Part shown: in pieces, positions 1 to 64,000 of the stretch
How positions within the stretch are numbered: position 1 is the first letter of the stretch
Layout of the letters: each line of letters opens with the position of its first letter
From: Thiomicrospira cyclica ALM1
GTDB taxonomy: Bacteria; Pseudomonadota; Gammaproteobacteria; Thiomicrospirales; Thiomicrospiraceae
NCBI RefSeq assembly: GCF_000214825.1
Contig: NC_015581.1
Coordinates: 124,001-188,000 of the forward strand
Length of the DNA stretch: 64,000 bases
Direction: 5' to 3'
Program-made: the position numbers and the translations under genes
Notes under the pieces: model-generated
What the model was told of the DNA's origin: nothing
Seen by the model: only the letters and a program-made list of their open reading frames with translations
Databases searched by the model: none

Positions 1-3000
1 TGATTAAAGGTAAACAAGGTCGTTTCCGTCAAAACCTGCTCGGTAAGCGCGTTGACTACTCAGGTCGTTCAGTCATCGTAGTAGGCCCAACCTTACGTTT
101 ACATCAGTGTGGCTTGCCAAAGAAGATGGCACTTGAACTTTTCAAGCCCTTTATTTTCAGCAAACTGCAAAAACGTGGATCAGCACCTACAATTAAGGCT
201 GCCAAGAAAATGGTTGAGCAGAGCTTGCCAGAGGTTTGGGACGTGCTTGATGAAGTGATCCGTGAGCACCCGGTACTACTAAACCGTGCGCCAACATTGC
301 ACAGGTTGGGTATCCAAGCGTTTGAACCGGTATTGATTGAAGGTAAGGCTATTAACTTACATCCGTTAGTGTGTTCAGCTTTCAACGCCGACTTTGATGG
401 TGACCAGATGGCTGTACACGTGCCTTTGTCATTGGAAGCTCAGCTTGAAGCGCGTACGCTAATGATGTCAACTAACAACCTATTGTCACCAGCAAACGGT
501 GATCCTATCATCGTACCTTCGCAGGACGTTGTATTGGGTCTTTACTACATTACCCGTGAGAAAATCAATGCTATTGGCGAGGGTAAGGCGTTTGTTAACT
601 GGCAGGAGGTAACACGCGCACTAGAGGCAAAAGTTGTTCATTTGCATACGCGTATTAAATTGCGGGTTAATGAGACTTTGATTGAAGAGGGTGTCGAGCG
701 TTGCCAAACACGTATTGTTGATACAACTGTTGGCCGTGCGTTGTTAAGCCGTATTTTGCCTAAGGGTTTATCCTATGACCTGATCAACACTAATTTAACG
801 AAGAAAAATATTAGTAAGGTTTTAAACACTTGTTATCGTGTGCTAGGTCCAAAAGAAACCGTTATTTTTGCTGACCAATTGATGTATGCCGGCTTTAAAT
901 GGTCAACGATGGCAGGTCTGTCCTTCTGCTCGGATGACATGTTGATTCCAGATGAGAAGGCGCCCATTCTTGAGCGCGCAGAAGAGCAGGTTAAAGAGAT
1001 CCAGACTCAGTATGCGCAAGGACTTGTAACCGAGGGTGAGCGTTATAACAAAGTTGTCGACATTTGGTCACATACTAACGAATTAGTAACCAAAGCGATG
1101 ATGGAGGAGTTGCAGTACGATTTGACTGTCGATGCCAAAGGTGAACAGGTTAAAGAAACATCTTTTAACTCGATTTATATGATGGCAGACTCAGGTGCTC
1201 GTGGCTCGGTTGCCCAGATGCGCCAGTTGGGTGGTATGCGTGGTTTGATGGCTAAGCCAGACGGCTCGATTATTGAAACACCTATTACTGCTAACTTCCG
1301 TGAAGGTTTGAACGTACTTCAGTACTTCATTTCAACCCATGGTGCGCGTAAAGGTTTGGCGGATACAGCATTGAAAACAGCTAACTCAGGTTACCTAACC
1401 CGTCGCTTAGTTGATGTTGCACAAGACGTGGTTGTAACCGAACATGACTGTGGTACCCATGCTGGCATTGAAATGACCGCGCACGTAGAAGGTGGTGATG
1501 TTATCGAATCATTACGCGAGCGTATTCTGGGACGGGTGTTAAGCGAAGCTGTTCTAGATGCCGCTGGCAATGTGCTCGTTGAAGAGGGTACGTTGCTTGA
1601 TGAAAAACTAGTTGACTTGATTGATGCTAACGGCATCGACCGCGTAAAAGTTCGTTCACCGATTACCTGTGAAACAAAGTTTGGTGTGTGTCAAAAGTGT
1701 TACGGTCGTGATCTTGCCCGTGGCCACCTGGTGAATATGGGTGAGGCTGTTGGCGTTATGGCGGCACAGTCAATCGGCGAGCCAGGTACTCAGTTGACCA
1801 TGCGTACATTCCACATTGGTGGTACAGCATCGAAATCAGCGGCTCAAAGTCAGGTTGAAGTGAAATATGAGGGTAGTGTTAAGTTTAATAACTTGAAGAC
1901 AGTACGTAACTCAGAAGATAAAGTGATGGTTACAACTCGTTCTGGGGAAGTAACCATTCAGGATGCAGCGGGTCGTGAGAAAGAGCGTTATAAAATTCCT
2001 TACGGTGCAATACTAGTGGTGACAGAAGGTCAGCAACTAAGCTCTGGTGAGATTATTGCAACCTGGGATCCACATACTCACCCAGTTATTTCAGAGGTAG
2101 CGGGTCTAGTCGAATATGGTAACTTTGATGGTACGGTTGAAGAAAAACTTGATGAGTTAACCGGTTTAGTGACTCGTGTCGTTAAGGGTTCTAAAGAGCG
2201 CTCTAATGCAATGAAAGATGCGCGTCCTTTTATTCGTCTAGTTGATGAAAAGGGTGAAAGTATCTGTTTTGCAGGTACTCAAACACCTGCAATTTACTAT
2301 CTACCAGAAAATGCCATTGTATTAGTGCAAAGTGGTGCAAAACTAACTTCTGGTGACGTATTGGCACGTATTCCACAAGAGTCTTCAAAAACAAAAGATA
2401 TCACTGGTGGTTTGCCACGTGTTGCCGACCTTTTCGAGGCGCGACAACCGAAAGAGCCTGCGATTATGGCGGAAGTTAGTGGTGTAATTTCTTTTGGTAA
2501 GGAAACCAAAGGTAAGCAACGATTAATCATTACCCAAGACTCAGGCGAGCAGTATGAGACCTTGATTCCAAAATGGCGTAGTGTCAACGTGTTTGAGGGT
2601 GAGCGCGTTGAGCGCGGGGATGTGATTGTTGAAGGTAGCCCCAATGCTCATGATATTTTGCGCCTTCTAGGTGTAGAGCGCTTAGCTGAATACATTGTGG
2701 ATGAAGTGCAAGATGTTTACCGACTACAAGGTGTTCGTATCAACGACAAGCATATCGAATCGATCATACGTCAAATGTTGCGCAAGGTTGAAATTCGTTC
2801 TGCGGGTGACACGGGATTGATCAAAGGCGAACAAGCTGAATATGCACGTGTGCTAGAGCTCAATGAGAAAATGCGCGAAGAAGGTAAAGTCGAGGCTACC
2901 TATGAGCGTATTTTATTAGGTATCACCAAATCATCCTTGGCAACGGAATCGTTCATCTCGGCGGCTTCTTTCCAAGAAACTACGCGAGTCTTAACTGAGG

Positions 3001-3254
3001 CAGCAGTCAGTGGTAAGCGTGATACTTTGGTTGGACTGAAAGAAAACGTTATTGTCGGACGTTTAATTCCAGCTGGGACAGGTTTTGCTTATCATCAAGC
3101 GCGCCGCAAGGCTAGTGCTGAAGTTGATAGTGAGTTACGAGCATTCATACAAAAAGAAGTTTTCACTGATGGCGATGATATAAGTGAAGATATTTTAGAA
3201 GAAATGCCGGTCATTGACGACCGAATGATGGAAGTTGAAGAGTCAGAGCAATAA
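1..3254 (+). CDS. rpoC: DNA-directed RNA polymerase subunit beta' (5'-truncated by window edge)
   Basis: Catalytic beta' subunit of RNA polymerase. The reading frame is already open at base 3 and runs 1083 codons to the stop, so the N-terminal part (zinc ribbon, clamp; E. coli protein is about 1400 aa) lies outside the window. The Mg-binding catalytic loop [10 protein letters not shown] is encoded at about 384-413. The trigger-loop/bridge-helix region and the second zinc site ([13 protein letters not shown], near 1668-1706) are intact, as is the C-terminal part ending in an acidic tail. The internal ATG at 114 is not a start, because conserved sequence ([20 protein letters not shown]) continues upstream of it. 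Normally cotranscribed with rpoB, which would be to the left. No terminator is visible after the stop; the rpsL promoter follows within 20 bp. Confidence 0.98.
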
Positions 3255-3273
3255 AAAATCAATAACTTATTGC

Positions 3274-3302
3274 TTGACTTCTAGTAAGTGGATAACTAAA
3301 AT
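3274..3302 (+). promoter_or_regulatory. str operon promoter (sigma-70 type)
   Basis: TTGACT at 3274-3279, a 17-nt spacer and TAAAAT at 3297-3302. This would start transcription near 3309 and give a leader of about 70 nt before rpsL. Unlike the other ribosomal promoters here, the stretch after the -10 is not GC-rich. Inferred from sequence only. Confidence 0.7.
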
Positions 3303-3312
3303 TCTGAAACCC

Positions 3313-3339
3313 TGTTTGTGGGTGTTAAACTCACAAACA
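3313..3339 (+). promoter_or_regulatory. hairpin in the rpsL leader
   Basis: TGTTTGTG and CACAAACA form an 8-bp perfect stem (9 bp with a G-U pair) around a loop of about 10 nt, just after the predicted start of the str transcript. No U-run follows, so it is not an intrinsic terminator. It could be a 5' stabiliser or a site of regulation. Confidence 0.45.
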
Positions 3340-3380
3340 TTTGGCTAATGAGTTAAGTCTCAAATTTGGAGAAAGTTTTA

Positions 3381-3758
3381 ATGGCTACAATTAACCAGTT
3401 GGTTCGTAAGCCGCGTAAAGACAAAGTAAAAAAATCGGCCGTTCCAGCGTTGGATGCATGTCCACAGCGTCGCGGTGTTTGTACGCGTGTTTATACCACT
3501 ACCCCTAAAAAGCCTAACTCTGCCTTGCGTAAGGTTGCGCGTGTTCGTTTAACTAATGGTTTTGAAGTTACTTCATACATTGGTGGTGAGGGTCATAACC
3601 TTCAAGAACACTCGGTCATCCTGATTCGTGGTGGGCGTGTTAAGGATTTGCCTGGTGTACGTTATCATACAGTTCGTGGTGCACTTGACTGTGCAGGCGT
3701 TAATGAGCGTAAACAAGGTCGTTCTAAGTACGGTGCTAAGCGTCCAAAAGGTAAATAA
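3381..3758 (+). CDS. rpsL: 30S ribosomal protein S12
   Basis: Decoding-site protein of the small subunit, 125 aa (E. coli 124). The start is the ATG at 3381, giving the universal [13 protein letters not shown]-terminus with GGAGAAA at 3368-3374 as ribosome-binding site. The in-frame TTG at 3366 overlaps that site and is not used. The [14 protein letters not shown] loop and [13 protein letters not shown] loop both keep the lysines whose mutation gives streptomycin resistance, so the sequence is of the wild-type, sensitive form. First gene of the str operon, with rpsG 54 nt downstream. Confidence 0.98.
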
Positions 3759-3809
3759 GCCTTTTGACATACGCTAGCTAATTTTATTTCTTTAATACCG
3801 GAAGTGTGA

Positions 3810-4286
<477 letters not shown>

Positions 4287-4295
4287 TTCACTACA

Positions 4296-4321
4296 AGGGC
4301 CCTTGATGGGCCTTTGTTCTT
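4296..4321 (+). terminator. weak terminator-like hairpin between rpsG and fusA
   Basis: AAGGGCCC and GGGCCTTT form an 8-bp stem with one G-U pair around loop TTGAT (4297-4316), followed by GTTCTTT. The U-run is interrupted, so partial termination or mRNA processing inside the str operon is more likely than a true operon end. Confidence 0.45.
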
Positions 4322-4349
4322 TCAAACATCAAAGTAAAAGGTTAATAAA

Positions 4350-6452
4350 GTGGCACGTCAAACCCCTTTAGAGCGTTATCGTAACATTGGTATCATGGCT
4401 CACATTGACGCAGGTAAGACAACAACTACCGAGCGTATTCTTTTTTATACCGGTAAATCACATAAGATTGGCGAAGTGCACGATGGTGGTGCGACCATGG
4501 ATTGGATGGCGCAAGAGCAAGAGCGTGGTATTACTATCACATCGGCTGCGACCACTTGTATGTGGGCCGGTATGGCGAAACAGTTCCAAGAGCATCGCAT
4601 TAACGTTATCGATACGCCTGGACACGTTGACTTCACAATTGAAGTAGAGCGTTCACTGCGCGTATTAGACGGTGCAGTAACCACATTCTGTTCTGTTGGT
4701 GGTGTTCAGCCGCAGTCTGAAACAGTATGGCGTCAAGCTGATAAATATGGCGTGCCGCGTATGGGCTATGTCAACAAAATGGATCGTGCAGGTGCGAACT
4801 TCCTACGAGTTGTTGAGCAGATTAAAACTCGTTTAGGCGCTACACCAGTTGTTATGCAATTACCTATTGGTGCTGAAGATACTTTTAATGGTGTTGTTGA
4901 TCTGATCAAAATGAAGGCCGTTATCTGGGATAAAGAAACTCAGGGTCTGAATTTTGAATATCAAGACATTCCTGCTGATATGGTAGCGGACTGTGAATCT
5001 TATCGTGAGCAAATGGTAGAGTCTGCCGCTGAAGCAAGCGAAGAGCTCATGGATGCCTACCTTGAATCTGGTGAGTTGACTGAAGAACAGATTAAGCAAG
5101 GTATTCGTGCACGTTGTATTAATAATGAAGTCATTCCAATGTTCTGTGGTTCGAGCTTTAAGAACATGGGTGTTCAGGCGCTGCTAGATGCTGTTATTGA
5201 ATACTTCCCTTCGCCGCTAGATGTTCCGGCTATCGAGGGTGAGCTTGAAAGCGGTGATAAAGCAACGCGTGAATCCTCAGATGATGCACCATTTGCAGCA
5301 CTTGCATTTAAAATGATGACAGATCCATATGTGGGAACTTTGACGTTCGTTCGTGTTTATTCGGGCGTGCTAAATTCAGGCGAAGCGGTTTATAACCCAG
5401 TCAAGAGTAAGAAAGAGCGTGCGGGCCGATTAATTCAAATGCATGCTAACACGCGTGAAGAAATTAAAGAATTGCGTGCTGGTGATATTGGCTGTGTTGT
5501 CGGTCTTAAGGATGTTACTACAGGTGACACTATTTGTGATCTTGCCAATATCATTACGCTTGAGCGTATGGAGTTTCCAGAGCCTGTTATCTCGATTGCT
5601 GTTGAGCCTAAGACCAAAGCCGACCAAGAAAAAATGGGTATTGCTTTGCAAAAACTGGCTTCAGAAGATCCATCATTCCGTGTTCGTACTGATGAAGAAA
5701 CGGGTCAAACGATTATCTCTGGTATGGGTGAGCTTCATCTGGATATTATCGTAGATCGTATGAAACGTGAGTTTAACGTTGAAGCGAATGTGGGTGCTCC
5801 GCAAGTTTCTTATCGTGAAACAATTCGTCAGTCAGTTGAGGCTGATGGTAAGTTTGTTCGTCAGTCTGGTGGTCGTGGTCAGTATGGTCACGTGGTGCTT
5901 CGTATTGAGCCTCAAGAGCCAGGCGCGGGCTTCACTTTTGAAAATGCAATTGTTGGCGGTGTTGTTCCTCGTGAATACATTCCTGCTGTTGAGAAAGGCG
6001 CTAAAGAACAGCTGGAAAACGGTGTAATCGCAGGTTACCCAGTTGTGGATGTAAAGGTAACCGTTTTCGATGGTTCTTATCATGATGTTGACTCAAACGA
6101 AATGGCATTCAAGATCGCAGCATCTATGGGTGTGAAAAACGGCGTTGAAAAAGCACGTCCGGTCATTCTTGAGCCAATAATGGCTGTTGAAGTTATTACA
6201 CCTGAGGAATACATGGGCGATGTTATGGGTGACCTTAACCGTCGTCGCGGTATGATTCAGGGCATGGAAGATACACCAACTGGTAAAGAGCTAAAAGCTG
6301 AAGTTCCGTTATCGGAAATGTTTGGTTATGCAACGAATGTTCGTTCTTTATCTCAGGGTCGTGCAAGTTATGCTATGACTTTCGCGAAATATGCAGAAGC
6401 ACCTGCTTCAATCCAGGAAGAAATTATCGCGAAAGCGAAAAAAGGTTCTTAA
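4350..6452 (+). CDS. fusA: elongation factor G
   Basis: Ribosomal translocase GTPase, 700 aa (E. coli 704). Starts with GTG at 4350; AAAAGG at 4336-4341 is the ribosome-binding site, and no ATG fits the conserved N-terminus [21 protein letters not shown]1 [10 protein letters not shown]2 region with RGITI, G3 DTPGHVDFT and G4 NKMDR are intact, followed by domains II-V with the usual GGGRGQ-like SGGRGQYGH segment. Third gene of the str operon, 63 nt after rpsG and 25 nt before tuf. Confidence 0.98.
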
Positions 6453-6477
6453 TCATTTAATATAGAAGGATTTTTAA

Positions 6478-7668
6478 ATGGCAAAAGCAAAGTTTGAACG
6501 TACAAAGCCGCACGTTAACGTAGGAACGATTGGTCACGTTGACCATGGTAAAACGACATTAACAGCGGCATTGACCATTGTGCAGGGTAAGAAGTTTGGT
6601 GGTGATGTCAAAGGTTACGACCAGATTGACAATGCACCGGAAGAAAAAGCACGTGGTATTACCATTTCAACAGCACACGTTGAGTATGAGTCCGAGTCGC
6701 GCCACTATGCGCACGTTGACTGCCCAGGGCATGCTGACTATGTTAAAAACATGATCACGGGTGCGGCGCAGATGGACGGTGCCATTCTTGTATGTTCGGC
6801 TGCTGATGGCCCCATGCCACAAACCCGTGAGCACATTTTGTTATCACGTCAGGTGGGTGTACCTTACATCGTTGTGTTCCTAAACAAGGCGGACATGGTT
6901 GATGATGAAGAGTTGCTAGAATTGGTTGAAATGGAAGTACGTGAGTTGTTGTCAGACTATGACTTCCCAGGTGATGATACGCCGGTCATTAAAGGTTCGG
7001 CCTTGAAGGCTATTGAAGGTGACCAGTCTGAGATTGGTGAGCCAGCAATCGGTCGTTTGATCGAAGCGTTAGATACCTACATTCCAACACCAGAGCGTGA
7101 TACGGATAAGCCGTTTTTGATGCCAGTAGAAGACGTATTCTCGATTCAGGGTCGTGGTACGGTTGTAACCGGTCGTATTGAGACAGGTGTTGTTAAAGTA
7201 GGCGAAACGGTTGAGATCGTAGGTATCCGTGATACCGTAAGCACTACTGTAACCGGTGTTGAAATGTTCCGTAAGTTACTAGATCAAGGTGAAGCGGGCG
7301 ATAACGTGGGTGTACTACTACGTGGTACTAAGCGTGAAGACGTTGAGCGTGGTCAAGTGTTGAGTCATGTTGGCAAGATTAATCCACATACTCAGTTTGA
7401 ATCAGAAGTGTATGTATTGTCGAAAGAAGAAGGTGGTCGTCATACGCCATTCTTCAATGGCTACCGTCCCCAGTTTTACTTCCGTACTACGGACGTAACC
7501 GGTGCGTGTGAATTACCATCAGGTGTTGAAATGGTTATGCCAGGAGATAACATCCAGATGACAATCACCTTGATCAACCCAATTGCGATGGACGAAGGTT
7601 TACGCTTCGCGATTCGTGAAGGTGGTCGTACGGTTGGTGCGGGTGTTGTTTCTAAGATTTTGAAGTAA
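6478..7668 (+). CDS. tuf: elongation factor Tu
   Basis: Delivers aminoacyl-tRNA to the ribosome; 396 aa. G1 GHVDHGKTT, the effector region with RGITI, G3 DCPGHADY and G4 NKADM are present, with domains II and III complete to the SKILK end. Ribosome-binding site AGAAGGA at 6464-6470. Last gene of the str operon. Many gammaproteobacteria carry a second copy (tufB) elsewhere, which cannot be judged here. Confidence 0.98.
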
Positions 7669-7674
7669 TCAGTG

Positions 7675-7703
7675 TTGATTATTTAAGAATTTAAGTTTAT
7701 AAT
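7675..7703 (+). promoter_or_regulatory. S10 operon promoter
   Basis: TTGATT at 7675-7680, a 17-nt spacer, and a perfect TATAAT at 7698-7703 followed by a GC-containing stretch CCGCAACC. It starts only 7 bp after the tuf stop and lies upstream of the hairpin at 7717-7749, so transcripts starting here (about 7710) must cross that hairpin before rpsJ. Confidence 0.75.
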
Positions 7704-7716
7704 CCGCAACCTTATT

Positions 7717-7749
7717 AGCAGTAGGCTTAGCCTGCTGCTTTTATTTTTT
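7717..7749 (+). terminator. terminator/attenuator hairpin before rpsJ
   Basis: AGCAGTAGGC and GCCTGCTGCT pair over 10 bp (one G-U) around a TTA loop, followed by the T-rich run TTATTTTTTC. It can end the str transcript. Because the S10 promoter lies upstream of it, it can also act as an attenuator in a roughly 60-nt S10 leader. In E. coli L4 controls premature termination in a much longer S10 leader; whether L4 acts here is unknown. Confidence 0.7.
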
Positions 7750-7769
7750 CTATAAAGCGAGAAGTGGTT

Positions 7770-8081
7770 ATGGCAACTCAAAATATTCGTATTCGCTTAA
7801 AAGCATTTGATCATCGTCTAATTGATCAATCCGCTAAAGAGATTACAGAGACGGCTAAGCGTACTGGTGCTCAAGTTAAGGGCCCAATTCCAATGCCAAC
7901 ACGCAAAGAGCGTTTTACTGTGCTGGTTTCACCACATGTAAATAAAGATGCGCGTGATCAATATGAGCTTCGTACTCATAAAAGAATGCTAGATATCGTT
8001 GATCCAACTGACAAAACCGTTGATGCACTCATGAAGCTAGACCTAGCTGCTGGTGTTGATGTGCAGTTGGAATTGCGTTAA
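7770..8081 (+). CDS. rpsJ: 30S ribosomal protein S10 / NusJ
   Basis: Small-subunit protein that also acts in Nus-factor antitermination. With the ATG at 7770 the protein is 103 aa, exactly the usual length, beginning [15 protein letters not shown]. The in-frame GTG at 7764 would add MV and is disfavoured. First gene of the S10 operon; GCGAGAAG just upstream is the likely ribosome-binding region. Confidence 0.98.
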
Positions 8082-8138
8082 TTAGCGATAGAAGCCATCA
8101 ATCGTAATGGTGGATTGCAATAATAAGAGGTAATTTTG

Positions 8139-8774
8139 ATGAGTATTGGTGTCGTTGGAAAAAAGATTGGCATGACACGCATCTTCAATGAAGAGGGTGT
8201 TTCAGTGCCAGTAACAGTTGTAGAGGTTGCGCCTAATCGTGTAACGCAACTTAAGACGCTGGAAACAGATGGCTATTGTGCTGTGCAGGTAACTGCTGGA
8301 ACAAAACACGCTGGTCGCGTTAACAAGCCTGTTGCGGGACATTTTGCCAAGGCAGGCGTTGAGGCTGGTGATGGTTTGTGGGAATTTCGTGTAACAGGCG
8401 AAGAGCTAAGTTCTTTTGAGCTAGGTTCTGAAGTTACTGTTGCACAATTCGCAGAAACCCCGGTTGTGGATGTTATTGGTAAAACAAAAGGTAAAGGCTT
8501 CCAAGGTGGCGTAAAGCGTCACAACTTTAGAACTCAGGATGCGACGCATGGTAACTCATTGTCTCATCGTGTATTAGGTTCTATTGGTCAAAACCAAACC
8601 CCTGGGCGTGTTTTTAAAGGCAAGAAAATGGCTGGTCATTTAGGTGACGTGCGTCAAACTACCCTTAATTTAGACCTGGTAAAAGTAGATGTTGAAAATA
8701 ATCTGCTTTTAATCAAGGGTGCTGTTCCTGGAGCCAAGGGCGGAACAGTTATCGTGCGCAAAGCAATTAAGTAA
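8139..8774 (+). CDS. rplC: 50S ribosomal protein L3
   Basis: Early-assembly 23S rRNA-binding protein near the peptidyl-transferase centre, 211 aa. ATG at 8139 ([16 protein letters not shown]) with AAGAGG at 8125-8130; the TTG just before is not needed. The central loop [18 protein letters not shown] is intact and includes the glutamine methylated by PrmB in E. coli. Second gene of the S10 operon. Confidence 0.98.
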
Positions 8775-8784
8775 GGTGGGCGCT

Positions 8785-9405
8785 ATGGAATTAAAAATGA
8801 TTGAGTTAGCGACAGGAAACCAAAAAGGTTCAGTTGGAGTGTCAGATGCTGTATTTGGCGTTGACTTCAATGAAACATTGGTTCACCAAGTTGTCGTAGC
8901 CTATATGGCGGGTGCCCGTTCAGGGACTAAGAAACAAAAAACACGCTCTGAAGTTCGTGGTGGTGGAATTAAACCATGGCGTCAAAAGGGTACAGGCCGT
9001 GCGCGTGCAGGTACTATCCGTAGCCCACTGTGGGTCGGTGGTGGTCGTGCATTTCCTGGTCAAAACAGAGACTTTAGTCAGAAAGTAAATAAGAAAATGT
9101 ATCGTGGTGCGATGAAATCAATTTTGTCTGAACTGAGCCGTAACGGTCGTTTAATTGTTGTAGATGACTTTAAAGTTGAAGCACCAAAAACACGTGAATT
9201 CAAAGCCAAGTTGGCAATGTTGGGTGTGAGTGATGCATTAGTTGTTACCGAAGCGTTTGATGAATATCTATATTTGTCATCACGAAACTTGTATCAGGCT
9301 GATGTATGTGACGTTGCGTCTATTGATCCATTAAGTTTAGTTGGATTTAAAAACGTCGTTATGACTCAGGGTGCTATCAAGCAGTTAGAGGAGAAGTACG
9401 CATGA
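8785..9405 (+). CDS. rplD: 50S ribosomal protein L4
   Basis: Lines the peptide exit tunnel and in E. coli autoregulates the S10 operon. 206 aa from the ATG at 8785 ([15 protein letters not shown]), preceded by AAGGTGGG. The open frame extends upstream to 8719 but only into rplC. The long basic extension with [14 protein letters not shown] reaches the tunnel. Its end overlaps rplW by 4 nt (ATGA). Confidence 0.98.
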
Positions 9406-9698
9406 GTAAAGAGCGTCTATTAAAAGTTTTGCTAGCGCCGCATGTGTCTGAAAAAAGCGCTTTGATGGCAGATAGCAAGTCACAATACGTTTTCAAGGTA
9501 GCACCTGACGCCACTAAGGTCGAAGTTAAGCAAGCTGTAGAAAGTCTTTTCAAAGTTCAGGTTGAGTGTGTCAACGTGTTGAACGTGAAGGGCAAACGCA
9601 AAATGTTTAAAGGTCGTCCAGGTACACGCAATGGTGTTCGTAAAGCCATTGTTAAGTTGACCGCTGGTCAAGAAATCGACTTTGTAGCGGGTGAATAA
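9402..9698 (+). CDS. rplW: 50S ribosomal protein L23
   Basis: Tunnel-exit protein that docks trigger factor and SRP, 98 aa. Contains the [10 protein letters not shown] start region and the basic loop [15 protein letters not shown]. Start ATG overlaps the rplD stop by 4 nt, indicating translational coupling; GGAG precedes it. Confidence 0.98.
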
Positions 9699-9708
9699 GG
9701 AGTAATTT

Positions 9709-10539
9709 ATGGCGATTATTAAGAAATCAAAACCTACTTCTCCTGGACGTCGTTTCGTAGTAAGTATCGTTGAGCCTGGTCTTCACAAGGGTGATCCATA
9801 TGCTCCGTTACTAGAGAAGAAAAGTAAAAAAGGTGGCCGTAACAACAACGGACGTATTACTGTGCGTCATGTTGGTGGCGGTCACAAGCGTCATTATCGC
9901 TTAGTTGATTTTAAGCGTTCTAAAGATGGCATTCCAGCAGTTGTTGAGCGTTTAGAATATGACCCGAACCGTACTGCAAACATCGCTTTAATTAGATATG
10001 CCGATGGTGAGCGTGCTTATATACTCGCACCGCGCAACCTAAAAGCAGGTGATAGCGTTGAATCCGGTTCAGGTGTAAGTATTAAGGTAGGTAATACTTT
10101 GCCACTGCGTAATATTCCAGTCGGTACTGTAGTTCATGCGTTGGAGATGCGTCCTGGAAAAGGTGCTCAAATTGCTCGTAGTGCTGGTGCATCTGTCCAA
10201 ATTGCTGGTAAGGAAGGCGCCTATGTATTAGTTAAGCTTCGTTCTGGTGAGATGCGCAAGATTCATATTGATTGCAGGGCGACTATTGGTGAAGTTGGAA
10301 ATACAGAGCATAATTTGCGTAAGCTTGGAAAAGCTGGTGCAAAAAGATGGCGTGGCGTTCGTCCTACCGTTCGTGGTGTGGCTATGAACCCTGTTGACCA
10401 TCCGCACGGTGGTGGTGAAGGCCGTACTTCTGGTGGTCGTCATCCTGTTACACCATGGGGTGTTCCAACTAAGGGCAAGAAAACTCGTAGCAACAAACGT
10501 ACAGACAATATGATTGTACGTCGTCGCAATAGTAAATAA
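9709..10539 (+). CDS. rplB: 50S ribosomal protein L2
   Basis: Large-subunit core protein needed for subunit association and peptidyl transfer, 276 aa. The C-terminal [14 protein letters not shown] segment with the conserved histidine is intact, followed by the basic tail with [17 protein letters not shown]. Strong AAGGAGT ribosome-binding site 10 nt after the rplW stop. Confidence 0.98.
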
Positions 10540-10550
10540 GGAAGGACATA

Positions 10551-10826
10551 ATGCCACGTTCAGTTAAAAAAGGACCTTTTGTAGATCATCACTTAGCAAA
10601 AAAAGTGATTGAGGCGCAAGAATCTGGTAGTAAACGTCCAATTAAAACCTGGTCAAGACGTTCAATGATTTTGCCGGATATGATTGGATTAACCATTGCC
10701 GTTCATAATGGCAAAGAGCACATCCCAGTTTTCGTTTCAGAAAACATGGTTGGTCATAAACTAGGTGAGTTTTCAATGACTCGTACCTACCGTGGCCATG
10801 CTGCTGATAAGAAAGCTAAGCGATAG
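10551..10826 (+). CDS. rpsS: 30S ribosomal protein S19
   Basis: 30S head protein contacting S13 and 16S rRNA, 91 aa. Begins [15 protein letters not shown] and keeps the [14 protein letters not shown] segment. AAGGAAGG just upstream of the ATG. Confidence 0.98.
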
Positions 10827-10838
10827 GGGAGAGAAAAG

Positions 10839-11171
10839 ATGCAAGTTAGTGCAACACATAAATTCGCTCGTATTTCTCCACAGAAAGCTCGTTTAGTAGC
10901 AGATCTTATTCGTGGTAAGAGTGTAGAGTCAGCCGTTAGTATTCTTGCGTTTAGCGACAAGAAGGCTGCTGATTTGATGAAAAAAATATTGAACTCTGCT
11001 ATTGCTAATGCAGAGAATAATAATGGCGCCGATGTTGATGAGTTAAAAGTAACGGCTGTGTTCGTGGACGAGGGTCCATTGATGAAGCGTATGCGTGCTC
11101 GTGCTAAGGGTCGTGGTAACCGGATCGTGAAGCGAATGAGTCATATCACTGTTACAGTTGGCGAAAAATAA
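10839..11171 (+). CDS. rplV: 50S ribosomal protein L22
   Basis: Exit-tunnel protein, 110 aa as in E. coli. The tunnel hairpin region [19 protein letters not shown] is intact, i.e. without the deletions linked to macrolide resistance. GGGGAGAG ribosome-binding site directly after the rpsS stop. Confidence 0.98.
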
Positions 11172-11182
11172 GGAGAGCCATT

Positions 11183-11872
11183 ATGGGTCAAAAAGTACAT
11201 CCCGTTGGTATCCGCCTTGGCATTACGAAAGATTGGAATGCTCGTTGGTATGCGGATAGCAAAAATTATTCTGATTTTTTAGTGAGTGATATTGAGATTC
11301 GAAAGGAACTTAACGAAAAGCTAAAAAATGCATCAGTTAGCAAAATTCATATTGAGCGCGTAGCGAATGGGATTCGTGTAACCGTTCATACTGCGCGTCC
11401 AGGTATTGTTATTGGTAAGAAGGGCGAAGATATTGAGAAGTTAAAGGCTGATCTCGTTAAGAAAACAGGCATGCCAGTAAATATCAATATTGAAGAAGTT
11501 AAAAAGCCTGAGTTGGATGCAAAGCTTGTTGCTGAAAGCATTGCTCAGCAACTTGAGAAGCGTATTCAGTTTCGCCGTGCCATGAAGCGCGCTGTTGGTA
11601 ATGCTATGCGTCTTGGTGCCCAAGGCATTAAGGTCGCTGTTGCAGGCCGTTTAAATGGTGCCGAAATCGCCCGTACCGAGTGGTATCGTGAAGGTCGCGT
11701 ACCATTACATACTTTCCGTGCTGATATCGACTATTCAACATTTGAAGCGGATACAACTTACGGTAAATTAGGTGTTAAGGTTTGGATTTTCCACGGTGAA
11801 AAACTTGGCAAAATGTCTTTAGCTGCTAATGACAATCAAAAACAACCTAAAGCCAAGAAAGGCCGTAAATAA
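11183..11872 (+). CDS. rpsC: 30S ribosomal protein S3
   Basis: mRNA-entry protein with helicase activity, 229 aa. N-terminal KH domain with GxxG-type loop ([14 protein letters not shown]) and the C-terminal domain containing [23 protein letters not shown]. Ends in a lysine-rich tail. GGAGAG precedes the ATG. Confidence 0.98.
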
Positions 11873-11885
11873 AAGGATTTAGACC

Positions 11886-12299
11886 ATGTTAATGCCTAAG
11901 CGTACTAAATTTAGAAAAGTTCAAAAGGGACGTAACCGTGGTTTGGCTCTAGCTGGTAGTAAGGTCAGTTTTGGTGAGTTTGGCCTGAAAGCTGTAGAGC
12001 GCGGTCGTTTAACTTCACGTCAAATTGAATCTGCCCGTAGAGCAATGACACGTCATATTAAGCGTGGCGGTAAGATTTGGATTCGTGTGTTCCCAGACAA
12101 GCCAATTACTAGCAAGCCTCTCGAGGTTCGTATGGGTAAGGGTAAGGGTAGCGTTGAATACTGGGTTGCACAAATCCAACCAGGTCGTGTCCTTTATGAA
12201 GTTCAAGGTGTGAATGAAAGCCTAGCGCGTGAAGCGTTTAGTTTAGCTGCTGCTAAGCTACCTTTCAAAACACAGTTTGTAATTAGAACGGTGATGTAA
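11886..12299 (+). CDS. rplP: 50S ribosomal protein L16
   Basis: Organises the A-site side of the 50S subunit, 137 aa. [11 protein letters not shown] matches the family N-terminus [11 protein letters not shown], which supports the ATG at 11886 rather than the one 6 nt later. AAAAGGA ribosome-binding site upstream; the stop lies 1 nt before rpmC. Confidence 0.98.
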
Positions 12300-12300
12300 G

Positions 12301-12492
12301 ATGACTAGTAATGAACTAAGAGAAAAAAGTGCTGAAGATTTAAATACCGAATTGCATGCATTATTGAAGGAGCAATTTAACCTAAGAATGCAGCAAGCAA
12401 CAGGTCAATTAGCAAGCACGGCTCAGCTTAAGTCGGTAAGACGTTCAATTGCTCGTGTAAAAACCATCATTCGTGAAAAAGTGAGTGTATAA
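12301..12492 (+). CDS. rpmC: 50S ribosomal protein L29
   Basis: Small exit-site protein, 63 aa, same length as E. coli. Two-helix coiled hairpin with the EQFNLRMQ and [10 protein letters not shown] segments. Follows rplP after a single base, suggesting coupling. Confidence 0.97.
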
Positions 12493-12493
12493 T

Positions 12494-12757
12494 ATGAGCA
12501 CTGAAAATGTAAAAGCTAGAACTCGTGCAGGTGTTGTTGTTAGCAATTCAATGGATAGTTCCATCGTGGTGTTAACTGAGCGCTATGAAAAGCACGCTAA
12601 GTATAAGAAATACGTTAAGAAGTCTACTAAGATCATGGCGCATGATGCTGGTAATCAGTGTCAAGTGGGTGATAAGGTGACGATTCAAGAATGTCGCCCT
12701 TTGTCTAAGCGTAAGTCATGGACACTTGTAGAAGTTAACGAAAAAGCTAAAATCTAA
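12494..12757 (+). CDS. rpsQ: 30S ribosomal protein S17
   Basis: Primary 16S binding OB-fold protein, 87 aa from the ATG at 12494, which follows the rpmC stop by one base. The GTG at 12485 lies inside rpmC and is not the start. Core [16 protein letters not shown] and [13 protein letters not shown] segments are conserved. Last gene of the S10 operon; a strong hairpin follows. Confidence 0.97.
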
Positions 12758-12777
12758 AAACTGATTTTTGTTTTTTC

Positions 12778-12826
12778 ACCGCTGATGTAACTAAGCCAAA
12801 TGGAACTAGTTACGCAGCGGTTTTTG
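12778..12826 (+). terminator. S10 operon terminator between rpsQ and rplN
   Basis: ACCGCTG and CAGCGGT form a 7-bp stem that continues, after a small internal loop, with GTAACT/AGTTAC. TTTTTG follows. This separates S10 from spc. A weak -10-like TATCAT at 12830-12835 lies just downstream without a convincing -35. Confidence 0.75.
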
Positions 12827-12875
12827 TGTTATCATTAATTATTTGGCTGATTTATAGCAAATTTGGAGTGCCGCT

Positions 12876-13244
12876 ATGATTCAAATGCAAACTATTTTAG
12901 AAGTTGCAGACAACAGTGGTGCAAAGCGTGTGCAATGTATCAAAGTGTTGGGCGGCTCTAAGCGCCGTTATGCAAGTGTTGGGGATGTTATTAAGGTTTC
13001 AATTAAAGAAGCTGCACCCCGTGGAAAAGTTAAGAAGGGCGATGTTTACAACGCCGTTGTTGTTAGAACTGCAAAAGGCGTTCGTCGTCAAGATGGTTCT
13101 TTAATTCGTTTTGATGATAACGCTGCTGTTATTCTTAATAGCAAGCAGGAGCCCATTGGAACACGTATTTTTGGACCAGTGACACGCGAACTGCGTACAG
13201 AGAAGTTTATGAAAATTGTTTCTTTGGCGCCAGAAGTGTTGTAA
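12876..13244 (+). CDS. rplN: 50S ribosomal protein L14
   Basis: Subunit-interface beta-barrel protein, 122 aa (E. coli 123). Starts [17 protein letters not shown] and ends RSEKFMKI-type [24 protein letters not shown] upstream is the ribosome-binding site. First gene of the spc operon, beginning 50 nt after the terminator. Confidence 0.98.
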
Positions 13245-13254
13245 GGGGAAAAGA

Positions 13255-13569
13255 ATGAATCGTTTGAAAAAAGGTGATGAAGTTGTTGTCATCACAGGTA
13301 AAGATAAGGGTAAAAAGGGCACAGTTTCAAGAATTGTCTCTGCTGAAAAAGTTTTAGTTGATGGTATTAATCTTGTAAAGAAGCATACCAAGGCTAATCC
13401 AATGACGGGTGCTCAAGGTGGTATCGTAACTAAGGAAATGCCTATTCACGTTTCAAATGTTGCTTTGGTCAACCCTGAAACACAAAAGGCTGATCGTGTA
13501 GGTTTTCGTGTTGAGAATGATGTGAAAATTCGATATTTCAAGTCAACAAATAAAGCGGTTGACGCTTAA
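13255..13569 (+). CDS. rplX: 50S ribosomal protein L24
   Basis: Assembly initiator protein, 104 aa. KOW motif region [18 protein letters not shown] at the N-terminus. The start is the ATG at 13255 (MNRLKKGDE) after AAGGGGAAA; the longer frame from 13216 only overlaps rplN. Confidence 0.98.
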
Positions 13570-13582
13570 TTGGATTGGTGAA

Positions 13583-14122
13583 ATGGCAAGATTAAAACAA
13601 GTTTATAAAGAACAAGTTGTTCCTAAGTTAGTAGAGCAATTTGGTTATAAGTCAGTGATGCAAGCGCCAAAGATTTCAAAGATTACTTTGAACATGGGTG
13701 TTGGTGCTGCATTAGCTGATAAAAAGATTTTAGATAATGCTTTAGCTGATATGGAAGCCATTGCGGGCCAGAAGCCGGTAAAAACTTTAGCGCGTAAGTC
13801 TGTTGCTGCATTTAAGGTTCGTCAAGGTTGGCCGATTGGTTGTAAGGTAACTTTGCGTGGCGAAAGAATGTATGAGTTTCTTGATCGATTGATCAATATT
13901 TCTTTACCGCGTGTTCGTGATTTCCGTGGTGTTAGCGCCAAGTCATTTGATGGTCGTGGTAACTATACTATGGGCATTAAAGAGCAGATTATTTTCCCTG
14001 AAATTGAATTTGAAAAGGTTGATATGATGCGTGGTTTGGATATTAATATCGCTACAACTGCGCAAACTGATGCTGAAGCTAAAGCTTTGCTAGAAGCTTT
14101 TAATTTCCCATTTAAGAAATAA
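13583..14122 (+). CDS. rplE: 50S ribosomal protein L5
   Basis: 5S rRNA-binding protein of the central protuberance, 179 aa as in E. coli, starting [16 protein letters not shown]. The segment [17 protein letters not shown] and the C-terminal [13 protein letters not shown] are typical. The frame is open upstream to 13559 but that part overlaps the rplX end. Confidence 0.98.
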
Positions 14123-14133
14123 AAGGAATTGAA

Positions 14134-14439
14134 ATGGCAAAGACTTCAATGAAAATGCGTGAAGAAAAACGTGCAAAGACTGTTGCTAAATATGCCGAGA
14201 AGCGTAGTGAGTTAAAAGCTAAATCTGTGGACATGACTCTCTCTTACGAGGAGCGTATGGAAGCAATGGATAAGTTAGCGCGCCTTCCGCGCAATGCTTC
14301 TCCGGTAAGGCAGCAACGTCGTTGTAAGCTAACTGGTAGACCGCATGCGGTTTATAAGAAGTTTGGTTTATCACGTAACATGCTTCGTCTATATGCAATG
14401 CAGGGCGACGTACCTGGTTTAAGAAAAGCTAGCTGGTAG
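14134..14439 (+). CDS. rpsN: 30S ribosomal protein S14 (zinc-independent long form)
   Basis: 30S head protein, 101 aa, the long form without paired CxxC zinc ligands; only one cysteine is present ([20 protein letters not shown]). AAAAGGA ribosome-binding site. Sits between rplE and rpsH as in other gammaproteobacteria. Confidence 0.98.
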
Positions 14440-14448
14440 GATTTATTT

Positions 14449-14844
14449 ATGAGTATGTCAGATCCAATTGCCGATATGTTAACGCGTATCAGAAACGGCC
14501 AAATGGCAGGTCACAAGAATGTCAGTATGCCGTCTTCAAAATTGAAAGCATCAGTTGCTAAATTGTTAGCTGATGAAGGTTATATTGAAAAGTTTGATGT
14601 TAAGGATCTAAATGGTAAAGCTACGCTTTCCTTAGACCTTAAATATTATCAGGGTCAGCCTGTTATTGAATTACTTAAACGTGTAAGTCGTCCTGGTCTT
14701 CGAGTCTACAAGAACAAAGACGAGTTACCAAAAGTTATTGGTGGTTTAGGTGTGGCTGTTGTTTCAACTTCAAAAGGCATTATGTCTGATCGTCAGGCTC
14801 GCGAAGCGGGTGTTGGTGGTGAGATCATCTGCTTTGTGGCTTAA
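14449..14844 (+). CDS. rpsH: 30S ribosomal protein S8
   Basis: Central-domain 16S binding protein and, in E. coli, translational repressor of the spc operon. 131 aa, with [18 protein letters not shown] matching the family start (MSMQDPIADML). The C-terminal [20 protein letters not shown] signature is complete. Confidence 0.98.
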
Positions 14845-14855
14845 GGAGAGTAGTT

Positions 14856-15389
14856 ATGTCTAGAGTAGCAAAAGCTCCAATCACTCTGCCTGCAGGTGTC
14901 GAAATAAAAGTTGAAGATAAAATGGTCTCAGTTAAAGGAGCTAAGGGCTTTGTAACAGGACCTTTAAACAAGTCAGTGAGCATCACCAATGAAAATGGTA
15001 TTTTGACCTTTTCGCCTAAGGGAAATGCGATTGATGGCTGGGCGCAGGCTGGTACTGCCCGTTCATTAGTTAACAACATGATTACTGGTGTCACGCAAGG
15101 TTTTGAAAAACGCTTACAGCTTGTTGGTGTTGGTTACCGTGCACAGGTGCAAGGAAATGTTATTAATCTAACACTGGGCTTCTCACATCCTGTCAGCCAT
15201 CAACTGCCTGAAGGTATTACTGCTGAAACGCCAAGTCAAACTGAAATTGTTGTCCGTGGCGCGGATAAGCAGGTTGTTGGTCAGGTTGCGGCGCAAATAC
15301 GTGGCTATCGTCCACCAGAGCCATATAAGGGCAAGGGTGTTAAGTATGCTGATGAACGTATTTTGCGTAAAGAAGCTAAGAAGAAATAA
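14856..15389 (+). CDS. rplF: 50S ribosomal protein L6
   Basis: 177 aa, same as E. coli. Two similar alpha/beta domains; C-terminal [16 protein letters not shown] signature present. GGAGAG ribosome-binding site 6 nt before the ATG. Confidence 0.98.
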
Positions 15390-15401
15390 GGTTGGTTAAT
15401 C

Positions 15402-15755
15402 ATGGATAGTAAACAAGCAAGACTTCGTCGTGCAAAGAAGACCCGTGCTAAGATTAGTGAATTGAATATGCCTCGTTTATGTGTAAATCGTACACCACGC
15501 CATATTTATGTTCAGTTGATTGCGGCTGATGGCGCCACTGTTATAGCTTCTAGCTCAACCGTTCAGGCAGAAGTTAAAAGTACAGTTAAATATTCCGGTA
15601 ATAAGACCGCTGCTGAAATCGTTGGAAAATCGATTGCTGAAAAAGCAAAAGCAGCTGGTGTGACCAAAGTAGCCTTTGATCGTTCCGGTTTCAAATACCA
15701 TGGTCGTGTGCAAGTCTTAGCAGATGCTGCACGTGCTAATGGTTTAGAGTTTTAA
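15402..15755 (+). CDS. rplR: 50S ribosomal protein L18
   Basis: 5S rRNA-binding protein, 117 aa. Basic N-terminus and the C-terminal [20 protein letters not shown] segment are conserved. Between rplF and rpsE, as expected. Confidence 0.98.
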
Positions 15756-15769
15756 GATAAGGGTTGATT

Positions 15770-16279
15770 ATGTCTTCACAAGAATTGCAAGATGGTCAAG
15801 ACGGCTTAATCGAAAAATTAGTTTCAGTTCGTCGTGTTGCTAAGGTGGTTAAGGGTGGTCGTGTGTTTTCTTTCTCTGCACTTACAGTTGTAGGTGACGG
15901 TGAAGGTCGCATTGGTTTTGGAAGTGGTAAAGCAAGTGAAGTGCCAGTTGCAATTAAAAAGGCAATGGAACAGGCTCGCCGTAATATGCGTAATGTTCAC
16001 CTAACTAACGGCACCCTTGAGTATCCTATTAGTTTTGAACAAGGTGCGGCTAAGATTGTTATGTTGCCTGCCTCAGAAGGTACTGGTGTTATTGCCGGTG
16101 GTAGTATGCGTTCGGTGCTTGAGGCTGCAGGCGTTAAGAATGTATTGGCAAAATGTATTGGTACAACTCGTCCAGTAAACGTTGTTCGCGCAACTGTTAA
16201 TGCCCTTACGTCCATGCATTCACCTGATTTCATTGCTGCTAAACGTGGCAAGTCAGTTAACGAGATTGTAGGTGGTTAA
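15770..16279 (+). CDS. rpsE: 30S ribosomal protein S5
   Basis: Translational-accuracy protein, 169 aa from ATG 15770, with AAGGG at 15759-15763 as ribosome-binding site; the TTG at 15764 overlaps this spacer. Double-stranded-RNA-binding fold N-terminal segment ([28 protein letters not shown]) and C-terminal domain with [16 protein letters not shown]. The stop is one base before rpmD. Confidence 0.98.
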
Positions 16280-16280
16280 A

Positions 16281-16469
16281 ATGGCAGCACAGAAAAAACT
16301 TAATGTTACTTTAGTTAAAAGTACTATTGGTCGTTTACCAAACCATATTGCCTGTGTTAAGGGGCTGGGTTTGCGTAGATTGCATCATACAGTTTCAGTT
16401 ATTGATACACCTGAAAATCGTGGCATGATCAATAAAGTTTCTTATTTATTAAAAGTAGAGGAAGCCTAA
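16281..16469 (+). CDS. rpmD: 50S ribosomal protein L30
   Basis: 62 aa from the ATG at 16281 ([19 protein letters not shown]); E. coli has 59. It starts immediately after rpsE, so translation is probably coupled, with the ribosome-binding site (GTAGGTGG) inside the rpsE end. Confidence 0.97.
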
Positions 16470-16470
16470 G

Positions 16471-16905
16471 ATGTTTTTAAATACATTAGCGCCTTCTGAA
16501 GGAACCAAGCGTCCACGTAAACGTGTCGGTCGTGGTCAAGGTTCTGGACTTGGTAAGATGGGTGGCCGTGGTCATAAGGGCCAAAAGTCACGCTCAGGGG
16601 GATTTCATAAGGTTGGTTTTGAAGGTGGTCAAATGCCAATTCAACGCCGATTGCCTAAAGTGGGATTCACGTCTATGAAGGCAAGAATCACTGCAGAAAT
16701 TCGCCTAGATGCTCTTAATCGTCTTGATGCAACTGAAATTGACTTGGCTGTGCTAAAAGCCGCTGACTTAATTGCAGAGAAAATCCGCTTTGTTAAAGTG
16801 GTAAATTCTGGCGAAATTACACGTGCTGTTAAATTAAACGGTATTAAAGTAACAGAATCAGCTAAGCAAGCTATTATTGCTGCTGGTGGAAGTGTTGAAG
16901 CATAA
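16471..16905 (+). CDS. rplO: 50S ribosomal protein L15
   Basis: 144 aa as in E. coli. Glycine- and arginine-rich N-terminal extension ([20 protein letters not shown]) threads through 23S rRNA; globular C-terminal domain follows. One base after rpmD. Confidence 0.98.
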
Positions 16906-16908
16906 TTT

Positions 16909-18237
16909 ATGAATAGTCCTGCAATAGCTCAATCTGGAAGTTCTTCACAAGGTTGGGGTGATTTAAAGGCTCGTTTATTATTTGTTTTGGGTGCCCTAAT
17001 CGTTTTTCGATTGGGTACTCATATACCTGTTCCATCTATTGATCCAATTGCATTAGCCGCAATGTTTGAGCAGCAAAGAGGCACTATCCTGGACATGTTC
17101 AACATGTTCTCAGGTGGCGCACTCGAGCGTCTGTCCATTCTTGCGCTTGGTATTATGCCCTATATTTCTGCGGCAATTATCATGCAGCTTCTTACCGCTG
17201 TTTCGCCAACACTTGAACAACTCAAGAAAGAGGGTGAAGCTGGGCGTCGGAAAATTACACAGTATACTCGTTACGGAACTGTGGTACTTGCTACCTTCCA
17301 GGCGATTGGCGTTTCGATTGCGTTGCAAGCGCAAAATATTAATGGCATGCCTGTTGTTGTAAACCCTGGTCCGTTATTTATGGTAACTGCTGTAATAACT
17401 CTGGTAAGTGGAACAATCTTTTTGATGTGGCTTGGCGAACAAATAACGGAGCGTGGTATTGGTAATGGTATTTCATTGATTATCTTTGCCGGTATTGTTG
17501 CTGGATTGCCTTCAGCGCTTGGTGGCACACTTGAACAAGTACATACAGGTGCATTGCATGCGATAACAGTAATAATTTTGTTGTTATTGGTTGCAGGAGT
17601 TACCGCATTTGTAGTTTTTGTAGAACGCGGCCAACGTAGAATTCCTGTGCAATATGCTCAGCGCATGCGTGGTCGTAAGTTGTATGGTGGGCAAGAGGGT
17701 CATCTACCTCTTAAACTCAACATGGCAGGTGTAATACCACCTATTTTTGCCTCGAGTATTATTTTATTCCCGGCATCACTAGGCGGGTGGTTTGGATCAT
17801 CTGACAATATGAGTTGGCTTAAGGATATTGCAACAACACTTGCTCCAGGGCAGCCGTTGTACGTTATTCTTTATGCGCTTGCTATTATGTTTTTCTGTTT
17901 CTTTTATACAGCCATTGTCTTTAACCCAAAAGACACAGCTGATAATTTAAGAAAGTCTGGTGCTTTTTTGCCAGGTATTAGACCCGGACCTCAAACAGCA
18001 AGATATATTGATTCGATTATGGGTCGATTAACCCTTGCTGGCGCCGTGTATATAACCGCAGTGTGTTTATTACCTGAGTTTCTAATACTCTATTGGAATG
18101 TTCCTTTCTACTTCGGAGGAACGTCCCTGTTGATTATAGTTATTGTCGTCATGGATTTCATGACGCAGATACAATCTCAGTTAATGTCCGGTCAATATGA
18201 AAGCATGATGAAAAAGGCCAATTTAAAAGGACGATAA
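16909..18237 (+). CDS. secY: protein translocase subunit SecY
   Basis: Central channel of the Sec translocon in the inner membrane, 442 aa with ten membrane segments. The plug/TM2 region with [19 protein letters not shown], the cytosolic loop [12 protein letters not shown], and the C5 loop around [15 protein letters not shown] are conserved. Last gene of the spc operon. No rpmJ follows, unlike the E. coli order secY-rpmJ-rpsM; the next gene is rpsM behind its own promoter. Confidence 0.98.
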
Positions 18238-18269
18238 ATAGTATTTATTTATTGACTAGTTTTTAAACG

Positions 18270-18297
18270 CGAAAACGTGTATAATCGCCCGTTTTCG
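18270..18297 (+). promoter_or_regulatory. alpha operon -10 element inside an inverted repeat
   Basis: A perfect TATAAT (18280-18285) lies inside an 8-bp inverted repeat, CGAAAACG (18270-18277) and CGTTTTCG (18290-18297), 28-55 bp before rpsM. TTGACT at 18252-18257 is 22 nt from the -10, too far for a normal spacer, so the -35 is poor. The repeat symmetry around the -10 suggests an operator at DNA level rather than an RNA hairpin. Confidence 0.55.
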
Positions 18298-18324
18298 TAA
18301 AACAGAATTTTAGGGAGCGTCAAT

Positions 18325-18681
18325 ATGGCACGTATTGCCGGCGTAAATTTACCGTTAAACAAGCATATTGTTATCGGTTTAAGATCAATTTATGGCATTG
18401 GCCAGACAACTGCGCAAGCACTTTGTGTGTCTGCAAAAATTGATCCTACGACAAAAATCAGAGATATGTCGGAAGATCAATTGGAATCATTGCGTGTTGA
18501 AATCGCGAAGTATAAGATCGAGGGCGATTTACGTCGTCAGGTCTCAATGAACATTAAGCGTTTAATGGATATGGGTTGTTACCGTGGTATTCGCCATCGT
18601 CGCAGCCTGCCACTACGTGGTCAGCGCACAAAAACAAATGCGCGTACTCGTAAGGGTCCAAAAAAACCTATTAAAAGATAA
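18325..18681 (+). CDS. rpsM: 30S ribosomal protein S13
   Basis: 30S head protein contacting the P-site tRNA and L5, 118 aa. Begins [20 protein letters not shown] and ends in the basic tail [25 protein letters not shown] ribosome-binding site. First gene of the alpha operon. Confidence 0.98.
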
Positions 18682-18699
18682 GCATAGCTGAGATTAATT

Positions 18700-19089
18700 A
18701 TGGCAAAAGCAAATACACGTGCAAAAAAGAAAGTTAAGCAGGTCGTCAATGATGCCGTTGCGCATGTTCACGCTTCTTTCAACAATACTATTGTAACGAT
18801 CACTGACCGTCAAGGTAATGCTCTTTGCTGGGCAACAGCCGGTGGCAGTGGATTCCGTGGTTCTCGTAAAAGTACTCCTTTTGCGGCACAGGTTGCTGCA
18901 GAACGTGCCGGTCAAATGGCGCATGAGTACGGCGTTAAAAACATGGATGTCATGGTTAAGGGCCCAGGTCCAGGTCGTGATTCAGCGGTTCGTGGTTTAA
19001 ATAGTGCTGGATTTAAAATTACATCGATTTCTGATGTGACGCCGATTCCTCATAATGGTTGTCGTCCATCTAAGAAACGTCGTGTTTAA
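18700..19089 (+). CDS. rpsK: 30S ribosomal protein S11
   Basis: Platform protein, 129 aa as in E. coli. Contains [18 protein letters not shown] and the C-terminal [18 protein letters not shown] end. 18 nt after rpsM. Confidence 0.98.
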
Positions 19090-19100
19090 GGAATAATTTC

Positions 19101-19721
19101 ATGGCAAGATATATTGGTCCAAAGTGTAAATTAGCGCGTCGCGAAGGAACAGATTTGTTCTTAAAAAGTGGTGCTCGTAGCATTGATTCAAAATGTAAAA
19201 TTGATCAGGCTCCTGGGCAGCATGGTGCGCGTCGTGCCCGTGTAACTGAATATGGTACCCAGTTGCGTGAGAAACAAAAAGTTCGTCGTATTTACGGTGT
19301 CCTTGAAAAGAAATTCCGTCTTTATTACAAGGAAGCTGATCGTCGGAAAGGGTCTACAGGTGTGAACCTGTTGCAGATTCTTGAGAGTCGTTTGGACAAC
19401 GTTGTATACCGTATGGGTTTTGCAGCAACTCGTGCTGAAGCACGTCAACTTGTATCTCATAAGGCAATTCAAGTGAACGGCCAAACAGTTAACATTCCTT
19501 CATTTGAAGTGTCTGCTGGTGATGTGGTTGCTGTTCGAGAAAAATCGCGTAACCAAACACGTATTGCTCAAGCACTTGAGTTGTCTGCAAAAATGGGTCA
19601 AGCATCATGGCTAGAAGTTGATGCAAAAGCTTTTCAAGGTACGTTTAAATCCGTACCAGATCGCAGCGATCTCTCTTCTGATATTTCAGAAAACCTGATT
19701 GTAGAGCTTTATTCTAAGTAA
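19101..19721 (+). CDS. rpsD: 30S ribosomal protein S4
   Basis: 16S 5'-domain binding protein; in E. coli it also represses the alpha operon. 206 aa, the E. coli length. N-terminal [19 protein letters not shown], central coiled basic part, then an S4 RNA-binding domain (about residues 95-160: [19 protein letters not shown]). Confidence 0.98.
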
Positions 19722-19746
19722 TAGAAAATTTTGGAGATAACTCCTG

Positions 19747-20733
19747 ATGCAAGAGATGTTAGAACAATTGTTAACCCCACGTCTTGTTGACATCAAAAGA
19801 ATCAGTTCAACGCATAGTCGTGTGACATTAGAGCCACTGGAACGTGGTTTTGGTCATACGCTAGGCAATGCACTAAGGCGTATTTTGTTATCGTCTATGC
19901 CCGGCGCTGCAATTACTGAGGTACAAATTGATGGTGTGCTGCATGAATATTCTACTATTGAGGGTGTTCGTGAAGACGTTTTAGAAATTTTACTGAACTT
20001 AAAAGAGGTCTCAGTAAAGTTGAATGCACGTCAGTCTAGTGAAATGTCTTTATCAGTAACTGGACCTTCGGTGGTTCGTGCAAAAGATATTGCAACAGAT
20101 CATGATACTGAGATTTGTAATCCCGATTTGGTTATTGCCCACCTTGGTGAGGGCGCTAAATTAGTAATGACCTTAAAAGTTGAAAAGGGTATTGGCTATA
20201 CGGCAGCTACTCAAAATGAGCAGGCGGCTGGTACGGTAGGTTTCCTTCGTCTTGATGCAAGTTTCAGTCCTGTTCATACAGTAAGTTATTCGGTTGAAAA
20301 TGCACGTGTTGAGCAACGTACTGACCTAGACAAGCTGATTTTAGATGTTGTTACTAACGGTACACTAGATCCAGAGGATGCTATTAAGCAGGCTGCAACG
20401 GTATTACACTACCAGCTGAATGCGTTTGTTGACCTTAAGCATCAAGAAGTGGAAGCTCCGCAGGAAGAAGAAAATGATTACGATCCTATCTTCTTACAGC
20501 CTGTTGACGACCTTGAACTTACAGTTCGTTCAGCCAACTGTTTAAAAGCAGAACAAATTTACTACATTGGTGATTTGGTGCAGCGTACTGAAGGGCATTT
20601 ATTAAAAACACCTAACCTAGGTAAAAAGTCATTGCAGGAGATCAAAGATGTCCTTGCACAGCGTGGCTTAGGTTTGGGTACTAAATTAGACAATTGGCCA
20701 CCATCAAGTTTGGTGGGTAAAGAGTCAGCGTAA
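19747..20733 (+). CDS. rpoA: DNA-directed RNA polymerase subunit alpha
   Basis: Alpha subunit, 328 aa. N-terminal dimerisation domain ([19 protein letters not shown]), an acidic linker (about residues 234-250) and the C-terminal domain with [10 protein letters not shown], carrying the arginine that contacts UP elements and activators such as CRP, and [14 protein letters not shown]. The Met-Gln-Glu start follows TTGGAGATAA. Confidence 0.98.
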
Positions 20734-20751
20734 TTTTAGAAGGAAGCTATT

Positions 20752-21147
20752 ATGCGTCATCGTAAGAGTGGTCGTAAATTAAATCGCAATAGCTCGCACC
20801 GTAAGGCAATGTTTAAGAACATGTCTGCCTCGTTAATTGAGCACGAAGTGATCAAAACAACGGTAGCGAAAGCAAAGGAATTGCGTAGTGTTGCAGAACC
20901 TTTAATTACCTTAGCAAAAGAAGATAGCGTACATAATCGTCGTCTAGCCTTTGCGCGTTTAGGTAGTAAAGCTGCTGTTGGTAAATTATTTACTGATCTT
21001 GGTGTTCGTTACCAAGGCCGTCCAGGTGGATACATTCGCATTTTAAAATGCGGTTACCGTGCTGGCGATAATGCCCCAATGGCAATTGTAGAGCTAGTTG
21101 ATCGTCCAGTAGTGGACGCAACACCTGTTCCTGCAAGCGCAGAGTGA
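20752..21147 (+). CDS. rplQ: 50S ribosomal protein L17
   Basis: 131 aa (E. coli 127). Starts [20 protein letters not shown]; the C-terminus [17 protein letters not shown] is slightly longer than usual. Last gene of the alpha operon, followed by a terminator. Confidence 0.98.
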
Positions 21148-21150
21148 TCA

Positions 21151-21175
21151 AAAGCCGGCGTAAGCCGGTTTTTTT
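21151..21175 (+). terminator. alpha operon terminator
   Basis: AAGCCGGC, loop GTAA, GCCGGTTT: 8-bp stem with one G-U pair, then a run of seven Ts. Four bases after the rplQ stop. A classic intrinsic terminator. Confidence 0.88.
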
Positions 21176-21197
21176 ATACCCAAGCCCCAATGCTTCT

Positions 21198-21950
21198 ATG
21201 CTTCTGTTCGACAGTCATGCCCATCTTGATAGTCAGGATTATCCCTATAAACCTTCTTTAACTGATGTTGTTGCAGTTTCTGTTGATCTGGCATCATCAC
21301 GAAGCAATGTTGATATCAAATCGAACTATCCATCTCTAACCATTCATTCGTTTGTTGGTATTCATCCATGGTTTATCTCAAAAGGGTATCAGGCTGATCT
21401 TGAGTGCTTGGCAGAGTTCGTCAGTTATACTGGTACAAAAATAGCGGGTATTGGTGAAATTGGTTTAGATTATTACCGAAACGCAGATAATAAATTAGAT
21501 CAGCAGACCTGCTTGGACTTTCAGTTGCAATTAGCTTCACTACACAGGCTGCCAGTATCCTTGCATTGCGTGAAAGCCTTTAATGACCTTTACAACACGC
21601 TTAGGGGTTTTGATATAAAGGGGGTTGTTCACAGCATGCCACTTATGCCTGTTGAAGCAAAACGATTTTATCAATTAGGATTCTTGCTGGGTTTAAATCC
21701 GCGTATTCTGCAATCATCTCACGATAAGCGTCATGCTTTTTACTCTCAGCTACCACTGACAGCTTGGGTGATTGAGTCTGATTTCCCAAATTTGTCATCA
21801 TCGAATCTCTGTATTGACCCGGTCTTAGGTATGATTGCATTAATCAAGGATTTGGCCCATGCCTATGGAATAAGTGATGAAGCTGTTGCACAACAAATTT
21901 ATAATACAACCAAACAGTTTGTAACGAGAAATATTGATGAATTTAAATGA
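21198..21950 (+). CDS. TatD-family metal-dependent hydrolase
   Basis: Member of the TatD-like amidohydrolase family (metal-dependent DNases/phosphoesterases), 250 aa from ATG 21198. The metal-site motif FDSHAHLD is at the very start, which decides this start over the longer frame from 21144 that crosses the rplQ terminator. GEIGLDYYR, LHCVKAFND and the late SDFPNL (usually ETDAPYL) give the other ligand positions. The last motif is less canonical, so a specific TatD/YcfH/YjjV assignment is not safe. Overlaps the next gene by 14 nt, so the two are likely cotranscribed. Confidence 0.85.
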   Translation: MLLFDSHAHLDSQDYPYKPSLTDVVAVSVDLASSRSNVDIKSNYPSLTIHSFVGIHPWFISKGYQADLECLAEFVSYTGTKIAGIGEIGLDYYRNADNKLDQQTCLDFQLQLASLHRLPVSLHCVKAFNDLYNTLRGFDIKGVVHSMPLMPVEAKRFYQLGFLLGLNPRILQSSHDKRHAFYSQLPLTAWVIESDFPNLSSSNLCIDPVLGMIALIKDLAHAYGISDEAVAQQIYNTTKQFVTRNIDEFK

Positions 21951-22668
21951 CCCACTTTTTGAACGTAGTTTGTTAGTGTTTGATGAACAGACTTTGTTAG
22001 ATTTATCTAATGCTCGTATTTTAGTGGCCGGTGTCGGAGGTGTTGGTGGCTTTGTTGCGGAGGCTCTAGCCAGAGCGGGTGCACAGCATTTGACTTTAGT
22101 GGATCATGATCGGGTTTCACTATCTAATAAGAATCGTCAAATTGTTGCGTTGGATAACACAATTGGCCAACTGAAGGTGTCGGTTATGGCGGAACGTATT
22201 GCTCAAATTAATCCTAATTGCCAAGTAGATTGTCGCGCTGAATTTTTTGCCCCTGAGGTGATGGCGTCATTAGTTGCTGAGTTTGACGTGGTCATTGATG
22301 CGATTGACAGCCTAAATTGTAAGGTAGCCTTGGTTGCAGAGGCGGTTCGCCAGCAAAAACGGGTTTTTTCAAGCATGGGGGCTGGGCGTCGCATTGATCC
22401 AAGTCAGATTAGAGTTACCGATATTAGTAAAACACACACCTGTGGACTGGCTCGAGTCATGCGTCAGCGTTTACGTAAGCTGGGTATCAAAAAGGGGGTT
22501 CCAGTGGTGTTTTCAACCGAACTACCTAAAGAACCTGGCCCTATGGAAGAGATTGCCAATGCACGGGGTCGTGTGGTCAATGGAACGGCGAGTTATATGC
22601 CTGGTATTTTTGGCTTAATCCTAGCAGGCTTGGTTATTAATGCCTTTGTTAGTAAAGAGCATGTCTAA
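21937..22668 (+). CDS. tcdA: tRNA threonylcarbamoyladenosine dehydratase
   Basis: E1-like enzyme that cyclises t6A37 in tRNA to ct6A using ATP, 243 aa (E. coli CsdL/TcdA 268). Rossmann motif VAGVGGVGGFVAEALARAG near residue 30, followed by LVDHDRVSLSNKNRQ and IDAIDSLNCKVAL, then a central cysteine-containing segment (KTHTCGLARVMRQRLRKLG). Start: ATG at 21937, just after a TTG in the same frame. Its stop overlaps the next start (TAATG). Confidence 0.93.
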   Translation: MNLNDPLFERSLLVFDEQTLLDLSNARILVAGVGGVGGFVAEALARAGAQHLTLVDHDRVSLSNKNRQIVALDNTIGQLKVSVMAERIAQINPNCQVDCRAEFFAPEVMASLVAEFDVVIDAIDSLNCKVALVAEAVRQQKRVFSSMGAGRRIDPSQIRVTDISKTHTCGLARVMRQRLRKLGIKKGVPVVFSTELPKEPGPMEEIANARGRVVNGTASYMPGIFGLILAGLVINAFVSKEHV

Positions 22669-23771
22669 TGGATGCTCGTCTGCGAACTTGGTTAAATCGA
22701 CATTTGATTGAAGATGATATCGGTCGCATTCTTTTACCCTATAGCCGGCTTGATCCTCGTCGGCATGATCTCATCATACCCAGTTGGGATGAGATGCTAA
22801 CTGACCAGCAGCCGATTCCCAATTATCCCCCGAAGTTGCAGTTGCTGGATTGGTCGCAACACAGTCGTTTGCAACATTGGTTGCAGGCAATTCCGAATTG
22901 GATTCGTGAAAGTGTGGCCTTGTTTGATACACATCAGTTGCGTTTGCTGCATTATGCCGCTCGCTATCCACAGCTGTTAGAATTATTAGATCAAGCACCT
23001 GTACTTGCTTGGAAGCTAGTGGCGATGCCGGGCAGTGAAGCAGAGCGTGTGGCTTTATTACACGGCAAGCGTGCCGATCTGATGAGTCTATTTGGTGTGT
23101 CGGCGCAACAGGACGGGGTAAAATTTCTACGTCGTTTAAGGTTGCGTCAAGTATCCCCGCCCATTTTGGCTCAAATTGATACGTGTTTGTTGGATAGCCA
23201 GCGTTTAGCAGGCCTGGTGCAATTGCCACGGGTCAACTCAATGGCACTCGCCTTAGCCGCGCGTTTTCCGGCCTTGATTGGTTCACGTTTACATCGCACC
23301 TTAGCACAATTGCCTTGTCGCCCCATGCAGTGTCAGGCGATGATTGCCCTTCTGGATGATGCCTACCGTTTGGCGGCTGGGTTAGGGGTTTCGAGCGCTG
23401 AAGCAATTGGGGACTGTCGTTATTTGACGGATGTTGAGTCCTTATATCGGACTTGGTTGCATCAGAGTTGGTCATTATTGAATGCTAGTGAATTGCTATT
23501 AACCGCTGAGCCTCAGCGTTTGCAGTATCTGGCGGATTATGTTGCGTTAAGTCGGATGCAATACCAGGCCTGGTGGTATGACTTTGAACAGCCAAGTCGG
23601 CAACTTTGGGCGTGGTTGGATGGCGATGAGCCGGTTGGTGTATTGGTGGAGCAGTCGGACTCTTGTTATCGCATCGTAAAAATGCGTCAAGGAGCAAACC
23701 AACTCCCCTCGGCGAATGTTATCGCCCAAGTGGAGATATGGTTGGTCGGCTTGAATCACCAGGATTTGTAA
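22668..23771 (+). CDS. hypothetical protein, 367 aa, family not recognised
   Basis: I do not recognise this protein. It is soluble-looking, rich in Leu, Gln, Arg and Trp, with no signal peptide or membrane segment. The middle part is helical and repetitive in character (HYAARYPQLLELL, LALAARFPALIG), as in helical-bundle proteins. No catalytic motif is evident. The ATG overlaps the tcdA stop by one base, so it is probably the third gene of a tatD-tcdA operon. It carries two CAGGCCTGG elements, one read as Gln-Ala-Trp near residue 304. It ends 47 bp before the convergent lysA. Confidence 0.75.
   Translation: MDARLRTWLNRHLIEDDIGRILLPYSRLDPRRHDLIIPSWDEMLTDQQPIPNYPPKLQLLDWSQHSRLQHWLQAIPNWIRESVALFDTHQLRLLHYAARYPQLLELLDQAPVLAWKLVAMPGSEAERVALLHGKRADLMSLFGVSAQQDGVKFLRRLRLRQVSPPILAQIDTCLLDSQRLAGLVQLPRVNSMALALAARFPALIGSRLHRTLAQLPCRPMQCQAMIALLDDAYRLAAGLGVSSAEAIGDCRYLTDVESLYRTWLHQSWSLLNASELLLTAEPQRLQYLADYVALSRMQYQAWWYDFEQPSRQLWAWLDGDEPVGVLVEQSDSCYRIVKMRQGANQLPSANVIAQVEIWLVGLNHQDL
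23573..23584. repeat. ACCAGGCCTGGT iterated palindrome
   Basis: 12-bp perfect palindrome in the unknown 367-aa gene, read as YQAWW. Confidence 0.85.
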
Positions 23772-23817
23772 GGTAGGAATAGTTGACTCAACCATTGTTG
23801 TTTTCGTCATCATAATC

Positions 23818-25077
23818 TCATTTCTTATGAATAATCAATTGCTCTTTGCCCATTAAATCGTCATAAGTTTCGCGTGGGCGGACTAACCAGGCCTGGTTAT
23901 TTTGCACCATCACCTCGGCCGCACGCGGGCGGGTATTGTAATTCGAGCTCATGGTAAAGCCATAGGCGCCGGCCGACATCACCGCTAATAAATCACCCGC
24001 CGCAAGATTCAGCCGACGATTCTTGCCTAAAAAATCACCCGTTTCGCAAACGGGACCCACAATATCCCATTCGAGCGCCTTGTCGGCCGCTCTTGGTTTA
24101 ACGGGAATAATGTCTTGATAGGCTTGATATAAAGCGGGGCGAATCAGGTCATTCATCGCCGCGTCAATAATCGCAAAATTTTTGTGTTCGGTCGGTTTGA
24201 GGTATTCAACTTCGGTTACCAAGATACCCGCATTACCAGCAATGGCTCGACCGGGTTCAATAATCACTTCGATACTAGGGTCGTTGAGTTCGGTTAAAAG
24301 TGCCGCCAAATAATCACCAATCGCCGGAGGGTTTTGGTCGGTATAGCGAATCCCCAAACCGCCGCCTAAATCCAAATGGTGAATCGCAATACCCATTGCC
24401 GCCAGCTCAGCTTTCAATTCTAAGACTTTTTTCAGCGCATCAACAAACGGGGCAATTTCGGTTAATTGGGAGCCGATATGACAATCAATTCCAATCACTT
24501 TGATGTTTGGCAAACCGGCGGCTTGTTGGTAAAGTTCTGGCGCGGTCACAATATCCACCCCAAATTTGTTTTCCTTTAGCCCTGTTGAAATATACGGATG
24601 CGTTTTGGCATCGACATTCGGGTTGACCCGAATCGAAATCGGCGCGATTTTGTCCATCCGCTCGGCAACCGATTGAATCCGGGCCAATTCGGCATGGGAC
24701 TCAATATTAAAACAGCGAATACCAACCGCCAGCGCGCGTTCAATTTCGACTTCTCTTTTAGCGACCCCTGAAAACACCACTTTGTTTGCTTCACCGCCGG
24801 CGCGCAATACGCGCTCTAATTCACCTTGCGACACAATATCAAAACCGGAACCGAGTTTTGCCAATACCTGCAATACCGCTAAGTTGGAGTTGGTTTTAAC
24901 CGCATAGCAAACCAGATGTGGTTGGTTGCCAAAGGCTTGGTCGAATGCCAGCCAGCGGCTCTCAAGCTCGGAGCGTGAATAGACATACAGTGGCGTGCCA
25001 TAGGTGCTAGCCAGTTCGCTAACAGCGATATCTTCAGCAAATAATTGGTTGTTTTGGTAGTGAAACATCTCGCTCAT
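23818..25077 (-). CDS. lysA: diaminopimelate decarboxylase
   Basis: PLP enzyme making L-lysine from meso-diaminopimelate, 419 aa (E. coli 420). Fold type III (alanine-racemase-like) barrel: PLP lysine in CYAVKTNSN, GFDIVSQGELERV, glycine-rich phosphate-binding LDLGGGLGIRY, and the C-terminal CETGDFLGK cysteine segment plus AGAYGFTMSSNYN. Its ATG lies one base after the lptM stop, so the two form an operon, an arrangement known in gammaproteobacteria. The C-terminal NQAWLVRP is encoded across a perfect 16-bp TAACCAGGCCTGGTTA palindrome. Confidence 0.97.
   Translation of the reverse strand: MSEMFHYQNNQLFAEDIAVSELASTYGTPLYVYSRSELESRWLAFDQAFGNQPHLVCYAVKTNSNLAVLQVLAKLGSGFDIVSQGELERVLRAGGEANKVVFSGVAKREVEIERALAVGIRCFNIESHAELARIQSVAERMDKIAPISIRVNPNVDAKTHPYISTGLKENKFGVDIVTAPELYQQAAGLPNIKVIGIDCHIGSQLTEIAPFVDALKKVLELKAELAAMGIAIHHLDLGGGLGIRYTDQNPPAIGDYLAALLTELNDPSIEVIIEPGRAIAGNAGILVTEVEYLKPTEHKNFAIIDAAMNDLIRPALYQAYQDIIPVKPRAADKALEWDIVGPVCETGDFLGKNRRLNLAAGDLLAVMSAGAYGFTMSSNYNTRPRAAEVMVQNNQAWLVRPRETYDDLMGKEQLIIHKK
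23884..23899. repeat. TAACCAGGCCTGGTTA, perfect 16-bp iterated palindrome
   Basis: In the 3' part of lysA, read as NQAW on the minus strand. Same 16 bases as at 58842-58857, in an unrelated gene 35 kb away. Confidence 0.9.
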
Positions 25078-25078
25078 G

Positions 25079-25282
25079 CTAGGTTCTCGGCTGGTAAGGT
25101 TGGATGGAAGCGGGAGGCGCCATGCTGATCTGTTGCGCTGGTGTCGGCACTAGAGTCGGCTTTAGCGTTGACGCTAGCGTCGCAGTTTCTGGCAGGCTTA
25201 ATGGACCCTTCTTACCACAACCGGTTAACCAGACTGCGGTGATTAGCAGGCCTGCTGTGACGCCTAATGATTTTAAAGACAT
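25079..25282 (-). CDS. lptM: small outer-membrane lipoprotein LptM (YifL-like)
   Basis: 67-aa lipoprotein. Signal sequence of about 20 residues ending in the lipobox LTGC, then the family hallmark GKKGPL directly after the lipidated cysteine and a proline/threonine-rich tail. LptM helps LptD oxidative maturation in the LPS export complex. Its usual place just upstream of lysA is kept. An AGCAGGCCTGCT palindrome lies within its leader region. Confidence 0.88.
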   Translation of the reverse strand: MSLKSLGVTAGLLITAVWLTGCGKKGPLSLPETATLASTLKPTLVPTPAQQISMAPPASIQPYQPRT

Positions 25283-25368
25283 GTGCAGCCTCTCGCGCTA
25301 GGGGTTAAAATGGCACTATTTTAGCAGACTTTAAAACCGACTTATTTTAAAACAGATAGGATAGCGAT
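25283..25368. promoter_or_regulatory. divergent lptM / esterase intergenic region
   Basis: 86 bp between divergent starts. AT-rich with several TTTTAAA and TAAAAT stretches on both strands, so both promoters must be here, but I cannot assign a convincing -35/-10 pair. ATAGGATAG is the ribosome-binding region for the plus-strand gene. Confidence 0.4.
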
Positions 25369-26058
25369 ATGAGTAACCCAAGCCCCGTGATAATTGAACC
25401 AAATCGACCGGCCAATGCCTCCGTCATTTGGTTGCATGGCTTAGGTGCCGATGGTTACGATTTTGCTGAGGTGTTGCCCAGCTTGAACCTGCCCGACGAT
25501 CATGGCGTGCGTTTTGTGTTTCCGCATGCGCCCATTCAGCCGGTAACCATTAATGGTGGCATGACGATGCGGTCCTGGTTTGATATTCGTTCAATGGATT
25601 TAGTCAATGATGTTGATTCGGCCGGAATACGGGTGTCATGCCACCAGGTTTATAAATTAATTGCACAACAACGCGATAGCGGTATAGCAGAGCAACGGAT
25701 TGTTTTGGCGGGTTTTTCACAAGGTGGGTTAATCGCTCTACATGCCGGATTAAGTTATGACCATGCTTTAGCTGGGGTGATGGCGTTATCTACCTGGTGT
25801 CCATTGGTCGAGCAGTTTTATTTGCACCGCCAAATGCCGATTTTTATCGCCCATGGCCAACAGGATCCGGTTATCCCGTTTGCATTGGGCGCTCAGGCTC
25901 GTGATGATTTAATCGCCAAAGGTTATAACGTAGCTTGGCAGGACTATCCGATGCACCACCAGGTTTGCGTTGCCGAGTTAACCGCGATTGGGCAATGGTT
26001 GAGTCAAGTATTGGCCTTGCGTTCCGAAGAAGATTCAACAAACAGTGAGGAAGCATGA
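25369..26058 (+). CDS. alpha/beta hydrolase, carboxylesterase/phospholipase family
   Basis: Cytosolic esterase of the Abhydrolase_2 (carboxylesterase II/lysophospholipase) family, 229 aa. Oxyanion region WLHGLGADGYDF, nucleophile elbow GFSQGG (about residue 117), aspartate in HGQQDPVIP and histidine in YPMHHQVC complete the triad. No signal peptide. Physiological substrate unknown. Overlaps the downstream thioesterase by 4 nt (ATGA), suggesting joint expression. Confidence 0.88.
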   Translation: MSNPSPVIIEPNRPANASVIWLHGLGADGYDFAEVLPSLNLPDDHGVRFVFPHAPIQPVTINGGMTMRSWFDIRSMDLVNDVDSAGIRVSCHQVYKLIAQQRDSGIAEQRIVLAGFSQGGLIALHAGLSYDHALAGVMALSTWCPLVEQFYLHRQMPIFIAHGQQDPVIPFALGAQARDDLIAKGYNVAWQDYPMHHQVCVAELTAIGQWLSQVLALRSEEDSTNSEEA

Positions 26059-26447
26059 TGTTTACCATGTCATTACGGGTGCGAGACTATGAGTGTGATT
26101 TGCAAGGGGTGGTTAACAACAGTGTCTACATGAATTATCTAGAGCATGCGCGTCATGAATTTTTGTTGGCACACAAAATTAATTTTGCTGAATTAACCGC
26201 TCAGCAGATTCATTTAGTGGTCACGAACGCTGAAATGGATTACAAAGGGTCGTTAAAGCCGCAGGATGATTTTTACATCACCGTTGAGTGTGTTAAAGAG
26301 TCTCGGTTGCGCTTTGCATTTCATCAGCATATTTATCGTTCGTCTGATGATAAATTAATTATGCAGGCGAAGGTTGTGGGTACGGCACTAAACCCTCAAG
26401 GGCGCCCTGAAATCCCCGCGCAACTCAATGCACTGTTCCCTGATTAA
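26055..26447 (+). CDS. acyl-CoA thioesterase, hot-dog fold (4HBT/YbgC-like)
   Basis: 130 aa with the hot-dog thioesterase N-terminus RVRDYECDLQGVVNNSVYMNY, resembling YxDTDxxGVV of the 4HBT group, although the usual catalytic Asp position is Glu/Cys here (YECD). It probably hydrolyses acyl-CoA. Two ATGs (26055, 26058) are possible; the first overlaps the preceding stop. AGTGAGGAAG provides the ribosome-binding site. Confidence 0.82.
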   Translation: MMFTMSLRVRDYECDLQGVVNNSVYMNYLEHARHEFLLAHKINFAELTAQQIHLVVTNAEMDYKGSLKPQDDFYITVECVKESRLRFAFHQHIYRSSDDKLIMQAKVVGTALNPQGRPEIPAQLNALFPD

Positions 26448-26460
26448 GGATGTTAAAGCT

Positions 26461-27687
26461 ATGAAGATTTTATTGGGGGTCAGTGGCGGTATCGCGGCCT
26501 ATAAAGCCTTGCAAGTGGTACGCTTGCTGGTGAAGGCAGGGCATCAGGTGCAGGTGGTGATGACGGCGGGTGCAAAAGAATTTGTCCAGCCGCTGTCATT
26601 TCAGGCGCTATCCGGGCGTCCGGTGCGAGATAGTCTGTTTGATTTAGCGCAAGAGAATGGCATGGGGCATATCGAATTGGCGCGCTGGCCGGATTTGATC
26701 TTACTCGCACCGGCATCGGCTAATCTATTGGCACGGTTGCGTATCGGCATGGCCGATGATTTACTGACCACCCTGTGTTTAGCCAGTGATCGGCCGGTGC
26801 TGTTTGCGCCTGCGATGAATCAGCAGATGTGGGCGAATCCGGCCACCCAAGACAATAGTGCCGTACTGATTGCGCGGGGCTGGCAGGTTATTGAACCGGG
26901 CGAAGGCGAGCAGGCCTGCGGGGATGTTGGTGCCGGTCGTTTAGCTGAGCCTGAGCAGATTGCCGCAGTGGTTGCAGATTTTTTTGCGGATTTTTTTGCG
27001 CGACAGACCGCGCAGCAGCAGGCCTGGTTGGGTAAAAAGCTTTTAATAACCGCGGGTCCAACTTTTGAAGATTTAGACCCGGTGCGTTTTATCGGTAATC
27101 GCAGTTCCGGAAAAATGGGTTTCGCCTTAGCCGCCGCCGCGGCCCAGCAAGGTGCTGAAGTCATTTTGATTACCGGACCGGTTAATTTAGCCACGCCGCC
27201 GGGCGTCACTCGTATTGATGTCCGTTCAGCACAGCAGATGTTGGCACAAGTGCAAGCTCACTATTCCGGTGTTGACGTTATGATCGGTGCCGCAGCTGTA
27301 GCCGATTTCCGGATGGCGCAACCGGCAGCACACAAGATAAAAAAACAAGCCAACCAAGATGAGCTTATGCTGACGTTGATTAAAAACCCAGACATTATTG
27401 CTTGGGTTGCACAACAGGTCGATAAACCTTATTTGGTCGGCTTTGCCGCCGAGACCGAAGCCGTCGCCGATTATGCCCGTCACAAGCGGGTGCAAAAAGG
27501 TTTGGATATGATTTGCGCGAATCAGGTGGGTGCCGGCTTAGGCTTTGAGGTGAGTGATAATGCGTTGTTGGTGATTACGGCGAATGGTGAATACCCCTTG
27601 CCGACGCAATCGAAACAGGCTTTAGCGCGGGAGCTGTTGGCGCAATTGCATACCGAATTAGCAAAAATCGAAGCGAGTGACCAATAA
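26461..27687 (+). CDS. coaBC: bifunctional phosphopantothenoylcysteine decarboxylase / phosphopantothenate-cysteine ligase
   Basis: Two successive steps of coenzyme A synthesis, 408 aa. CoaC half (about 1-190): flavoprotein start LLGVSGGIAAYKA, FAPAMNQQMW and the cysteine flap GEQACGDVGAGRLAEP. CoaB half: TAGPTFEDLDPVRFIGNRSSGKMG, AAAVADFRM and the KIKK segment. ATG 26461 gives the family start MKILLGVSGG; the frame extends upstream only into the thioesterase gene. Contains a CAGGCCTGG element read QAW near residue 189. Confidence 0.96.
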   Translation: MKILLGVSGGIAAYKALQVVRLLVKAGHQVQVVMTAGAKEFVQPLSFQALSGRPVRDSLFDLAQENGMGHIELARWPDLILLAPASANLLARLRIGMADDLLTTLCLASDRPVLFAPAMNQQMWANPATQDNSAVLIARGWQVIEPGEGEQACGDVGAGRLAEPEQIAAVVADFFADFFARQTAQQQAWLGKKLLITAGPTFEDLDPVRFIGNRSSGKMGFALAAAAAQQGAEVILITGPVNLATPPGVTRIDVRSAQQMLAQVQAHYSGVDVMIGAAAVADFRMAQPAAHKIKKQANQDELMLTLIKNPDIIAWVAQQVDKPYLVGFAAETEAVADYARHKRVQKGLDMICANQVGAGLGFEVSDNALLVITANGEYPLPTQSKQALARELLAQLHTELAKIEASDQ

Positions 27688-27730
27688 AAACGGCTGCAAG
27701 GTTTTAATCGAGTGGTTATCTATTTCAAGG

Positions 27731-30538
27731 TTATTTTAACCAGGATTTTAGATAGTAACCTGTGTGCGAATCGGAGTTATTCGCCACATCTTCGGGCGTA
27801 CCGGTGGCGATAATCTGGCCGCCGCCAGCACCACCTTCTGGACCAAGGTCAACTAGCCAATCCGCGGTTTTAATGACATCGAGGTTGTGCTCGATAATTA
27901 CAATGGTATTGCCGCGATCCCGTAGCTCATAGACGACTTTCATCAGTTGTTCGATATCGTGGAAGTGCAAGCCGGTGGTCGGTTCGTCCAGGATGTACAG
28001 CGTATTGCCGGTATCGCGCTTAGACAGTTCTTTGGCTAGCTTGACGCGCTGGGCTTCACCGCCGGACAGGGTGGTGGCACTTTGGCCGAGTTTGATATAG
28101 CCCAAGCCAACATCCATTAAAGTTTGGAGTTTGCGTGCCAAGGCCGGAATCGCATCAAAAAATGCCCGTGCGTCTTCAACGGTTAGCTCCAAAATATCAT
28201 GAATGGTTTTACCCTTATACTGAATTTGCAGGGTTTCGCGGTTATAGCGTTGACCATGACAGACATCACAAGGCACATAGACATCCGGCAGGAAGTGCAT
28301 TTCAACCTTGATTACGCCATCGCCCTGACAGGCTTCGCAGCGGCCGCCCTTGACGTTAAAACTAAAGCGTCCCGGGTTATAACCACGAGTGCGCGATTCC
28401 GGTGTCGCAGCTAACAGCTCACGAATTGGGGTAAATAGGCCAGTATAGGTGGCTGGGTTTGAACGCGGCGTGCGACCGATTGGGCTTTGGTCGATATTGA
28501 CCGCCTTATCAAAATGTTGCAAGCCTTCAACCTTCTCGTAAGGTGCCGGTTCGTTTAACGCACCGTTCAAATCACGCGCGGCGATTTTGCTCAGGGTTTC
28601 GTTAATCAAGGTCGATTTACCTGAGCCGGATACCCCGGTAATACAGGTTAGCAGACCTGCTGGAATCTCTAGGGTCACGTTTTTCAGGTTATTGCCGGTT
28701 GCGCCAATAATTTTCAACCAGTTTTTGCCCGGCTTCACCCTTGCTGTCGGTATTTCGATTTTGCGTTTACCGCTGAGATATTGGCCGGTGAGCGATTGCG
28801 GATTGGCTTTGACTTCATCCGGTGTGCCTTGCGCCATAATGCGCCCGCCATGAATCCCCGCGCCGGGGCCAATATCGAGCACATAGTCTGCCGCGCGAAT
28901 GGCGTCTTCATCATGTTCGACCACTATCACGGTATTGCCAAGGTCGCGCAAATGAGTCAGGGTGCGCAGTAAACGGTCATTATCGCGTTGATGCAGGCCG
29001 ATCGACGGTTCATCTAAGACATACATCACTCCCACCAGGCCTGCGCCAATTTGGCTAGCAAGGCGAATCCGTTGCGCTTCGCCACCGGAGAGGGTATCGG
29101 CGCTGCGGTCAAGGGTCAGATAATTCAGTCCGACATTGACCAAAAATGACAAGCGTTCGCGCACTTCTTTTAAGATCGGCGCGGCAATCTGGCCTTTGGC
29201 ACCAGGTAGGCTGAGCTGATCAAAAAACCCATACAGCTCGCCAACTGACTTGTTGGTCAGTTTAGGCAGGGTAATGTCTGCGACAAACACATGACGCGCC
29301 GCTTCGTTTAATCGCTCGCCACCACAGGTTTTACACGGCGTGGTAACGCGGTATTTATCCAGCTCATCGCGCACGGTTTTGCTGTCGGTTTCGATATAGC
29401 GGCGCTCCATATTCGGCAAAACGCCTTCAAAACGACGTACTTCGGAATATTTGCCGTGCGGCAAGGGTAAGCGTTCACGCCCAGAACCATACAGGACGAT
29501 TTGACGGGCTTTGTCATCCAGCTCCGACCAGGGCGTTTCCATATCAAAGCCATAGTGGGTCGCTACCGCTAATAAAATATCGTAATAATATTTGTGGCGA
29601 CGATCCCAGCCACGAATCGCGCCACCGGCCAAGCTCAATTCCGGATGGGTAATGACTCGACTTGGATCAAAGCTTTCTTTAATGCCCAGCCCATCACAGC
29701 TGGGGCAGGCGCCATGCGGATTATTAAACGAGAATAAACGCGGTTCGAGTTCCGGCACGCTGTAGCCGCAATGTGGGCAGGAAAACTTATCCGAGAATAA
29801 CAATTCAAAGTCATCCTCTTCGTCCATCGGTACTACTCGCGCCAAGCCATCCGATAAACGCAGTGCCGTTTCAAAGGACTCGGCCAAGCGTTGTTTGAGG
29901 TCTTCGCGCACCTTAAAGCGGTCAATGACCACCTCAATATCGTGTTTTTTGTTTTTATCCAGTGCAATCGAGCCGTCTAGATCCATCAAGCGGCCATTGA
30001 TGCGGGCACGAATAAAGCCTTGTGCTTGCAGTTCATCCAAAAGATTATTGTGTTCGCCCTTACGCCCCCGTACCACTGGTGAGACTAATAAACACTTGGT
30101 TCCTTCGGGCAGTTCTAAGGTGCGGTCGACCATTTGACTGACGGTTTGTGCTTCAAGATCGACATCATGGGTTGGGCAGCGCGGCGTGCCAGCGCGGGCA
30201 TAGAGCAAACGTAAATAATCGTAAATTTCGGTGACCGTACCAACGGTCGAGCGCGGGTTGTGCGAGGTGGATTTTTGCTCAATTGAAATCGCCGGTGACA
30301 AGCCTTCAATATGGTCTAAATCGGGTTTTTCCATCACCGATAAAAATTGGCGCGCATAAGCAGACAAAGATTCGACATAACGGCGCTGGCCTTCGGCATA
30401 GATCGTATCAAACGCCAATGACGATTTTCCCGAACCGGATAAGCCGGTAATAACAATCAGCTTATCGCGCGGCAGGGTAACATCAATATTCTTTAAGTTA
30501 TGCGTTCGCGCGCCACGAATAATAATCTTCTCAAGCAT
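27731..30538 (-). CDS. uvrA: excinuclease ABC subunit A
   Basis: Damage-recognition ATPase of nucleotide excision repair, 935 aa (E. coli 940). Two ABC modules: Walker [14 protein letters not shown] and later [13 protein letters not shown], each with a signature ([31 protein letters not shown]) and Walker B. Zinc modules [14 protein letters not shown] / CPSCDG and CEACQGDG / CDVCHG are complete. The ATG at 30538 ([17 protein letters not shown]) is preferred to the TTG two codons upstream. Convergent with coaBC. No LexA-type CTGT-N8-ACAG box was found upstream. Confidence 0.98.
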
Positions 30539-30568
30539 GACCAACCCGCCAAATTAAGCAAAAGATGG

Positions 30569-30577
30569 ATTATAACA
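30569..30577 (-). promoter_or_regulatory. uvrA promoter, extended -10
   Basis: On the minus strand TGTTATAAT (TGn plus a perfect TATAAT) about 31 nt upstream of the uvrA ATG. TTGAAA further upstream is 21 nt away, too far for a standard -35, so this would work as an extended -10 promoter. Confidence 0.55.
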
Positions 30578-30604
30578 TGATTCATTTTTGCGCCGTTTCA
30601 ACAA

Positions 30605-30614
30605 CCAGGCCTGG
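30605..30614. repeat. CCAGGCCTGG iterated palindrome (intergenic)
   Basis: Exact 10-bp copy in the uvrA upstream region, one of the few outside genes. A near-perfect 16-bp variant lies 105 bp further right. Confidence 0.8.
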
Positions 30615-30709
30615 CGACGAGTGGCTTAATTTTTCCTTAAAGTCGCTAAGCTGTTGTTTTTGTGAAAAGCTGATTAGGGTTTGCGCATTTTGTTCAAGGT
30701 AACCAGGTC

Positions 30710-30725
30710 TGGTTAGATTAAACTT
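30710..30725. repeat. TAACCAGGTCTGGTTA, 16-bp variant of the iterated palindrome
   Basis: Differs from the perfect TAACCAGGCCTGGTTA by one base in the centre. Intergenic, 34 bp before the flavin-reductase-like gene. Confidence 0.7.
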
Positions 30726-30758
30726 CTACTAAATCAAACCGTTAACTGTGAGTCGTCT

Positions 30759-31370
30759 ATGCAATTAAATGCGCAAGCCTTGGCAAATCTGTCCAAACCG
30801 GAACAAATTCAATTAATTAACTCGATTACCGGCATCAAGCCCGCCAACCTTGTCGGCACGGCGGATGTTAAGGGTGGTACCAATTTAGCGGTGTTTAGCT
30901 CGGTGTTTCATATGGGCAGTAGTCCACCATTGATAGGTATGGTGTTGCGCTCGAAGGGTGATGTGGCTCGGCATAGTTATGATAATTTGGTGAGTAACGG
31001 TTGTTACACCCTCAATCATGTGCATCCTGATTGGGCGGATAAGGCGCATCAAACCTCGGCTAAATATCCGCTTGAGGTTTCTGAATTTGCCGCTACGGGC
31101 TTAACCCCCGCTTATATTGATGGCTTTTCGGCACCGTTTGTGGCGGAATCGCAGGTTAAATATGGGTTAAGATTTGTTGATGAAATGCCAGTTAAGCATA
31201 ATGGTACGGTGATTATTATTGGTCAAATTGAACACGTCTGGATTGAACAGCCGCATTATGCGCCAGACGGTGGCTTGGATTTAACCGCTTTGAACAGTGT
31301 CGGTATCAGTGGCTTGAATAATTATTATCGTTTGGAACGTTTTGCGACCTTTAGCGAAGCGCAAGCATAG
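30759..31370 (+). CDS. flavin reductase-like (FMN-binding split barrel) protein
   Basis: 203 aa with the flavin-reductase-like split-barrel features: TGIKPANLVGTADVKGGTN near the N-terminus, SSPPLIGMVLRS, and a C-terminal NSVGISGLNNYYRL. Such proteins bind FMN and reduce flavins or act in oxidative stress; the substrate is not deducible. First gene of the block between uvrA and yajR that also holds two photolyase-type genes, so a flavin-related role beside FAD photoenzymes is possible (inference). Confidence 0.78.
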   Translation: MQLNAQALANLSKPEQIQLINSITGIKPANLVGTADVKGGTNLAVFSSVFHMGSSPPLIGMVLRSKGDVARHSYDNLVSNGCYTLNHVHPDWADKAHQTSAKYPLEVSEFAATGLTPAYIDGFSAPFVAESQVKYGLRFVDEMPVKHNGTVIIIGQIEHVWIEQPHYAPDGGLDLTALNSVGISGLNNYYRLERFATFSEAQA

Positions 31371-31387
31371 CTTTCAAGGCAAATTTT

Positions 31388-31399
31388 CCAGTATACTGG
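31388..31399. promoter_or_regulatory. CCAGTATACTGG palindrome containing a -10-like TATACT
   Basis: 12-bp perfect palindrome, 31-42 bp before the next start. Its centre TATACT (31392-31397) is a plausible -10 followed by GGCG; no good -35 is visible. It could be a promoter with an overlapping operator. Confidence 0.45.
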
Positions 31400-31429
31400 C
31401 GTTTTTGATTGGCTTAAATGAGATAACTG

Positions 31430-31738
31430 ATGACTGAATATGAACAGCTGTATAGCCTATTGCAAGCTCAAGCAGATGTGGCGGGCTTAAATAATTCCGG
31501 AAACCCGGTGGTACGTTGTGAAATAAACTCGAATAAGACCTGTTCCCTGGTTTTAAGTGTTACTCGTGCCAAATTAACCTTTGTACTTGGGCGCATGGGT
31601 GAAGAGTATAAAATTGGTTATGCCTATTATCCTGGTGGGATGCGCGAACCGGAGTGGATTGATGATGTGGATGCGGATAACTTTACCGAAAAATTTGCTC
31701 GCCAATTAATTTGGACTAACTTTCAGTTACCCGCGTAA
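31430..31738 (+). CDS. hypothetical protein, 102 aa
   Basis: Not recognised. Small acidic soluble protein without signal or membrane segment. A central beta-rich part (VVRCEINSNKTCSLVLSV) precedes YKIGYAYYPGGMREPEWIDD, which looks like a compact domain. ATG with weak upstream ribosome-binding region (GAGATAA). 19 nt before the DUF302 gene, so probably cotranscribed. Confidence 0.7.
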   Translation: MTEYEQLYSLLQAQADVAGLNNSGNPVVRCEINSNKTCSLVLSVTRAKLTFVLGRMGEEYKIGYAYYPGGMREPEWIDDVDADNFTEKFARQLIWTNFQLPA

Positions 31739-31757
31739 TGCAGGTTAAGGAGTGATG

Positions 31758-32144
31758 ATGTATTGTGTAATGACGACCGAGAAAACCTTTGAGCAGGCCT
31801 GCGAAGCCTTAAGTATTACGGTAACCTCGATTCCATTTGGGGTGCTGCATATTCATGATCTAGGCGCGACCTTGCGTAGTAAGGGATTTGATTTTGCAGA
31901 AGAATGTCGCGTGTTTGAAGTCTGTGGTCCGGGTGATGCTTCACGTGTTTTAGCTGCCGATATGCGCTTGAATATGGCGCTGCCTTGTCGTATTTCGGTA
32001 TTTACCGAGCAGGGACAAGTAAAAATTGGCATGATTGAACCAGTGTATCTATTAAGTTGTTTAACCGATGATGCGGCTATACAAACGGTGGCCGCTGAGG
32101 TGCAAGCCAAGCTGACTCGCGCCATCGAGCAGGCCGCGCAGTAA
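31758..32144 (+). CDS. DUF302 family protein
   Basis: 128 aa with the DUF302 layout: N-terminal TTEKTFEQACEAL, then GVLHIHDLGATLRSKG, a central VFEVCGPGDASRVLAADMRLNMALPCR and C-terminal MIEPVYLL. Function of the family is unknown; members are small alpha/beta cytosolic or periplasmic proteins. Here there is no signal peptide. The ATG at 31758 is favoured because AAGGAG (31747-31752) sits 5 nt upstream; GTG 31752 and ATG 31755 are too close to it. Confidence 0.78.
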   Translation: MYCVMTTEKTFEQACEALSITVTSIPFGVLHIHDLGATLRSKGFDFAEECRVFEVCGPGDASRVLAADMRLNMALPCRISVFTEQGQVKIGMIEPVYLLSCLTDDAAIQTVAAEVQAKLTRAIEQAAQ

Positions 32145-32187
32145 TCTCGTCACGGGTTTTCCTTTCACGGTGTTATCTTTTTTGGTT

Positions 32188-32228
32188 GTATAGCACCAGT
32201 ATCACTTTTTGTCGGCAATGCCTATAAT
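32188..32228 (+). promoter_or_regulatory. putative light-responsive promoter of the photolyase-like gene
   Basis: TATAAT at 32223-32228 with only a poor -35 position (TATCAC, 32200-32205). That position is overlapped by two GTAT units exactly 11 bp apart (32188-32191 and 32199-32202). The same 11-bp periodicity and core (TGTATA) occur in the divergent promoter at 59.77 kb. A weak -35 covered by such repeats fits a regulated promoter; the link to LitR is inference. Confidence 0.4.
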
Positions 32229-32257
32229 TTAGTTTTGATAAACTTCTGAGCTAGATT

Positions 32258-33841
32258 ATGGATAGTCCGGCTAATCAAAGCAAGCCCAGTGTGCAACTCG
32301 TATGGTTTAAGCGCGATTTGCGTATTCATGATCATACACCGCTGCATTTTGCCGCCCAACAGGCCCAACACACCCAACAGGGTGCGGTATTGCCCGTCTA
32401 CGTTTTTGAACCCGAGCTTTGGCAACAACCAGATGCCAGTCTGCGGCAATGGCGGTTTGTCGCCGATTGTTTAGTGGATTTAGATGCCGATTTGCGCTCG
32501 CTCGGGCAAGGCTTGATGTTTGCCATAGGCGAGGTTGAAACAGTTTTCAGTCAGTTGCGCCAGCAGTATCACATTAGTGCGGTTTGGTCGCATCAAGAAA
32601 CCGGAAATGGGTGGACTTTTCAACGGGATCGACGGCTTAAACACTGGTTAAATGAACAGCAGATTGCTTGGTATGAGCTTGCCCAGCATCCGATTAAACG
32701 CGGCCCTACGCAACGAGATCATTGGCAGGGTCAAGCCGAGCAGTTTTTTCAGCAACCTTTACTGACGGCGCCTTCATCCTTATCAGGCCTGGTGAGGACG
32801 CCCAGCCTCAGTGGTTCATGGCTTGCCGAGCAAGTTGCGGGTTATTTACCTGCGCCGATTGTGGCCAATGAGCAAAGCCAGCCGGGCGGGCGTCGGCGCG
32901 GTGAGCAGCGCCTAGCCGATTTTTTGCAATGCCATCTAACGCGTTATTTGTACGACATTGCCAAGCCCTTGGCATCGCGTCAATCCAGTTCGCGCTTAAG
33001 CCCCCATTTAGCTTGGGGCAGTTTATCGATTCGTGAGGTACTGCAGGCCGCTTATGCCACTCGTGCGGCGGGCGAGAAAAATTCTCGAGCATTGGGTGCC
33101 TTTGTATCGCGGCTGCACTGGCAAAGCCATTTTATGCAAAAACTGGAAACTGAGCCGGAGCTCGAGTTTTGTTGTTTGCAAGCGGAAACCGAGTTGTTAC
33201 GTAGCCGAGGCACTCATCCTGAGCGTTTGCAGGCCTGGTATCAGGGACAAACCGGCGTGCCATTGGTGGATGCTTGTATGCGCTGTTTGCTTCATACCGG
33301 CTGGCTGCCGTTTCGGATGCGAGCAATGGTGATGAGTTTTGCCAGTTATCAGTTGTGGTTGGATTGGCGCGACACGGCACCTTTACTGGCGGGGCTATTT
33401 ACCGACTATGAGCCGGGGATTCATTATTCGCAGGTGCAAATGCAATCGGGCACCACGGGAATTAATGCAATGCGTGTTTATAACCCGGTTAAACAGTCGC
33501 AAGACCATGATCCAGATGGGCGTTTTATTAAGCAGTGGTGCCCTGAGTTGGCTGAGTTAGATGCGGCGTTTATTCACGCGCCCTGGGATGCCGCGCCGGA
33601 ATGGTTGGCACAAGCAGGCCTGGTATTAGGGCAAAATTATCCTTGGCCAATTGTTGATTTGACTCAGGCGGCGCGCGATGCGAAGCAACAACTGGCGAGC
33701 TTGCGCAAGCAGCCGACGGCCAAGGCACAAGCGCAACAGGTTTTTCAAAAGCATGGTAGCCGCTTGCGTTCAGCCAGTCGGCGTCGGTCTAAAAAAACCA
33801 CCAGTATCGGCTCAGATCATCCACAATTGAGTTTGTTTTAA
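32258..33841 (+). CDS. divergent photolyase/cryptochrome-family flavoprotein with C-terminal beta-clamp motif
   Basis: 527 aa. Photolyase N-terminal domain start [15 protein letters not shown] and C-terminal FAD-binding helical domain ending with [18 protein letters not shown]. The segment corresponding to the FAD/Trp region of class I enzymes (NNGGWQW) reads HYSQVQM here, so the proximal tryptophan and the flavin-facing asparagine seem replaced (my hand alignment). It is therefore not an ordinary CPD photolyase. After a basic low-complexity tail the protein ends exactly in QLSLF (523-527), the consensus for binding the beta sliding clamp. The stop is directly followed by the DUF2256 ATG. Confidence 0.85.
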
Positions 33842-34000
33842 ATGAAAATGCGAAAAAAGTCGGAATTGCCAAGCAAAATCTGTCCGGTGTGTTTGCGTCC
33901 GTTTGTGTGGCGAAAAAAGTGGGCGAAGGACTGGGAGAGTGTCATTTATTGTTCAGAGCGTTGTCGGCGGTCTGCAAAACATGGGAAACAAAATGATTAG
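33842..34000 (+). CDS. DUF2256 small zinc-ribbon-like protein
   Basis: 52-aa gene starting at the base after the preceding stop. Sequence features: lysine-rich N-terminus, [15 protein letters not shown], then [10 protein letters not shown]; cysteines C14, C17, C37 and C41 make a CxxC...CxxxC site, and the tryptophans between them match DUF2256. This family is commonly found beside photolyase-related genes, as here. Function unknown; the four cysteines suggest zinc binding. Its end overlaps the start of the Fe-S photolyase gene by 8 nt in another frame. Confidence 0.9.
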
Positions 34001-35534
34001 AAAATTGGTGGTGGTATTAGGTGATCAGTTAAACCAGGATTCGTTGGTTTGGCAGGATTTTGATGCAAAGCAGGATGCGGTGTGGATGGCCGAACTGCCC
34101 GAGGAATCGACTCATGTTAAATCGCATAAACAACGCACAGTCTTGTTTTTAAGCGCGATGCGCCACTTTGCCGAGCAGCTGCGTCAGCATGCCTGGTCGT
34201 TGCATTATCTTGAGCTGGGCAGTCATGATTTTGTCAGTTTTGAACTGGCTTTGAAGGACTTTTTATCTCGTCATCCGGTTGGCTCAGTTGAGTTGGTGCT
34301 ACCGGGTGATTATCGCGTGTTGCAGCAGATTAAATTGGCCTGTCAGCAAACAGCAACCCCATTGAATGTTTTGCCTGATGTGCATTTTATTGCCGAACCC
34401 GGTGAATTTAAGACCTGGCTGGCGGGGCGAAAAAAACCGACCATGGAATATTGGTATCGGCATTTGCGCCAGCGCACAGGGGTTTTAATGGACCTCACAA
34501 CAGGCGGTAAAAAACCGCTCGGCGGCAAGTGGAATTATGATGCCGATAATCGGCAAAGTTTTGGTAAAGCGGGTCCACAAGCCGTGCCGGAACCTGTGCG
34601 ATTTGCGCCTGATCAAATTACCCAGGAGGTGATGGCGCAGGTGCAAACCCAGTTTACCAATCACCCCGGCCAACTGGATGAGTTTGGTTGGCCGGTGACT
34701 CGTGCGCAAGCGTTACAGGCATTAGACGACTTTATCGCTAACCGACTCACCAAGTTTGGCGATTATCAGGATGCCATGTGGTCGAACCAGGCCTGGTTGT
34801 ATCATTCGTTATTATCTGTGGCGCTTAATCTCAAGCTGCTTAATCCGCGTGAAGTGATTGCCGCCGCCGAGCAAGCATATCAACAAGGGCGTGCGCCCCT
34901 GAATGCGGTAGAGGGCTTTATTCGGCAGATTTTAGGCTGGCGCGAATATGTGCGCGGCTTGTACTGGTCCTATATGCCGGATTGGTTACATATGAATGCC
35001 TTGGATGCCCAGCAGGACTTACCGGGTTTTTATTGGACAGGCGACACCGAAATGGCTTGTTTAAAAGATTCAATCGGTCAGGTGCTGGAGCATGGCTATG
35101 GTCACCATATTCAGCGCCTGATGGTGACAGGATTGTTTGCCCTGCTGTGGCAAGCGAAACCTGAGCAGGTGCATCACTGGTATTTAGCCATGTACGTCGA
35201 TGCGGTGGAATGGGTGGAATTGCCCAATGTGTTGGGCATGAGCCAGTTTGCCGATGGCGGTTTAATGGCCAGTAAGCCCTACATTGCCAGTGGACAATAC
35301 ATCAATAAAATGTCGGGTTATTGCCAACACTGCCCCTATAGCCCCAAAGAAGCAACTGGTCAGCAGGCCTGCCCCTTTACCACCCTCTACTGGGGTTTTA
35401 TTGAGCGGCATCAAGAGCAGTTTCGTGGTCATCCTCGTTTGGGTATGCAGGTGCGGCACCTAGATGCGATGAGTGACGAAAAACGCCAGCTGATTCAGCA
35501 AAAAATCCGGCAGTTGCGCGATATCACGGCTTAA
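33993..35534 (+). CDS. Fe-S cluster bacterial cryptochrome/(6-4) photolyase (DPRP/PhrB family)
   Basis: 513 aa. Begins [16 protein letters not shown], the start of the deoxyribodipyrimidine-photolyase-related family, and contains [13 protein letters not shown], the [11 protein letters not shown] motif and [22 protein letters not shown]. Cysteines at 356, 444, 447 and 460 have exactly the spacing of the four [4Fe-4S] ligands of Agrobacterium PhrB (350, 438, 441, 454 as I recall them). That protein repairs (6-4) photoproducts using FAD and a lumazine antenna. Start ATG 33993 is chosen because homology begins there and GGGAA lies just upstream; longer starts run through DUF2256. Operon with the two preceding genes. 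Confidence 0.93.
34785..34798. repeat. AACCAGGCCTGGTT iterated palindrome
   Basis: 14-bp perfect palindrome inside the Fe-S photolyase gene, read as Asn-Gln-Ala-Trp. Confidence 0.85.
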
Positions 35535-35625
35535 ACCTTCAATAACTCGTTTGCCATGTACCCGGAAGCAATAAGAGGCTGATTACATAGGGTTGGATAT
35601 GCATGGCGTGTCCTCGTAGATTGTT

Positions 35626-35634
35626 TGGTATAAT
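35626..35634 (+). promoter_or_regulatory. promoter of the yajR-like gene, extended -10
   Basis: TGG followed by TATAAT (35629-35634), an extended -10, 79 bp before the chosen start. No clear -35. Confidence 0.5.
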
Positions 35635-35712
35635 CAACGGCATTATTTTTAACATTACAGTTTTGGCTTAAGCATGTTTTTCATGGTTAGGTTGATGACA
35701 AAAAGGGTCGAT

Positions 35713-37104
35713 ATGTCAGATGCCTTATCGCGGCGCATGAATCCACTAGAACGTCGCGCAACGTTTTCAATTGCCAGTATTTTTTCAACCAGAATGCTCG
35801 GCTTGTTTATGATTTTTCCGGTCTTTGCCTTGTTTGCAGAGCAAGAATTTTCCAATGTTACCGGGATTCAAATTGGTTTAGCGATTGGTGCTTATGGTTT
35901 AACGCAAGCCTTGTTACAAATTCCGTATGGGATGTTGTCGGATCGTTTTGGACGCAAGCCACTAATTCAATTGGGTTTGATCATTTTTTTGATCGGCTCG
36001 ATTGTTTGTGCGCTCGCCGAGTCGATTGAAATGATGATTTTAGGGCGCGCGATTCAGGGTGCGGGTGCGGTGGCAGCGGTGTTAACGGCGAGTGTGTCTG
36101 ACCTTGTGCGTGAGCCCTATCGTTTGAGAGCTATGTCTATTGTGGGTATTACTATCGGATTATCCTTTACGCTGTCGCTCGTGCTGGGACCTTTGTTAGC
36201 TGAGTTTATTGGTGTGCGCGGTATTTTTTGGGTCATTGCGGCTTTGGCGCTTTTGGCGATGCTATTGGTGTGGGTTGCTTTGCCACCTATAACCGAACAA
36301 CGGTTTCAACGTGAGGCAGAAGCGGTGCCGAGTCAGTTGCTACAAGTGGTTAAAAATACCCAGTTGTTAAGATTGGATGTTGGCGTGTTTATTTTGCATG
36401 CTATCTTAACGGCAATGTTTGTGGCGATTCCATTCATTTTGAGAGATGAGGGTGGTATGGATTCTATGAGTCATTGGGAAATTTATCTGCCAGTGATGTT
36501 ATTGTCCTTCGTGCTGATGGTGCCCTTAATTATTCAAGCCGAGTCCCGAGGCCGAATGAAGATGATCTTTGTTGGCGCGATTGCTATGATTGCCTTAACC
36601 CAATTAGGTTTTGCAGTTTATCAACAAAGCTTGTTTTTGTTGTTTGTTTTGTTATTATTATTCTTTACGGCATTTAACGTACTTGAGGCGTCTTTGCCAT
36701 CCCTGGTAGTTAAGCTTTCGCCAGCGGATAAAAAAGGGACAGCCAGTGGCGTTTATTCCAGTAGCCAATTTATGGGCGCTGCGATTGGGGGTGCGGTCGG
36801 TGGCTTTTTCTTCCAGTTTTATGGTTATAATGGCTTATTCTTATTTACGATGTCACTGGCGATTATTTGGGTCGCTTTGGCAGCAACCATGCAAAAACCC
36901 ATGCCTTGGAGTATTGCATCGGTGTCTGTTGGGCCGGTATTAACCAGTGAAGTACCGTCGTTGGAACAAAAATTATGTGCTTATGATGGTGTGTTTGAAG
37001 CCGTCGTAATCCCAGACGAACAACAAGCCTATTTCAAGATTGATCGAAAAGTGGTCGATGAAACAGCGCTGTTAGACTATTTTAAGCAAGCAAGAGAAAA
37101 GTGA
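35713..37104 (+). CDS. MFS transporter, YajR-like
   Basis: Inner-membrane major facilitator, 463 aa, twelve membrane segments. The A-loop motif GMLSDRFGRKPLIQLG lies between TM2 and TM3. After TM12 a soluble tail of about 65 aa (SLEQKLCAYDGVFEAVVIPDEQQAYFKID) resembles the C-terminal ferredoxin-like domain of E. coli YajR. Substrate unknown. ATG 35713 has AAGGG 5 nt upstream; two earlier in-frame ATGs lack this. Followed by ssb after 7 nt, a pairing often seen beside uvrA in gammaproteobacteria. Confidence 0.88.
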   Translation: MSDALSRRMNPLERRATFSIASIFSTRMLGLFMIFPVFALFAEQEFSNVTGIQIGLAIGAYGLTQALLQIPYGMLSDRFGRKPLIQLGLIIFLIGSIVCALAESIEMMILGRAIQGAGAVAAVLTASVSDLVREPYRLRAMSIVGITIGLSFTLSLVLGPLLAEFIGVRGIFWVIAALALLAMLLVWVALPPITEQRFQREAEAVPSQLLQVVKNTQLLRLDVGVFILHAILTAMFVAIPFILRDEGGMDSMSHWEIYLPVMLLSFVLMVPLIIQAESRGRMKMIFVGAIAMIALTQLGFAVYQQSLFLLFVLLLLFFTAFNVLEASLPSLVVKLSPADKKGTASGVYSSSQFMGAAIGGAVGGFFFQFYGYNGLFLFTMSLAIIWVALAATMQKPMPWSIASVSVGPVLTSEVPSLEQKLCAYDGVFEAVVIPDEQQAYFKIDRKVVDETALLDYFKQAREK

Positions 37105-37111
37105 GTAAGCG

Positions 37112-37690
37112 ATGCGTGGAGTGAACAAAGTTATTTTAGTAGGCACCCTGGGTCGTGACCCTGAGGTTCGATTTGCCGCCAATGGTAATGCGATTGCGAA
37201 TTTAAGTGTCGCAACCAGTGAGCAATGGAATGATCGTGCAACAGGCGAACGTCAAGAACGAACGGAATGGCATCGCGTAGTTATTTTTGGCAAACTGGCT
37301 GAAATAGCGCAACAATATCTAACAAAAGGTTCGCAGGTTTACTTTGAGGGTAAATTGCAAACTCGTAAATGGCAGGATCAAGCGACAGGCCAAGATAAGT
37401 ACTCTACTGAAATTGTTATTGATCAGGGTGGTGGCGTGATGCAAATGCTTGGCGGTGGTAATCGTCAAGGCGGTCAGTCAGCGGGTGGCATGGGCTCTAT
37501 GGGCGGTGATGCTTATGACCAGTCCAATTATGGTGCTGCGCCGGCACGTCCTGCCGCTGCTTCGGGTGGATATGCACAGCCCCCGGTGCAAGGCGGTGGA
37601 GCGCCACGCTCAGCGGCTAAGCAGCCAGCAGCTCAACAGCGTCCAGCCTATCAACCGAATGACTTTGATGATGACGATGTCCCATTCTAG
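37112..37690 (+). CDS. ssb: single-stranded DNA-binding protein
   Basis: 192 aa. N-terminal OB fold ([39 protein letters not shown]) to about residue 110, a Gly/Gln/Pro-rich disordered linker, and the acidic protein-interaction tip ending DDDVPF. Binds ssDNA as a tetramer and recruits repair factors. Convergent with ispB. Confidence 0.97.
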
Positions 37691-37702
37691 GTTTTACATG
37701 CT

Positions 37703-37733
37703 GATCGTCACGTTAAATTAGTGATTACGATTC
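37703..37733. other. imperfect hairpin between convergent ssb and ispB
   Basis: ATCGTCAC and GTGATTACGAT pair with a small bulge around an AT-rich loop, overlapping the ispB stop. Could act as a weak two-way terminator; no long U-run on either side. Confidence 0.3.
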
Positions 37734-38683
37734 ACAGCAAGGTCAGCTAAAGCACTCATCGCTTGTTGGTATGGCGAGCGAGGTAGAGCTGCAGCAGCGG
37801 CTTGTGCAAGCTTGGCTTGCTGTTGAGCTATGGTTATTGTGTAGCCAATCGCGCCGGTACTCTGAATAATCGCAGTAACCTGGCTGATTTTAGAAATATC
37901 CCCCGCTTCAATAGCGTCCTTGATTGTGGCGGCATCGGTTTTGCTGGCTTGTTGCATCGCATAAATGAGTGGTAGGGTAGGCTTGCCTTCAGCCAAATCA
38001 TCCCCTAAGCTTTTACCTAGAGCCGCCGCATCTCCAGTGTAGTCTAAAACATCATCAATCAGCTGAAATGCGGCACCTAAGTGACGACCATAGGCAGCGA
38101 GAGCTTCATCCCAATGTGTTTTTTGTGTCAGTGCAGAACCCATTAGGGCGGCGGCTTCAAACAGTTTGGCTGTTTTGCGTTCAATAACGTCCATATAGCG
38201 ATGTTCATCTGTTTCTGCGTCATGGCAGTTGAGTAATTGCAGCACTTCACCTTCAGCAATAACATTGGTGGATTCCGACATAATCTGCATTATTGACATA
38301 AGGCCAGGTTTAACCATCATTTCAAAGGCGCGTGAATAAAGAAAGTCTCCAACCAAAACACTCGCGGCATTCCCCCATACCTCATTAGCTGTTTTGTTGC
38401 CACGACGGGTATTGGACTCATCAACCACGTCATCATGAAGTAAGGTTGATGTGTGAATAAATTCAATGACAGCGGCCATAGTCAGATGATGTGTACCTTG
38501 GTAACCACAGGCGCGGGCACTGAGCAGCACGATCAAAGGGCGTAAGCGCTTACCACCGTTGTTAATAATGTAATGACCGATTTGATTAATCAGCACTACA
38601 TCAGAAGCCAGGCGCTCTAATATGAGCTTGTCAGTGGCGCGAAGGTCGTCGGCCATAAGGTCTTTGATGTCAGCAAGCGTCAT
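37718..38683 (-). CDS. ispB: octaprenyl diphosphate synthase
   Basis: Trans-prenyltransferase making the ubiquinone side chain from FPP and IPP, 321 aa (E. coli 323). First aspartate-rich motif LLHDDVVDES and second LIDDVLDYTG are intact; GGKRLRPLIVLL near the N-terminus binds IPP. The ATG at 38683 is preferred to TTG 38689 because AAGG lies 9 nt upstream. Divergent from rplU, the usual arrangement in gammaproteobacteria. Chain length cannot be told from sequence alone. Confidence 0.93.
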   Translation of the reverse strand: MTLADIKDLMADDLRATDKLILERLASDVVLINQIGHYIINNGGKRLRPLIVLLSARACGYQGTHHLTMAAVIEFIHTSTLLHDDVVDESNTRRGNKTANEVWGNAASVLVGDFLYSRAFEMMVKPGLMSIMQIMSESTNVIAEGEVLQLLNCHDAETDEHRYMDVIERKTAKLFEAAALMGSALTQKTHWDEALAAYGRHLGAAFQLIDDVLDYTGDAAALGKSLGDDLAEGKPTLPLIYAMQQASKTDAATIKDAIEAGDISKISQVTAIIQSTGAIGYTITIAQQQAKLAQAAAAALPRSPYQQAMSALADLAVNRNH

Positions 38684-38855
38684 GCGCAATTACCTTGGTT
38701 AAGAATGACTTAAATGGTTTGCAAGTTTATTACGAAACGTGCTTTTTTTAAAGTTTTTGAGCGGGTAATATTGGGTAAATTAAGTCGTTTCTAGCGTATT
38801 TGTTAGCTTCACGAGGGTGGCGCGCAAAAATTACGTTAGATAGTTGGAAATTATT
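38684..38855. other. ispB-rplU intergenic region, left part
   Basis: No gene seen. AT-rich; must contain the ispB promoter on the minus strand, but I find only a poor TTGCAA-17-TAACCA candidate. Confidence 0.35.
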
Positions 38856-38884
38856 TTGACCTAGTGGATAAAAATCTATATAAT
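38856..38884 (+). promoter_or_regulatory. rplU-rpmA promoter
   Basis: TTGACC at 38856-38861, a 17-nt spacer and a perfect TATAAT at 38879-38884, followed by a GC-rich discriminator CCCGCC. A strong sigma-70 promoter giving a leader of about 90 nt. Confidence 0.85.
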
Positions 38885-38913
38885 CCCGCCTTTACTATTA
38901 TGCCGGACGGTCT

Positions 38914-38929
38914 TGCGCAGGGTCGCGCA
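38914..38929 (+). promoter_or_regulatory. leader hairpin of rplU
   Basis: TGCGC, loop AGGGTC, GCGCA: a short GC-rich stem about 50 nt before the rplU start. It may be part of a regulatory leader; no U-run follows. Confidence 0.35.
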
Positions 38930-38978
38930 CGAATGCTTCCGCATCTTAGCAGAATTTTCAATCCGGGAGATGTTACAA

Positions 38979-39293
38979 ATGTATGCCGTAATTAAAACCG
39001 GTGGTAAGCAGTATCGAGTTCGTCAAGGTCAAACACTTCGCGTTGAGTCTTTAAATCTTAATGAGGGTGATAACGTTGAATTTGACCAGGTCTTGATGGT
39101 CGGTGAAGGTGAGTCTGTTACATTAGGCACGCCAGTTGTTGAAGGTGCTAAAGTTGCTGCAACTGTTCTTGGTAACGGTCGTGGTAAAAAAGTAACAATC
39201 ATCAAATTCCGCCGTCGCAAGAACAAGTCTCGCTCGAAGCAAGGCCATCGTCAAAACTTTACTGAAGTTGAAATCACTGGTATTTCAGCCTAA
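38979..39293 (+). CDS. rplU: 50S ribosomal protein L21
   Basis: 104 aa (E. coli 103), beginning [22 protein letters not shown] is the ribosome-binding site. The frame is open to 38913 upstream but that part is leader. The [17 protein letters not shown] stretch is typical. Confidence 0.98.
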
Positions 39294-39357
39294 GTTGTAA
39301 ATTATTTTTCTGATACTATTGCGTTAGTGATAGTTAAGTTAACAAGAGGGTTCAACC

Positions 39358-39621
39358 ATGGCACATAAGAAGGCCGCAGGTAGTACGCGTAACGGTCGCG
39401 ACTCTAATGCCAAACGCTTAGGCGTTAAGCGTTTCGGTGGCGAAACAGTTACAGCGGGAAGCATTATTGTGCGCCAACGTGGCACTAAATTCCACGCCGG
39501 TGTGAACGTAGGTCGTGGCAAGGATGATACCTTGTATGCAAAAGCTGAAGGTCAAGTTGCTTTTGTAAGCAAAGGTAAGCCGGTACGTACTTACGTTGAA
39601 ATTATTGAGCAGACTGCTTAA
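39358..39621 (+). CDS. rpmA: 50S ribosomal protein L27
   Basis: 87 aa (E. coli 85). [16 protein letters not shown] places the N-terminus that reaches the peptidyl-transferase centre directly after Met, so no leader cleavage as in Firmicutes is needed. Follows rplU by 64 nt. Confidence 0.98.
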
Positions 39622-39649
39622 TTAGCAAAGTTTACGCTGTGCTAAAATG

Positions 39650-39684
39650 ACGCCTCGTACTTTTAAAGTGCGGGGCGTTTTTTA
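39650..39684 (+). terminator. terminator after rpmA
   Basis: ACGCCTCGTACTTT and AAAGTGCGGGGCGT pair over about 14 bp with two G-U pairs, followed by TTTTTTATT. A strong intrinsic terminator separating rpmA from obgE. Confidence 0.88.
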
Positions 39685-39704
39685 TTGGATTTAATGATGA
39701 ATAA

Positions 39705-40787
<1,083 letters not shown>

Positions 40788-40788
40788 G

Positions 40789-41910
40789 ATGGATCGTTTG
40801 GCCCTATCTCAAACGCGACGCTGGGTTATTAAACTTGGTAGCGCACTCTTAACCAATGACGGTTCAGGTCTCAACCAAACAGAGTTGGCGAAATGGGTTG
40901 CTCAAATGGTGCTGTTGCGTAATCAGGGTGTTGAGCTAATTATTGTATCCTCTGGTGCAGTGGCCGAAGGGATGCAGCGTTTAGGTTGGAAAACGCGACC
41001 AACGGCATTGAACGAGTTGCAGGCCGCTGCGGCTGTGGGTCAGATGGGTTTAGTTCAAGCCTATGAATCCGAGTTTGCGAAAAGTGGCTTACACACCGCG
41101 CAAATTTTAATGACCCATGATGATCTATCCAATCGCGCGCGTTATTTAAATGCTCGTTCTACTATTCAAACCTTGGTTGAGCATGGGGTAATTCCGGTCA
41201 TCAATGAAAATGATACCGTGGTAACCGATGAAATTCGCTTTGGTGATAATGATACCCTGGCTGCTTTAACGGCCAACTTAATTGGCGCCGATGTTTTAGT
41301 GATTTTGACCGATCAACAGGGATTGTATGACAGTAATCCGCGTGAAAACCCTCAGGCTCAGTTAATTAAACAGGCCCAAGTCAGTCGCAAGGATATCGAG
41401 GCGATGGCAAGCCCTCTTGGTGGTGCATTAGGGCGTGGCGGCATGTATACCAAGGTGATGGCCGCGAAACGTGCGGCACGCTCAGGTACGGCAACCTTAA
41501 TTGCTTCGGGTCGAGAAGCGGATATTCTGCCAAAACTTTTTGCGGGTGAAGATTACGGCACTTTGCTGGTACCCGACTTAGAGCCGATGACCGCACGTAA
41601 ACAGTGGTTGGCCGGACATTTACAGGTTCGTGGTCAACTGACTCTTGATGATGGGGCGGCCAAGGTTGTGCGTGCGCATGGTAAAAGCGTTTTACCGGTT
41701 GGCGTCGTCGCTTTGTCAGGTCAGTTTAAGCGGGGCGATATGGTGGTGTGTGTGGATCAGCAGCAGCACGAGGTCGCCCGAGGACTGGTTAATTATGATT
41801 GGGATGAAGCTCAGCGAATTTTACGCCAACCCAGTACCAAAATTGCCGAAATTCTTGGTTATGTCGATGATGAATCTTTGATTCATCGTGATAATCTTGT
41901 GGTGTTGTAA
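40789..41910 (+). CDS. proB: glutamate 5-kinase
   Basis: First step of proline synthesis, 373 aa (E. coli 367). Amino-acid kinase domain ([36 protein letters not shown]) and a C-terminal PUA domain (about 280-360: [18 protein letters not shown]). ATG 40789 after GAGAGGA; the longer frame from 40720 lies in obgE. obgE-proB coupling is common in proteobacteria. proA is not in the window. Confidence 0.97.
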
Positions 41911-41926
41911 AACTATAGGGTAACGG

Positions 41927-41955
41927 TTTAAAACCCTTGTCCATCTGGTTATACT
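41927..41955 (+). promoter_or_regulatory. promoter of the second MFS gene, possibly giving leaderless mRNA
   Basis: TTTAAA at 41927-41932, a 17-nt spacer and TATACT at 41950-41955. The ATG is at 41962, only 6 nt after the -10, so the transcript start should fall on or next to the start codon. No Shine-Dalgarno sequence is present. Confidence 0.5.
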
Positions 41956-41961
41956 GGCGCC

Positions 41962-43314
41962 ATGTTATTTAAAAAAACCCTCCTCCCCATTTCGTCATTA
42001 TTCCTAGCCATTGCATTACTTGCCACCGGTTATGGCATGCTAATGACCTTCATTGGCGTATTTTTAAAGCAAGATGGTCTATCTGAATCCGTGATTGGCC
42101 TGATCAACGCGGCGTTTTTTTTGGGCGCCATGCTGGCCGCGGTATTTAGTCAAAAACTCATTGTTACTGTCGGACATGCGCGAAGTTTTTCGGCCTTTTC
42201 CGCGATTATGGTGATTGCCTTTCTCGGTCACGCACTTTTTTATGATCCTTGGTTTTGGGCTTTGCTACGCTTCGTATCGGGATTTGCCTATTATGCGCTG
42301 TTGATTGTTTTGGAGAGTTGGCTAAATGAGAAAAGCTCGACCCAGGACCGCGGCAAAGTGCTGGCCATTTATACCATTATTTTCTTCCTGTCCACTGCAC
42401 TGGGGCAGCTAATTTTGACATTTGATGTTGAGCCGGTGCAAGTGTTTATTTTGGGTTCCGTGTTGGTGCTTTGGTCATTGTTTATGATTGCGATCACCCG
42501 GATTACCCAGCCGATTCTAAAGCCTTTCGAGCGCTATAGTATGCCGAAAATTTATGCGATCGCACCCTTAGCCTTGTTAGGTAGTTTTGTGGGCGGCGTC
42601 TTTGTGGGTGCGTTTTATACCATGATGCCATTGTTTGCATTGAACGTCACGAATCAAGCCAGTGTTGTCGCCTTTTTTATGGCGCTAACCATTTTAGGTG
42701 GCTTGGTTGCTCAATGGCCGGTGGGGTTATTGTCGGATCGTTTTGGGCGTAGACGTTTACTGGCTTGGACCGGCTTTTTTAGTGTCGGTGTGTTGGTGTT
42801 ATTGATGTTAGTATCAGGGCTGGTAACCGATTCTGTGTACGTGTTGTATTTGCTTGGTTTTTTATTGGGTATGAGTTTGTTTAGTATTTATCCTCTCAGT
42901 GTCGCACGTGCAAACGATGAGATGGACGAGAGTAAGGATTTGGTGGAGATTAGCCGAACGCTACTCTTTTCGTATGGCTCGGGCTCGTTTGTGGCACCGC
43001 TAGTGCTCGGGGTGGCTTTAGGGATTTCAACAACACTCTTTTTTGCGGTGCTGGCGCTGGTAGCACTGGTGCTAGGGATCTATTCCTTAATGAGTGAACG
43101 GATTCCGGATGATCAGATGAATGTGTATGTGGCGGTGCCGGCGACGTCAGCGGACGTTTTGGCTGAGATGGATCCACGCCAAGATGATGAATGGGTTGAA
43201 GAACATCGACCAGATCTTGTTGAGGCAACAGAGGATCCGGTCGTGTCTGAATCTGAAGTGGAAGCAGCAGTGTCACAGTCAACTACTGAGCAGGCACCTC
43301 AGCTTAAAGCTTAA
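41962..43314 (+). CDS. MFS transporter, YcaD-like
   Basis: Inner-membrane major facilitator, 450 aa with twelve predicted membrane segments. Typical cytoplasmic loops: SQKLIVTVGHARSF after TM2 and GLLSDRFGRRRLL after TM8. The last 65 aa or so are a soluble acidic tail rich in Glu, Val and Ser, likely disordered. Substrate unknown. The stop codon overlaps the end of the convergent porin gene, leaving no room for a terminator. Confidence 0.85.
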   Translation: MLFKKTLLPISSLFLAIALLATGYGMLMTFIGVFLKQDGLSESVIGLINAAFFLGAMLAAVFSQKLIVTVGHARSFSAFSAIMVIAFLGHALFYDPWFWALLRFVSGFAYYALLIVLESWLNEKSSTQDRGKVLAIYTIIFFLSTALGQLILTFDVEPVQVFILGSVLVLWSLFMIAITRITQPILKPFERYSMPKIYAIAPLALLGSFVGGVFVGAFYTMMPLFALNVTNQASVVAFFMALTILGGLVAQWPVGLLSDRFGRRRLLAWTGFFSVGVLVLLMLVSGLVTDSVYVLYLLGFLLGMSLFSIYPLSVARANDEMDESKDLVEISRTLLFSYGSGSFVAPLVLGVALGISTTLFFAVLALVALVLGIYSLMSERIPDDQMNVYVAVPATSADVLAEMDPRQDDEWVEEHRPDLVEATEDPVVSESEVEAAVSQSTTEQAPQLKA

Positions 43315-44366
43315 AAGTCGTAACGGAAACCGACCGCAACGGCTTTACCACCGCCCTTCTTAGCGTCGGGTTCAAAGTCACCAAGGGGATTGCGGAAACT
43401 GCCCGAGCCACCGGCTTTTTCTGCGGCTAGGGCGTTGACACTTTCTTGTTGATAGAACTCAATAAACGTCTTTAGATTTTTGCTGTATTGATAGTCCGCA
43501 CCTAGATGGAAGATTTGGCCACCAAAACCATCGACATCCGCATACATCGCTTTGAACGTGTAGTCATTGAAGGTGTAGTCGGCGTAGAGGTTAAAGACAT
43601 TTGCATCAGCTGACCCTTTCGCACTAGATTGCTCAAGTTTAATTCCTAGGTAAAGATTGTCAATTTGTTGACCTAAAGCGGCGCCTAATAGGCGAGTATC
43701 TTTATTGTCATCAACTTGTTCAATACCAATAGAAAAGTCGGTGCCATTGGCATTATAGGTTGCAGTAAATTGGTAGCGGTTATCGTCAAATGTATCAGCT
43801 CGGTCTGAAGTGTCTTTGATAACGGCACCAGCTCCAAATGAAACGCCATTAAAATCGGGGCTGTAGTAGCTCACTGTATTGAAAGCGCGGAAAAAAGCGA
43901 GAGTGGCATAGCCACTGTAGTAGGTGCTGAAGCGATCAACCTTATAGGAAATCGCGTTATAGAAAGGTAGCCACATTTGACCGTAGGCCAGGGTGCCAAA
44001 GTCACCAGAAACTCCTACTTGCGCTACACGCAAATCACGTCGATCATCGTAAGGGTCTTGAATTTTAAAATTTGCGGTATCAATCGGTACCTCAAGTTGT
44101 CCAAAGACATTAATGGCGTCATTGGCTTGCCAATTAGCGGTAATACCTAACCTTGAATAGGCGTCACGGATGTTGCTGTAGCTGCTGTTGCCGCCATTAG
44201 CAAACTCCGCGCTCGAATCCGGGTGCACCGCTTCTGCTTGCATTCGCAAGGAACCGTAAAAATCAATATCAACAGCCGCTAAAACGCTTGCTGGTGCGGT
44301 GCTAGCCATAGCTAACACTAAAGTTTTAAGAGTCAGTTTTGTAGCGTGTTTTTGTTTTTGTTGCAT
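43311..44366 (-). CDS. outer-membrane porin
   Basis: General Gram-negative porin, 351 aa from the ATG at 44366 (AAGG 6 nt upstream; the ATG at 44372 sits too close to that site). Signal peptide of about 30 residues ending near ASVLAA, then a beta-barrel start DIDFYGSLRMQAE, loop 3-like YSRLGI region and the terminal VGFRYDF with C-terminal Phe recognised by BamA. It starts 24 nt after the BCCT transporter stop on the same strand, so it is probably cotranscribed with it. Confidence 0.9.
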   Translation of the reverse strand: MQQKQKHATKLTLKTLVLAMASTAPASVLAAVDIDFYGSLRMQAEAVHPDSSAEFANGGNSSYSNIRDAYSRLGITANWQANDAINVFGQLEVPIDTANFKIQDPYDDRRDLRVAQVGVSGDFGTLAYGQMWLPFYNAISYKVDRFSTYYSGYATLAFFRAFNTVSYYSPDFNGVSFGAGAVIKDTSDRADTFDDNRYQFTATYNANGTDFSIGIEQVDDNKDTRLLGAALGQQIDNLYLGIKLEQSSAKGSADANVFNLYADYTFNDYTFKAMYADVDGFGGQIFHLGADYQYSKNLKTFIEFYQQESVNALAAEKAGGSGSFRNPLGDFEPDAKKGGGKAVAVGFRYDF

Positions 44367-44389
44367 AGACATCCTTAGCTGATTTCCTA

Positions 44390-46351
44390 TTAATTATTAA
44401 CTTGATTTAAGAAGGTAACATGACGCGAGTACTGTTCTAAGACATCGTTTAAGATGGTGTCTTTGGTCCAGCCCATAATGTCATAATCTTGACCGCCTTC
44501 GCCTAAGTGGACTTCAATGCGGTAGTATTTTTTAGCGTCTGCGACCTTTTCTACAGCATCGCGCATAATAAGCGCGGTTGGCTCATAGGCTTGAGGACGG
44601 GCAGAGTAGAAAAAGTCAATGTGATCATCATGGCGAATTTCTAACCAGGCGCGCCCATCTTCACCACGCTGGACGCGAGCATCGAGGCCTTGCTTTTTAA
44701 ACTCAGAAGATACCTCGTTAAGTGCCGGTGTAACGCTACTGTCGATAAACTTCAATACTTCTTTTTTCTGTGGCATGCTCACTAAGGTTTTTAAACGAGA
44801 TTTCCAATCCATTTGACTATCAGTTAAACGGGGTGCCGCGAGCGTTGAATGCTTAGCAACATCGAGACGCAGTGAGCGAGCGAGTCCCCAGGCCATTAAG
44901 ATCATTATGATGACAAATGGAAACGCGCTGGCAATGGTAGCTGTTTGCAACGCACCCAAGCCACCGGCCAATAGCAGGCCTGCGGCTAATATGCCTTGAA
45001 TAACGGCCCAGAAAATACGTTGCCAGGTATGCGAGACACCGGTGCCCCCAGAAGTCAGTCTATCAACAACCAGAGAGCCTGAGTCGGCGCTAGTGACGAA
45101 GAAGGTAATGATTAACAGCGTCGCAATAATCGCGGTAATGCTTGACAGCGGTAAGTGTTCTAAGAACTGGAATAGGGCTACCGAGGTATCGGCAGCAACC
45201 GCGTCAGCAAGTTCGGTTATGCCTTGAACCATAATCATATGTAAAGCCGTGCCACCAAAGAAGGTCATCCACATAAAGGTAAAGCCGACAGGAACCAGTA
45301 ATACGCCTAGCACAAATTCACGAATGGTACGACCTTTTGACACCATGGCAATAAACATCCCAACAAAGGGTGCCCAAGCAATCCACCAGCCCCAATAGAA
45401 CAATGTCCAACCGCCGATCCAGTCGGTAGGTTCATAGGCATAGAGGTTAAACGTCATGTCTAACAATTGTGAAATGTACATCCCAGTGTTTTGAACGAGG
45501 GTTTGCAGTTGGAAAACCGTAGGACCAGTAATTAATACAAAAGCAAGCAGGGCTGCGGCCAAGATCATATTTAAAATCGATAAACGACGGATACCACCTG
45601 CCAATCCTAAGGCAACGGAAATAGTGGCTATGCCCGTAATAACAGCGATAAGAATAACCTGTGTTGTAATGCCTACTGGGATGTCAAATAGGTAGTTTAA
45701 ACCGGCATTAATTTGCATGACCCCAAAACCAAGCGAAGTGGCCACGCCAAACAAAGTACCGATTACGGCAAAGGTATCCACGGCATGACCAATTGGGCCG
45801 TGAATACGGTCGCCAATTAATGGATACAGTGATGATCGAATTGTCATTGGCATATCGTGACGGAAGGCAAAGTAGGCTAAAGACATGGCCACAATGGCAT
45901 AGATTGCCCACGCGTGAACACCCCAGTGGAAGAAGGTGATCCGCATGGCTTGGCGTGCTGCTTCAGCCGTCGCTGGATCGCCAACCGGAGGGCTAACATA
46001 ATGCATTACCGGTTCTGCAACTCCAAAGAACATTAAGCCGATGCCCATCCCTGCCGAAAACAGCATGGCAAACCAAGATAAGTTAGTGAACTCAGGCTTG
46101 CTGTGATCACTACCAAGTTTGACATTGCCAAATCGTGACAGTGAGATAAAAGCGATAAAAACTAAAAAACCCGCTACAGCAAGGACATAAAACCAACCAA
46201 GTTGTGTGGATATCCAGCTGAGTGTCCAGGAGAAGAGGCTTGCGGCCAATTCGTTAAAGATAATGGTAAAAGCGACTAGCGCTAGAGTTAGAATCGCCGA
46301 GCTAATAAATACCGGGGGATTTATCTGAAATGCCGTTTTTGAGTGTGCCAT
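44390..46351 (-). CDS. BCCT-family choline/betaine/carnitine transporter, BetT-like
   Basis: Inner-membrane Na+- or H+-coupled uptake of quaternary amines, 653 aa, twelve membrane segments. Contains the family core FSAGMGIGLMFFGVAEP and the TM8 signature YWGWWIAWAPFVGMFIA. The last 140 aa or so form a soluble C-terminal domain (KVLKFID-like stretch to the end) as in long BetT proteins, where it regulates osmotic activation. Substrate (choline, betaine, others) is not certain. Expected role: osmoprotection or quaternary-amine uptake. Confidence 0.92.
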   Translation of the reverse strand: MAHSKTAFQINPPVFISSAILTLALVAFTIIFNELAASLFSWTLSWISTQLGWFYVLAVAGFLVFIAFISLSRFGNVKLGSDHSKPEFTNLSWFAMLFSAGMGIGLMFFGVAEPVMHYVSPPVGDPATAEAARQAMRITFFHWGVHAWAIYAIVAMSLAYFAFRHDMPMTIRSSLYPLIGDRIHGPIGHAVDTFAVIGTLFGVATSLGFGVMQINAGLNYLFDIPVGITTQVILIAVITGIATISVALGLAGGIRRLSILNMILAAALLAFVLITGPTVFQLQTLVQNTGMYISQLLDMTFNLYAYEPTDWIGGWTLFYWGWWIAWAPFVGMFIAMVSKGRTIREFVLGVLLVPVGFTFMWMTFFGGTALHMIMVQGITELADAVAADTSVALFQFLEHLPLSSITAIIATLLIITFFVTSADSGSLVVDRLTSGGTGVSHTWQRIFWAVIQGILAAGLLLAGGLGALQTATIASAFPFVIIMILMAWGLARSLRLDVAKHSTLAAPRLTDSQMDWKSRLKTLVSMPQKKEVLKFIDSSVTPALNEVSSEFKKQGLDARVQRGEDGRAWLEIRHDDHIDFFYSARPQAYEPTALIMRDAVEKVADAKKYYRIEVHLGEGGQDYDIMGWTKDTILNDVLEQYSRHVTFLNQVNN

Positions 46352-46519
46352 AGTACCTAATAAATATTTATGTGTCTTTTTTGCCTTAAAATGTATTAAT
46401 GCTATTAATCAAATTATTGATATTTGAAGCAGTTTAATTGAGAAGGCTATACTACCATCGATATGGCGGGGCTGGAGCAATGTTTATTAAATTTTTTTAA
46501 ATTTTTTTTATGTTTGACC
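46352..46519. other. BCCT-groES intergenic region, left part
   Basis: AT-rich, with poly-A/T tracts around 46485-46510; no gene seen. It must hold the minus-strand BCCT promoter, which I could not place. Confidence 0.3.
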
Positions 46520-46547
46520 CTTGAATTGCTATTTTCAAGTCCCATTA
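46520..46547 (+). promoter_or_regulatory. sigma-32 heat-shock promoter of groES-groEL
   Basis: CTTGAA at 46520-46525 and CCCATTA at 46541-46547 with a 15-nt spacer, close to the sigma-32 consensus CTTGAAA / CCCCATnT. No CIRCE inverted repeat was seen, which favours RpoH over HrcA control. Leader about 95 nt. Confidence 0.7.
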
Positions 46548-46649
46548 AAGGGTGGTATTAAAAGCAGTAAGATAAATGTTATGTGCTTATCTATTGCAAA
46601 CCTAATCTTGCCTTAGCTGGCATCTGTTAATCACATAGGAGTATTTTGA

Positions 46650-46937
46650 ATGAGTATTAAACCTTTGCATGACCGTGTGGTCATTCGTCGTCTTGAAGAA
46701 GAAAAAGTGTCTGCAGGCGGTATCGTGCTTCCTGATTCAGCTAAAGAAAAGCCTGCGGAAGGTGAAGTTGTTTCCGTTGGTCCAGGTAAAGCGGCCGATA
46801 ACGGTAACCTTATTGCAATGAACGTAAAGGTTGGCGATAAGGTATTGTTTGGTAAGTATGCTGGCCAAGAAGTTAAGGTTGATGGCGAAGAATTATTAGT
46901 CATGCGTGAAGACGATATTATCGCTATTCGCGGTTAA
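46650..46937 (+). CDS. groES: co-chaperonin GroES
   Basis: Heptameric lid of the GroEL chamber, 95 aa. [18 protein letters not shown] start, mobile loop around [15 protein letters not shown], and the roof/end DDIIAIRG. Strong TAGGAG ribosome-binding site. 37 nt before groEL. Confidence 0.98.
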
Positions 46938-46968
46938 TTCAAGTGCAATAAATAGATTAAAAGGATAA

Positions 46969-48606
<1,638 letters not shown>

Positions 48607-48635
48607 TTCGCGCTGTTTATAACGCTGAGTAAACC

Positions 48636-48670
48636 AACCCTGGTCAGTATATGCTGGCCAGGGTTTTTTG
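48636..48670 (+). terminator. groESL terminator
   Basis: AACCCTGGTCAG, loop TATATG, CTGGCCAGGGTT: 12-bp stem with one G-U pair, then TTTTT. 29 nt after the groEL stop. Confidence 0.92.
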
Positions 48671-48742
48671 TTTTAGAGCTGAAAATAGTCGCCCGCTACT
48701 CAAGGCTTTGGCTAAAATAAGTAAAACGGTTTAGGAATGATT

Positions 48743-49789
48743 ATGAAAAAAGTCAAAATTGGTATTGTAGGCGGCACAGGTTATACCGGTGTCGAATTAT
48801 TACGCTTGCTGGCGAATCACCCACAGGCAGATGTGCAGGTCATTACCTCACGTTCAGAGGCAGGTCAGCGAGTTGCGGACATGTTTCCCAATTTGCGCGG
48901 CCACTATGATTTAGCTTATAGTGAGCCGGACATGTTGCAGCTTAAAAATTGCGATTTGGTGTTTTTTGCGACCCCTCATGGCGTTGCGATGAGTCAAACG
49001 CCTGAACTGATAGCCGCTGGCGTGCGTGTCATTGACTTAGCTGCTGACTTCCGTTTGACCGACCTTGCGGTGTGGGAAAAATGGTATGACATGAAACATA
49101 CTTGCCCTGACGTGATGGCTGAAGTGGTGTATGGCTTGCCGGAAATTTTCCGTGAGCAGATTAAGCAGGCGAAGGTGATTGCGAACCCAGGTTGCTACCC
49201 TACTGCCGTGCAGTTGGGTTTCCAACCCTTGCTAAAAGCAGGGCTGGTTGATACTGGGTTTTTGGTTGCTGATGGTAAGTCGGGTGTTAGTGGTGCTGGT
49301 CGCGGAGCGAAGGTGGGATCCTTAAGTGCCGAGGTGAGTGAAAGCTTCAAAGCTTATAGTGTGAGCGGCCATCGTCACGCGCCGGAAATCGCGGAAGGCT
49401 TAACTCGTATGACACAAGGCCAGCCGGTTAATCTCACCTTTGTACCGCATTTAGTGCCGATGATTCGTGGTATCGAAGCAACGCTTTACGCTAGGTTAAA
49501 CGAGCCAAAAAGCCAAGCAGAACTTCAAGCTTTATTTGAAGACTGTTATCGTGATGAACCCTTTGTTGATGTGATGCCAGCAGGAAGCCTGCCAGATACG
49601 AAGATGGTGAAAGGGTCTAATATGTGTCGGATGGCGGTGTATATGCCTGCCGGTGGCGATACCGTGGTGGTAACATCAGTGATTGACAACCTGGTTAAAG
49701 GGGCGGCAGGACAGGCGATTCAAAATATGAATATTATGTTTGCCTTGCCAGAGAAAATGGGTCTTGAGCATGTCGCTCTATTACCCTAA
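48743..49789 (+). CDS. argC: N-acetyl-gamma-glutamyl-phosphate reductase
   Basis: Third step of arginine synthesis, NADPH-dependent, 348 aa. Rossmann motif [17 protein letters not shown]; catalytic cysteine in [17 protein letters not shown] and [12 protein letters not shown] follow; HLVPMIRGI present. ATG 48743 is chosen because AGGA is 6 nt upstream; ATG 48737 almost overlaps it. Confidence 0.96.
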
Positions 49790-49798
49790 TTACAGCTT

Positions 49799-49828
49799 TT
49801 GGTTTAAGCGACTGATTTGGTCTATAAT
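49799..49828 (+). promoter_or_regulatory. putative erpA promoter
   Basis: TATAAT at 49823-49828 with TTGGTT 18 nt upstream (49799-49804). The -10 is perfect, the -35 mediocre. About 58 nt before the erpA ATG. Confidence 0.5.
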
Positions 49829-49886
49829 AAAATGCTACATCCGCATGGATTCGTAAGATGAGTGCACCAAGTAAAAGGAGGGTGTG

Positions 49887-50231
49887 ATGTCAGAACAAGC
49901 AATGTTACCGGTTAATTTCACCGATGCGGCCGCTTCGAAAGTCAATGGGTTAATTCAAGATGAGGGTAATGCTGAACTGAAATTACGGGTTTATATTTCG
50001 GGCGGTGGCTGCTCGGGGTTTCAGTATGGGTTTACTTTTGATGAAAACCTCGCTGATGATGATACTGTCGTCGAAAAGAGTGGCGTGCAGTTACTTATCG
50101 ACCCGATGAGTTTTCAATACCTTGTTGGCGCTAAAATCGATTATTTAGAAGATTTGCAAGGCGCCCGTTTTGTTATTGAAAACCCGAATGCCACCTCGAC
50201 CTGTGGTTGTGGCTCGTCGTTCAGTGTTTAA
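49887..50231 (+). CDS. erpA: iron-sulfur cluster insertion protein ErpA
   Basis: A-type Fe-S carrier, 114 aa exactly as in E. coli. The three cluster cysteines are in [10 protein letters not shown] and the C-terminal [15 protein letters not shown] ribosome-binding site is near-ideal; ATG 49887 follows an in-frame GTG. Delivers clusters to enzymes such as IspG/IspH; this genome may also need it for the Fe-S photolyase (inference). Confidence 0.96.
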
Positions 50232-50237
50232 TGTCTA

Positions 50238-50259
50238 GCGCCTCCTTTTGTTGAGGCGC
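50238..50259 (+). other. 7-bp hairpin between erpA and citrate synthase
   Basis: GCGCCTC and GAGGCGC around an 8-nt loop. No U-run follows, so it is probably not a terminator; could be an mRNA-processing or stability element. Confidence 0.5.
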
Positions 50260-50291
50260 AACCCAGTGAAATGATGTTCCAAGGAAATCTT

Positions 50292-51494
50292 ATGCAATAT
50301 ATCCCCGGTTTAGCAGGTGTGCCCGCAACGGAATCGAAAATCTCTTATATCGATGGCCAAAAAGGCTTATTAACCTACCGTGGGTATAATATCATGGAGT
50401 TAGCCGAGAAGTCGTCGTTCGAGGAAACCACGCTCTTATTGTTGTTTGGGGAGTTGCCTACACGCGATGAGCTAAATGATTTTGATCAACAGCTGCGTGA
50501 AAATCGACGCGTTAAATATAATATTCGCGAGATTATGAAGAATCTGCCGGAAACCACTCATCCGATGCATATGTTGCAAGTGGTTGTCGCGAGTTTGGCC
50601 AGTTTCTATCCGAGTACAGAATACATGAAGGGCGGTACCGAAAATCAGGATTATATTAATGATGTAACGGTAAAGATTATTGCCCATATGGCCACGCTCG
50701 TGGCGCAATGGGAGCATATGCGTAATGGCTATGATCCGATTGAACCGCGTAAAGATCTGACTTATGCTGAAAACTTTTTGTATATGGTCACTGGTGAAGA
50801 ACCGGATCCTGATTGGGCGCGTTTATTAGATGCGTGTTTAATATTGCATGCTGAACATACGATTAATGCTTCAACCTTTACCACGATGGTCACCGGCTCA
50901 ACCTTGGCAAATCCTTGTTCCGTTATTTCATCGGCTATTGCGTCATTATCGGGTCCATTGCATGGTGGTGCCAATCAGATGGTTATCGAAATGCTAGAAA
51001 AAATCGGGCACCCTCAAAATGCACGCGCGTTTATTGAGGACCGTTTAGCAAAGAAAAAAGTTATTTGGGGCATGGGTCACCGTGAGTATAAAACTAAAGA
51101 CCCCCGCGCGACCATTTTGCAGCAGCTATCGGAAAAGCTGTTACTGAAGAAAAGTGAGAGTGGTGAACTCAGCCAAATGTTTGAAACAGCGTTAGAAGTT
51201 GAACGTATCTGTGAAGAGTATTTGGGTCACAAAGGCGTTTATCCAAATGTCGATTTTTATTCCGGTATTCTGTACAAAGAAATGGGCTTTGATCCAAAAA
51301 TGTTTACGTCTATTTTTGCGGTAGCCCGATCTGCCGGATGGATGGCGCATTGGCGCGAGCAACTGCAAAATAATAAAATCTTCCGTCCAACACAAGTCTA
51401 TACGGGTGCTGGAAATTCCTGTTATCTGTCTCTAGACCAGCGCTCAGATGGCATTCGGAGTGTGTTGAGCAAGCAAAATAATCTGGAAGAGTAG
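50292..51494 (+). CDS. gltA: citrate synthase
   Basis: Condenses oxaloacetate and acetyl-CoA, 400 aa, shorter than E. coli GltA (427) and lacking its N-terminal NADH-binding extension, so more like the simple dimeric citrate/2-methylcitrate synthase type. Active-site segments HAEHTINAST, GPLHGGANQMV, GMGHREYKTKDPRA and NVDFYSG are present. ATG 50292 has AAGGAA 5 nt upstream; the earlier ATG at 50271 precedes that site. A 2-methylcitrate synthase cannot be excluded, but no prp genes are nearby. Confidence 0.9.
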   Translation: MQYIPGLAGVPATESKISYIDGQKGLLTYRGYNIMELAEKSSFEETTLLLLFGELPTRDELNDFDQQLRENRRVKYNIREIMKNLPETTHPMHMLQVVVASLASFYPSTEYMKGGTENQDYINDVTVKIIAHMATLVAQWEHMRNGYDPIEPRKDLTYAENFLYMVTGEEPDPDWARLLDACLILHAEHTINASTFTTMVTGSTLANPCSVISSAIASLSGPLHGGANQMVIEMLEKIGHPQNARAFIEDRLAKKKVIWGMGHREYKTKDPRATILQQLSEKLLLKKSESGELSQMFETALEVERICEEYLGHKGVYPNVDFYSGILYKEMGFDPKMFTSIFAVARSAGWMAHWREQLQNNKIFRPTQVYTGAGNSCYLSLDQRSDGIRSVLSKQNNLEE

Positions 51495-51535
51495 TTGCCT
51501 TGTCTAGAAGCTAAGAAAATAATCGCGTTATGTGC

Positions 51536-51564
51536 TTGAAATATTGTTGATATTTGAGTAATAT
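51536..51564 (+). promoter_or_regulatory. putative rplM-rpsI promoter
   Basis: TTGAAA at 51536-51541, 17-nt spacer and TAATAT at 51559-51564. Leaves a leader of about 90 nt. Neighbouring TTGATATTTGAG offers alternatives, so the assignment is tentative. Confidence 0.4.
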
Positions 51565-51662
51565 TCGCAGTCTTATTAATCCTTCCCCCTTATTGCCCGT
51601 TAAACAGTAAGTGAGCTGCTAAGATTGCAGTTGGGATTAAACATTAATTTTAGGATATTGAA

Positions 51663-52091
51663 ATGGGAACATTTGTAGCCAAGCCAGCAGAAGTTAAACG
51701 CGACTGGTATGTAGTTGACGCTGAAGGTCAAACACTGGGTCGTCTTGCCGCACAAGTTGCAGCACGCCTTAGAGGTAAGCATAAACCTGAATATACACCC
51801 CACGTTGATTGTGGTGATTATATTGTTATTGTTAACGCTGAAAAAATTGGCGTAACCGGTAACAAGCGCAAAAACAAAATGTATCACCGATATACTGGGT
51901 ATATTGGTAATTTGAAGTCAATGTCATTCGAAAAAATGATTGATTCACGCCCAGAGCGCGTTCTTGAGTTAGCAATTAAAGGTATGTTACCTCGTGGTCC
52001 ATTAGGCCGTGATATGTACCGTAAGCTTAAAGTTTACGCCGGTACAGAACATCCACATGCAGCGCAACAACCAAAATCACTTGAAGTGTAA
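51663..52091 (+). CDS. rplM: 50S ribosomal protein L13
   Basis: 142 aa as in E. coli. Contains [38 protein letters not shown] and [13 protein letters not shown]. Forms the usual operon with rpsI, 10 nt downstream. Confidence 0.98.
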
Positions 52092-52101
52092 GGACTAAAA
52101 C

Positions 52102-52494
52102 ATGGCAACAGAACAATATTACGGAACAGGTCGTCGTAAAAGCTCAGTCGCGCGTGTTTTCTTACGCGCGGGCTCTGGAAAAATGATGGTTAATGGGCGT
52201 GAAATGAAACAATATTTTGCTCGTGAGACGGACTTAATGGTTATTAATCAACCGTTAGAAGCAACCCAAAGTGAAGGCAAGTTTGACGCGTACATCACCG
52301 TTGTTGGTGGTGGTACAACCGGTCAAGCTGGTGCGATTCGTCACGGCTTATCGCGTGCACTAGTGGCATACGAAGAAGGCAATCGTCCGGCATTACGTGC
52401 TAAAGATTTGCTAACGCGTGATGCGCGTAAGGTCGAGCGTAAAAAAGTCGGTCTTCGCAAAGCACGTCGTCGTCCGCAGTTCTCAAAACGTTAA
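52102..52494 (+). CDS. rpsI: 30S ribosomal protein S9
   Basis: 130 aa. [16 protein letters not shown] at the start and the C-terminal tail RRRPQFSKR that contacts P-site tRNA. Followed by a terminator. Confidence 0.98.
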
Positions 52495-52516
52495 GAACTT
52501 TCGTTTTCAGATATGT

Positions 52517-52542
52517 AAAACCCGCTTTAGCGGGTTTTTTTT
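52517..52542 (+). terminator. rplM-rpsI terminator
   Basis: AAAACCCGC, loop TTTA, GCGGGTTTT and then further Ts. A perfect 9-bp stem with U-run. Confidence 0.93.
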
Positions 52543-52544
52543 GT

Positions 52545-52588
52545 TTGTTGTATAATCATAAATCCTGTTAAAATCAAGTTACATGTAA
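52545..52588 (+). promoter_or_regulatory. LOV-gene promoter with palindromic operator candidate
   Basis: TTGTTG (52545-52550), 18-nt spacer, TAAAAT (52569-52574), then the 10-bp perfect palindrome TTACATGTAA at 52579-52588, placed at the expected transcript start. TACA/TGTA half-sites are those described for LitR/CarH-type regulators. The LOV ATG is 20 bp downstream. Confidence 0.5.
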
Positions 52589-52608
52589 ATCGGATATCTC
52601 GACAAGTT

Positions 52609-53055
52609 ATGAAAAAGTTTCCAATACGTAACGAATTATTACTTCACCTAATCGACTCTGCGCAGGATGGTATCGTGTTAGCGGAAAAAGAGGGGGAAGA
52701 CACGATTTTAGTGTATGTAAATCCTGCGTTTGAAAAACTTACCGGTTATTCAGCCGAAGAAATCTTATTTCAAGATTGTCGCTTTTTGCAGGGCAGTGAT
52801 CGTGAGCAAGATGCTGTTAAAGTGATTCGTTCCGCTGTAGATAGTAATAAGCCAGTTAGAACCATTTTAAAAAACTACCGTAAAGATGGCAGTTCGTTTT
52901 GGAATGAGCTGAGTGTGACACCTTATTATGACCAGTATGATAAGTTAACCTACTACATTGGTATTCAAAAAGATGTTACAGAAGAAATGGCATTGCGTGA
53001 TGCTTTAGCAGACGCTCAGCAAGAAATTGCCGACCTAAAGGCACAGCTTATTTAG
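52609..53055 (+). CDS. short LOV blue-light photoreceptor (PpSB1-LOV-like)
   Basis: 148-aa stand-alone LOV (PAS) domain without effector. Core residues about 10-118: DGIVLAEKEGEDTILVYVN, then the flavin-adduct motif QDCRFLQG with photoactive C57, KNYRKDGSSFWNEL and YYIGIQKDVTEE; a C-terminal helix (about 119-148) suits dimerisation. It resembles Pseudomonas putida PpSB1-LOV including the unusual QDC in place of the plant NC motif. In P. putida such proteins are required for light-induced transcription together with adjacent LitR-type MerR regulators. Here the LitR-type gene is immediately convergent, 14 bp away. Confidence 0.95.
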   Translation: MKKFPIRNELLLHLIDSAQDGIVLAEKEGEDTILVYVNPAFEKLTGYSAEEILFQDCRFLQGSDREQDAVKVIRSAVDSNKPVRTILKNYRKDGSSFWNELSVTPYYDQYDKLTYYIGIQKDVTEEMALRDALADAQQEIADLKAQLI

Positions 53056-53069
53056 CCTAATTAATATTT

Positions 53070-53972
53070 TTATTGCGGCTTATTCATTAATAAAGGCTCG
53101 AACCAAAACGGCCAGGCGCGTAAGTCGCAGGCTACAGCAGACTCATTCCCTTCTTCAAAAGTGTTATCCCCCATAATCCAGCTTTGTAAACTTCCTAATG
53201 GTTTTAGTAAGTCTCCAACACCCATCATAGTTGCTGACCCCTGTGGCGGAAGTAAGTAAATCGCGCCTTTAAATGGCGTTAAGTCTTGGGGTAGTACAAG
53301 ATCAAGGAGGGATTCGAAAACCTGTTCTGTAAATACGGGGGTTAATCCTTGTTCGTAGCAATGAAGTACCATTAACTTAAGTAACCAGCCGGGTGTTTCA
53401 GCCTGTTGTAAGATGAGAATAAGGTTTTTGGACTGATAGGTTTGTTGCCGCCATAAGTGAATGCGATGCGATAGTTGCTGATTGAGTTCTTGTAGCCAGG
53501 CCTGGATCCAAAATATTTCATTGCAATCCATGTCGTCTGAGATTTGTGTGTTGCTAAGTTGTAAAAATAAGTGCGCAAGGTCTGAATACTTGCGTTCTGT
53601 GGTAAGAAGGCGCAGCGTTAAGGCGTGAAGCTGTTGAAAACTTTTGGCCTTAATTGCCTGGCGTATTACGTTATCCCAGTCACAGTCAAGGCATTCAGTG
53701 GGCGCTTTTGGCGTTAGTAATTCAGAACGTTCATTGAGTATCGTCTTCACTTGGCTAATCGGCAAGCCACTATCAACTAATGTGATAGCTTCCTTAATAA
53801 TGGCTAGATGGTTTTCTGTATAAAGGCGGTGACCCGAGGCGGTGCGAACAGGCTCGACTAACCCATAACGACGCTCCCAGGCTCGAAGTGTAATAGGTTT
53901 AATACCCGTAAGACGTGAAACTTCACGGATTGGGTAGAGTGCTTGTTGATCTTTTGAGGGTTCATTAATCAT
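53070..53972 (-). CDS. MerR-family regulator, class II LitR/CarH-like (no B12 motif)
   Basis: 300 aa. N-terminal MerR winged helix, about residues 12-80: YPIREVSRLTGIKPITLRAWERRYGL, PVRTASGHRLY. The C-terminal 200 aa have the length of the CarH/LitR sensory part, but I find neither the DxHxxG cobalamin motif nor the Wx9EH motif of adenosyl-B12 sensors. This fits class II LitR, which works with LOV proteins instead of B12. It is the last gene of the seven-gene operon starting at 59732 and overlaps phr by 4 nt, so autoregulation is likely. Contains CCAGGCCTGG read as QAW. Confidence 0.88.
   Translation of the reverse strand: MINEPSKDQQALYPIREVSRLTGIKPITLRAWERRYGLVEPVRTASGHRLYTENHLAIIKEAITLVDSGLPISQVKTILNERSELLTPKAPTECLDCDWDNVIRQAIKAKSFQQLHALTLRLLTTERKYSDLAHLFLQLSNTQISDDMDCNEIFWIQAWLQELNQQLSHRIHLWRQQTYQSKNLILILQQAETPGWLLKLMVLHCYEQGLTPVFTEQVFESLLDLVLPQDLTPFKGAIYLLPPQGSATMMGVGDLLKPLGSLQSWIMGDNTFEEGNESAVACDLRAWPFWFEPLLMNKPQ
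53496..53505. repeat. CCAGGCCTGG iterated palindrome
   Basis: Inside the LitR-like gene, read QAW. Confidence 0.85.
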
Positions 53973-55405
53973 GCATTGGTCATCATTTTAAGTGCCTGAA
54001 CGCGTTGTTGATGATCCAATCGAACTTGCTTGAGATTAGGATCATGAAGCGGATAGTTTGCTGCTAGCGTTGGAAATTGTTGCTTTATTTTACCGGCTGC
54101 ATCCCAGGGGGCATGAATTAGTTGGTTTGGCAGCGGCGCTAATTCAGGCAACCATTGTCGAATATAGTGACCTTGTGGGTCAAACTTTTCACTTTGAACG
54201 ACTGGGTTAAAGAGTCGAAAATAAGGAGCGGCATCAACACCGCATCCAGCAACCCATTGCCAACCCATAACATTATTTGCAATATCAGCATCTAACAATG
54301 TATTCTCAAACCAGGCCTGGCCAACTAGCCAGTGCTGATTAAGGTTTTTAGTTAACCAAGACCCCACTAGCATTCTAACGCGATTATGCATCCAACCAGT
54401 ATGCCAAAGCTGCCGCATACCCGCATCAATAATAGGAACGCCTGTGAGCCCTCGTTGCCAAGCAACTACTTGGTCATCAGGCTCGGGCCAGTCGATTTGG
54501 TTAAACTTGCTTTGGTAGGCTTGGTTAATTAAGCCTGGGTTAAAAAATAATAAATAACGCGAAAACTCCCGCCAAATCAGTTGACGAATAAAGCTTTGAA
54601 TAGCCTCACTATGCCCGGGTTGGTTGGCTTGAGCTTGTCGGCATGATTCAAGCAATCGTGTTGAGCTGATTTCCCCAAAATGCAAGTGGATCGACAGTTG
54701 ACTGGTTCCGTTAATAGCAGGAAAGTCTCGTCGCTCTGGGTAGTGCTGAATGTGAGTTGTTAAAAAGTGCGTTGCCTGGTTAATGGCGGCTTGTTCGCCA
54801 ACCTTCCATTGGCTAATAAGTGGTTTGGCCCAGTCAGTATTCGCAATCGCTTTTAGACGACTGGGTAATTGGCGGTCATGATTTTCCAGCGTTACCGGTT
54901 GAAAATTGCTCCAGTTGGCTTCGCCCTCTGGTTTGGGAACCCCATCCAGCATACTGAACACCTTTTTACTAAACGGGGTGTAAACGCCATAGGGGTTACC
55001 TTGTTGTGTTAGCACGCTTTCAGGAGGCAGCCAGGCCTGGTCAAAGGGAGTTAGTCTTACCTTTAAGCGCTGACAAACAGCTAGCGCCTGTTGCTGAATG
55101 GTTTGATAGGGTTCCCCGAGTTCAAAGTGGTAGAGTACGTTTTTAACATTATAGGTGGTAAGCACGCGCTCAAATGCCTGACTAAATTCACCTTCAGCAA
55201 CAAGTAGGTCCGCGTTCTTAGCTTGTAAAGCTGTTTGAAGTTTACTTAAGCTAGCGGCTAGCCAGACCTGGTTAGCTTCACCTTGAGCCTGCTGAGGGTC
55301 ATGAAAATAAGCAAACAACGTCGGTTCGTTTTGGCTTAGCGCTCTGTGGATAGGCGTGTGATCGTTTAAACGTAAGTCACGTTGAAACCAAATTAACTGA
55401 TTCAT
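53969..55405 (-). CDS. phrB: class I CPD DNA photolyase
   Basis: Repairs cyclobutane pyrimidine dimers with light, 478 aa (E. coli 472). Antenna domain start LIWFQRDLRLNDHTPIHRAL; FAD domain with SIHLHFGEISSTRL, QLIWREFSRYLLFF, GVPIIDAGMRQLWHTGWMHNRVRM and DADIANNVMGWQWVAGCG, retaining the asparagine and tryptophans lost in the photolyase-like protein at 32.3 kb. Starts one base after the upstream gene's stop. Two iterated palindromes inside, each read QAW. Confidence 0.96.
   Translation of the reverse strand: MNQLIWFQRDLRLNDHTPIHRALSQNEPTLFAYFHDPQQAQGEANQVWLAASLSKLQTALQAKNADLLVAEGEFSQAFERVLTTYNVKNVLYHFELGEPYQTIQQQALAVCQRLKVRLTPFDQAWLPPESVLTQQGNPYGVYTPFSKKVFSMLDGVPKPEGEANWSNFQPVTLENHDRQLPSRLKAIANTDWAKPLISQWKVGEQAAINQATHFLTTHIQHYPERRDFPAINGTSQLSIHLHFGEISSTRLLESCRQAQANQPGHSEAIQSFIRQLIWREFSRYLLFFNPGLINQAYQSKFNQIDWPEPDDQVVAWQRGLTGVPIIDAGMRQLWHTGWMHNRVRMLVGSWLTKNLNQHWLVGQAWFENTLLDADIANNVMGWQWVAGCGVDAAPYFRLFNPVVQSEKFDPQGHYIRQWLPELAPLPNQLIHAPWDAAGKIKQQFPTLAANYPLHDPNLKQVRLDHQQRVQALKMMTNA
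54311..54320. repeat. CCAGGCCTGG iterated palindrome
   Basis: Inside phrB, read QAW; preceded by AA, giving AACCAGGCCTGG. Confidence 0.85.
55031..55040. repeat. CCAGGCCTGG iterated palindrome
   Basis: Second copy inside phrB, read QAW. A degenerate copy CCAGACCTGG follows at 55262-55271. Confidence 0.85.
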
Positions 55406-55915
55406 TTAAGGAACATTCGCCAGTAGGTTGTTTTTTAGACGATCGGAAAGCGGGTTATCACCAATCCAAATGCCAAAATAGATGGCTTTGAAGCCCGGGG
55501 TAGAGATTCGTGTCAGTTCATTGTCGTTTAAAATCAGTGCCGTACCAATCTCAGGCTGGTAATCCAAAACATAGCAGTCCCCCTGGCTGACAGGCTGGTA
55601 GGCTTGATGAAGTTGTGCAACGGCTCGCGCTAGATCTGTTGGCAGATTATCTGGTAAGGCGTGGGTAGCACCATCAACAAAATTGTCAACAGTTAGACTA
55701 CGCGCGTAACACAACTCGAGCTGTAAAGGGGTATCGTCAGCTAGTAGCGATTGTCTTGTTGTGGAAGGCGGCATTCGAAGGCTGGCATCATAAAGCTTAA
55801 TAAAACCCCAACGCGCTGTGCCCTCGCCAGCAACAATCCAATTTTGACTGCTTAATACAGGTTGAGTTAAACCCAAGAGTGCCATTAGAAGACTTAGTCT
55901 GAATAATCCTTTCAT
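55406..55915 (-). CDS. chalcone-isomerase-like periplasmic protein
   Basis: 169 aa. Signal peptide (LFRLSLLMALLGLTQPVLSS), then GEGTARWGFIKLYDASLRMP, the start pattern of the chalcone isomerase-like (Chalcone_3) family, with LELCYARSLTVDNFVDGA and a C-terminal FKAIYFGIWIGDNPLSDRLKNNLL. Family members occur next to cfa/DUF1365 genes and may bind fatty acids; true chalcone isomerase activity is not implied. Overlaps the DUF3833 stop by 4 nt. Confidence 0.85.
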   Translation of the reverse strand: MKGLFRLSLLMALLGLTQPVLSSQNWIVAGEGTARWGFIKLYDASLRMPPSTTRQSLLADDTPLQLELCYARSLTVDNFVDGATHALPDNLPTDLARAVAQLHQAYQPVSQGDCYVLDYQPEIGTALILNDNELTRISTPGFKAIYFGIWIGDNPLSDRLKNNLLANVP

Positions 55916-56454
55916 GATGAAGGTCCCTGTTTATTGAAGAACAAGGTGACTTCACCTACCTTAAAGCCAAACTTGGTTACCGTAGCACGATTCAACATCA
56001 CCTCTTCAGATTGTAAGTACATCCAATCATCAAAGTTGACGGCAATCGTGCTATTGCGAAACGGAAGGTCTAGAGTATAAGTCCAGTGGAAGACAGAGCC
56101 TACCGTGCGTCCGCGGGCCTCACCTATCACATCGCCTGCCGTACCACGATAGGTATTTGGGGTGATTCGTTGGATGACCCAAATTCGTTGCTCCGTTTCT
56201 CCATCGTCATAAATAAACTGCTCATCGAGGGTAATGGTATCGCCCTGGATAGTACCGGTTATATCAACGTAAAAACGACGCTTCACCTCACCAGAACGAC
56301 TTTGAAATTGGCCCCATGCATAGGTTTTGCCCTCGAAGTAAGTAAATAAATCAAAGGCAGGTTCTGTTCCTTCATACTGTTCAAGCTTCATATTTGAGCA
56401 CCCTAGTAAGAGACTGCTGGCAATAATTACTAGCCAGGTTTTAATTTTTAGCAT
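55912..56454 (-). CDS. DUF3833 lipoprotein
   Basis: 180 aa. Lipobox SLLLGC at residue 19, then the DUF3833 pattern: FEGKTYAWGQFQSRSGEVKRRF, IYDDGETEQRIW, RGTAGDVIGEARGRTVG and VNFDDWMYLQ. Probably an envelope lipid-binding lipoprotein; function unproven. Its start overlaps the end of the cfa-like gene by 14 nt. Constant companion of Cfa/DUF1365 genes in light-regulated clusters. Confidence 0.9.
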   Translation of the reverse strand: MLKIKTWLVIIASSLLLGCSNMKLEQYEGTEPAFDLFTYFEGKTYAWGQFQSRSGEVKRRFYVDITGTIQGDTITLDEQFIYDDGETEQRIWVIQRITPNTYRGTAGDVIGEARGRTVGSVFHWTYTLDLPFRNSTIAVNFDDWMYLQSEEVMLNRATVTKFGFKVGEVTLFFNKQGPSS

Positions 56455-57670
56455 GACTATGCTCCAAAGTTAGCTGAATTACATCAGTACGTTGGGTTTC
56501 AAAGCCAACACGGCAGTAATCAAGGTAATAGTGCCAAATGCGTTGGAATTTGTTGTCAAAACCAAGTTGTTCAACCTGTGGAATTTTTTGGTCAAACTCT
56601 TGACGCCAACGATGGAGTGTTTCCGCGTAATCCAGGCCAAAGCTAAAATTGCTGGTGATTTTAAAGCCGTAGCGATCTGCTAGCTCAAGAAGTTGTGTTT
56701 TGGAGGGCAACAAACCACCTGGAAAAATGTAGGTTTGAATGAAATCAACGCCTTGTTGATATTTTTCGGTGTAAGCATCATCAATGGTAATGATTTGTAG
56801 CACCGCTTTGCCTTGATCGGCCAATAGGGCTTTGAGTTGACTAAAGTAACTTTCCCAGTATTCTTGGCCCACGGCTTCAAACATTTCAATGCTAACAATA
56901 TGATCGAATTTACCCGTCTGATGGCGGTAGTCCGTCAAGCTAAACTGCGTTTTATGATCTAGATTTAACTGTTTTAGACGGTTTTTAGCAAAATCAAGTT
57001 GTTCGCGGGATAGGGTAATACCTGTGACTTCAGCGTTGCGTTTGGCCGCTTCTTCTGCAAACCCACCCCAACCACAACCAATTTCAAGGATATGTTGATT
57101 AGGTTTAACATCCAGTTCGTCAAGGATACGGTGATATTTATTAAGTTGCGCACTCGCCAAGTCTTCGCTGGATTGTTTAAACAAAGCACTCGAGTAGGTC
57201 ATGGTGCGGTCAAGCCAAAGCTTATAGAAGCTATTACCCAAATCATAGTGAGCTGAGATGTTCTCTTTGCTGTTTTCAACTGAGTTGTGATTGTCTAGAT
57301 GGCGTTTTAGGTAATTGTTATAAAACCAGTTTTTGCCTAATAAAACATGCGATAAGGCTTCTTCATTCATCGCACCAAAATGCAGTAAATGATGTAAGTT
57401 AGGCGTTTCAATGAAGTGTTTGGCGTAGGCTTTAGCAAAGCCAAGTTCACCTTGGGTGATGAGTAACCAAAAAAATTTCAGTGGCTTTAGGATTCTTATT
57501 TCAGCGTGAAGGCCTTCGTGCTGACCTTCATAACGTAGCTGGCTATTTCCGATTTGCACGGTTAATGAACCGTAGGCAATGGCCTCAAAGGGTAAGCGTT
57601 TGAGAACCCACTGCCCGAATAATGGGGTTTTAATATCCTCAAGTTCACTACTGTTGGTTTTACTTAACAT
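56441..57670 (-). CDS. cyclopropane-fatty-acyl-phospholipid synthase family methyltransferase (Cfa/UfaM-like)
   Basis: SAM-dependent enzyme acting on double bonds of membrane phospholipid acyl chains, 409 aa. N-terminal lipid-binding part, then ISAHYDLGNSFYKLWLD, SAM motif LEIGCGWGGFAEEAA, SIEMFEAVGQEYW and FIQTYIFPGGLLPS. ATG 57670 overlaps the DUF1365 stop by 7 nt; the longer frame to 57766 lies within DUF1365. It could make cyclopropane or 11-methyl fatty acids; the latter (UfaM) start furan fatty acid synthesis and are light/singlet-oxygen induced in other bacteria. Which one cannot be decided from sequence. Confidence 0.9.
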   Translation of the reverse strand: MLSKTNSSELEDIKTPLFGQWVLKRLPFEAIAYGSLTVQIGNSQLRYEGQHEGLHAEIRILKPLKFFWLLITQGELGFAKAYAKHFIETPNLHHLLHFGAMNEEALSHVLLGKNWFYNNYLKRHLDNHNSVENSKENISAHYDLGNSFYKLWLDRTMTYSSALFKQSSEDLASAQLNKYHRILDELDVKPNQHILEIGCGWGGFAEEAAKRNAEVTGITLSREQLDFAKNRLKQLNLDHKTQFSLTDYRHQTGKFDHIVSIEMFEAVGQEYWESYFSQLKALLADQGKAVLQIITIDDAYTEKYQQGVDFIQTYIFPGGLLPSKTQLLELADRYGFKITSNFSFGLDYAETLHRWRQEFDQKIPQVEQLGFDNKFQRIWHYYLDYCRVGFETQRTDVIQLTLEHSHAKN

Positions 57671-58449
57671 GATTTCATCTCCGAATGACTGTAACGCACT
57701 TCGCGAAGGTGTTGTGGCGTGGGGTGAAAAGTGCCACCTAGCAACCAGATCTTTAGTGCCCACCAATGAATTAGTGCAATCACCTTGAACATTCGAAAGG
57801 GGGCAAGACCAGCAACTCTAAGCAGGTTTGCGGTCGAAAGTTTGGCGTGTTGTCCATCTTGACTGGCATAAAAAAAGGTTTTTTCGTTCTGTGTTTCTTT
57901 AATAAAGATATTAAAAGACGCTTTTGGCGCCTCTAATTTGAAATGGTACTGGGCGTTCATGTCGATAAATGGCGAAACGTGAAAGATTTTATCGGCACGA
58001 GATTCTAATGTTTGTTTGTTTTGTTGACTGTTATTTGGAACTTTTAAGACATAGTGATGCCATTGACCAAAAGTATTACTAACTTCCGCAACAATTGCAT
58101 ATAACCTGTTTTGTTCATCATAGGCATACCACATTGCGAGTGGGTTAAACGCGTAACCGAGAATTCGTGGGTGGCAAATCAGTTCTATTTTTTTGGGTTC
58201 TGCTAAGTCGTACTCTGCGAGCAGACCAGTAAACCACTGACGCCAGGGTGTGCCATCCCGTGAACCGTGGTCTTTGGTGTGAGCACTGAGAAGATTAAAT
58301 CGGTTAAAACTCAGTAATGAGTGATTTTTTGCTTCATGCTCAAATTGATCAATGTCAATCTTGATACTAGCCGCCTGGTACTTAAATTGATACTCAATTG
58401 GCTGTTTACGCCGATGCATGACCTTGCCAAAATAGAAACATGACGCCAT
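57664..58449 (-). CDS. DUF1365 family protein
   Basis: 261 aa from the ATG at 58449, which shares a base with the preceding stop (TAATG); a TTG 15 nt upstream is less likely. DUF1365 pattern: GKVMHRRKQPIEYQFKYQ, LLSFNRFNLLSAHTKDHG, ICHPRILGYAFNPLAMWYAYD, FHVSPFIDMNAQYHF and a hydrophobic C-terminal helix with LIHWWALKIWL and TFHPTP. The family is nearly always fused or adjacent to the FAD oxidoreductase and Cfa, as here. Biochemical role unproven. Confidence 0.93.
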   Translation of the reverse strand: MASCFYFGKVMHRRKQPIEYQFKYQAASIKIDIDQFEHEAKNHSLLSFNRFNLLSAHTKDHGSRDGTPWRQWFTGLLAEYDLAEPKKIELICHPRILGYAFNPLAMWYAYDEQNRLYAIVAEVSNTFGQWHHYVLKVPNNSQQNKQTLESRADKIFHVSPFIDMNAQYHFKLEAPKASFNIFIKETQNEKTFFYASQDGQHAKLSTANLLRVAGLAPFRMFKVIALIHWWALKIWLLGGTFHPTPQHLREVRYSHSEMKSC

Positions 58450-59732
58450 TAATAATGTTCCCAAGGTAGCGGTAGTTGCCAGAGCCGTGCGATGCGTGCC
58501 GCACTGCGTAAACCATCTTCATGAAAACCATAGCCGGTATAAGCACCTGCAAACCAACAGCCCAGATGACCTTGAATGCCCTCAAGTTCTTTTTGCGCCA
58601 TCATTGCACCTTCATCAAATACCGGGTGGTCGTATTCAAACTGGGCAATCACCTTTGTTGGATCAGGTTCACGGGTGGGGTTGAGAGTGACTAAAATCGG
58701 AGTTTCCGTTTTAAGTGGTTGGAGCTGGTTCATCCAATAAGTAACCGCAACGGCACGTTTCTGGTCTTGATTGAGATCGCTTAAGTAGTTCCAGGAAGCC
58801 CAAGCAGAACGTATTTGTGGCATTAAAGTTTCGTCTGTGTGTAACCAGGCCTGGTTAGGTTGAAATTTAAAGTTGGCCATCAATCCAAAGTCAGGGTGAT
58901 GATTGAGCAACTGGTAGGTTTGGTCGCCATGGCATGCAAAGATGACTTGATCAAAGTGATGCTCTTTACCGTCAGCGGTATAAATAACAACCTGATCCTG
59001 ATCGGAAGATTTTGGTTTAACCTCTTTAGCGGCTTGGTGAATAATGTCAAATGTTGCGTGTTTCTTTATGGCATCAATATAGTGTCGAGCACCGTTTTTA
59101 ACGGTTTTCCATTGTGGACGGTCATTAACATTAAGCAAGCCGTGGTTGTTGAAGAACTGTAGAAAACTCTGTACTGGAAATTTCAGCATGGTTTCGGTTG
59201 GGCAGGACCAAATAGCCGCAGCCATTGGGAGCAGGTAGTCCTGTTGCATACTAGAGCTAAATTTGTGTTTGGTGAGATAGTCGCCAAGACTCATATCATG
59301 ATCAAGGTGGTGCAAATCTTTTTTGGCTTGCTTGTTAAAACGTAAAATTTCGCGAATCATTTTCCAATGTGTCAGTGAAAAAAGATTTTTTCGTTGCGCA
59401 AATAAGGTGTTTAAGTTGTTGCCTGCATACTCTAATCGTCCCTGGTCAATAGACACAGCAAAGCTCATATCGGTTTCAGCCGTGTGAATGTGTAAGTATT
59501 TAAACATAGCGGTGAGCAAGGGATAATTTGGCTCGTTGTAAACGATGAAACCGGTATCAACGGCATGTTTTTTACCATCATGTTCGAAGTCAACTGTATT
59601 GGTATGGCCACCTAAGCGCGCTTCTTTTTCAAATAAGGTAACTTGGTGAGTTTGGCTCAAAAACCAAGCGCTTGCAATACCGCTAATACCGCTACCAATA
59701 ATCGCTACTTTTTGTGATTTTGAATCGGACAT
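58449..59732 (-). CDS. FAD-dependent NAD(P)-binding oxidoreductase (amine-oxidase/desaturase-like)
   Basis: 427 aa. Dinucleotide-binding start VAIIGSGISGIASAWFLSQ, then LFEKEARLGGHTNTVDF and DTGFIVYNEPNYP; the C-terminal GCWFAGAYTGYGFHEDGLRSA closes the FAD site. Of the flavin amine-oxidase superfamily, in the subgroup that accompanies DUF1365 and Cfa, possibly acting on modified acyl chains (a UfaD-like role is inference). First gene of the seven-gene minus-strand operon; ATG 59732, with AAAGAG about 11 nt upstream. Confidence 0.9.
   Translation of the reverse strand: MSDSKSQKVAIIGSGISGIASAWFLSQTHQVTLFEKEARLGGHTNTVDFEHDGKKHAVDTGFIVYNEPNYPLLTAMFKYLHIHTAETDMSFAVSIDQGRLEYAGNNLNTLFAQRKNLFSLTHWKMIREILRFNKQAKKDLHHLDHDMSLGDYLTKHKFSSSMQQDYLLPMAAAIWSCPTETMLKFPVQSFLQFFNNHGLLNVNDRPQWKTVKNGARHYIDAIKKHATFDIIHQAAKEVKPKSSDQDQVVIYTADGKEHHFDQVIFACHGDQTYQLLNHHPDFGLMANFKFQPNQAWLHTDETLMPQIRSAWASWNYLSDLNQDQKRAVAVTYWMNQLQPLKTETPILVTLNPTREPDPTKVIAQFEYDHPVFDEGAMMAQKELEGIQGHLGCWFAGAYTGYGFHEDGLRSAARIARLWQLPLPWEHY
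58842..58857. repeat. TAACCAGGCCTGGTTA, perfect 16-bp iterated palindrome
   Basis: Longest perfect copy, inside the FAD oxidoreductase gene and read as NQAW. Identical to the 16-mer in lysA (23884-23899). Confidence 0.9.
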
Positions 59733-59797
59733 TTAATGTAAACTCTTTAATTAATGAATATTTATACATAAATTATACATGTTTTTGAGGAAGGACT
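59733..59797. promoter_or_regulatory. bidirectional promoter/operator of the light-stress cluster
   Basis: 65 bp between divergent ATGs. Two tandem 11-bp units, TTTATACATAA (59761-59771) and ATTATACATGT (59772-59782), share TATACAT; an inverted ATGTAAA lies at 59736-59742. On the minus strand TATAAT at 59772-59777 is a -10 candidate overlapping the repeats, and its -35 position is poor; TATACA units could serve the plus strand. Tandem 11-bp repeats are the way CarH-type MerR proteins bind DNA, so LitR binding here is a reasonable inference. AGGAAGG before the SDR gene is its ribosome-binding site. Confidence 0.6.
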
Positions 59798-60604
59798 ATG
59801 AAAACCCATGATCTTACAAAACTATTTGCTAAAAAGGTTTGGTTAGTTGGTGCCTCGCAAGGTATAGGTTTAGGCTTGCTAAAAAGTTGGTTAGCCGATG
59901 GCGTTCAGGTTGTCGCATCAGCACGAAATACCCAAAATTCGCCAGAGTTAGTGTCTTTATTAGCAACCTATCCAGAGCAGTTAATATTACTTGACCTGGA
60001 TGTGGCGGCTGATGAATCTTTTGAAGCTGAAGTAGCGCAGGCCTGGTCGGCTTTTGATGGCTTAGACGCATGGTTTTATAATGTGGGTGCCTATTTTCCT
60101 ATGTCGAGTCATGATTGGGACATGAACGCTTTTATGCAGATGAACCAGGCTAATTATTTGGGTGCTGTGAAATTAATGCTGCCTTTGCGTGATTATTTTA
60201 TGGCGCAAGGGCATGGGCGCTGGGTTTGGAATGCCAGTGTAGCGGGTTATTTTGGCTTGCCTTATGGCGGTGGTTATTCGGCACCCAAAGCCGCTTTAAT
60301 TAATTTGGCTGAGTCTTTAGCGCCAGAATTGGCGGAAGCAGGGATTCGATTGCAAATTATTAATCATGGTTTTGTAAAAACCCGTTTAACGGCTAAAAAC
60401 GATTTTGCGATGCCGGGATTGCTGGAGCCTGAGCAGGCCGCTGAGGCCATTAATCATGGTTTGGTAAAAAATAGTGGTTTTGAAATTCGGTTTCCGCGAG
60501 GTTTGGTGAGCTTTTTAAGTCTTTTAAAATGTTTACCTTATCGAATAAGTTTACGTTTGACACAGCGAATGTTAAAGCCTAAGAAAGAGGTTGCGGATCT
60601 ATGA
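59798..60604 (+). CDS. short-chain dehydrogenase/reductase
   Basis: NAD(P)-dependent SDR, 268 aa. Cofactor motif VGASQGIGLGLL, SARN, structural NVGAYF (NNAG position), catalytic serine in NASVAGY and YSAPK. The C-terminus is basic and hydrophobic (LKCLPYRISLRL), possibly membrane-associated. Substrate unknown; such SDRs occur in light/singlet-oxygen regulons beside Cfa-like genes. First of three overlapping plus-strand genes. Contains CAGGCCTGG read QAW. Confidence 0.9.
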   Translation: MKTHDLTKLFAKKVWLVGASQGIGLGLLKSWLADGVQVVASARNTQNSPELVSLLATYPEQLILLDLDVAADESFEAEVAQAWSAFDGLDAWFYNVGAYFPMSSHDWDMNAFMQMNQANYLGAVKLMLPLRDYFMAQGHGRWVWNASVAGYFGLPYGGGYSAPKAALINLAESLAPELAEAGIRLQIINHGFVKTRLTAKNDFAMPGLLEPEQAAEAINHGLVKNSGFEIRFPRGLVSFLSLLKCLPYRISLRLTQRMLKPKKEVADL

Positions 60605-61101
60605 CAGACCAGTATTACGAGCTTAAAGCGGCACCAGGTCTGCGGGATGATAAACGTCCGGTACAAAGTATTGACGAGGTTTTGGATGCTTATCAAGAGT
60701 TATTCGAGAGCTTAAACGCACAAACAATGGCGGCAGCCTTTACAAAAGTGTTTGCGCCTCAGGTCTATTTTAAAGATCCGTTTAATGAAATTAAGGGGCG
60801 GGCGAAGCTGCTTGAATTATTCGAGCATATGTTTGCCACTCTACATGAGCCGATGTTTCGCATTCACCATAAAGCCGGAGCAGGCAATACCGGTTATTTG
60901 GAATGGCGTTTTTATTTTCGCCTCAAGCCAGCACAGCCTGTTAAGCAAATTAATGGCATGAGTAAAATTGTCATTGATGAGCAGGGCTGGGTTATTGTGC
61001 ATATCGACTATTGGGATAGTGGCGAGTATGTATATCACCAAGTGCCGTTGATTGGTGCCCTAACTCGTTGGATTGCAAAAAAACTGCGAGCGCCCGTTTA
61101 A
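60601..61101 (+). CDS. NTF2/SnoaL-like protein
   Basis: 166 aa. One NTF2-like fold: helical N-terminus SIDEVLDAYQELFESL, VYFKDPFNEIKGRAKLLELFEHMF and a beta-rich half with GYLEWRFYFRL and GMSKIVIDEQGWVIVHIDYWD. No catalytic assignment possible; such domains bind small hydrophobic ligands. Overlaps the SDR stop by 4 nt (ATGA) and abuts the next gene, so cotranscribed with both. Confidence 0.85.
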   Translation: MTDQYYELKAAPGLRDDKRPVQSIDEVLDAYQELFESLNAQTMAAAFTKVFAPQVYFKDPFNEIKGRAKLLELFEHMFATLHEPMFRIHHKAGAGNTGYLEWRFYFRLKPAQPVKQINGMSKIVIDEQGWVIVHIDYWDSGEYVYHQVPLIGALTRWIAKKLRAPV

Positions 61102-62358
61102 ATGTCGGCACAACCGGTTTGGTATGGTTTGCCGGCCTGGCCTTTGGCCATGCTCGGTATCCCTTTGTATATTTATTTACCAGCCTATTATCATGAGATG
61201 GGCGTTGGTTTGGCCGCTATTGGTATTGTCTTGTTGGTCGCCAGAATGTCAGATGTTATCACTGATCCCTTGTTGGGCTGGTTGCGTGATCATCTGAGCC
61301 CCAATGGCCATTATTTCATGATCGGTGTTGGCTGGGCGCTGTTGTTAGTCGGTTTAGGATTTTTGTTATTGCCAGCGGAGCCCACGGCCATCGGTTTATT
61401 TGTATGGTCACTCGTGGTCTATTTGGCATGGACGCTGATTATGATCCCCTATCAGGCGCTGAGTGCTGAGGTGACGGAGGATTTACATCATAAAACCAGC
61501 TTTACGTCGACACGGGAAGCCTTTGCAATATTAGGCGTTGTGACGGTGCTGAGTTTGCCCGTGTTGATTAACGCGAGTCCAACCAGTCGATTGTTGTTTG
61601 AAGTTCTCTATCCGCTGGTGGCGGTTGCATTGACGTTGTTTCTAGCTTTGATGTTATGGCGGTTGGAACGGCCTGTCGTGGTTTCTTTGCCTCAGCCATC
61701 GGTTCAGCCTTCTTTTATGAGCAAGTTGATGTATGTATGGGGGGACCCGGCTAGTCGTCGCCTCTTGCCGGCGTATTTTTTTAATAGCCTAGCGAATGCG
61801 TTGCCAGCCACGCTATTTATTTTGTTTGTGCAGGGTTACTTAGACTTAGAGCCACAAACCGGTTTGCTACTGTTAGCTTTTTTTATTGCCGGTGTGTTGG
61901 GCTTGCCTGTTTGGGTTTGGTTGGCAAAGCGAATCGGCAAGTATCAGGCTTGGCAAGCGTCAATTGTCTTGGCTTGCTTAAGCTTTGTGTGGGTGTTTAC
62001 TCTCGAACCAGGGCAGTTTGTCGCATTTTTAATCATTAGCTTTGTGTCGGGGTTAAGTTTGGGTGCTGATGTTGCCTTACCCTCATCCATTCAAGCAGAT
62101 GTCGCGCAAAACTTATCCAAGCAGCAGGGTCCGATGAGTGGCGTTTTATTTGGTATTTGGGGGATGTTAACGAAGTTGGCCTTAGCCTTGGCGGTCGGCG
62201 TTAGCTTGCCTTTGATCGATTGGGCTGGCTGGAATCAGCAAACACCCGAAAGTATGACGATGATGCTCTGGTTGTATGCCGGAGTGCCAATTGCGATTAA
62301 ACTGATGGTGTTGGCGTATTTGTTTGGTACTCGTCGCCCAGCGCTTGCGAAATCCTAA
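61102..62358 (+). CDS. MFS transporter, GPH (MelB-like) type
   Basis: Inner-membrane carrier, 418 aa, twelve membrane segments. GPH-family signatures: LLVARMSDVITDPLLGWLRD between TM2 and TM3, and MIPYQALSAEVTED after TM4. The ATG follows the previous stop without a gap. Substrate unknown; despite family name a sugar is not implied, as related carriers sit in light-stress clusters. Last gene of the plus-strand operon; its stop is 26 bp from the convergent znuB and no clear terminator is seen. Confidence 0.87.
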   Translation: MSAQPVWYGLPAWPLAMLGIPLYIYLPAYYHEMGVGLAAIGIVLLVARMSDVITDPLLGWLRDHLSPNGHYFMIGVGWALLLVGLGFLLLPAEPTAIGLFVWSLVVYLAWTLIMIPYQALSAEVTEDLHHKTSFTSTREAFAILGVVTVLSLPVLINASPTSRLLFEVLYPLVAVALTLFLALMLWRLERPVVVSLPQPSVQPSFMSKLMYVWGDPASRRLLPAYFFNSLANALPATLFILFVQGYLDLEPQTGLLLLAFFIAGVLGLPVWVWLAKRIGKYQAWQASIVLACLSFVWVFTLEPGQFVAFLIISFVSGLSLGADVALPSSIQADVAQNLSKQQGPMSGVLFGIWGMLTKLALALAVGVSLPLIDWAGWNQQTPESMTMMLWLYAGVPIAIKLMVLAYLFGTRRPALAKS

Positions 62359-62384
62359 TCTTAACTAGTTAGATTAATTGGGGG

Positions 62385-63185
62385 CTAGGTTGCGCGAGGG
62401 CGAATGGTTTGCAGTAACAGTGTCAGCAAAAACAAACCTAGCGCACAGACCACAATAGCGGGACCGGTGGGAACGTCAATATACCAAGACAAGCCAAGCC
62501 CCAATAGTATCGCTAGACTGGCCAATATCACCGCAAATACCAGCATTTGTTCCGGCGAATGAGCCCAGCGTCTTGCGGTTGCTGCCGGCAAAATCAGCAG
62601 GGATGTGATGAGCAAAATTCCAACGACCTTCATCGACATAGCAATGACCAGTGCCAGCAGTAACGTCATTTGAAGTTGGAGGCGCGAAACTGCGACACCT
62701 TCTACCTGAGCCAGGTCGGTGTTGAGCGTTAAGTTGATTAACTTATGCCATTGGGTGGTTAAAAATAACGTAACCAGTCCCGCTATACCCAGCATTAATA
62801 GCAAATCATAAAGGGTCAGGTTAAGGATGTCTCCAAACAAAAAGCTCATAATATCAATATTAACTTGGGCTTGAAGGGCGACTAAAACCAGACCGCTGGC
62901 CAGGCTGCCATGTGCCAAAATACCGAGCAAGGTATCATTGGCGAGCTGCGTGTGGCGTCTTAAAAAGTGCAGGCTAATAACCAGTAAAAACGATGTCATC
63001 AAGATGGCGAGGCTTAAATTAATGCTCAGCATTAAGCCAATGCCAACACCGAGTAAGGCGGAATGGGCTAAGGTTTCACCAAAATAGGCTTGGCGTTGCC
63101 AAACCACAAAGAGACCTAAAGGTGCGGCAATCCATGCCGTGAGTAATCCGCCCAAAAGTGCCAGCCAGATAAAGTAGTCAAGCAT
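62385..63185 (-). CDS. znuB: zinc/manganese ABC transporter permease
   Basis: ABC-3 family inner-membrane permease, 266 aa, about eight membrane segments. AAPLGLFVVWQRQAYFGETLAHSALLG near the N-terminus and a central helix VVGILLITSLLILPAATARRW are family features. Overlaps znuC by 8 nt. Zinc is the likely metal given the His-rich ZnuC tail; manganese or iron cannot be excluded from sequence. Confidence 0.88.
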   Translation of the reverse strand: MLDYFIWLALLGGLLTAWIAAPLGLFVVWQRQAYFGETLAHSALLGVGIGLMLSINLSLAILMTSFLLVISLHFLRRHTQLANDTLLGILAHGSLASGLVLVALQAQVNIDIMSFLFGDILNLTLYDLLLMLGIAGLVTLFLTTQWHKLINLTLNTDLAQVEGVAVSRLQLQMTLLLALVIAMSMKVVGILLITSLLILPAATARRWAHSPEQMLVFAVILASLAILLGLGLSWYIDVPTGPAIVVCALGLFLLTLLLQTIRPRAT

Positions 63186-63939
63186 GGTGATGAGGTTCCG
63201 TGTGTTGATGTTCGCAATGATGGGGCTGATGCTGATACCAGGCCTGGTAGGGGCTCATATCGCCAAATTGGGCCAAAAAGTCGGGATGGTCTTGAATGTG
63301 CGCGAGACTGCCACTACAACAAACATGACGATTCAAGCAGATAACCTGATCGGTGTTTTTCATCACCAAATGTAAATCGTGGCTAATCATTAACACGGCG
63401 CAGCGGCGTTGGCGTTGTTGCTGATAAATCAGTTGGTAGAGTTGGTTTTGGCTTTGTAGGTCAATGCCCTGTACGGGCTCGTCAAGAACCAAAAGATTCG
63501 GGTCGCGGATGAGTGCGCGTGCTAATAGTACCCGTTGCAGTTCACCACCGGACAGGCTGTGCACCGGTTGTTCTAGCAATTGGCTTAATAGTAATTGTTC
63601 ATTAAGCTCGTCAATGGCTGTGTTAAGATGCTTTTGGCTTGTTTTAGCATCAAACCCCAGTGCTAGAAAACGTCTAACACTCAACGGCAGAGTTGGGTCA
63701 ATAAACAACTTTTGTGGCATAAAGCCCACCCGCAAGTTTGCAGCGTGAGTAACATAGCCACTGGTTGGGGTAAGAATTTTTAATAGGATTTTAACCAAGC
63801 TTGACTTCCCGGCGCCATTGGGACCGATTAGGGTCGTGATTTGGTCAGCTGCAAGGGTTAGGTTGATATTGTCTAATGCGAGGCGTTGTTGCCTGTAGCT
63901 CTGACAGATATGGTGCGCTTGGATAAGAATATTTTTCAT
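63178..63939 (-). CDS. znuC: zinc ABC transporter ATP-binding protein
   Basis: Peripheral ATPase of the metal importer, 253 aa. Walker A GPNGAGKSSLVK (about 39-50), signature LSGGELQRVLLARAL, Walker B LLVLDEPVQGID, H-loop MISHDLHLV. The last 20 residues or so hold ten histidines and a cysteine (QPHHCEHQHTEPHHHA), a likely zinc buffer or sensor. ATG 63939 lies 31 bp or less from the divergent partial gene. Confidence 0.9.
   Translation of the reverse strand: MKNILIQAHHICQSYRQQRLALDNINLTLAADQITTLIGPNGAGKSSLVKILLKILTPTSGYVTHAANLRVGFMPQKLFIDPTLPLSVRRFLALGFDAKTSQKHLNTAIDELNEQLLLSQLLEQPVHSLSGGELQRVLLARALIRDPNLLVLDEPVQGIDLQSQNQLYQLIYQQQRQRRCAVLMISHDLHLVMKNTDQVICLNRHVCCSGSLAHIQDHPDFLAQFGDMSPYQAWYQHQPHHCEHQHTEPHHHA
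63236..63249. repeat. TACCAGGCCTGGTA iterated palindrome
   Basis: 14-bp perfect palindrome inside znuC, read YQAWY. Confidence 0.85.
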
Positions 63940-63970
63940 AAGTTAGTTAGTTTACATGGAGACGTACAGA

Positions 63971-64000
63971 ATGCGAAGATTGCTCAAGCAAATTTTTATA
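63971..64000 (+). CDS. 5' end of a divergent gene, probably znuA (cut by window edge)
   Basis: ATG at 63971 after GGAGACG opens MRRLLKQIFI, which looks like the start of a signal peptide; an in-frame ATG at 63956 is the alternative. Divergent position next to znuCB suggests the periplasmic zinc-binding protein ZnuA, but only ten codons are visible. The 31-bp gap must hold both promoters and any Zur site; I see no clear Zur box. Confidence 0.4.
   Translation, partial: MRRLLKQIFI

Follow-up and report, generated by a model that had tools for sequence, protein, structure and literature searches.

The present study points to a photolyase/cryptochrome-family protein which is very probably tethered to the bacterial sliding clamp DnaN by the motif QLSLF at its C-terminus, and which probably works at replication forks. 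The gene was found in the window, that is, the whole 64 kb stretch of DNA that was analysed (Table 1), and the stop codon of its open reading frame (33839-33841) comes directly after QLSLF. Pfam analysis of the 527-residue protein revealed PF00875 (DNA_photolyase) at residues 14-144 (E 1e-24) and PF03441 (FAD_binding_7) at residues 282-479 (E 1e-65). The AlphaFold model has a photolyase fold (pLDDT 86, pTM 0.87), and the two domains together with this predicted fold place the protein in the photolyase/cryptochrome superfamily. It was claimed in the first-pass annotation that the protein ends in a clamp motif carried on a basic, probably flexible tail. The ending is borne out, as QLSLF fits the consensus for clamp-binding motifs (CBM; Q-aliphatic-x-[L/M]-[F/L], or the hexapeptide form), which was taken from PMC13254535. 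The flexibility agrees with the model, in which residues 503-527 have pLDDT below 50 and form a predicted disordered, accessible segment.

Table 1. Features of the photolyase-family locus, with positions in the window, and loci of motif-less family members that adjoin a Cry-DASH gene
Feature	Position	Strand	Basis
Photolyase/cryptochrome-family protein, 527 aa, with C-terminal clamp motif	32258-33841	+	ORF, Pfam, fold
Basic linker, predicted disordered, residues 503-522, differs among orthologues	33764-33823	+	pLDDT <50
QLSLF, residues 523-527, beta-clamp-binding motif (CBM, by sequence)	33824-33838	+	Sequence, conservation
DUF2256 protein, 52 aa	33842-34000	+	PF10013, E 6e-22
PF04244 (DPRP) photolyase-related protein	33993-35534	+	ORF, PF04244, E 3e-72
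Motif-less loci next to Cry-DASH: L043, L044, L050-L052, L075-L077, L079, L083, L116, L117, L120			

The ATG of the DUF2256 gene abuts the stop codon of the photolyase-family gene with no gap, and a DUF2256 gene also adjoins family members in other genomes. The DUF2256 and PF04244 genes share 8 bases, the ATG of the latter (identified in the sequence itself) lying within the end of the former, and this suggests that the three genes form one operon. The window contains two more photolyase-family genes, the PF04244 gene itself and one at 53972-55405 on the minus strand, and neither has a terminal clamp motif.

A match of five residues could be a product of chance. The motif is short, many proteins were inspected in the first-pass annotation, and the DNA pattern stands at chance level in the genome: Q-L-x-L-F-stop occurs 6 times in 1.93 Mb as against 7 times for the reversed control. 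As the count is no higher than in the control, the pattern by itself proves nothing, and it is placement and conservation that carry the claim. The photolyase-family ORF is the only gene-length ORF in the genome closed by QLxLF-stop, the other five occurrences lying in open frames of at most 58 codons. The orthologues came from several sets: relatives of the genome, a set with one genome per species, 369 genomes of the class, 398 of the phylum, and plasmids; Bacteroidota, Planctomycetota and Verrucomicrobiota were thinly sampled. The motif is QLSLF or QMSLF in every Thiomicrospira orthologue, whereas the preceding linker varies in sequence and length, and the synonymous codons for the motif differ between orthologues. 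Variants of the motif occur in distant relatives such as Pokkaliibacter, alphaproteobacteria and an Opitutia MAG. Thus, the check proposed in the first-pass annotation, whether orthologues keep the motif, came out in its favour. The tails, taken as the part beyond a KHGSR-like anchor, were compared with 5000 composition-keeping shuffles in 77 non-redundant members, all less than 75% identical to one another. The strict CBM was found in 27 of the 77 tails (shuffle mean 0.53, maximum 4) and the relaxed CBM in 46 (shuffle mean 3.2, maximum 11); 19 of the 46, for example QGSFDF and QASFDW, fit the relaxed pattern only. The strict motif is exactly terminal in 23 of 96 family members and in none of 226 background ORFs, which were neighbouring ORFs of at least 250 aa at the fetched loci. 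Among other photolyases, 1 of 41 has a strict motif in its last 20 residues, in a stretch resembling a chance match. The CBM is therefore conserved above chance by the shuffles, the tree and the background ORFs, and with 46 of 77 divergent tails carrying it and clustering on the tree, chance as its origin was rejected and is given next to no weight.

The ends of distant members include QLSLFGDA, QMQLF, QLALF, QLSLFPDDEEIHS, QLPLF, QLSLDFK, QLTLEL, QLDLDLQG, QLDLFPEPDL, QLDLFS, QLSLFPE, QMSLFD, QLKLPFGDI, QMSFKF, QLKLDL, QLLLDF, QLSLPFEN, QMQLDL, QLDLF and QLVLDL. The family thus displays both known CBM forms, the pentapeptide (QLSLF, QMSLF, QLALF, QLPLF, QLDLF) and the hexapeptide (QLSLDF, QLDLDL, QLTLEL, QLKLPF). 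It should be noted here that hydrophobic C-termini can act as protease signals, so the end of the protein could be a degradation signal, or it could pack on the core, its likeness to a CBM being incidental. Several tails, however, extend beyond the motif (such as the member with QLSLFPDDEEIHS, or that with QLSLFDEGG...), and hence the motif is not an end-signal. The leading Gln is kept, the switching between penta- and hexapeptide is typical of clamp binders, and the tail of the modelled protein has pLDDT below 50. Most motif-bearing members have about 20-57 aa between the KHGSR-like anchor and the C-terminus. A terminal degron or packing was rejected, since the motif may lie inside the tail and its distance from the core varies, and we regard it as very improbable. 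Two members (L118 and L119) have two candidate clamp motifs in their C-terminal tails, QADLPF and QLSFDL. In another (L010), GTCARM is repeated three times in the linker before QMSLF, which is likely a recent expansion that spared the motif. L063, L108 and L118 seem at first to have N-terminal fusions, but this was rejected, as by eye the extra stretches resemble stop-to-stop extensions of the frame in high-GC DNA. A search for phage copies of the family yielded distant photolyases only.

A tree of the 77 rows was built on the core alone. One half carries a CBM in 47 of 52 rows (46 by the relaxed pattern, and L115 with QLSLW), and the other half in 0 of 25. The motif label changes 5 times on this tree as compared to a mean of 24 when the labels are shuffled; because the branch between the halves has weak support where the root is drawn, the tree does not tell gain from loss. 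The five exceptions in the motif-bearing half are L038, L039, L066, L074 and L114, and no frame slip hiding a motif was found when their other frames were read. Given these five and a whole sister half without the motif, the core does not need the tether for its function. Tail length alone does not yield the motif either, because six members of the motif-less half have tails of at least 12 residues. A Cry-DASH gene adjoins the motif-less group at 13 of 30 loci (Table 1) and the motif-bearing group at 0 of 47, at the same threshold and as lower bounds, the flank lengths being different. Cry-DASH, a photolyase specific for ssDNA, belongs to the same superfamily as the present protein but differs in the active-site loop. 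A clamp tether that is kept in one large branch, and is missing in the sister branch and in photolyase paralogues in the same genomes, would constitute a natural experiment on the coupling of photorepair to replication.

The genome has one DnaN gene, and its product retains an intact peptide pocket. Twenty-six positions of the pocket and the C-terminus, chosen from what is generally known of the E. coli clamp, were compared with E. coli DnaN, and 23 are identical, the exceptions being Y153F, F241Y and V344S. DnaE of the same genome carries an internal QSDLF and its MutS carries QFDLF, at about the positions where the E. coli proteins have their motifs. The usual view is that a photolyase reaches its lesions by diffusing freely. 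In the present protein, the FAD-binding core would bind DNA, probably damaged DNA, while QLSLF, at the tip of the basic, disordered tail (about 25 residues), would dock in DnaN's hydrophobic peptide pocket in the manner of the polymerase and MutS motifs. Such binding would raise the local concentration of the flavoprotein at the replication fork, or wherever a clamp stays behind on DNA that has just been synthesised. PMC12309361 reports that PolC of B. subtilis ends in an identical QLSLF, that its free carboxylate form binds B. subtilis DnaN with a KD of 3.8 uM, and that this C-terminal motif binds the E. coli clamp about fivefold tighter. PolC, MutS and the Y-family polymerases have the same penta- or hexapeptide grammar in a flexible segment; the carrier here differs in being a photolyase-family flavoprotein. 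Repair enzymes are also known to be linked to the clamp. RecB, with QVEMEF (PMC13254535), and mycobacterial Nei2 (PMC9690074) are reported to be brought to DNA by the clamp, as is proposed for the present protein, although neither is a light-dependent flavoprotein. A search of the open-licence literature, judged mainly by title, abstract and term counts, for a paper linking a photolyase to the bacterial clamp (CBM, beta clamp, sliding clamp, PIP box) found none. This is in line with the earlier remark that no clamp-tethered photolyase has been described, but absence there is not proof.

The core differs from that of known photolyases. The best PDB matches of the model are 4u63 and 6kii (TM 0.73-0.77, 25-27% identity), so that class III and Arthrospira photolyases are the closest solved folds; in contrast to them, the present protein has an extra tail with a clamp motif, and its lesion-contact and Trp-triad positions are unlike those of canonical photolyases. 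All 84 members compared have R, F and H where E. coli photolyase has E274, N341 and N378; for the wider set E274, N341, M345, D374, N378 and W384, the residues are R, F, A, E, H and M in 81-84 of the 84. W277, R344, W359 and D372 are kept, whereas W382 is lost, with V, F, I, L or M in its place; around W306 the alignment is gapped. In the protein encoded at 32258-33841, the replaced lesion and FAD contacts are residues 285, 352, 356, 389 and 395 (R, F, A, H, M); in the model, pLDDT is below 50 for part of the active-site loop (385-388). At the positions that mark class I CPD photolyases (E274, W277, N341, M345, N378, W384) it has R, W, F, A, H and M, and it scores 163 bits with PRK10674 against a cut-off of 506. 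With the Cry-DASH model TIGR02765 it scores 167.5 bits against 317.05, and none of the NCBIfam photolyase models reaches its cut-off on this protein. Judged by sequence, this is a distinct, uncharacterised subfamily of photolyases and cryptochromes, whose active site is both different and fully conserved, and for which no close structure has been solved. Because E274, N341 and N378 are invariantly replaced and W382 is lost, classical CPD repair cannot be assumed from these sequences; the replaced residues are all conserved, and this argues that the pocket has some function. The term 'photorepair' used in the first-pass annotation is therefore itself an assumption, as the catalytic pocket differs from those of known photolyases.

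On balance we favour, with less assurance than the tether itself, that the protein, once on the clamp, uses light to repair DNA at forks or gaps. Its most likely task would be to photoreverse lesions where a fork has stalled or a gap remains, sites at which a clamp is loaded. A fuller reading is tentative: these would be widespread clamp-tethered flavoproteins whose rewired active site uses light to repair not the standard duplex CPD but a lesion or DNA structure found specifically at forks or post-replication gaps. If true, it would link photorepair directly to the replisome. The main rival to such repair accepts that the tail binds the clamp but takes the protein to be a light or redox regulator, which in the light competes with polymerases or alters clamp traffic. 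The replacements at E274, N341, M345, N378 and W384, together with the loss of W382, are consistent with it, as CPD repair may be absent; we nevertheless consider it unlikely, because genes beside some relatives, and fusions in others, point to repair. The sister half adjoins genes for Cry-DASH photolyases. In three Deinococcus plasmids (L122, at 2492-4816, L123 and L126) a family member and a uracil-DNA glycosylase form one fused reading frame; the Pfam UDG match in L122 has E 3e-15, and these fusions are annotated as uracil-DNA glycosylase only. Such a fusion would make sense for repair, because photoreversal of a dimer containing a deaminated cytosine leaves uracil. The linker of the Deinococcus fusions has QPGLF or QPNLF where other members have the motif, and this stretch could instead be part of the glycosylase portion.
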